DNA from: Halothiobacillaceae bacterium
GTDB lineage: Bacteria > Pseudomonadota > Gammaproteobacteria > Halothiobacillales > Halothiobacillaceae
NCBI GenBank assembly: GCA_028696185.1
Contig: JAQVHL010000027.1
Span: 1-33,303, forward strand
DNA: 33,303 nt
Direction: 5' to 3'
Shown: positions 1 to 33,303 of the stretch, one piece after another
How positions within the stretch are numbered: position 1 is the stretch's first letter
Layout: each line of letters opens with the position of its first letter
Notes under the pieces: model-generated
What the model was told of the DNA's origin: nothing
What the model saw: the letters and a program-made list of their open reading frames with translations, nothing else
Databases searched by the model: none
Program-made: the position numbers and the translations under genes

Positions 1-741
1 TACGCGCGCTTTGATTTCTCCAACAGCAGCGATTTCACGGGTAAGGCGAACAACGTAGGCTACGCGGGCAAACTGGGGCTTGTGTTCCGGGTTACCGATG
101 CTTTGAGCATAGGCGCGAGCTATCACAGCAAGACCAAACTGGGCGATCTGGAGGCAGGTGGTTCGACCGTGACCCTGGGGGTGGATACGCCGATGGGCGC
201 CATGGCCATTCCGGTCACCGGTACCGTGAAGGTCATTGATTTCCAGTGGCCGGAAACCTACGGCGTGGGGCTGGCGTTCCATGCCACGGATCGCCTGATG
301 CTGGTGGCGGACATCAAGCAATTGAAGTGGTCGAAGACCATGGAAAATTTCAACCTGGGTTTCACGGCGGATCTCGTACAGGCCAACCCAATGGCGGCGG
401 GTTTCGGCGGCACCTCCATGAGTGCATTGCTGGCGCAGAACTGGGATGACCAGACGGTATTTGCTTTTGGTGGTGAGTACAAATTGATGGACAACCTGGC
501 GCTGCGCGCCGGTTTCAGTCTGACCAACAATCCGATTCCGGACAACACGTTGAACCCGCTGTTTCCGGCAATCACCAAGAACCACCTGACGCTGGGTGTG
601 GGATATCGCATCAACGGCGCCCATTCTTTGGCGGCGGCAATGTCTTACGCGCCGCGCGTGCAGCAGACCAATTCCGAAAATGGCATTACCTGCTCACACA
701 GTCAGACCAACTGGCGTCTCAATTACAATTACACGTTCTGA
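1..741 (+). CDS. FadL/OmpP1-type outer membrane transport protein, 3' part
   Basis: The reading frame is open from the first base of the window, so the start lies upstream; 246 residues are visible. The protein is made of alternating short strands rich in aromatic and small residues, as in a beta-barrel. It contains stretches typical of the FadL/TodX/OmpP1 family: SIGASYHSKTK near the visible start, the VGLAFHATDRLMLVADIK strand pair, then FGGEYKLMDNLALRAGFSL. It ends in Phe, the usual C-terminal signal of outer-membrane barrels. The family forms outer-membrane channels for long-chain fatty acids or other hydrophobic compounds. The family call is fairly safe; the substrate is unknown. The gene converges on the lipoprotein gene at 782-1363, with a short hairpin between them. 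Confidence 0.85.
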   Translation, partial: YARFDFSNSSDFTGKANNVGYAGKLGLVFRVTDALSIGASYHSKTKLGDLEAGGSTVTLGVDTPMGAMAIPVTGTVKVIDFQWPETYGVGLAFHATDRLMLVADIKQLKWSKTMENFNLGFTADLVQANPMAAGFGGTSMSALLAQNWDDQTVFAFGGEYKLMDNLALRAGFSLTNNPIPDNTLNPLFPAITKNHLTLGVGYRINGAHSLAAAMSYAPRVQQTNSENGITCSHSQTNWRLNYNYTF

Positions 742-747
742 GCGTGT

Positions 748-765
748 CAGGCCATGGATGGCCTG
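748..765. terminator. Hairpin between convergent genes
   Basis: CAGGCCAT at 748-755 is the exact reverse complement of ATGGCCTG at 758-765, which gives a stem of about 7 bp with a tight loop. It sits just after the FadL stop and before the end of the convergent lipoprotein gene, the usual place for a shared terminator. No T-run follows on either strand, so intrinsic termination is uncertain. Confidence 0.35.
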
Positions 766-781
766 TAAATCTACGTTGATT

Positions 782-1363
782 TCAAACCCCGTCCTGTGGC
801 GCGTCTTCCACGCTGAGGCGCAGACCTTTTTCCAGAACATCTTCCGTTCGCCAGACACAGCGCTGTCCGTCGTTTTCCTGGGCGCATTGTCCGCCGCTTT
901 GTTCCACGATGCGGTAACCTGGAACCAGATGGATAAGCACTTCACCGGCAAAGTGCAGTCCCTTTTCGCGGTATTCGCGGATTCGGTTGGGGTTGCCGGG
1001 GCCGGCGCGGAAGAGGAGGCGTCCTTCGGCGTCCGGTTTGACTTCCACCAGGCTGAACAGCAGCTTTTTCTCTTTTCCTTGCGCTACCCAGGCGTACTCG
1101 GCACGTATGTCGAACCGGTTGCCACCGATATGCCGTATTTCGCGGATTTCTGGCTGTTTGCGTGCATCTTCGATGATCTTCTCGACATCTTGCGCGGTGA
1201 CGGTGTTCTTGCCTATGGGGTTGTACCAGGTGATGCCTTGATATAGCGCGTGCATCTGTCGGTGTTGCGCAAGGTCGATGCGCAGATGGAAGTCCTCGGG
1301 AATCATGCAGGAAACCAGGGGCAGGGCAAGCAGGGGGAGCAGCAGAAGGCGGATTATTTTCAT
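782..1363 (-). CDS. Hypothetical lipoprotein, last gene of the ABC exporter operon
   Basis: This is a protein of 193 residues with a clear type II signal peptide: a basic start (MKIIR), a Leu-rich core and the lipobox L-V-S-C, with Cys19 as the lipidation site. The residue after the Cys is Met rather than Asp, which would favour outer-membrane sorting by the Lol rule. The mature part is polar and seems to hold a single alpha/beta domain. I do not recognise the family. The gene starts 14 bases after the stop of the membrane-fusion-protein gene on the same strand, so it is probably co-transcribed with the exporter and may be an accessory or outer-membrane partner. That link rests only on position. 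No strong ribosome-binding site is visible before the ATG. Confidence 0.7.
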   Translation of the reverse strand: MKIIRLLLLPLLALPLVSCMIPEDFHLRIDLAQHRQMHALYQGITWYNPIGKNTVTAQDVEKIIEDARKQPEIREIRHIGGNRFDIRAEYAWVAQGKEKKLLFSLVEVKPDAEGRLLFRAGPGNPNRIREYREKGLHFAGEVLIHLVPGYRIVEQSGGQCAQENDGQRCVWRTEDVLEKGLRLSVEDAPQDGV

Positions 1364-1377
1364 GAAACGTTGTGGGC

Positions 1378-2610
1378 TTAAGGGGCGGAGCGGCCCGGTG
1401 CGCGGGCGGTGACGCGCGTGCCGTCGCGGACCGTGTCGCCGGGGTGGGTGATGACCTGATCGCCTTCGTTGAGTCCTTCAATCACTTCGGCTTCAAAGCC
1501 GTTGTGCTGGCCGATGCGCACCGGGACGGCGCGGGCCAGACCGGCCTCAACACGATATACCTGCCACTGTGCGCCTTCGCGGAAGAGGGCGCTGGCCGGG
1601 ACTTTGAGCACGTCTTCGGCGTGCCAGACAATGAAATGCGCCTCAATGCGGTAGGCATCGCCCAGGCGTGCGAGCGCCGCAGGGCCGGGGTCGGGATCGA
1701 CGATCACCCAGGTGCGCTGTTCCTCCACACCCAGTGCGGAGACCTTGGTGAAGCCCCCCGGCTCGACCACGCGCACGCGGCCGGTCAGTGGCTCATCCCC
1801 GCCCCAGCGTTCCAGGCGTACCGGCTGACCGGGGTGCAGGCGTACCGCGTCCGGGGTGAGGACATCGACCTCGATTTCCAGCGAGGCCGGATCACCGATG
1901 TCGAACAGCGGCTCGCCCCGGTTCACCGGCCCGGCGCTTTCGCGGTGGCGGCGCAGGATCAGCCCATCGACCGGAGCGGTGATTTCAAGCCAGGGCGTGC
2001 GGGACTCGCCGGGGGTGGGGTCCAGTGGATCACTCGGCGGGGCCAGACGCGCCTCGACCAGACGCACTTCATGGTGGCTCACCTCGACCCGGAACTGGGC
2101 AGAGCTCAGTCGCGCGGCACTGGCGCGTTCGGCGGCCTGCAGGCGGTCGAGCTCCTGGGCGGAGATCAGCGTGTGGTCCTGACGGTGCAGGCGCCGGGCG
2201 CGTTCCGCTTCGGCCTGTGTATGCCGGGCATCGGCTTCGGCGGCCTGCCGGTCGGCCTCGGCGGCGCTGAGGGCAGCCAGCGCGACGTCCTTCTGGGCAA
2301 GGTTCAGGGCCTGGCTGCGCGGGTCCAGCGCCTCGGCGGCAAGAGGGGCGATGCGCGCCAGTACGTCTTTTGTGTGTACGGTGTCGCCCGGTTCGTGTTC
2401 GATGCGGATCAGGCTGCCGTTTACCGGGGCCGTGAGGTGGTAGATATCCTTCAGGCGGGTGCGGCCTTCCTGTTCGAGGACGACCTCCATCACTCCCCGG
2501 CTCACGGAGGCTAAGTCGACTTCCAGCGGACGCGGCCAGAAACCGAAACTGACCAGTGCGGCAACCGTCAGCAGAAGGAGGGTGATTCCGAGGGGGCGTC
2601 GCCAGCGCAT
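1378..2610 (-). CDS. HlyD/MacA-type membrane fusion protein (periplasmic adaptor)
   Basis: The protein has 410 residues. It opens with an N-terminal membrane anchor (about residues 7-25, ending in FGFWPRPLEVD). A barrel-sandwich (lipoyl-like) half follows, with LTAPVNGSLIRIEHEPGDTV around residues 59-78. Next comes a long Ala/Glu/Arg-rich coiled-coil hairpin (about 95-190), then the second lipoyl half (EITAPVDGLILRRHRESAG) and beta-barrel and membrane-proximal domains. Such adaptors bridge an inner-membrane transporter and an outer-membrane channel, or pull lipids or hydrophobic substrates through the periplasm. Only 3 bases separate it from the permease stop upstream, so the two are translated from one message. 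No outer-membrane TolC-type gene is in view. The substrate is unknown. Confidence 0.88.
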   Translation of the reverse strand: MRWRRPLGITLLLLTVAALVSFGFWPRPLEVDLASVSRGVMEVVLEQEGRTRLKDIYHLTAPVNGSLIRIEHEPGDTVHTKDVLARIAPLAAEALDPRSQALNLAQKDVALAALSAAEADRQAAEADARHTQAEAERARRLHRQDHTLISAQELDRLQAAERASAARLSSAQFRVEVSHHEVRLVEARLAPPSDPLDPTPGESRTPWLEITAPVDGLILRRHRESAGPVNRGEPLFDIGDPASLEIEVDVLTPDAVRLHPGQPVRLERWGGDEPLTGRVRVVEPGGFTKVSALGVEEQRTWVIVDPDPGPAALARLGDAYRIEAHFIVWHAEDVLKVPASALFREGAQWQVYRVEAGLARAVPVRIGQHNGFEAEVIEGLNEGDQVITHPGDTVRDGTRVTARAPGRSAP

Positions 2611-2613
2611 GGG

Positions 2614-4973
2614 TCATTCTCGCGTTTTGAGGACGGCTATCAGATCGAGCTGAGCCAGCTTGCGCCATACGACGAACGCACAGAGCAGGGTGGAAACCAG
2701 AACCACGCTGGCCGCGAAAGCATAGGTTGACGTCTCCACCACCAGCGGAATCCGATACAGATCGGTCGTGAACTGACTCGCCAGATAGGCGCACAGCCCA
2801 TACCCTATGGCGAAGCCGACCGGTATGGAAATCAGGGTCAGCAGCCCGAGCTCCCCCAGCAGGATATAGGCGATTTCCCCGCGCGTGAAGCCAAGCACGC
2901 GCAGGCTGGCCAACTCACGCCCGCGTTCGGCCAGCGCAATGCGCGCGCTGTTGTAGACCACGCCGAAGGCAATCACGGCGGCAAGCAGGGTGGCGATGGA
3001 GGTGAAATACAGGATGGTTTGCGCCATGGTGTCGAGGAATGAGGCGATTTCGGTCTTGCGCATGGCGGTGCCGGCAATGGCCGGACGCGCCTTCAGGGCG
3101 TCGTAAACCCACTGCTGCGCCGTCGGATCGACGCTCAGCCAGGCTCCGGACAGACGGTCGCCTTCCTTCAGGAGCTGGTTGAGCGCGGAGCGCTCCATAT
3201 AGGCACTCACTCCCAGGTACTGGGCATTCAATGCAACCAGCGGAACCTCGCGTACCGGGCGGGCGCCTTCGAGCACCTCCACGGTCAGCACATCTCCCGG
3301 TACCACGCCCAGCACGCGGGCCAGATGGTCGGTGAGCACCAGTCCCTGGGGTGGCAGTTCCTGAGCCTGCAAGCGGGTGTCCAGAACCTGACGCAGCTCG
3401 CCATCGGGTTCGATGCCCTGGATGAGCGTGCGGTATTCGCGTGCGCCGTGGCGCAGGCGCACGGCCACGCTACGGAAGCCTTCGACATGCAGTACACCCG
3501 GCAGGCTCGCCATTTCGTGCAGGGCGCGCGAGGACTGCGCCTCGGCAAACTGCACCGTCATATCGCCGCGCTCACTACGCACGAACTGGGTGTCGATCAT
3601 GAACAGGATCGCGCTTTCCTGGAAATGCCCGACCATCATGATGGCCGTGGCAAAAGCCAGTCCGGTGAGGGTCAGGGTGGACTTGACCGGACGTCGGCCC
3701 ATATGACGCAGGATCATGCGCGAAGGCTGGGCCAGAAGCCGGCCCAGTCCGAGCTTTTCCAGCAGGCTTTGGCGATAGAGGGGCGGGGCTTCGGGGCGCA
3801 TGCCTTGCGCGGGGGGCTGTGCGGCGGCGCGGCCCACGGCATGCAGGGTGCCGGCGAGCGCCGAACCCAGGGCCACGAGCAGCGCGGTGGCCATCACCCA
3901 GGCGGGCAGAATGAAATCCAGGTGTGGGAAGCGGTAGAAACTGGCATAGACCTTGGCCAGATTGTGCCCCAGCCAGGCGCCGAGCCCCAGTCCGATCAGC
4001 GCACCGCTCACGGCAATGAGCAGCACCAGCGCCCCGTAGTGGCGGATGATGGCCAGACGGTCGTAACCGAAAGCGCGCAAGGTGGCGATGATTTCCCGTT
4101 CCGTACTTACGGTGCGGCTGATGACCACATTGAGCAGAAAGGCCGCCACGCTCAGGAAAATCACCGGGAACACCGTGGCGGATGTCTGCATCTGACGCAG
4201 CTCTTCGGACAGCAGCCGGTGGGAGAGCTGATCGTGGCGGTCGTAGGCGCCCCAGCCGCCGTGAGGTCGCAGCAGGCTGTCCAGCCGTTCCAGCACATCG
4301 CGCGGTGGGCTGCCGGGGCGCAGGGTGAGCGCTACATCGTTGAACGCGCCGTCCATGTCATAGGCGTTGGCCAGTGGCTTGCGTGCCATCCACAGCACCC
4401 CGAAACGCTGGTGATCGGGAAAGAACGCACCGGGGCCGATTTCGTAAATGTACTCTGGCGACAGCACGACGCCGACGATGCGCAGTTCCTCCCGTCGGCC
4501 GTTGATGATCGCCGTCAGGCGGTCTCCCGGACGGAAGCCGTGTGCCAGGGCGAAGATTTCGCTGATGGCCGTTTCGTCCCCGCGCGCCGGGTCGGGCAGG
4601 CGCCCTTCGCGCAGATAGAGCCGGTTCAGGCCGGAGGCATCGTGCTCGTCGAGCGAGACGATGCGCCCGCGTACCGGGTCGGAGAAGCCCTTGATGTCGA
4701 GCGTCACCGGCGCCACCACGCGGGTCTGCACGCGTGCCACACCCGGCAGCTCGCCGATGCGCGCGGCGAGGGATTGCGGTGCACGCTTGAGCGAGACAAA
4801 TACCTCGGCAAACGCCTGCTCGCGGTAATAGCGTTCGCGGGTTTCCATCAGCGAGGCATAGGTGCTCAGAAACAGCACGAAGGTCGCCACCCCGCTGGCC
4901 ATGACCAGCGCGATGGCCAGCGCCTGGCTGCGCATCGTCCAGAGGTCGCGCCACAGCTTGCGTTGCAGGGGGC

Positions 4974-4977
<4 letters not shown>
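2614..4977 (-). CDS. ABC transporter permease, FtsX/MacB superfamily with two four-helix units
   Basis: The protein has 787 residues. The N-terminal helix (about 18-41) is followed by a large periplasmic domain, then three helices (about residues 260-375; [46 protein letters not shown]). A second unit repeats the plan: a helix near 430, a periplasmic domain, then three helices up to the C-terminus. The cytoplasmic motif [22 protein letters not shown] before the penultimate helix is typical of FtsX permeases. This double layout is that of the LolE/YbbP-like exporters that extract lipids or hydrophobic molecules from the membrane. The start is GTG at 4977-4975, overlapping the TGA of the ATPase gene by four bases (GTGA), a sign of translational coupling. 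The substrate cannot be told. Confidence 0.88.
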
Positions 4978-5699
<722 letters not shown>

Positions 5700-5894
5700 T
5701 GTTCACCGCCGTCTCTTTTTCGCCAGGGATCGGCACTTGGGATTGTCATAAGGGATTATCGCCCGGGATCATCACTTCCCTGTGGCGAAGTGTCCCACGA
5801 TTCACGGCGGTTCTGGCCGGTACTCCCATGTGGGGGCATGAGGGCGCGGGGGCGCTATGGATTCCGGATCATGAAAACAATGCCACACAGGCGT

Positions 5895-5926
5895 TACACG
5901 TCAGTGTAGTCGGGGATGTTCATCCC
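5895..5926. promoter_or_regulatory. Two adjacent dyads upstream of tsdBA (possible operator)
   Basis: TACAC (5895-5899) and GTGTA (5904-5908) form a dyad with a 4-base gap. Directly after it, GGGATG (5913-5918) and CATCCC (5921-5926) form another with a 2-base gap. They lie about 100 bases upstream of the tsdBA start. This is a symmetry observation only; no regulator is known. Confidence 0.22.
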
Positions 5927-6013
5927 GCTGGAAAATACCTGCGAGTGATTTTCACGTTCGCATCAAGGACGCATGGAACCGCGGCGACATGCTACCCTCA
6001 AAAAAACGCAAAA

Positions 6014-6018
6014 AAGGA
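6014..6018 (+). promoter_or_regulatory. Ribosome-binding site that fixes the tsdBA start
   Basis: AAGGA, eight bases before the ATG at 6027. It supports this start over the in-frame ATG at 5973, which has no such site and would spoil the signal peptide. Confidence 0.6.
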
Positions 6019-6026
6019 AACGACGC

Positions 6027-7532
6027 ATGAACCCGCGTTACAGCCTGCTTTTGCTGGGCTTCTGCACGCCCGTTCTGGGGGCGGATGGCCTGGCGATCTA
6101 CACCCATGGCGGCGCCAAACCCGCCGCGATGGCCTGCGCCAGTTGTCATGGCGCGGACGGCATGGGCATGGCCGCTGCCGGCTTTCCCCGGATCGCCGGC
6201 CTGCCGGAGGCGTATCTTGAGCGGCAGATGCGCGCCTACCGCGAGGGTTTGCGGGCCAATCCGGTCATGCAGCCGATTGCCGCCGCCCTGACCGAGGACG
6301 AGACCCGGATCGTGCTCCAGTACGTCTCGACCCTGCCGGCGCCGGCGTATCCGCAGATCACCCGCGCCGCCGAGGCGCGGGATGCCGGTGCGGTGCTCGC
6401 CTTGCGCGGGGATTGGCCTCAGGGCATTCCCGAATGCGTGTCCTGTCATGGGCCGGGAGGTGTCGGGGTGGGGGGGGATTTTCCGCCCTTGGTGGGGCAG
6501 CCGGAAAACTATCTGATGGATCAGCTGGATGCCTGGCGCAAGGGAACGCGCAAGGGCGATCCGCAGGACCTGATGGGTCGCATCGCCCGGGCGATGAACG
6601 AAGCACAGGTCAGTGCGGCGGCCGGGTATTTTTCCGCCCTGAAGCCGGGGACGGCCGTGCCGGCACAAACCACCGACGAGCCCGCCTCGAAGACAGCGAA
6701 TGCGGCACCGCCGCCCTCTGCCGCACCGTCCACGTCCGGCTTCACACCACCGGCGGAGGACTCGCTGGGGGATGATCCGTTTAGTCAGCTGGTGCGCCAG
6801 GGGCGGGCGCTGTTCGTCGATACGGCGCGTGAAGCCCGGCCTTTCGTAGGCAATGGCATGAACTGCGTGAATTGCCATCTCGATCAGGGACGGCTGGGCG
6901 GCTCCGGGCCGCTGTGGGGCGCCTATCCAATGTATCCGGCCTGGCGGGTCAAAGATAAGGCCGTGGACAGCTACGCCGACCGTCTGCGCGGCTGCTTCCG
7001 CTTCAGCATGAATGGCACGGAGCCGCCCGTGGACGGCCCGGTCATCCAGGCGCTGGCAGCGTATTCCTACTGGCTCTCCACCGGGGCGCGTATTGGTTTG
7101 GCGCCGGCAGGGCGCGGCTATCCCGCGATTCCCGAGCCCGCTGGCGGCTATGATCTGGTGCAGGGCCAGAAGGTGTATGGGCAATCCTGCGCGATCTGTC
7201 ATGGCACGCAGGGCCAGGGTATGAAGGTGGGCGAGGGGTATGTCTTCCCGCCGTTGTGGGGGGCCGATTCCTACAACTGGGGTGCCGGCATGGCGCGTCT
7301 GGATTATGCCGCCGCCTTTATCCACACCAACATGCCGCTGGGGCAGGGCAATACGCTTTCACCCGCCGATGCCTGGCATGTGGCGGCCTACATGAACAGC
7401 CACGAGCGCCCGCGTGACCCGCGCATGATCGATGGTTCGGTTGAAAAGACGCGCGCCGCCTTCCATGCCGGTCAGCCCACGCTGTATGGCGCGACGGTGA
7501 ACGGGGTGCGCCTTGGGGCGGGTACGCCGTAA
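6027..7532 (+). CDS. tsdBA: TsdB-TsdA fusion: tetraheme thiosulfate dehydrogenase
   Basis: This periplasmic cytochrome c has 501 residues. The signal peptide is about residues 1-19, ending PVLGA. Four CxxCH heme sites are seen at Cys37, Cys137, Cys280 and Cys388. Residues about 20-205 form a diheme module of cytochrome c4 type, with candidate Met ligands in NPVMQP and QDLMGR. A Pro/Ala/Ser/Thr-rich linker (about 205-250) follows. The second half matches TsdA: GMNCVNCHLDQGRLGG, PLWGAYPMYPAW, RGCFRFSMNG and the last heme CAICHGTQGQG. TsdA joins two thiosulfates into tetrathionate, with His/Cys ligation at the catalytic heme; Cys323, 39 residues after His284, is the likely Cys ligand. Met436 in TNMPLG is the likely ligand of the last heme. 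TsdB is the natural electron acceptor of TsdA, and fused TsdBA proteins are known. The family can also reduce tetrathionate. Confidence 0.85.
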   Translation: MNPRYSLLLLGFCTPVLGADGLAIYTHGGAKPAAMACASCHGADGMGMAAAGFPRIAGLPEAYLERQMRAYREGLRANPVMQPIAAALTEDETRIVLQYVSTLPAPAYPQITRAAEARDAGAVLALRGDWPQGIPECVSCHGPGGVGVGGDFPPLVGQPENYLMDQLDAWRKGTRKGDPQDLMGRIARAMNEAQVSAAAGYFSALKPGTAVPAQTTDEPASKTANAAPPPSAAPSTSGFTPPAEDSLGDDPFSQLVRQGRALFVDTAREARPFVGNGMNCVNCHLDQGRLGGSGPLWGAYPMYPAWRVKDKAVDSYADRLRGCFRFSMNGTEPPVDGPVIQALAAYSYWLSTGARIGLAPAGRGYPAIPEPAGGYDLVQGQKVYGQSCAICHGTQGQGMKVGEGYVFPPLWGADSYNWGAGMARLDYAAAFIHTNMPLGQGNTLSPADAWHVAAYMNSHERPRDPRMIDGSVEKTRAAFHAGQPTLYGATVNGVRLGAGTP

Positions 7533-7545
7533 GGGCGGGGCTTTG

Positions 7546-7580
7546 CCGCGCGTTGCCCGGCGGCGCGCGGAGAAGTTTTT
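7546..7580 (+). terminator. Probable rho-independent terminator of tsdBA
   Basis: CCGCGCG at 7546-7552 pairs exactly with CGCGCGG at 7564-7570 around an 11-base loop. After a short AGAAG, five Ts follow (7576-7580). It begins 14 bases after the tsdBA stop. The T-run is set back from the stem, so efficiency is uncertain. Confidence 0.5.
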
Positions 7581-7606
7581 GCCCTCAAGGAACAATGCAT
7601 TAGAAT
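7579..7606 (+). promoter_or_regulatory. Candidate sigma-70 promoter of mltD
   Basis: A -35-like TTGCCC (7579-7584) and a -10-like TAGAAT (7601-7606) are 16 bases apart. They sit about 50 bases before the mltD start and just after the tsdBA terminator, a sensible place. Both boxes match the consensus in four or five of six positions. Confidence 0.45.
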
Positions 7607-7645
7607 CGGGCGCCATCGAATTTTGATGTTTTATGACTGCCCCCC

Positions 7646-7650
7646 GGAGG
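7646..7650 (+). promoter_or_regulatory. Shine-Dalgarno that selects a TTG start for mltD
   Basis: GGAGG, seven bases before TTG at 7658. No ATG or GTG is in frame at a suitable distance, and the TTG start gives an intact lipoprotein signal peptide. Confidence 0.65.
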
Positions 7651-7657
7651 AGCGATC

Positions 7658-9250
7658 TTGCGCGTACCCGTCAGCCTGCGTCTGCTTGCCGTCAGTCTTA
7701 TTCTGGGCGGATGCGCTCAGTCACCGACCCGCGACGCGGGCCTGGCCGGGGAGGGCGATGCCGCTTACGCCGGCGAGTCGGCCAAGCCCGACTGGTATTC
7801 GCTGTACGGCACCCCGGGCCTGCCTGATGCTCCCAAAGGCCAGTTCATGTCGGTGCGCAATGACCTCTGGGGGCGCATGAGCCGCGCGTTCATCCTCGAT
7901 GAGATCGACAATGAGCGCGTCCAGACCGAGTTGCGCTGGTATCAGGACAAGGCCGAGTACCTCTCCAAGGTCAGTCAGCGCGCCGAGCCCTATCTGCATT
8001 TCATCGTTGAGCAGCTCGAAGCGCGGCAATTGCCGGTCGATCTGGCGCTTCTACCCATCGTCGAAAGCGCCTACCGCCCCGAAGCGCTTTCCAGCAGCCA
8101 GGCCGCCGGCATCTGGCAATTCATCCCCAGCACGGGCAAACACTTCGGCCTGCAGCAAAGCTGGTGGTATGACGGACGTCGCGACGTGCATGCCTCCACC
8201 CTCGCGGCCATGGATTATTTCGAGCGCCTCAGCCGCATGTTCAACGGCGACTGGGTCCTGGTGCTGGCAGCTTACAACGGCGGGGAAGGTACCATCCAGC
8301 GCGCCATCGACCGCAATGCCGCGCGTGGCCTGCCCACCGATTTCTGGAGCCTTGAAGGACTGTCCGACCAGACGCGGGCCTATCCGGCCAAGCTCATTGC
8401 CCTCTCACGCGTTTTCACCGCCCCGGAAGTGTACGGACTTAACCTGCATCCGATTGTCGATGCCCCCTATCTGGAGCGCATCGCCTTCGACGGGGCGCTG
8501 GACCTGGACAAGGTGGCGCGTGAAACCGACACGCCCGCTGATGAGCTCTACCGACTGAATCCCGGCTTTCGCTACGCCGTTACCGGGCCAAACCACGGCG
8601 GTCACCTGCTGGTACCGCGCGAACGCGCGTACGCCTTCAACCGCGAAGCCCTGGCGCGCGCGCGCGAAGATTTGGGCAAATGGCGCACCCACAAGGTCAT
8701 GAAAGGGGAAACTCTGCCCGCGCTTGCGCGTCGCTATCAGGTCGAAGTGGCCGAACTCAAGCGCGTCAACCAGCTGGACAGTGCCAGCCTCAAACCCGGC
8801 AGCCAGATACTGGTCCCTGCCCGTGCCGCCGCCTTGCCCGTGGCGCGTAGCGCGACGGGGCAACCCACGGCCAACCGTGCAGCGCAAGTCCACACCGTAC
8901 GCTCCGGTGAATCCGCCTGGAGCATTGCCCGCCAGTATGGCCTTAAACCTGACGAACTGCTGGCCATGAACGGACTGGGGGACAAGGCCACCTTGAACGT
9001 GGGGCAGACACTCGTGATCGAGCAAGGCAAACCTGCCGCACCTGCCGCACGGGTTCAGGAAAAGTCCGCTACGGCGCGAACCGAAGACAGCCGCAGTCGA
9101 GCCAGTGAAAAACAATACATCGTTGAGCGCGGCGATACCCTGTTCAGCGTAGCCCGCAAGTTCAACCTTACCCTCGCCGATCTGCGCACCCTGAATGGTT
9201 TGAGCGAATCCGCCACCTTGCGCCCCGGACAGCCTCTGTTGTTGCGGTGA
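7658..9250 (+). CDS. mltD: Membrane-bound lytic murein transglycosylase D
   Basis: This lipoprotein has 530 residues and starts at TTG behind GGAGG. Its lipobox is L-G-G-C, with Cys19 as the lipidation site. The SLT domain (about residues 110-260) carries the catalytic Glu in LLPIVESAYRPEA (about Glu136), then the family motif QAAGIWQFIPSTGKHFGL and AAYNGGEGTIQRAI. A YkuD-less linker region follows, then three LysM repeats beginning near residues 344, 411 and 486 (THKVMKGET, VHTVRSGES, QYIVERGDT). MltD cuts the glycan strand of peptidoglycan between MurNAc and GlcNAc to give 1,6-anhydro ends; LysM repeats anchor it to the wall. E. coli MltD has two LysM repeats and is shorter, so three is a modest extension. 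The gene stands alone with its own promoter. Confidence 0.93.
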   Translation: MRVPVSLRLLAVSLILGGCAQSPTRDAGLAGEGDAAYAGESAKPDWYSLYGTPGLPDAPKGQFMSVRNDLWGRMSRAFILDEIDNERVQTELRWYQDKAEYLSKVSQRAEPYLHFIVEQLEARQLPVDLALLPIVESAYRPEALSSSQAAGIWQFIPSTGKHFGLQQSWWYDGRRDVHASTLAAMDYFERLSRMFNGDWVLVLAAYNGGEGTIQRAIDRNAARGLPTDFWSLEGLSDQTRAYPAKLIALSRVFTAPEVYGLNLHPIVDAPYLERIAFDGALDLDKVARETDTPADELYRLNPGFRYAVTGPNHGGHLLVPRERAYAFNREALARAREDLGKWRTHKVMKGETLPALARRYQVEVAELKRVNQLDSASLKPGSQILVPARAAALPVARSATGQPTANRAAQVHTVRSGESAWSIARQYGLKPDELLAMNGLGDKATLNVGQTLVIEQGKPAAPAARVQEKSATARTEDSRSRASEKQYIVERGDTLFSVARKFNLTLADLRTLNGLSESATLRPGQPLLLR

Positions 9251-9403
9251 AGACGGCATGTTTGACTGCGCGAGTCCCGGTCGTTGTCAAATATGAAGGC
9301 TATGGAAAGAGGGCTGGAAGAGAATAGGGGTTATTGTATTGCCCACTTTGATCGCCGTATGAGGCGAGACAAAGAAATATCATAATCCTTGAGCGCTGTA
9401 GTC

Positions 9404-10147
9404 ATGCCGCTTTCTCCGAGGCCCTATATTCAGAAAGTATTGCTTCGGCTGGAGGCCGGCATGTCTTTCGATGACTTTCCGTTTACAATACCGGCAGTTC
9501 GTGGGATGAATGGTATTGAGTTTCATCCGGATGTCACCTTCTTTGTCGGGGAGAACGGTTCTGGCAAATCCACGCTTCTAGAAGCCATTGCCCTTGCCTG
9601 TGGTTTTGGTCCGGAGGGCGGCACAATGAACGTGCGCTTCAAGACGGCGGATACCGTTTCGTCTCTTTATAGATACTTGCGCCTCATCCGAAGCTACAAA
9701 AGGCCCAGGGACGGTTATTTTCTCCGTGCGGAGAGTTTTTATAATGTGGCTTCCTATATGGATGATGTGGGCTATCTTGACAGCTATGGAGGCAAGTCAC
9801 TGCACAAAATATCCCATGGTGAGGCATTCATGACCTTGCTCACGCATAAATTCCGGGGGGATGGATTTTATCTCTTGGATGAGCCCGAGGCGGCGCTATC
9901 TCCGAGTCGGCAGCTGGCTGCGTTATCGGCGATTCACCGTCTTGTGCGGGAGAACTCCCAGTTCATCATAGCCACGCATTCACCGATTCTTCTATCTTAT
10001 CCCGGTGCAAGGATCATGCAGTTCGATGAGTCTGGAATACACGAGATTAATTATGAAGATACTGAGCATTATGTTGTTACAAGGGACTTTCTTAACAATT
10101 ATCCGAAGCGCTTGAAGTATCTTCTCGGTGATGATGGAGCTGTTTGA
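9404..10147 (+). CDS. AAA/ABC-type predicted ATPase (COG3910-like), low GC
   Basis: The protein has 247 residues from ATG 9404. TTG at 9389 is also in frame, and neither start has a strong Shine-Dalgarno. Walker A is [19 protein letters not shown] shortened signature region follows (SHGEAFMTLL), then Walker B FYLLDEPEAALSPSRQ and a switch His in FIIATHSPILLSYP. The order FPFTIPAV, then a short insert, then EFHPDVTFFVGENGSGKS matches stand-alone soluble ATPases of the COG3910 type, related to the ATPase heads of SMC/RecF/OLD proteins. The cellular role of this family is not known. Base composition falls to about 40-48 % GC here against about 62 % in mltD, with AT-rich flanks, which suggests acquisition by transfer. 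No partner gene such as a nuclease or TOPRIM protein lies next to it. Confidence 0.85.
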   Translation: MPLSPRPYIQKVLLRLEAGMSFDDFPFTIPAVRGMNGIEFHPDVTFFVGENGSGKSTLLEAIALACGFGPEGGTMNVRFKTADTVSSLYRYLRLIRSYKRPRDGYFLRAESFYNVASYMDDVGYLDSYGGKSLHKISHGEAFMTLLTHKFRGDGFYLLDEPEAALSPSRQLAALSAIHRLVRENSQFIIATHSPILLSYPGARIMQFDESGIHEINYEDTEHYVVTRDFLNNYPKRLKYLLGDDGAV

Positions 10148-10247
10148 TTTATTGTTGGTGTTTACAGGCTTTTGAGTGTGCCCTCTAATTCACCAGAAAC
10201 CCCCTTCTTGCTCTTGTTGCAGAGGCGTACGACGCGCCAGACAAGGC

Positions 10248-10817
10248 TCATCCCATCCATTCGCGCGTATAGGGCCAAGGGTCTTGCCGGGTACGCAGCG
10301 GTGGGTTGCCTTTGATGCTGCCGGTATTGATGAATCCGAGCAGGTGTTCGTTCTCCGACAGGCCCAGAGCGTGGGAGACATGACGGTCGCGGCAGGATTC
10401 GCCGGAGAGCCAGATGGCGCCGTAGCCCAGGGCCTGGGCGGCCAGAAGAATATGACCGGCCGCGACAGCAACCGCCAGATGTTGTTCCAGCTCCGGCACG
10501 CGGGGGTGATTTTCGCTTAAATGGCTGATGATGCCGATCAACAGCGGCGCACGCTGGATTTTTTCCCGCTGGCGCTGCACCAGCTCCGGTTCGGCGTGAG
10601 GGTGGCGTGAGGCGTAGGCAGTGGCCCAGAGCTCGCCTAAGGCGGGCAGGGCGGGTTCGCGCACGATCAAAAAACGCCAGGGGACGAGCGCGGCGTGATC
10701 GGGGGCGCTCATGGCCGCTCGCAGCATGATATCCAGCTGTGTATCGTCCGGCGGCGGTGCGCACAGATGCTTGGCGGGCGTTGAGTGGCGGTCGAAAAGC
10801 AGGTCGAGTGCGTTCAT
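10248..10817 (-). CDS. Nitroreductase family protein (YdjA-like)
   Basis: The protein has 189 residues from the ATG at 10817 (MNALDLLFDRHS). A longer in-frame extension to 10901 has no homology-like content and was not used. The N-terminal RHSTPAKHL, the APDHAALVPWRFLIV segment around residues 38-52 and GYGAIWLSGESCRD near residue 135 are typical of the small FMN-dependent nitroreductases of YdjA type (about 183 residues). These enzymes are dimers that use NAD(P)H and FMN to reduce nitro compounds or quinones; the physiological substrate is usually unknown. The gene is divergent from the ldhA-type gene at 11025 and shares a 207-base control region with it. Confidence 0.88.
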   Translation of the reverse strand: MNALDLLFDRHSTPAKHLCAPPPDDTQLDIMLRAAMSAPDHAALVPWRFLIVREPALPALGELWATAYASRHPHAEPELVQRQREKIQRAPLLIGIISHLSENHPRVPELEQHLAVAVAAGHILLAAQALGYGAIWLSGESCRDRHVSHALGLSENEHLLGFINTGSIKGNPPLRTRQDPWPYTREWMG

Positions 10818-11011
10818 GGTCTTGACGTCTGGTCCGGGTAGGCTAGTGTAAGTGGCGTTCTGGAAGGCGTGAAGTATTCTTTTACGCCTTTTCGCACCCA
10901 CCCTGGGGCTCGATATTGAGCCTCAAACGCGAACCGGTGGGGCTTTTCCCGTATCGCCTGGGCTTGAAAGAGCGACGGGTCGTGCCTTCGGCCTTTGCTG
11001 GCGAAACCAAT

Positions 11012-11016
11012 GAGGA
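11012..11016 (+). promoter_or_regulatory. Shine-Dalgarno that fixes the ldhA start
   Basis: GAGGA, eight bases before ATG 11025. It argues against the upstream in-frame TTG at 10995. Confidence 0.6.
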
Positions 11017-11024
11017 ATTCTGCG

Positions 11025-12029
11025 ATGAAAGTGCTTGTTTTCAGTGCCAAACCCTATGACCGGCAGTTCCTGAGTGCGGCGAGCGAAGCGCAGGGAGGGG
11101 TGGAGTTTCACTATCTTGAGGTGCCCTTGCGTGCCGATACACGCCACCTGGTGAGCGGGTATGACGCGGTTTGCGCCTTCGTCAACGATTGTATCGACGC
11201 GTTGGTGCTGCAAGCTCTGGCAGAGGCGGGCATCCGTCTCATCGCCATGCGCTGTGCGGGCTACAACAATATCGATCTGAAGGAGGCGGCGCGCCTGGGC
11301 ATTACCATCATGCGCGTGCCGGCCTATTCGCCGCATGCGGTGGCCGAACATGCGGTCGCTCTGATGCTGGCCCTGAACCGAAAGATTCACCGCGCCTATA
11401 ACCGGGTGCGCGAGGGGAATTTCCTGCTCAATGGTCTGCTGGGTTTTGACATGTACCAGCGCACAGTGGGTATTGTTGGCACGGGCCGGATTGGTGAGGC
11501 GCTCTCACGCATCATGCTGGGCTTCGGTTGCCGTGTGATTGCCCACGATGTGTACCAGAACCCGGCCTGCCTGGAGATGGGGGTTGAATATGTCGATCTG
11601 GATACCCTGCTGGCCCAGTCGGACATCATCAGTCTGCATTGTCCGCTGACGCCGGAAACCCGTTATCTGGTCAATGCACAGAGTGTGACCAAGATGAAGC
11701 GCGGGGTCATGATCATCAATACCGGTCGCGGTGCGCTGATCGACACGCAGGCCGTCATCGATGCGCTCAAAAGCGGCCAGATCGGCTATCTTGGGCTGGA
11801 TGTCTACGAGCAGGAGGATGGGCTGTTCTTCGAGGATCTGTCCTGCGAGGTGATCCAGGACGATATGTTCGAACGCCTGATGACCTTCCACAATGTCATC
11901 ATCACCGGCCACCAGGGCTTTTTCACCCACGAAGCGCTGGAAAACATCGCCCACACCACGGTGGGTAATATCCGCTGTTATTTCGGCGGTACACCGCAGT
12001 GCGAAAACGTGGTGCGCCTGCCTTCCTGA
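11025..12029 (+). CDS. ldhA: D-lactate dehydrogenase (2-hydroxyacid dehydrogenase family)
   Basis: The protein has 334 residues; E. coli LdhA has 329. The start MKVLVFSAKPYDRQF is characteristic of LdhA. The Rossmann motif GTGRIGEA begins at residue 152. The catalytic triad falls exactly where E. coli LdhA has it: Arg235 in NTGRGALID, Glu264 in DVYEQE and His296 in ITGHQGFF. The enzyme reduces pyruvate to D-lactate with NADH in the cytoplasm; a related 2-oxoacid is possible but the close motif match favours pyruvate. In a chemolithotroph it could serve dark or anoxic fermentation of stored carbon, which is an inference. It ends facing a 583-base region rich in hairpins. Confidence 0.9.
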   Translation: MKVLVFSAKPYDRQFLSAASEAQGGVEFHYLEVPLRADTRHLVSGYDAVCAFVNDCIDALVLQALAEAGIRLIAMRCAGYNNIDLKEAARLGITIMRVPAYSPHAVAEHAVALMLALNRKIHRAYNRVREGNFLLNGLLGFDMYQRTVGIVGTGRIGEALSRIMLGFGCRVIAHDVYQNPACLEMGVEYVDLDTLLAQSDIISLHCPLTPETRYLVNAQSVTKMKRGVMIINTGRGALIDTQAVIDALKSGQIGYLGLDVYEQEDGLFFEDLSCEVIQDDMFERLMTFHNVIITGHQGFFTHEALENIAHTTVGNIRCYFGGTPQCENVVRLPS

Positions 12030-12078
12030 GAAAAGTCCACATCACTTGGTTTAAGAAGGTGTGGCGGACAATTCAGCG

Positions 12079-12533
12079 CCGGACGAAGGATTCCCCCCTT
12101 GGAGGCCATGGCCGGGGTTGTGGAGACCGGGTGAAAGGGCCATGGAGGGCCCTTTCAGCCCCAGCGCGACAGGACGTCGCGCATCCTGTTCTCGCACCCT
12201 TGGGGCATCCATGCCCCAAGCCCTGACGGGTGCGGCGCTCGAATTCGGGACGGCCCGGTCGGAGCGGCCCCGGCCAGGGCTTGCCCGAAGGGCGCCTCCG
12301 TGGGGGTGCCCTTTCTTTGGGCAAGCAAAGAAAGGTACTCGCCCGCCTGCGCTGGTGCATGTTCGAAAGGCTAAGCCGCATAGCGGACGAAAAACCACTT
12401 CAACAGTTCCCGAAAGCCGCTTTGAGACAGGATTGCGCCCTGTTTCTCCCGCCTCAAGTAACGCACTTCGAACCACCCGAATTACAAGCGGGCACCCACT
12501 GCCGCCCAACAAACATTTATTTTGTCCCCCCCC
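12079..12533. repeat. Copy 1 of a two-box intergenic repeat
   Basis: Box A, CCGGACGAAGGATTCCC, at 12079-12095 is identical to 23001-23017. Box B at 12506-12533 (CCAACAA, an A/T-rich middle, then TTTTGT and eight Cs) matches 23068-23095 in 23 of 28 positions. Order and strand of the boxes are the same; the distance between them is about 410 bases here and about 50 in copy 2. Confidence 0.55.
12279..12334 (+). other. Two mutually exclusive stem-loops
   Basis: GCTTGCCC (12279-12286) can pair with GGGCAAGC (12319-12326) and enclose an inner stem formed by GAAGGGCGCCTCC and GGGGGTGCCCTTTC. The overlapping CTTTCTTTG (12311-12319) can instead pair with CAAAGAAAG (12326-12334). The two folds share bases 12311-12326, so only one can form at a time. 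Confidence 0.45.
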
Positions 12534-12612
12534 TCTAAGGCGGCCCCGTGAAGGTGAGATGCGCCTAGGGTCCTGCGTCGGATGCTTATTCGTGAAATAG
12601 CGACGCCACGGA

Positions 12613-15600
12613 TTACGGCTTGTCCTGGTTTTTTCCAGAAAGAATTACCAGGGCTTGATCGAAGGCGAAGCGTGCCATCAACGGGTCGAGGCGTGCGATG
12701 TCGGTAGCTTCGAGCCAGGCCGGAGGGTGTTCGCGCAGGGCTTGCCAGAGTTCCAGCGCCTCGCCGTCAAAGTCACGTAGTCGTTCCAGAAAGCGTTCCC
12801 ACTCGGCAGGTGCGGCGGGGCCGTTCGTGCTTTGCCCGGCGGATGGCTGGGCTTGCATCAGACGGGTCTGCACTTCAGTGAGGGTAGCGCGCAGGGTATT
12901 GCCCAAGGCTTCGCTCAGCTCGGACAGCCGGTTTATTTCGACGGGTGGTTGGCGCAGTGCGTCTTCCAGGGCGCCGGCCTGGGCGGCCAATGCATCGGCG
13001 GCCAGGCTACCGGCGACTCCGCGCAGGTTATGGGCCATCAGGCTCAGTGTTTCGTGGTCGCCCATCGCTGATAGTGTGTTCAGCTTTTGTTCTGTGTCGC
13101 TCTCATCCTCAAGAAAGCGTTGCCAGAGTTCGTACTGCAGGGTCGGGTCGTGCCCGCAGAGCATCCGTCCCCGCTCGGGGTTAATCAGCAGAGGTGTGCT
13201 GTCGGCTTCGATGTTTTCCCTGGAAGGGGTGCCCCCGGTTTCACCTGGGGATCGGGCATGGCGGGCGAGGGTTCGGTAGAGCTCGTCCGGGTTGACGGGT
13301 TTGGTGATGTGGTCATTCATGCCCAGGGCCAGGCAGCGGCGTTGCTCCTCCACCATGGCATGTGCCGTCATGGCGATGATCGGCAGTGAGGCATGGCACG
13401 GGTCGGCGCGCAGATGACGCGTCAGCTCGTAACCATCCATCTCCGGCATCTGGATGTCCGTGAGGATCAGATCAAAGCCCGCGCTGCCGTGTTCTGCGAG
13501 TCGGGATAGCGCATCCCGGCCATTGCTGGCGCTGGTAACCTGTACCTGACGTGCACGTAGCAGCACTTCGGCAATCTGGCGATTGATGGCATTGTCTTCC
13601 ACCAGAAGAACACGCAGGCCACTCAAGGCGGGCCGATCTTCGGCGTGCGTCTCATCCTGTGGTACTGGCGTACTCCATTCCGGGTAGAGCAGGGCCAGCA
13701 AATGGTGGGGCATGGCGGGCTTGGTAATCAGGGGCAGCTCTTCGCCCAGGGTGCGCAGTTCGCGGCGGGCGCTGGCTTCGAAAGCGGTGACGATGGCCAG
13801 GCGCGGCAGGGTACGTTCCTGTGTGGGGCGCTGAGACCGCAACTGCTGAAGAAAGGCTGTGCCGGCCATGTCCGGGAGCATCCAGTCCATGAGCAGAAAA
13901 TCGAAGGGTTCGTGCGCCAGCGTACACAGTGCTTCTTGCGCGCTACCGGTTTCGATGACGACCGCGCCCATTTCACGCAGCATACCTGCGAGGGCGTCGC
14001 GCGCTATGGACTGATCCTCGACCAATAGCACGCGTGGTGCGGTGCTGGGCTGGGGGAGCCAGCGATGACCTTCAGCCAGGGGCAGAGTGAGGGCAAAGCT
14101 GAATTCCGAGCCCATTCCTGGCGTGCTACGCACTTCGATGCGCCCCCCCATGGCCATGACCAGTCGCTGGCTGATGGCAAGGCCCAGTCCGGTGCCGCCG
14201 TAGCGGCGTGTGGTGGAGTCGTCCGCCTGACTGAAGTCGCGGAACAGGCGTGCGCGTTGTTCCTCGTTCATGCCGATGCCCGTGTCCTGTACGGTGAAGA
14301 TGACATGCAGGCTCTGACCGTCGATGCGGCGCGTACAGTCGGTTTCAAGCAGGACATGCCCGTGTTCGGTGAACTTCACCGCGTTGGAGAGCAGGTTGGT
14401 GAGGATCTGCCCCAAACGCAAAGGGTCACCTATCAGACGCGATCCGGGGGCGAGGCGGGAGCCGGACTGGCGGTAGACCAGCTCCACGCCCTTGTCGGCA
14501 GCGGCCTGGCTGACCAGGGTGAGGGCATTGTGGCAGACATCCTCCGGCAGGAAGGGGATGTGTTCGATGACGACCTGACCGGCTTCAATCTTCGAGAAAT
14601 CGAGGATGTCGTTGATGATGCCCAGCAGGCCGTGTGCGGCTCGGTGGATATTTTGCACATAATCGCGTTGCTGGGCGTCAAGGTGGGTTTGCAGGGCCAG
14701 ATGGGACATGCCGAGTATGGCGTTCATCGGCGTGCGTATTTCATGGCTCATATTGGCAAGAAAGCGTGCTTTGGCTTGGGTGGAGGCTTCAGCCTCGTTC
14801 TTTGCCTGTACCAGCTGGGCGAGCAGTTCCTGACGTGCCTGAGCATCGCGCAGGCTGGCGATGAGCACGCCGACTGTGGCATGGAAGGGTTCGAGAAAAT
14901 CGGCCAGTTCGTTGCTGTAGGGGGCTTCGCGGTTGGCAATGCCGTACATGCCGACCAAACGCCCGCAATGGAAGATGGGTTCGCCCAGATAGCGCCGTAG
15001 TGGCGGATGTCCCGGTGGCATGTGAGCGCCGCGCGGATCGGTGGCGACATCGTTGCTGATGAGGCGCATTTGCTCGTACATGACGGCGCCGATAAGTGTG
15101 TCGCGCTTGCACAGCGGCATTCCGCCGTCGCGCAAGCGCTGGAAAATGGCGTGCGAGCCCTCATCCCAGGAAATATCGCTGATGGCACGCAGCTGCAGGC
15201 AGCGTTGCCCATCCGGGCCGTCCAGCACTTCTCCGATGAAGCCGTATTCGCTGTCGCTGAGCTCGATGAGCGCGTGCAGAAGTTCTTCCCATACCTCGCT
15301 TTGTCTTGCGCTGTCGGCAACGAAGCGGGTCATGGCCTGACGCAGGGCATCCAGCAGAAGATTTCGCCGTTCGGTTTCCAGACGGGCATCTTCCAGGCGG
15401 CTGAGGTCGGTAATCACGCCGATGAATTCGGGTTTGCCGCCGGTGTCAATGCGGCTGACGCTCAGGTGCATGGCGAAGCTGTGGCCGTTTTTATGCTGAC
15501 CACGTACCTCGCGTCCGGTACCGATGATGTGGTTCTGACCGGTTTCCAGATGGCGCTGGATATATCCGTCGTGCTGGTGGCGCCAGGGCTCAGGCATCAG

Positions 15601-16764
15601 CATCGACACATTGTGGCCCAGCATCTCTTCGCTGCTGTAGCCAAACTGTGCGCTTACCGCCGAGTTGACGGCGATGATCCTTCCCTTGGGGTCGATGCGT
15701 ATCTTGCCGCTGGGCGAGTTGTTCCAAATGGCTTCATAGCGGTCCAGCGGTTCCAGTGCATCGCGGCGCAGACGCAGGATGAAACTCAATGCCAGGCCGA
15801 GCAGGCCGAGGCCAGCCGCGATGGCGCCCAGGGTGGCGTACAGATGGCGGTGATGCAGGTGTGTGCTGATGCGGCGCACCTGATCCAGTGTCCGAGCCAG
15901 CAGCGTGTCGAAGCGGGCCTGCATGGGCAGGGCGATGCGGTGGCGGAAGTTCGCCCGTGCTTCGGCGTTTTCGGCCGGATTGCCGTTCAGATAAGGCAGC
16001 AGATGGCGGTCGCGGAACAGTGCATAGGCATTGAGCGTGTCGAACAGCTGAGCTTGCAGGTTCTCCGGTAGACGGGTTTCGGTCTGCATGTCGATGTGGC
16101 TTTGCAGGCGGGCCATGTGCTCATCCGCACGGCCCATGCGTCGCACCAGGGCGTCACGATCCAGTGCGTCACCGTATTCGGCGTGACGGCGCATTTCCAG
16201 CAGCAGTGGATGGATTTCCCGGCGCGCGTTCCAGCTGTCGGAAATAAGGATCAGATAAGGGGCGATCTCGGCATCCTTGCCCAGCGGATGACCGAAAAAC
16301 CGTTCGCGCATCTGGTGGAACAGCGCGTCGATCAGGCGGTGTGCCGGCTGCCACCAGCCCTCCGGTGGAGGCGGTTTACAGGCCGGAGCAGCCTGCTGGC
16401 AGCGGTCGACTTCCGCACGCTGGGCATGGAAGGTATCGATCAGGGCTTGTGCGTTTTCCCGCCGGGTACGGGGCAGCTGGCGCGTCCATCGGTCGAGCAG
16501 CGAGTCCAGCTCGCGACGCGTTTGTGCGATTTCCTGTTGATCCTGCGGGTTGGGATGGGCCGCCAGGGTATAGCCGCGCGCCGTTTCACGCGCGGTGAGG
16601 CGGTTGATTTCGAGATACAGGTCGATGGATTCGAGCTCGTCCAGCCATTCGCGCTCCTTGAACAGCAGGTTCTGGTCGCGCAAGAGCAGCAGGGCGAGAA
16701 ACCCCAGAAAGAACAAGCCCAGAAAGAGTGGCCGGGCGATCAGTCGGTGGGAGGCGTGGGGCAT
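12613..16764 (-). CDS. Hybrid sensor histidine kinase with PAS, GAF, two receivers and Hpt
   Basis: This inner-membrane protein has 1383 residues. A first membrane helix at about residues 10-27 is followed by a periplasmic helical sensor region of about 280 residues, then a second helix at about 311-332. A PAS domain comes next (about 340-465, with [20 protein letters not shown]), then a GAF domain (about 475-645). The HisKA site is His674 in [10 protein letters not shown]; an HATPase domain with DTGIGM and GGTGLGL follows. Receiver 1 has Asp960 ([10 protein letters not shown]), receiver 2 has Asp1103 ([13 protein letters not shown]) and the Hpt domain has His1245 ([11 protein letters not shown]). 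The receiver-receiver-Hpt tail resembles BarA-type phosphorelay kinases. It lies 17 bases after the HD-GYP regulator gene, its likely partner. The signal is unknown. Confidence 0.92.
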
Positions 16765-16781
16765 GGCGTGACTCGGACCGG

Positions 16782-17879
16782 TCAGTCGTGCAGGCGTTTG
16801 TGTACGTTGGCAATGTCCTTTTCGCGATCAAGGAAGAGGGCGCACAGGCGTGGATCGAAGTGCCGCCCCTGGCCTTCGCGGATGAGGGATAGGGCCTGTT
16901 CGTGACTGAAGGGTTTCTTGTAGGGGCGCGCGGAACGCAGGGCATCGTAGACATCGGCCAGCGCCATCAGTCGTGCGGGCAGGGGAATAGCTTCGCCTGA
17001 GAGGCCGTCCGGGTAACCGCTGCCATCCCATTTTTCGTGGTGTGAGCGGGTGATCTGGCAGGCAATTTCCAGATAGCGCCCGCTGTCCGCAAGGTTCTGC
17101 ACCGCGCGGGTCAGAATGTTGTAGCCCTTCACGGTGTGGGTCTTCATGATTGCAAACTCCTCGTCGGTGAGCTTGCCGGGCTTGAGCAGGATGTGGTCGG
17201 GAATGGCGATCTTGCCGATGTCGTGCAGCGGCGCAGACTTGACAATCAGGTGCAGGGTTTCGTCATCCAGCGCACTGGCGAAGGCGTTTTTCTGGCGTGC
17301 GTCGTTTGCCAGCAATTCGACAAAGAGCTGGGTACGGCGGATATGGTTGCCGGTGTCTTCGTCGCGAAACTCGGCGAGAGAGGTCATGACCAGGATGCTG
17401 GTGTCCTGCATGCGGTTGATTTCATTGAGCCGACGCTCTACCTCCGCTTCCAGCCACTGATTGCGGTTGAGCAGAAAATCGCGCCATTGCTTGCTGGCCA
17501 GATGAGAGCGAACCCGTGCGAGCAATACCGGAGGCACGATGGGTTTGGTGACGAAATCCGCTGCGCCGGCCAGAAAGCCGCGCTCTTCGTCCTCCGGTGA
17601 TGACATGGCCGTGAGGAAAATAACGGGCACTGCATTGAAACGTGGGTCGGCTTTCAGGCGGCGCAATACCTCGTACCCGTCCATGCCGGGCATCATGATG
17701 TCCAGCAGGATCAAGTCCGGCGTTTCGCGCTCCACGGCTTCCAGTGCTGCCGCGCCGGAATTGGCCAGACGCACGCGGTAGCTGTCCTTGAGCAAGGGGT
17801 GCAGAAGTTGGAGGTTGGCCGGTGTGTCGTCGACACAGAGAATCGACTCGCGACGTTCGCCTGGAAGAAATGCCTGCAT
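16782..17879 (-). CDS. Response regulator with HD-GYP phosphodiesterase domain
   Basis: The protein has 365 residues. A receiver domain occupies about residues 14-130, with acidic pair VDD, phospho-acceptor Asp60 ([17 protein letters not shown]) and the conserved Thr/Lys further on (FLTAMS, VTKPI). A short helix-rich linker leads to an HD-GYP domain: [14 protein letters not shown] with His219-Asp220, then [14 protein letters not shown] and [26 protein letters not shown] enzymes hydrolyse cyclic di-GMP to pGpG or GMP in the cytoplasm, and all the metal-binding residues I can check are present. It is the first gene of an operon with the hybrid kinase and is divergent from the luxE-like gene. 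Lower c-di-GMP usually favours motility. No Shine-Dalgarno is obvious before the ATG. Confidence 0.92.
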
Positions 17880-17960
17880 GAACGGGGGGCTTTGGTTTTT
17901 TTCGCACTATGCCCCTTCCGTGCCGCTTGGGCAATACAAAGCCGGAGCCTCCCGGTGGGC

Positions 17961-17969
17961 TGCTAGAAT
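17961..17969 (+). promoter_or_regulatory. Extended -10 promoter before the luxE-like gene
   Basis: TGCTAGAAT has the TGn extension followed by TAGAAT and lies 36 bases before the ATG at 18006. No -35 is at the right distance, as is common for extended -10 promoters. Confidence 0.4.
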
Positions 17970-18005
17970 GGGCTTACCGTTTCGGATTGTTCACAGGATG
18001 CGCGC

Positions 18006-19196
18006 ATGATCGACGAGCCGCAGGACATGAGCCTCGATACCACGATTCCCGACGCCGTGCGTCGTTTTTGTGCACTGGAAGCTGCCTACGCTGATCCGCT
18101 CACACATGAGGCCCTGTTCGTGGAGGCGATGCGTGAGATTGTCGCCTGGCATATTGAGCGTTCGCCCTGGTACGGGCGTTTCGCGTGCGAGAACGGCATC
18201 CGTCCCGATACCCTGCGCTGCCTCGATGCGGTGTTGCACATGCCGCCGGTGCATGCTGCCTTCTTCAAGGCGCATGAAATCCGCTCCATCCGTCGTGAGC
18301 AGGCGGTGGCGCATCTGACCTCCTCGGGCACGACCGGGCAGAAGACCCAGATGTTCTTCGATGAGTTCACCTTGGGTGGCGCGCGCCGCATGGTGGATCG
18401 TGTCATGCAGGCGCGTGGAGTGTGGAGCGACGCTCCCGCCCATTATCTGGTCAATGGCTACGAGCCTTTCGAGGGCCTGACGGTTGGCACATCGAACACC
18501 AACCAGTACCTCATGCGCTATGCGCCGGTGGCCGAGACCTTCTGGACCCTGCGCCATGTGGGCGGCGGGCGTCACGAATTCGATCCCTTCGGCGCCACGT
18601 CCGCACTCGAACGCTGGGCGCAGGGCGCCACCCCGGTGCGTCTCATCGGCTTCCCCGCCTATCTGCATTTCCTGCTCGAACGCTGGCGCGATACAGGCCA
18701 TCCGCCCGTGAAACTGCCGCCGGGCAGCCTCGTGGTGTTCGGTGGCGGCTGGAAGGGGCAGGCGGACAAGGCCATCCCGCGCGAGGTGCTGCAGGCGTAT
18801 ATCGAACGTCAGCTGGGTATTCCCGGCGAGCGGGTGGTGGAAACCTACGGATCGGTCGAGCACAGCATCCCGTATGTGGATTGCCGCGCCCATCATCTGC
18901 ATCAGCCCACCTGGTCACGGGTGGTGGTGCGCGATCTGAAAACCCTGCGTCCGGTGCCGGACGGCACGCCAGGGTTTCTGTCCTTTGTCTCGCCCTACAT
19001 CACCTCGGCTCCGGCGCACAGCATCGTGATGGGCGATCTGGCCGTGCGCCATCCGGCGGGTGAGTGTGTCTGTGGCGATCATCCTACACCCTGGTTCGAG
19101 GTGCTCGGGCGGGCCGGTATGTCGGCCAACCGCAGCTGCGCGGCGGCCGCCGCCGAATTGCTCAAGGGCCATAACGGCGGGGAGGAAGGCCTGTGA
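18006..19196 (+). CDS. LuxE-like acyl-protein synthetase / acyl ligase
   Basis: The protein has 396 residues, close to the LuxE length of about 380. The AMP-binding P-loop SSGTTG lies at residues 106-111, inside AHLTSSGTTGQKTQMFFDE. GSLVVFGGGWKG and VETYGSVEHSIPYVDC follow in the order seen in LuxE/PaaK-type enzymes. Near the C-terminus are Cys354 and Cys356 (ECVCGDH) and Cys378; LuxE has its acyl-accepting Cys close to the C-terminus, so Cys378 is a candidate. LuxE activates a fatty acid as acyl-AMP and passes the acyl group, via its Cys, to the LuxC reductase. The next gene encodes a LuxC protein and is translationally coupled, which strongly supports the reading. AGGA lies seven bases before the ATG; ATG 18027 is an alternative start. 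No luciferase is seen. Confidence 0.85.
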   Translation: MIDEPQDMSLDTTIPDAVRRFCALEAAYADPLTHEALFVEAMREIVAWHIERSPWYGRFACENGIRPDTLRCLDAVLHMPPVHAAFFKAHEIRSIRREQAVAHLTSSGTTGQKTQMFFDEFTLGGARRMVDRVMQARGVWSDAPAHYLVNGYEPFEGLTVGTSNTNQYLMRYAPVAETFWTLRHVGGGRHEFDPFGATSALERWAQGATPVRLIGFPAYLHFLLERWRDTGHPPVKLPPGSLVVFGGGWKGQADKAIPREVLQAYIERQLGIPGERVVETYGSVEHSIPYVDCRAHHLHQPTWSRVVVRDLKTLRPVPDGTPGFLSFVSPYITSAPAHSIVMGDLAVRHPAGECVCGDHPTPWFEVLGRAGMSANRSCAAAAAELLKGHNGGEEGL

Positions 19197-21709
19197 TGCG
19201 GCATTTCTGGTTCGGTGAGTGGATTGACGATACGACCTTGGATGCAGCGCTTTCAACCCTGGAGACCCGGCTGGCTGCGACCCTGCCGCAGCGTTTTCCG
19301 CTGGATGATTTGCTCGATGCGGCCCAGGCGCTGTCCGATGCGCTTGATCCGGGAGGGTCGCTTTACGCGCGTTTTCTGGCACTGGTCCGGCAGACTCAGC
19401 CGCTCGACGAGGCCCGGCGATTGCTTGCGGCCGCGCGGGGGGCACTGACGCGCGAGGCCCTGCTGGGCAAGCTGCGCGGCGAGCTGGGGCAGGCCAGCCC
19501 CGGCGCCATTGAGCGCCGGTATCCCGCTCGCCCGTTCGAGGGCTGGCTACCCATGGGTGCCGTGGTGCACGTCATGCCGGCCAATGTGTTCCTGGTTTCC
19601 GCGCTGGGTCTGGTGGAGGGGCTGCTGGTCGGCAATGTCAATCTGGTCAAGTTGAGCGCACGGGATTCCCTGTTTGCGGCGGAATTCGCCGCCGCACTGT
19701 GCGAGCGTGACCCTGGCGGGCGCTTGCGCGATTACATGGCCGTGCTGCATCTGGCCTCTGCCGAGCACACCCGGCTGGCAACGCTGTTCGCCCAGGCCGA
19801 TGCGGTTTCCGCCTGGGGCGGGGAGAGCGCCATGGCTGCTGTGCGTGCGGCAGTTCCACAGGGCGTGCGTCTGGTGAGCTGGGGGCACAAGCTGTCCTTC
19901 GCCTATGTGAGCCGCGAAGCGCTCGACTGCGCCGAGACGTTCGCGAAAGCAGTCGAGGGGGTAGCCATCGATATGTGCCGACTCGATCAACAGGCCTGCT
20001 CCAGCCCGCAAACCGTCTTTATCGAAAGCGATGAGGCGGGAGTGGAACGCTTTGCCGACGCCCTGGCGCACGCCCTGGAGCGCATCGCGCCGCAATGGCC
20101 GGGGCAGGCGCCCGAAGGCGCGGCCCTCGCCGAGATCACCACCGTGCTGTCGGTGGCGCGTGCCGAACAGGCCCTGGGGCTGACCCGCGTCATCGAGGAC
20201 GCCGAAGGCGGCTGGCGTCTGCTGGTCGATCATCGCCCCGGATTGCGCCCTTCGCCGCTTTACCGCACGCTCTGGATCAAGGCGATGCGTCGCGAAGAGA
20301 TGGTCTCCACCCTGCGCCCGATGCGTACCTGGTTGCAGACCTGCGGCCTGGCCAGCACCCGCGAAGCACTTGGCCCGCTGAGCCGGGCCTTGTTTGCTGC
20401 CGGTGTGACGCGCATTGCCCGGCCGGGGGAAATGGTGGACAGCTACACGGGGGCGCCGCACGACGGGGTGTATGCGCTCATGCAGCTGACGCGGCGTGTC
20501 TCGCTGGATGCTCCGGAAGCCAGCATGGGGGTGGGCCGCCTGGATGAGCTGGAGGCGCCGCTCGCGCATCCGGCGCTACGCGGTCCGATCCTCGACAAGG
20601 CGGGGTTTCAGGCCCATACCGACGCACTCGCCACGGCCGATCTGGTGTTTCGCAGTGGTGGTTCCAGCGGCAAGACCGTGTACTCCACGTTCTCCTGGGC
20701 CGATTACCATGCACAGATGCGGGCGGCCGCCCATGGCCTTGTGGCCGCGGGACTGGAGCCTGAGCGCGACCGGGTGATGAATCTGTTCGCTGCCGGGCAC
20801 CTGTACGGCAGCTTCATCAGCTTCTGGAGCATTCTGGAAACCCTGCGCGCCCGCCAGTTGCCGATGGGGTTGCTGGCGGACTTCGCGGAAATTGCCGATG
20901 CCATCGTCAGCCTGCAGGCCAATGCGCTGGTCGGCGCGCCTTCGCATCTACTTGGACTGTTCGAGCAGGAGGGTGAGCGCCTGCGTGGGGTGGTGGAAAA
21001 AATCTTCTATGCCGGCGAGCCTTTGACCCGCGCCCAGCGCGCACGCCTGACGGAAACCTTTGGCGTGCGCGTACTACGCTCGGCGGCCTACGGCTCCAAT
21101 GATGCCGGCCCGATGGGCTACCAGTGCCCGTATTGCGAGGGCAGTGTGCATCATCTGCTGGGCTCGGTGCAGCAGCTGGAAATTGTGGCGCTGGATGAGG
21201 ATCGTCCGGTTGCACCGGGTGAGGTCGGTCGCCTGCTGTTTACTACCTCGCCACGCCTGCGCGGTGCGCCCGCCCTGCGTCGTTACGAGATTGGCGATAC
21301 CGGCCGCTGGTTGGACACGCCCTGTCCCTGCGGGCGGCGCGATCCGCGCTTCGAGCTGACCGGCCGCATCGGCGATGCTTTCAAGGCCGGAGGCCCGTTT
21401 TTCAACGCGCGCCGCTTTTTCGACATCCTCGATCAGCAGTTAGGCTATGCCGGCCCGGCGCAGATTCATCTGCGCGATGATGAGGCACGCAGTGTGGTGG
21501 AGCTGCGCATCGCGGAAGGCGCCGGGCTCAGCGCCGCGCAGGCGGCGGAAGCCGTGCGTCTGCACTACCCGGAAGTCCGCTATTGTGAGACCCAGGGCAT
21601 GGCCTTTCGTTTTGAGGTCCGTTTGGTTGATGCGTCCGGATTCCAGCGTGTCGCGGCCAGTGGAAAGCTGCCGCCGGTCATCGATAGCCGCGCGATAGGC
21701 GAGGGCTGA
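19196..21709 (+). CDS. LuxC acyl reductase fused to a PaaK/CapK-like adenylating domain
   Basis: The protein has 837 residues from ATG 19196; GTG 19193 is also possible. The site GGAGGA is within ten bases, and the ATG overlaps the upstream TGA. Residues about 1-430 are LuxC: GAVVHVMPANVFLVSALG, GNVNLVKLSARDSLFAAEF, and the catalytic Cys268 in LDQQACSSPQ. LuxC is an aldehyde-dehydrogenase-fold enzyme that reduces a bound acyl group to the aldehyde with NADPH. Residues about 450-837 are a phenylacetate-CoA-ligase-like (ANL) domain: FRSGGSSGKT at about 486-494, NLFAAGHLYGSF, YGSNDAGPMGYQ, CPYC and CPCGRRDPRFELTGR, GDAFKAGG. This extra adenylating domain is absent from LuxC of luminous bacteria. 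The operon would therefore hold two acid-activating domains and one reductase. Substrate unknown. Confidence 0.87.
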   Translation: MRHFWFGEWIDDTTLDAALSTLETRLAATLPQRFPLDDLLDAAQALSDALDPGGSLYARFLALVRQTQPLDEARRLLAAARGALTREALLGKLRGELGQASPGAIERRYPARPFEGWLPMGAVVHVMPANVFLVSALGLVEGLLVGNVNLVKLSARDSLFAAEFAAALCERDPGGRLRDYMAVLHLASAEHTRLATLFAQADAVSAWGGESAMAAVRAAVPQGVRLVSWGHKLSFAYVSREALDCAETFAKAVEGVAIDMCRLDQQACSSPQTVFIESDEAGVERFADALAHALERIAPQWPGQAPEGAALAEITTVLSVARAEQALGLTRVIEDAEGGWRLLVDHRPGLRPSPLYRTLWIKAMRREEMVSTLRPMRTWLQTCGLASTREALGPLSRALFAAGVTRIARPGEMVDSYTGAPHDGVYALMQLTRRVSLDAPEASMGVGRLDELEAPLAHPALRGPILDKAGFQAHTDALATADLVFRSGGSSGKTVYSTFSWADYHAQMRAAAHGLVAAGLEPERDRVMNLFAAGHLYGSFISFWSILETLRARQLPMGLLADFAEIADAIVSLQANALVGAPSHLLGLFEQEGERLRGVVEKIFYAGEPLTRAQRARLTETFGVRVLRSAAYGSNDAGPMGYQCPYCEGSVHHLLGSVQQLEIVALDEDRPVAPGEVGRLLFTTSPRLRGAPALRRYEIGDTGRWLDTPCPCGRRDPRFELTGRIGDAFKAGGPFFNARRFFDILDQQLGYAGPAQIHLRDDEARSVVELRIAEGAGLSAAQAAEAVRLHYPEVRYCETQGMAFRFEVRLVDASGFQRVAASGKLPPVIDSRAIGEG

Positions 21710-21771
21710 CGGTTTGTTTGTGCAACCGGCGGTGGCGTTGTGAACCTGCACTGCAGGAAGAGGGCAGGCGC

Positions 21772-22323
21772 TCAGCGCGTGTAGAGTCCTTCGAGGGTAG
21801 CCTTGCCCAGACTGTTCTGGTTCAGGTAGAAGCCAACCATGGCGGCGGGAGCCTGCGCATCCAGGGGCAGGGAATCGACCTTCAGGGCATGCACAGTGAA
21901 TTGGTAACGGTGCGGACCGTGACCGACCGGGGGACAGGGGCCGCCGTAGCCGGGTTGGCCGAAGTCGGTGCGGCTTTGTATGACGGTTTTGGGTAGCAGC
22001 CCCGCTTCGGGATTGCCCGCGCCTTTGGGGAGCCCGATGGCATCGGCCGGAATGTTGAAGACAACCCAGTGCCACCAGCCACTGCCGGTTGGCGCATCGG
22101 GGTCGTAGGCGGTCACGGCGAAACTTTTGGTGCCTTCCGGCGCGTTTTTCCACAGCAGTTGCGGCGAAATATTGCCGCCCTCGCAGCCGAAGCCTTTAAA
22201 GACCTGTTCGTTCGCGAGCGTTGCGTTCGGTGCGATTTGCGGGCTGCTGACGGTGAATTCGGCGCCAAGCGCGGGGAGGGTGGCGCCCAGCAGGCTGAGG
22301 CCAAGCAGTGCGATTTTTTGCAT
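21772..22323 (-). CDS. YbhB/YbcL family (PEBP, Raf-kinase-inhibitor-like) secreted protein
   Basis: The protein has 183 residues with a type I signal peptide of about 20 residues (ending LPALGA, then EFTV). The PEBP fold motifs are clear: [21 protein letters not shown] around residues 75-95, then [23 protein letters not shown] near 125-147, which contain the conserved Asp-Pro-Asp-Ala-Pro and the Gly-Pro-Cys-Pro-Pro/His ligand-site residues. Bacterial members are periplasmic proteins of unclear function; the family binds small anionic or phospholipid ligands. It converges on the luxC-like gene and is divergent from the small secreted protein at 22428. Confidence 0.9.
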
Positions 22324-22382
22324 GCGCTACTCCAGTAGGGATGGGATGCAGGAGCAGGGCTATCCGTTGGATGGCCCTGTCC

Positions 22383-22391
22383 TGCTATGAT
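22383..22391 (+). promoter_or_regulatory. Extended -10 promoter of the small secreted protein gene
   Basis: TGCTATGAT carries the TGn extension and a good -10 (TATGAT), 36 bases before the ATG at 22428. TTGGAT at 22367 is only 13 bases upstream, too close for a standard -35. Confidence 0.42.
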
Positions 22392-22427
22392 GCCACGGCC
22401 GTCAGGCATTTCTATCAGGAGACAAGG

Positions 22428-22862
22428 ATGAAGACGAAGGTTGCCGCTTCCGTGGCCGTTGTGTGTTTGGGGTTTTCCCTGGCGTGGTCCTGCGCCAGTG
22501 CGGACAACGTAAGTGTGTTCCGCCTCAAGGTGGGGGATTGCATTTCCGGTGAGCTGGATGCTGACAAGGTTAGCCGGGTCGATTGCGGCTTGCCGCACCA
22601 TTTCGAAACATTCCATGTGCATAAAGCGGCCGGGAGCGAATATCCGGGCGAGGATATTCTGGAAACGATGGCCGAAAAAGCCTGTATCGGCGCCTTCAAG
22701 GGATATGTGGGCGTGCCTTTCGAATCTTCCAGTCTGGCTTTCGATTACCTGGTGCCCAGTAAGTGGAGCTGGGTGACCAAAAAAGACCGCGATATTCTCT
22801 GCTTCATTACCAGCGTGGATGATGAGCCGATAACGGGTTCAGCGAAGGGAAGCGGGCGCTGA
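22428..22862 (+). CDS. Small secreted protein, septum-formation-domain-like
   Basis: The protein has 144 residues from ATG 22428, behind AGGAG. A longer frame upstream lacks a binding site and would bury the signal peptide. Residues 1-27 are a type I signal peptide ending in A-S-A before DN. The mature part has RLKVGDCISGEL, then VDCGLPHHFETFHVH and a later MAEKACIGAFKGYVG, with one more Cys in DILCFIT. The spacing VGDC ... V-x-C-x-x-x-H ... C and the closing aromatic segment recall the Septum_form domain (DUF) best known from actinobacterial secreted proteins. The four Cys could form two disulfides outside the cytoplasm. The role is unknown, and the family assignment is from motif memory only. 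Confidence 0.7.
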   Translation: MKTKVAASVAVVCLGFSLAWSCASADNVSVFRLKVGDCISGELDADKVSRVDCGLPHHFETFHVHKAAGSEYPGEDILETMAEKACIGAFKGYVGVPFESSSLAFDYLVPSKWSWVTKKDRDILCFITSVDDEPITGSAKGSGR

Positions 22863-22890
22863 GCGCTTGCAGACGATGTTTTCTGAATAA

Positions 22891-22947
22891 TTCCGTGAAC
22901 TTCTGTGGCAATGACAATTTGCCACAGAAGGCATTGCGTTCACGGAA
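22891..22947. repeat. Long two-part stem-loop
   Basis: The outer stem TTCCGTGAAC (22891-22900) pairs exactly with GTTCACGGAA (22938-22947). The inner stem TTCTGTGGCAA (22901-22911) pairs exactly with TTGCCACAGAA (22919-22929), with a 7-base loop and an 8-base bulge (22930-22937) on one side. There are 21 perfect pairs in 57 bases. No T-run follows on either strand, so it is not a typical intrinsic terminator, although it lies 28 bases after a stop. Confidence 0.65.
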
Positions 22948-23000
22948 GCGGCGGAAAGGCGGGTTGAACGGGCATTCCCACAGATGGCGTGGCTTCAACA

Positions 23001-23095
23001 CCGGACGAAGGATTCCCTGAACCCCCATGGCGGTCTCAAGGGGGCGCTTCCCTGCGTTCACTCTTGTCCAACAACACTTCTTTTTGTCCCCCCCC
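23001..23095. repeat. Copy 2 of a two-box intergenic repeat
   Basis: Box A lies at 23001-23017, identical to 12079-12095. Box B lies at 23068-23095 and ends in TTTTTGT and eight Cs, 13 bases before the purB stop. The middle is much shorter than in copy 1 and lacks its hairpins. Confidence 0.55.
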
Positions 23096-23107
23096 ACATT
23101 AAAGCCA

Positions 23108-24514
<1,407 letters not shown>

Positions 24515-24547
24515 TCAATGCGGTTAATCGTGAAAGTGTAGCAGGAG

Positions 24548-24578
24548 AGAGCGGGGGGACCATCCTCCCCGCTCTTTT
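24548..24578 (+). terminator. Hairpin with T-run between rdgC and purB
   Basis: AGAGCGGGG (24548-24556) pairs exactly with CCCCGCTCT (24567-24575), with one or two more pairs inside, and Ts follow on the plus strand. Both flanking genes run on the minus strand, where the run of As comes before the stem, so it may work in both directions or chiefly block antisense reading into rdgC. Confidence 0.4.
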
Positions 24579-24599
24579 CAAGTCGGTTTCAGGCTCGCA

Positions 24600-25493
24600 T
24601 CAGGCCGTCGCTTCGCCACCCAGCGCTTCGATCAATTCGTCGAAGAGTTCACGGAAGGTCAGGCTCATGAGGGCGAATTCGGCGTCCAGTCGCGCGGCGG
24701 GATCGTCCTCGTCGGCTTCCAGAGTTTCGGTCAGGGTGTCGGTGAAGCGCACGCCGCGCAGCGTCAGGTCGTCACAAAGGGTGAATTCAACCTTGTCGCG
24801 CCAGATCAGCGCCAGTCGGGTGACCTGACGTCCGGCTTCGGCCAGCGAGCGCAGCTCGGCGTCTTCCAGGCCCTGGCGGCGTACCACGACCTGTCCGCCT
24901 TCCGGCTCGCGCAGCTCGCAGCTCTCGTCGAGGACGAAGGCTGGAGACGGGCTTTCCAGCAGCCAGCGGGTCATTACGGCGGTGGGTGCTTCCTGCACGC
25001 GCAGGGGCTGTACCGGCAGGCTGCCCAGGGCCTTGCGCAGGGCGTCGGTGACGGCGCTGGCGCGCTTGGGTGCGGCGGTGTCGATCACCATCCAGCCCGC
25101 GCGCGGGTCCAGGTAGGCCCAGGTGCGCTGGCGGCGGGTAAAGGCGCGTGGCAGCAGGGTGAGGGTGATTTCATCGCGCAGGCCGCGCTTTTCCCGTGAG
25201 CCGACCTTGCGGCTTTCCGCTGTTTCGATCTGTTCGATTTTTTCCGCCAGCATGTCGTTGACCACACTGCTGGGCAGCAGGCGTTCCTCGCGGCGCAGGC
25301 TGATGAGCAAGTTGCCGTCGGTGACGTGCAGACGCGGCATATCGCCCCCCAGCACCGAACCGAAACCCTCGCTGGCCGGTTCCTGGGGCAGGGTGGGGCG
25401 GAAGGCGAGACTGTCGAGCGCGGCGGTGATTTCCTCGCTTTCGGGCAGGACGTCCTTGGGCAGGCGCAGCAGGGTGAGGTTGCGGAACCACAT
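24600..25493 (-). CDS. rdgC: Recombination-associated protein RdgC
   Basis: The protein has 297 residues against 303 in E. coli. MWFRNLTLLRLPKD at the start is the family signature. The rest runs parallel to E. coli RdgC: LRREERLLPSSVVN, EKRGLRDEITLTLLPRAFTRRQRTWAYLD, KALGSLPV, VTRLALIWRDKVEFTLCDDLTLRGVRF, and the end LIEALGGEA. RdgC is a ring-shaped dimer that encircles double-stranded DNA, competes with RecA and modulates recombination. An upstream in-frame ATG at 25502 touches the AAGGAG site, so the ATG at 25493, nine bases after it, is the real start. A 46-base imperfect palindrome lies about 80 bases upstream. Confidence 0.95.
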   Translation of the reverse strand: MWFRNLTLLRLPKDVLPESEEITAALDSLAFRPTLPQEPASEGFGSVLGGDMPRLHVTDGNLLISLRREERLLPSSVVNDMLAEKIEQIETAESRKVGSREKRGLRDEITLTLLPRAFTRRQRTWAYLDPRAGWMVIDTAAPKRASAVTDALRKALGSLPVQPLRVQEAPTAVMTRWLLESPSPAFVLDESCELREPEGGQVVVRRQGLEDAELRSLAEAGRQVTRLALIWRDKVEFTLCDDLTLRGVRFTDTLTETLEADEDDPAARLDAEFALMSLTFRELFDELIEALGGEATA

Positions 25494-25502
25494 GCTTGGC
25501 AT

Positions 25503-25508
25503 CTCCTT
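25503..25508 (-). promoter_or_regulatory. Shine-Dalgarno that fixes the rdgC start
   Basis: Read on the minus strand this is AAGGAG, nine bases before ATG 25493 and directly touching the alternative ATG 25502, which is therefore excluded. Confidence 0.65.
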
Positions 25509-25569
25509 GAGGGGGCGGAAAAGGCTGGGCATTATGCCGCATGCCGGTGTCTCTGGCGCGTTTTCAGCA

Positions 25570-25615
25570 TGCTTTCCCCGGCGCTTGAATGCGTATGCAA
25601 CCGCCGGGGAAAGCA
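25570..25615. repeat. 46-base palindrome upstream of rdgC
   Basis: TGCTTTCCCCGGCG (25570-25583) is the exact reverse complement of CGCCGGGGAAAGCA (25602-25615). The 18 bases between them continue the symmetry in part (TTG/CAA, ATGC/GTAT), centred between 25592 and 25593. No T-run follows on either side. Confidence 0.65.
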
Positions 25616-25807
25616 GGCCAGGGAAGGCTTGCGCATGCATCGGGCACCTCAAGTGCTTGATGTTTTAAAGACCGTCATGGACAGGCGCCACGCCGAGGCG
25701 GGTCGAATAAGGGCAGAAAGCCCTTTCTCAATATCCTGTTTCAGGCCCGGATCGGGCGCGCAGACGGGTATACTGCCTGACTTTCGTCATGCAATTGTCC
25801 TGTCGCC

Positions 25808-28435
25808 ATGAAAACTGACCTCGTCCGTACCGTGCATCTTGCCGATTACACGCCGCCCACCCACCGCATCGAGCGGGTCGAGCTTTGTTTCGAACTGGGG
25901 GAGCAGCGGACGCGGGTACGCTCGCGCCTGTTCCTGCAGACCCAGGTGCCGGGTGCGGCGCTCCGGCTGGATGGCGAGGCGCTGGAGCTGGTCAGCCTGA
26001 AGCTGGACGGCGAGTTGTTGCCGAGTGCGGCCTACCGGCTGGACGAAACGGGTCTTGATCTGCCGGGATTGCCCGAGCGCTGCGTGCTGGAGATCGAGAC
26101 GCTCATCCACCCGGAAAGCAATACCACGCTGTCGGGTCTGTACCGTTCTTCCGGGAATTTCTGCACGCAGTGCGAGGCGGAAGGCTTCCGGCGCATCACC
26201 TATTTCCTTGACCGTCCCGATGTGCTGAGCATTTACCGTGTCGAGCTGATTGCCGACCGGGCGCGTTATCCGGTGCTTCTGGCCAACGGCAACCGTGTGG
26301 AGGGCGGGGTGCTCGACGATGGGCGGCATTTTGCCATCTGGGAGGATCCGTTCCCCAAGCCGGCCTATCTGTTTGCCCTGGTGGCGGGCGATCTGGGCTG
26401 CATCGAGGATCGTTTCGTGACCGCTTCGGGGCGTGAAGTGCGGCTTGAGGTGTATGTTCAGCATCACAATATCGACAAATGCGCGCATGCCATGGCTTCG
26501 CTCAAGAAGGCCATGGCCTGGGACGAAGCCACCTACGGCCGCGAGTACGATCTGGATATCTACATGATCGTGGCGGTCGATGACTTCAATATGGGGGCGA
26601 TGGAGAACAAGGGGCTTAACATCTTCAACTCGCGCTATGTGCTCGCGCGGCAGGATACGGCGACCGACGCGGATTACGAAGGGATAGAGAGCGTCATCGC
26701 CCACGAGTATTTTCACAACTGGTCCGGTAACCGGGTCACCTGCCGCGACTGGTTCCAGCTTTCGCTCAAGGAGGGCTTCACTGTCTTCCGCGATCAGGAG
26801 TTTTCCGCCGATATGGGCTCGCGGGCGGTCAAGCGCATTCAGGATGTCAATGTGTTGCGCACGCATCAGTTTCCTGAGGACGCCGGGCCGATGGCGCATC
26901 CGGTTCAGCCGCAAAGTTATCAGGAAATCAATAACTTCTACACGACGACCATCTACAACAAAGGCGCCGAAGTGGTGCGCATGCTCTGCCATCTGCTGGG
27001 CTGGCCGCTGTTCCGTCAAGGCTGCGATCTGTATTTCGAGCGTCATGACGGGCAGGCGGTGACTATCGAGGAATTCGTAGGGGCGATGGAAACGGTGTCC
27101 GGCCGCGATTTGGCGCTTTTCCGTCGCTGGTACGCCCAGGCCGGCACGCCTTTGGTGACGGTGAGCGACCGATTCGATGAAAAAAGCGGACGCTATAGCC
27201 TGCGTTTTGAGCAGGCCACGCCGCCGACGCCGGGGCAGCCGGTCAAGTTGCCCTTTCATATCCCGCTGGCCACGGCGCTGTTCGACCGCGAGGGGCGTCC
27301 GCTGGATCTGGGGGAGGCCATGCCGGCGCAAGGGCGGGTACTGGAGTTGACTGAGGCGGTCAGCGAGTTTCATTTTGACGGCTTGAAGGACAAGCCTTTG
27401 CCTTCGCTGCTGCGCGGCTTCAGCGCGCCGGTGAAGCTTGACTATCCCTACAGTGCCGATGAGCTGGCGCTGCTGATGGCGCGGGATACCGATCTGTTCA
27501 ACCGCTGGGATGCCGGGCAACGACTGATGCTGCGCGAATTGCTCAAGGCGGTGGAAACACGGATCGACGGCGGGTCGGTTGAGCTCGATCCGGCGCTGTC
27601 GCGCGCCTTTGGCGCCTTGCTGCACGACCATGCCGATGACCCGATGTTTGTCGCCGAGGCGCTGACGCTGCCCAGTGAGGGGTATATTGCCGAACAGCTC
27701 GATGAAGTGCCGGTCGAGGCGGTGCATGAGGCGCGGGAAGCCTTGCGCGTGGCCCTGGCCCGCGAATGGGAAGCCGCCCTGCAACTGGTCTATGCACAGA
27801 GCTGTCCTGAAGGCGCTTATACACCAAGCGGTCGTGACGTGGGGCTGCGTCGCTTGCGCGGAGTGTGCCTGGGCTATCTGCTGGCTTTGGACAATCCGGC
27901 CTATGCCGCGTTGGCCTACGAGCAGTTCCAGGCGGCGGACAACATGACCGACAGCATGACGGCGCTCGGTGCGCTTGCGCATAGCGATGCACCGCAGCGT
28001 GAGGAAGCGCTGGCGGTTTTCGAGGCGCGTTGGCGTGGCGAAGCGCTGGTGATGGATAAGTGGTTCACCCTGCAGGCTACCCGACCGTGTGTGGATACAC
28101 TGGAGCGGGTACGCGAGCTAACGACGCATCCGGCTTTCGACCGGCGTAATCCGAACAAGGTGCGCGCACTGATCGGCGCCTTTGCCCGCGCCAACCCGCT
28201 GGCCTTCCATCGGGTCGACGGTGCGGGATATACGCTGTTGCGCGATGAGATTTTTGATCTGGACGGTGCCAATCCGCAGATTGCGGCCCGTCTGGCCGGT
28301 GCGTTCAATCGCTGGCGGCATTACGATGCGGGCCGTCGAGGTCTGATGCGCGAGGCACTGGAGAGCCTGCAGGCCAAGCCCGATCTGTCCCGCGACGTGC
28401 AGGAAATCGTGGGACGCGCTCTGGCTCAGGATTGA
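25808..28435 (+). CDS. pepN: Aminopeptidase N (M1 family)
   Basis: The protein has 875 residues against 870 in E. coli PepN. The exopeptidase motif GAMEN is at residues 263-267. The zinc site HEYFH lies at 299-303, with the third ligand Glu322 in SLKEGF exactly 19 residues after His303. The catalytic Tyr region is in TTTIYNKGAEVVRMLCHLLG. The N-terminal QCEAEGFRRITYFLDRPDV is typical of the gammaproteobacterial subgroup. The C-terminal helical domain (about 550-875) is complete. PepN removes N-terminal residues from peptides in the cytoplasm and is a main broad-specificity aminopeptidase. It stands alone between rdgC (divergent) and motA. Confidence 0.96.
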   Translation: MKTDLVRTVHLADYTPPTHRIERVELCFELGEQRTRVRSRLFLQTQVPGAALRLDGEALELVSLKLDGELLPSAAYRLDETGLDLPGLPERCVLEIETLIHPESNTTLSGLYRSSGNFCTQCEAEGFRRITYFLDRPDVLSIYRVELIADRARYPVLLANGNRVEGGVLDDGRHFAIWEDPFPKPAYLFALVAGDLGCIEDRFVTASGREVRLEVYVQHHNIDKCAHAMASLKKAMAWDEATYGREYDLDIYMIVAVDDFNMGAMENKGLNIFNSRYVLARQDTATDADYEGIESVIAHEYFHNWSGNRVTCRDWFQLSLKEGFTVFRDQEFSADMGSRAVKRIQDVNVLRTHQFPEDAGPMAHPVQPQSYQEINNFYTTTIYNKGAEVVRMLCHLLGWPLFRQGCDLYFERHDGQAVTIEEFVGAMETVSGRDLALFRRWYAQAGTPLVTVSDRFDEKSGRYSLRFEQATPPTPGQPVKLPFHIPLATALFDREGRPLDLGEAMPAQGRVLELTEAVSEFHFDGLKDKPLPSLLRGFSAPVKLDYPYSADELALLMARDTDLFNRWDAGQRLMLRELLKAVETRIDGGSVELDPALSRAFGALLHDHADDPMFVAEALTLPSEGYIAEQLDEVPVEAVHEAREALRVALAREWEAALQLVYAQSCPEGAYTPSGRDVGLRRLRGVCLGYLLALDNPAYAALAYEQFQAADNMTDSMTALGALAHSDAPQREEALAVFEARWRGEALVMDKWFTLQATRPCVDTLERVRELTTHPAFDRRNPNKVRALIGAFARANPLAFHRVDGAGYTLLRDEIFDLDGANPQIAARLAGAFNRWRHYDAGRRGLMREALESLQAKPDLSRDVQEIVGRALAQD

Positions 28436-28546
28436 ATGCCTGGGGCTTGTACGCGTTGGCCCGGCATGGACGCCATGAAGCAAATACTGGCAGAATTCGC
28501 CCAACAGGCGTTAACCTGCCATCGAATCTGAAAGCGGGACAGGCAT

Positions 28547-29401
28547 ATGCTGGTCATCATCGGTTGGGTACTCGTGACGGCGGCCATCATTGGCGGTTTC
28601 ATCATGGCTGGCGGTCACGTCGTCGTGCTATGGCAACCGGTCGAGGTGATTATCATCTTTGGTGCGGCGACGGGCGGATTTTTGATCGCCAACTCCCCCA
28701 AAACCATCAAGGCCACCCTCGGCGCCTTTGGGCAGGCCATGAAAGGCTCCAAGTACAACAAGGCCCTGTACATGGAAACCCTGGGACTGCTTTACAACAT
28801 CTTTACCCGCGCACGCAAGGACGGGCTGATGGCCATCGAGGCCGATATCGAGGAGCCGCACAACAGCGAAATCTTCAAGGCGGCGCCCACGGTTCTTGGG
28901 GACCATCACGCGGTGGAGTTCATTTCCGACTATCTGCGCCTGATGGTGAGCAGTACGCTGGATGTACACCAGATCGACAACCTGATGGACATTGAGATCG
29001 AAACCCATCACCACGAAGGTGAAGTCCCGATCACGGCGATCAGCCGTTTTGCCGATGGCTTGCCGGCCTTCGGTATTATCGCGGCGGTGATGGGCGTCGT
29101 GCATACCATGGAGTCGGTCACCCTCCCGCCGGAAGAGTTGGGCAAGCTCATCGCTGCGGCGCTGGTGGGAACCTTCCTCGGTATTCTGCTCTCCTACGGG
29201 TTTGTCGGGCCGATTGCCGGTATCCTGCAGGTCAAACTTGATGAGTCCACCAAGTACTACCAGAGCGTCAAGGTGTCCTTGATCGCTTTCATGAACGGGT
29301 ATCCGCCCCAGGTGTCCGTGGAATTCGGGCGCAAGGTGCTGTTCTCTACCGAGCGTCCGGACTTCAAAGAACTGGAGGACCACATCAAGAAGCGCAAATA
29401 A
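28547..29401 (+). CDS. motA: Flagellar motor stator protein MotA
   Basis: The protein has 284 residues (E. coli 295). Four membrane segments are seen, at about residues 1-21, 32-50, 170-192 and 203-225. The cytoplasmic loop carries FTRARKDGLMAIEADIEEP, which holds the conserved Arg and Glu that contact FliG. The Pro of the third helix region (DGLPAFGIIAAVMGVVHTM) and ELGKLIAAALVGTFLGILLSYGFVGPIA are the family signature. MotA pentamers surround a MotB dimer and conduct protons to drive rotation; the close match to proton-type MotA rather than PomA is my judgement. It is followed 24 bases later by motB. Confidence 0.96.
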   Translation: MLVIIGWVLVTAAIIGGFIMAGGHVVVLWQPVEVIIIFGAATGGFLIANSPKTIKATLGAFGQAMKGSKYNKALYMETLGLLYNIFTRARKDGLMAIEADIEEPHNSEIFKAAPTVLGDHHAVEFISDYLRLMVSSTLDVHQIDNLMDIEIETHHHEGEVPITAISRFADGLPAFGIIAAVMGVVHTMESVTLPPEELGKLIAAALVGTFLGILLSYGFVGPIAGILQVKLDESTKYYQSVKVSLIAFMNGYPPQVSVEFGRKVLFSTERPDFKELEDHIKKRK

Positions 29402-29425
29402 ACCGCGCGCTTTGGGGACAGCATC

Positions 29426-30373
29426 ATGCAGGGGAATCAAAACCAGGCCATCGTCATCAAGAAGATCAAGAAGGGCGGGCACGGCTTTCACGGGGGGGCG
29501 TGGAAGCTGGCCTATGCTGACTTCGTGACGGCGATGATGGCGTTCTTCCTGCTGATGTGGCTGCTGGGTTCGGTCAGCAAGGAAACCCTCGCGGGCATCG
29601 CTTCGTATTTCCAGAATCCCACGCAGGTCTCGCTGGAGGGAGGCAAGAGTGTGGGCATGTCCTCCAGCTTGATCGACGGCGGGGGAGACGATCTGACCAA
29701 ATCCACCGGGCAGGTGCACAAGAGCGACGACATCAAGACGCCCAAGATGCTGATGGACAAGGACGAAGCCAAACGCAAGCTCATGGAAGAAGATGCCAAG
29801 CGCATCGAGGAACTGAAGAAAAAGATCGAGGACATGATCCAGAAAACGCCCTCGCTCAAGGAATTCGAAAAACAGCTCAAGCTGGAAATCACCCGCGAGG
29901 GCTTGCGCATCCAGATTGTCGATGAAGCCAAGCGTCCGATGTTCCGTCTGGGCAGCAGCGATATCGAACCCTACGCCCGGCAGATTCTTACCCAGCTGGC
30001 ACCGGTCATCAACGAGCTGCCCAACCGCATCACCATGCTCGGCCATACGGATTCGCGGCCCTTCCAGAGCGGTGATCGTACCAACTGGGAGCTGTCCTCC
30101 GAACGCGCCAATGCCGCACGTCGCGCCCTGGTGTCCGGGGGACTGGAGGAGCGCAAGGTTTTGCGGGTGGCAGGCGTGTCCGATTCGCTCCCCTATGATC
30201 GTCAGGATCCGTTCAATCCGATCAATCGACGCATCGCCATCATCGTGATGAACAAGCAGGCAGAAGAAGAAACCCTGCTCGATAATTTGCCCAGCGTGAA
30301 GCTCGGGGAGGGACAGGCGCCTGCCGGTAGCGAGCTTGCCCCGCCGGTCCCGTCCACGCCGGCCCGACCGTGA
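29426..30373 (+). CDS. motB: Flagellar motor protein MotB
   Basis: The protein has 315 residues. A basic cytoplasmic tail (IVIKKIKKGGHG) leads to the single membrane helix with the proton-carrying Asp32 in AYADFVTAMMAFFLLMWLLGS. A charged plug and linker with a Lys/Glu-rich coiled coil (about residues 105-150) comes next. The OmpA-like peptidoglycan-binding domain contains NRITMLGHTDSRPF, NWELSSERANAARRAL and NPINRRIAIIV. MotB anchors the stator to the cell wall. The C-terminal 25 residues are Pro/Ala-rich and probably disordered. The stop overlaps the start of the methyltransferase gene (GTGA), which suggests one operon of three genes. Confidence 0.96.
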   Translation: MQGNQNQAIVIKKIKKGGHGFHGGAWKLAYADFVTAMMAFFLLMWLLGSVSKETLAGIASYFQNPTQVSLEGGKSVGMSSSLIDGGGDDLTKSTGQVHKSDDIKTPKMLMDKDEAKRKLMEEDAKRIEELKKKIEDMIQKTPSLKEFEKQLKLEITREGLRIQIVDEAKRPMFRLGSSDIEPYARQILTQLAPVINELPNRITMLGHTDSRPFQSGDRTNWELSSERANAARRALVSGGLEERKVLRVAGVSDSLPYDRQDPFNPINRRIAIIVMNKQAEEETLLDNLPSVKLGEGQAPAGSELAPPVPSTPARP

Positions 30374-31170
30374 CCTCCATCGGGGCTGCCCCACCCACGC
30401 GGAACGGGGCGCCGCTCTGGCGGGCCTTGGCTATTCAGTTTATTGTCGTGTCGTTCCTGCTGGGTCTGAGTCTGGCGCTTCAGCGTTCAGGCGCATGGTC
30501 CGCGTCCTGGCAGCTTACCCCCTGGGGCTTTGTGCTTGCCGTGTCCGTGTTGAGTGTTCTTCTTTCGCTGGGGCGTTTGCCACGCTGGTGGCTGCCTTTG
30601 CAAGCCTTGTTTGCCCCCGCTCTTTTTTTGCTCTGGCTGGCGCAATGGCCATCCTGGGTCTACCTGCTGGGTTTTCTCGCCCTCTGGTTGCTGGCGCCCA
30701 ATGCCCTGCTGGGGCGTGTGCCACTGTATCTTTCCGGCCCGAGTGCCTGGGCAAACGTGGAGCAGCTCATCCAGACGCATGATGCGCGGCGGGTGGTCGA
30801 TCTGGGCTGTGGGCTGGGTGGGATGCTTGTCTGGCTGGCGGAGCGGCATCCACAGCGGGAGTTCATCGGGGTGGAAACGGCCTGGTTGCCGTATTGGATT
30901 GCCCGCTGGCGTCTTGGGCGTCTGCCCAACGTGCGTGTGGCTCGACGTGACCTGTGGGCGGAGCCCCTGGGGGAATACGATCTGGTGTTTTGCTTTTTAT
31001 CGCCGCAGCCGATGGCAGGTTTATGGCGCAAGGCGCTGACGCAGATGCGTCCCGGAAGCGTGCTGGCAAGTCTGGGATTTGAGGTGCCGGGTGTGGCAGG
31101 GCAGGAAACGCCTTCGGGCAGACATACGCTTTATACGTATGTACTGCCCGACCGGAAAAGTGCAGCCTGA
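30370..31170 (+). CDS. Membrane-anchored class I SAM-dependent methyltransferase
   Basis: The protein has 266 residues, starting at GTG 30370, which overlaps the motB stop by four bases. Residues about 15-115 hold three or four hydrophobic segments (ALAIQFIVVSFLLGLSLAL, FVLAVSVLSVLLSLG, FAPALFLLWLAQWP, VYLLGFLALWLLAPN). A Rossmann methyltransferase domain follows: motif I VVDLGCGLGG at 142-151, an acidic end of strand 2 in FIGVETAW, and motif IV-like YDLVFCFLSPQPM. The layout resembles membrane-attached methyltransferases of unknown substrate. Coupling to motB hints at a link with motility, for example modification of an envelope or flagellar component, but this is an inference from position only. 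Confidence 0.8.
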   Translation: MTSIGAAPPTRNGAPLWRALAIQFIVVSFLLGLSLALQRSGAWSASWQLTPWGFVLAVSVLSVLLSLGRLPRWWLPLQALFAPALFLLWLAQWPSWVYLLGFLALWLLAPNALLGRVPLYLSGPSAWANVEQLIQTHDARRVVDLGCGLGGMLVWLAERHPQREFIGVETAWLPYWIARWRLGRLPNVRVARRDLWAEPLGEYDLVFCFLSPQPMAGLWRKALTQMRPGSVLASLGFEVPGVAGQETPSGRHTLYTYVLPDRKSAA

Positions 31171-31186
31171 AGAATCAGGCTGGCGC

Positions 31187-31207
31187 GAAGGGGCAGGGCG
31201 CCCCTTC
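31187..31207. terminator. Hairpin between convergent methyltransferase and RRM genes
   Basis: GAAGGGGC (31187-31194) pairs exactly with GCCCCTTC (31200-31207) around a 5-base loop. It sits in the 51-base gap between two convergent stops, so it can serve both. There is no T-run on either strand. Confidence 0.45.
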
Positions 31208-31221
31208 ACAAGTCGCGAGGC

Positions 31222-31533
31222 TCAGGCGCGCGGGCCGCGGGCCGGACGCTGGTAGGGACCACGCGGGGCGCTACCACGATCCGGACGGTCTTCGCGCGGA
31301 CGGGCCTCGTTTACGCGCAGCGGACGACCCTTGAACGGCTGACCGTCGAGCGACTTGATGGCTTCCTCGCCCTGTTCCTTTTCCGACATGCGGACGAAAC
31401 CGAAGCCCTTGGAAAGGCCCGTTTCGGGATCCTTGACGATCTTTGCGGAAGCGACTTCACCGAATTCGGCGAAGGTATCGCGCAGTTCGTCTTCGGAAAG
31501 CTGGTAGGGCAGGTTGCCAACGTAGATATTCAT
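31222..31533 (-). CDS. RRM-domain RNA-binding protein
   Basis: The protein has 103 residues from ATG 31533; a second ATG at 31536 is directly upstream. It is a single RNA recognition motif: RNP2 is IYVGNLPYQL at residues 2-11, RNP1 is KGFGFVRM near residues 42-49, and the fold ends PFKGRPLRVNEARPRE. An Arg/Pro/Gly-rich tail (DRGSAPRGPYQRPARGPRA) probably adds nonspecific RNA contacts. Such small RRM proteins in bacteria are abundant, often cold-induced, and act as RNA chaperones or regulators. No Shine-Dalgarno is evident, but the leader holds a hairpin at 31558-31595 that could control translation. Confidence 0.92.
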   Translation of the reverse strand: MNIYVGNLPYQLSEDELRDTFAEFGEVASAKIVKDPETGLSKGFGFVRMSEKEQGEEAIKSLDGQPFKGRPLRVNEARPREDRPDRGSAPRGPYQRPARGPRA

Positions 31534-31844
31534 CATAAAACGCAAACTCGAACACATGTGCTATGGGAAACTCTACAGCGCTCAATCCATAGCACGGGAA
31601 TCGAGAACTGGTGTCTACGCTTTGTTGCGTCGACAAGCCCACATTACTACGTTTATCGTGCGGGGCAAAGCAAAACCGCAGGAATTTTCTTGCGCCGGGC
31701 AACCGGGCACAGGATCATCCCAGACGGGCGCGATCCCTTGTTCCAATGCGGTTTCGCGGCGGATGTGCGGTATTTGTCTGCCGTGAACGCGTGTGCGGCT
31801 TCGGTTTATTCTTATGGCTTTTCGTTTGGTGATAAATAATTGTG
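31534..31844. other. Divergent intergenic region, RRM gene / rlmKL
   Basis: These 311 bases are noticeably richer in A and T than the flanking genes. They hold the leader of the RRM gene with its stem-loop (separate entry) and the upstream region of rlmKL. No clear promoter pair was recognised. Weak open frames here have no binding site or family features. Confidence 0.45.
31558..31595 (-). promoter_or_regulatory. Stem-loop in the leader of the RRM gene
   Basis: GTGCTATGG (31558-31566) and CCATAGCAC (31587-31595) are exact reverse complements with a 20-base loop, ending 24 bases before the RRM start on the minus strand. It may be a translational control element or a protein-binding dyad. Confidence 0.4.
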
Positions 31845-33303
31845 ATGAATTCAGCGCATAAACCCCAGGCCCTTTTTATTTCCACCGGTCGCTCCCTGGT
31901 GGGGCCGCTGGCCGAGGAGCTGCGCGAACTGGGTCAGATTCCGGTGCGTGAGCGGCCAGGCGGGGTCGAGTGCGATGCCGATCTTGAAACGGTCTATCGC
32001 ATCCTGATCGGATCGCGCATGGCGCATCGGGTCATTCTGATGCTGCTGGACACCCAGGCGGCCGACGGGGATGCGCTCTACCGTGTGGCACGGAGCCTCG
32101 ACTGGGCCGCGCTTTTCGGTGTGGACGACACCTTTGCCGTGGATTTTACCGGTGGCAATGATGCGGTGCGTCACACGCATTATGGCGCCCTGCGCATCAA
32201 GGATGCCGTGGTGGATGTTTTTACCGCGCGTGAGGGGCGGCGCCCGGACGTGGATGCCCATCGCCCCGGTATTCGCATCCACGCCCATCTGCATGGTGAT
32301 CGCTTGCGCCTGGGGCTTGATCTGTCCGGCGAGGGGCTGCATCGACGCGGTTACCGTCTGGAAAGCGGGCCGGCTCCGTTGCGTGAAACGCTGGCCGCTG
32401 CCTTGTTGTGGCGTTGCGGCTGGCCCCGGCGCGCTGCGCAGGGGGAGGCGTTTCATGATCCGATGTGCGGCTCGGGCACCTTGCCCATCGAGGCGGCGAT
32501 GATGGCGGGCGATATCGCGCCGGGACTGCTGCGTCCGGAGTTTGGTGCCCCAGTCTGGCGTGGACATGATGCCGCGCTGTGGGCGCGCCTGCTGGATGAG
32601 GCGCGTGAACGCGCCGTTATCGGACGCGAGCGCATTCCCTTGATCGTGGGTTGCGATATTTCCGAGGCGGTGTTGCGCACCGCGCGGGAAAATGCCCGGC
32701 GTGCCGGTCTGGCGGATGTCCTGGTGTTTGAGCAGGGGGAGGTTGAGTCAGCGCAACGTCCGGAACTCCTGCGTGGGGTGGAGCGGGGCTTGATCGTCGT
32801 CAATCCGCCCTACGGTGAGCGTCTGGAGGCGCGCGATGCGCCGGGACGCGAGGCGGTATTGGCACAGTATCAACGTCTGGGGCAGTCCCTGGTGTCGCGC
32901 TTTTCCGGTTGGGAAGCCGGGGTGCTGGCGCCGGATGAGGCGTGCGGACATGCCCTGGGGCTGCGCGCGCATCGTGTGCACGCCTTCCAGAACGGTCCGC
33001 TGGACGTATTGTTGCTGCGTATCGCCCTGGAAGATACGGCGCTGCGTCTGCCTTCCACGCCGGCCACGAAGGCGCGCCGCATGCTGGAGACGGCGCGGCG
33101 CCAGGAACTGGCGCAGACCGATGGCGCACAGGCGCTGGCCAACCGGCTGCGCAAGAACCGGCGCGTGCTGGGGCGTTGGGCAGCGCGTGAGGGCGTCTTC
33201 TGTTACCGCTTGTACGATGCGGACATGCCCGAGTACGCGGTGGCGGTGGATTTGTACCGTGATGACGCGCCCGGGGCGCCGCTTTGGGTGAACGTGCAGG
33301 AGT
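31845..33303 (+). CDS. rlmL: Bifunctional 23S rRNA methyltransferase RlmK/RlmL, 5' part
   Basis: The first 486 codons are present; the frame runs off the end of the window. RlmKL of E. coli has 702 residues. The N-terminal THUMP region (about residues 10-155, with ETVYRILIGSRMAHRVI and DFTGGNDAVRHTHYGALRIKDAV) is followed by HRPGIRIHAHLHGDRLRLGLDLSGEGLHRRGY. The RlmL methyltransferase domain has DPMCGSGTLPIEAAMMA (SAM-binding) and the catalytic NPPYGERL (about residue 318). It modifies guanine 2445 (N2) of 23S rRNA; the missing C-terminal half should carry the RlmK activity on guanine 2069 (N7). The fused form is typical of gammaproteobacteria. ATG 31845 was chosen to fit the family N-terminus; no clear Shine-Dalgarno. 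Confidence 0.93.
   Translation, partial: MNSAHKPQALFISTGRSLVGPLAEELRELGQIPVRERPGGVECDADLETVYRILIGSRMAHRVILMLLDTQAADGDALYRVARSLDWAALFGVDDTFAVDFTGGNDAVRHTHYGALRIKDAVVDVFTAREGRRPDVDAHRPGIRIHAHLHGDRLRLGLDLSGEGLHRRGYRLESGPAPLRETLAAALLWRCGWPRRAAQGEAFHDPMCGSGTLPIEAAMMAGDIAPGLLRPEFGAPVWRGHDAALWARLLDEARERAVIGRERIPLIVGCDISEAVLRTARENARRAGLADVLVFEQGEVESAQRPELLRGVERGLIVVNPPYGERLEARDAPGREAVLAQYQRLGQSLVSRFSGWEAGVLAPDEACGHALGLRAHRVHAFQNGPLDVLLLRIALEDTALRLPSTPATKARRMLETARRQELAQTDGAQALANRLRKNRRVLGRWAAREGVFCYRLYDADMPEYAVAVDLYRDDAPGAPLWVNVQE

Follow-up and report, generated by a model that had tools for sequence, protein, structure and literature searches.

A LuxE/LuxC-PaaK gene pair as the probable half of a leupeptin-type peptide aldehyde pathway in a Halothiobacillaceae genome

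What does a LuxE/LuxC pair produce in a genome in which no luciferase pair is found? The question is raised by two overlapping forward-strand genes on a 33,303-nucleotide contig of a Halothiobacillaceae bacterium (GCA_028696185.1, JAQVHL010000027.1; hereafter the window, contig C58 of the genome). An earlier reading of the sequence alone had taken them for a possible orphan carboxylate-to-aldehyde pathway, in which two activation modules might bring two acids to one reductase. Our analysis suggests that LuxE and LuxC-PaaK are probably half of a leupeptin-type, NRPS-independent pathway to an N-acylated short peptide aldehyde, itself probably a protease inhibitor, whose other half lies on a second contig, C112.

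The upstream gene (18006–19196) encodes a 396-residue LuxE-family acyl-protein synthetase, assigned by its Pfam match to PF04443 (101 bits, E = 7e-29) and by a phmmer match to the LuxE chain of PDB entry 7xc6 (E = 6e-13). Its P-loop SSGTTG (residues 106–111, 18321–18338) is kept in nine homologues except at position 110, and Cys378 (19137–19139), the proposed acyl-thioester site, is invariant in all nine. We propose that LuxE adenylates a peptide carboxylate and then holds it as a thioester on Cys378. The LuxE stop codon TGA (19194–19196) lies within the sequence GTGATG, so that the LuxC gene starts at either GTG 19193 or ATG 19196, bearing out the coupling by overlap described in the sequence-only reading. 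A promoter scan gave no convincing candidate 5′ of LuxE, and an Rfam search of the window gave no match.

The downstream gene (19193–21709) encodes a protein of 838 residues from the GTG, or 837 from the ATG, whose full-length homologues share 35–52% identity. Residues 37–435 (19301–20497) form a LuxC acyl reductase domain (PF05893, 303 bits), found at the same coordinates in a genome search. The catalytic cysteine, in the motif DQQACSSPQ (19997–19999), is Cys269 counted from the GTG and Cys268 from the ATG, and is invariant in nine of nine homologues. Loss of a catalytic cysteine, looked for in the alignment as an outcome that would overturn the earlier reading, was not seen for either Cys378 or Cys269.

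The reductase domain is followed by a PaaK-like ANL domain (approximately residues 470–838, 20600–21706), identified by the NF045666, BagE/FevW, and PaaK profiles and by a PF00501 AMP-binding match at residues 525–684 (34.6 bits, against a curated cut-off of 29.9). PDB matches of the fusion comprise the LuxC chain of 7xc6 and the PaaK-like ligases 6hdw, 6wuq, 4r1l, and 6siw. The fused domain contains the P-loop, A5/A7/A8, and C-terminal lysine motifs of the ANL superfamily (SGGSSG, YGSNDAGP, YEIGD, GRIGD, and GK825). In its P-loop SGGSSG (residues 488–493, 20654–20671), S488, G489, G490, and G493 are invariant across nine homologues, as is the C-terminal (A10-type) lysine K825 (21665–21667). 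The A5 motif carries an Asp (D637) where PaaK enzymes have a Glu. Compared with a PaaK ligase, the domain is about 85 residues shorter at its N-terminus, and the NF045666 profile aligns from its position 96. An AlphaFold model of the fusion, made with an alignment of three sequences, had a mean pLDDT of 53 and a pTM of 0.33 and was set aside. Profiles and motifs thus agree with the earlier assignment of an extra PaaK/CapK-like adenylating domain, and a non-ANL identity, its refuting outcome, was not found. We propose that this domain is an amide ligase that forms the last peptide bond.

A genome-wide search revealed no luxAB pair, in line with the absence of luxA and luxB noted earlier in the window. 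The sole luciferase-like monooxygenase of the genome (345 aa) is closest to the MsnO8 family and adjoins an ABC transporter. LuxD likewise had no match in the genome, although this search is weak since the control genomes were also silent; the earlier statement that luxD is absent therefore stands only in that weaker sense. The LuxE, LuxC, and PaaK domains are all present, and the reading of an aldehyde-forming carboxylate reductase with two activation modules and no luciferase holds.

Full-length homologues of the fusion occur in compact cassettes of LuxE, LuxC-PaaK, a stand-alone PaaK ligase (PaaK2), and a GNAT acyltransferase. The hosts are Hydrogenovibrio, a Lysobacterales metagenome-assembled genome, conjugative Salmonella plasmids, Streptomyces plasmids, and the Enterobacteriaceae genus g347. 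The gene order is LuxE, LuxC-PaaK, PaaK, HATPase-GNAT in Hydrogenovibrio halophilus (locus L014) and the Lysobacterales genome (L013); LuxE, LuxC-PaaK, PaaK, GNAT in Salmonella plasmid CP054717; and PaaK, MFS, GNAT, LuxE, LuxC-PaaK in Streptomyces NBC_00158, and all four genes are present in g347. The three cassettes measured span 5759 bp in Salmonella and 5763 and 5778 bp in g347. In a search of 72,556 plasmid records, the six full-length fusions, the six best PaaK2 matches, and the six top-listed LuxE matches fell on the same six plasmids, and the next plasmid match to PaaK2 scored at most 99 bits. Across nine loci the identity matrices of the four proteins are congruent (r = 0.90–0.98). E. 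coli genomes searched with DNA of the Salmonella cassette gave no match. Collecting the genes that travel with the fusion, as the sequence-only reading had suggested, thus yielded two constant partners in the cassettes, a further PaaK ligase and a GNAT.

Both partner genes are present in the window organism, on contig C112: the stand-alone PaaK ligase at 19137–20090 and a HATPase-GNAT fusion at 20084–21610. The ligase gene is interrupted by a run of 100 N (C112:19824–19923), so that the putative enzyme as assembled has 317 residues compared with about 420–440. In both halves the nearest relative by the identity matrices is Hydrogenovibrio, and the surroundings of the two halves are unrelated to each other. 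The orphan status suggested for the pair in the window is not supported, the pair being part of a conserved four-gene cassette. Of the four proteins the GNAT varies most (15–42% identity across lineages), and the HATPase domain of the copy in the window genome is degenerate; this organism may accordingly use a different acyl group or even a different amine. The window genome also has an RsbV-W-U set, on contig C74, unlinked to the cassette. RsbU/W/V as an obligate part of the cassette was considered and dropped, because the Salmonella and Streptomyces cassettes lack these genes.

The cassette resembles a published operon. Leupeptin biosynthesis involves no NRPS; the work is done by a reductase and separate AMP-dependent ligases (PMC11212599, citing Li et al. 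2020). Leup operons are reported from Photorhabdus, Xenorhabdus, and K. oxytoca (Li et al. 2020, as cited in PMC11212599, PMC11480411, and PMC8283571), and the published coordinates of the four genes leupABCD (315403–321183) correspond to 5781 bp counted from the leupA primer start. Of two primer-encoded peptides, MKIAIHN can be aligned to MSVDMQN in the LuxE of g347; in the LuxC-PaaK of this genus, EQLERQ/EQLAEQ is found close to the position of EQLKDH, a match that assumes a slightly longer Klebsiella N-terminus. Used as a pattern, the leupA primer had no match in the Salmonella locus or in 285 Enterobacteriaceae genomes, none of them known to be of the right species. From the gene count, the length (5759–5778 vs. 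5781 bp), the two primer peptides, and the published description, we infer that the cassette probably corresponds to leupABCD. Separate AMP-dependent ligases and a reductase (LuxE, LuxC-PaaK, and PaaK2 by Pfam and HMM) are found in the window genome as well, on two contigs rather than in one four-gene cluster of ~5.8 kb.

A plausible order of work in the window organism, with a putative substrate and a putative assignment of enzymes to steps, can be modeled on Ac-Leu-Leu-argininal. The GNAT would acylate the first amino acid, after which the stand-alone PaaK-like ligase would adenylate the product and couple a second amino acid. The LuxC-fused PaaK domain would couple the last one. LuxE would then adenylate the completed peptide at its free C-terminal carboxylate and move it onto Cys378, from which the acyl group would pass to Cys269 of LuxC for NADPH-dependent reduction to the aldehyde. 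The most likely division of labor is thus that activation and reduction of the peptide C-terminus fall to the LuxE/LuxC pair, and formation of a peptide bond to the fused PaaK domain.

This places the two activation modules in series, peptide bond formation preceding carboxylate activation, which we consider more likely than the supply of a second acid to one reductase by the fused ligase. The latter proposal, with a lipid, wax, or pigment as product, correctly recognized two activating domains and one reductase; its pathway is not orphan, as the pair invariably occurs with a further ligase and a GNAT, and no lipid or pigment genes are common to the loci. That product class is probably wrong, and the proposal as a whole very improbable. 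ANL and reductase pairs can reduce aromatic acids, and GriC/GriD is reportedly a two-part carboxylic acid reductase of this kind. An acylated non-peptide aldehyde, such as an acylated amino-aldehyde or an aromatic aldehyde signal, would also fit a GNAT that differs between lineages. Two PaaK-type ligases plus LuxE, however, exceed the activation modules needed for a single acid; gene count, length, and hosts agree with leupABCD, and the nearest unfused pair lies in a peptide (RiPP) locus, leaving a non-peptide product rather unlikely.

LuxE and LuxC are also encoded in the flagellin glycosylation islands that Aeromonas and Enterobacteriaceae carry and in the sugar or flagellin islands L050–L052, and LegB, NeuC, NeuB, NeuD, PseF-like, and FliS genes (a legionaminic-acid locus and fliS) lie just upstream of the half on C112. 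The pair might accordingly reduce a fatty acyl group for decoration of flagellin or a cell-surface glycan, as proposed for those islands. Yet the island proteins are unfused and very distant (115–144 bits vs. >620), forming a separate branch with 100% support, the cassette lacks ACP and FabG, and no glycan genes adjoin the Salmonella and Streptomyces copies; we judge this role unlikely. The Lysobacterales genome gave no flagellin match yet carries the cassette, and on that ground a role in serving flagella was dropped.

The RiPP locus just mentioned, from Streptomyces europaeiscabiei (L063), contains YcaO/nitroreductase, DUF692, and MBL genes, a close but unfused pair of LuxE (48.5% identity) and LuxC (42.7%), and a 53-residue ORF. 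This predicted precursor has four [D/E]FPFR repeats whose arginines use four different codons; the repeat is again a peptide ending in arginine. The LuxE/LuxC clade may be a general, perhaps arginine-preferring, peptide C-terminus reductase, used in two unrelated kinds of peptide pathway: NRPS-independent ligase cassettes of leupeptin type, here associated with RsbW-like regulation and hosted by Gammaproteobacteria other than the published pathogens, and a RiPP pathway (YcaO/DUF692) in which [D/E]FPFR repeats would be cut out and reduced, yielding FPF-argininal protease inhibitors, an extension that we hold equally likely to be right or wrong.

If the leupeptin-type assignment is correct, genes that annotation assigns to bioluminescence or phenylacetate metabolism are markers of a small mobile pathway to protease inhibitors of the peptide aldehyde type, one that extends from Gammaproteobacteria to Streptomyces and is carried on conjugative Salmonella plasmids. 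It would give the two activation modules a plain, testable division of labor, tie a peptide aldehyde pathway to RiPPs, offer LuxE/LuxC as a tool for converting peptide C-termini to aldehydes, and show that both halves of a biosynthetic cassette can persist in a genome even when they are split apart.

Compared with the LuxC–LuxE fatty acid reductase of luminous bacteria (7xc6), the window pair belongs to the same two families and has the same proposed relay from the LuxE to the LuxC cysteine, but the phmmer E values are only 9e-16 and 6e-13, neither LuxD nor a luciferase pair was found, and LuxC bears an ANL domain; it is probably not part of a luxCDABE system. The fused domain shares with PaaK-like ligases (4r1l, 6hdw, 6siw) and BagE/FevW the ANL fold by profile, the P-loop, the C-terminal lysine, and the Cys motifs, and differs in its shorter N-terminus and its placement after LuxC. 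The flagellin-island pairs (Aeromonas Group II, Enterobacteriaceae) likewise have LuxE beside LuxC without luciferase, but are accompanied by ACP, FabG, and AMP synthetase genes. The HATPase domain of the GNAT fusion resembles that of RsbU/RsbW/RsbV partner-switching modules, and RsbU, RsbW, and STAS genes adjoin the cassettes of L013 and L014, whereas in the window genome and Hydrogenovibrio this domain has lost both its N-box Asn and its G1 Asp. The proposed counterpart is leupABCD, which the homologous cassettes match in their four genes, ~5.78 kb length, separate AMP-dependent ligases and reductase, lack of an NRPS, and occurrence in Enterobacteriaceae with 3.9–4.2 Mb genomes, as in Xenorhabdus. 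The hosts here extend beyond the published pathogens, and their product is a putative peptide aldehyde. The non-NRPS leupeptin pathway is already known; new here are the split of the set over two contigs and the fusion of its GNAT to an RsbW-like HATPase domain.

Profile searches show that the window encodes a LuxE protein (18006-19196, + strand; match over nearly its entire length), coupled through a GTGATG overlap to a LuxC-PaaK fusion (19193-21709, +) in which a LuxC domain (residues 37-435) precedes a C-terminal AMP-binding domain of the ANL, PaaK-like type that scores above the curated Pfam cut-off. Among solved structures, the closest are 7xc6 (its LuxC and LuxE chains) and, for the ANL part, PaaK-like ligases. 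The fused ANL domain is ~85 residues shorter at its N-terminus than a normal PaaK but still has a P-loop, the motifs YEIGD and GR-GD, and K825, the C-terminal lysine. Cys269 of LuxC and Cys378 of LuxE are unchanged across nine homologues. The overlapping pair described in the sequence-only reading is upheld, and its view of a pair without luciferase holds beyond the window: a search of G000, the 2.92 Mb draft genome in which the window lies on contig 58, found no luxAB pair, and the sole luciferase-like protein is nearest to the MsnO8 family and lies within an ABC-transporter locus. Genes for two possible regulators, a hybrid sensor kinase and an HD-GYP-type response regulator (window 12613-17879, –), diverge from LuxE across a 126 bp gap.

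Full-length fusion homologues are rare. Within the class, G000 itself is the only one of 369 genomes that has one, and the family's 26 other genomes have none. Among 395 genomes of the order to which genome G372 belongs there are two, both in the Enterobacteriaceae genus g347, and plasmids contribute six from 72,556 records. LuxE is immediately upstream at every fusion locus, and a stand-alone PaaK-like ligase and a GNAT acyltransferase are close by. The same six plasmid records also provide the six best stand-alone-ligase matches and the six LuxE matches at the top of those listed. The order LuxE, LuxC-PaaK, PaaK, GNAT is found in Hydrogenovibrio halophilus, a Lysobacterales MAG, conjugative Salmonella plasmids, and g347. 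In Streptomyces NBC_00158 the order is PaaK, MFS, GNAT, LuxE, LuxC-PaaK, shared by two other Streptomyces plasmids in an HMM comparison of the cassette genes, MFS left out. Salmonella plasmids carry decaying copies, with a frameshifted GNAT in CP053580.1 and a ~495 bp LuxE remnant (90% identity) in CP053407.1 and NC_019126.1.

In G000, the ligase and GNAT are located on contig 112 (19137-21610), between fliS/legionaminic-acid genes and metG; a 100-N run interrupts the ligase gene, which may or may not be intact. For the four proteins, identity matrices computed across nine loci are congruent (r 0.90-0.98), and Hydrogenovibrio is the closest relative of G000 in both halves (LuxE 59%, fusion 52%, ligase 50%, GNAT 42% identity). 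The simplest scenario has G000 inheriting or acquiring a single cassette that later split. The LegB, NeuC, NeuB, NeuD and PseF-like genes of legionaminic/sialic-acid type that adjoin fliS (2004-9389 of the contig 112 locus, L016) are probably a flagellin glycosylation locus.

A HATPase_c_2 (RsbW-like) domain is fused to the N-terminus of the GNAT in G000 (L016:11084-12610), Hydrogenovibrio (L014:11849-13567) and the Lysobacterales MAG (L013:12179-13672); the Salmonella and Streptomyces copies lack it. The domain looks degenerate in L016 and L014, because the N-box Asn and G1 Asp, retained in L013, are missing. Genes for an RsbU (SpoIIE) phosphatase, an RsbW-like protein and a STAS protein lie 3′ of the cassette (L014:13568-16346, L013:13669-16754), and their presence in two unrelated hosts hints at partner-switch control. 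HATPase-GNAT relatives also occur outside the cassette (L031:3250-4920, –; L030:517-2127, +), one of them immediately following the gene for a large type I polyketide synthase.

The nearest unfused LuxE/LuxC pair among plasmids (48.5%/42.7% identity) is from S. europaeiscabiei (NZ_CP109155.1, L063), in a locus with a nitroreductase-YcaO, a DUF692 protein (MbnB/TglH/ChrH), a metallo-beta-lactamase-fold protein and an MFS transporter. A 53-codon "hypothetical" ORF (L063:14558-14719, +; MCSFSHADEFPFRAAAHAGSDDFPFRAAAGASNDFPFRGAMQSNNDEFPFRNR) lies 80 bases past LuxC behind a Shine-Dalgarno-like sequence. It contains four [D/E]FPFR units, each with a different codon for its arginine; a 4-mer occurred at least three times in 11 of 20,000 residue shuffles. 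Judged from its sequence, the ORF likely encodes a RiPP precursor with several Arg-ended cores, which would yield Arg-ended peptide aldehydes. Together with leupeptin, an argininal, these cores suggest that the window-type LuxE/LuxC clade reduces peptide C-termini, perhaps Arg-ended. LuxE/LuxC pairs from flagellin or sugar islands group apart from it, on a distant branch. A pair on the Chloroflexota plasmid CP069395.1 (L064:9935-12336) belongs to the same wider clade; ligase, GNAT and luciferase are absent from the annotation alongside.

In the proposed mechanism, the GNAT would acylate the first residue, and the stand-alone ligase, then the fused PaaK domain, would form two amide bonds, with a tentative assignment of ligase to bond. 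LuxE would adenylate the finished peptide acid and load it onto Cys378, and Cys269 of LuxC would receive the acyl group for NADPH-dependent reduction. Two activation modules on one reductase would be explained by action at different steps. The initial interpretation is partly supported: the aldehyde-forming reductase and the two modules stand, whereas the orphan status, given the ligase and GNAT on contig 112, and a lipid, wax or pigment product are not supported.

The cassette has the same gene count and enzyme kinds as leupABCD, the non-NRPS leupeptin pathway (Li et al. 2020, as cited in PMC11212599, PMC11480411 and PMC8283571). Operons of leup genes are reported from Photorhabdus, Xenorhabdus and Klebsiella, and for the four-gene K. 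oxytoca cluster coordinates and two primers are published. Cassette lengths are 5759, 5763 and 5778 bp vs. 5781 bp for leupABCD, two short primer-encoded peptides are compatible with cassette proteins, and, as with leup hosts, the cassette is present in an Enterobacteriaceae genus (g347, 3.9-4.2 Mb genomes). From gene count, enzyme kind, length, hosts and primer peptides, we strongly infer, short of proof, that the cassette is leupABCD. On the best explanation, which is quite probable, the window pair is one half of a split leupeptin-type pathway to a peptide aldehyde; pathways of this kind are known, whereas the host, the arrangement and the domain fusion are new.
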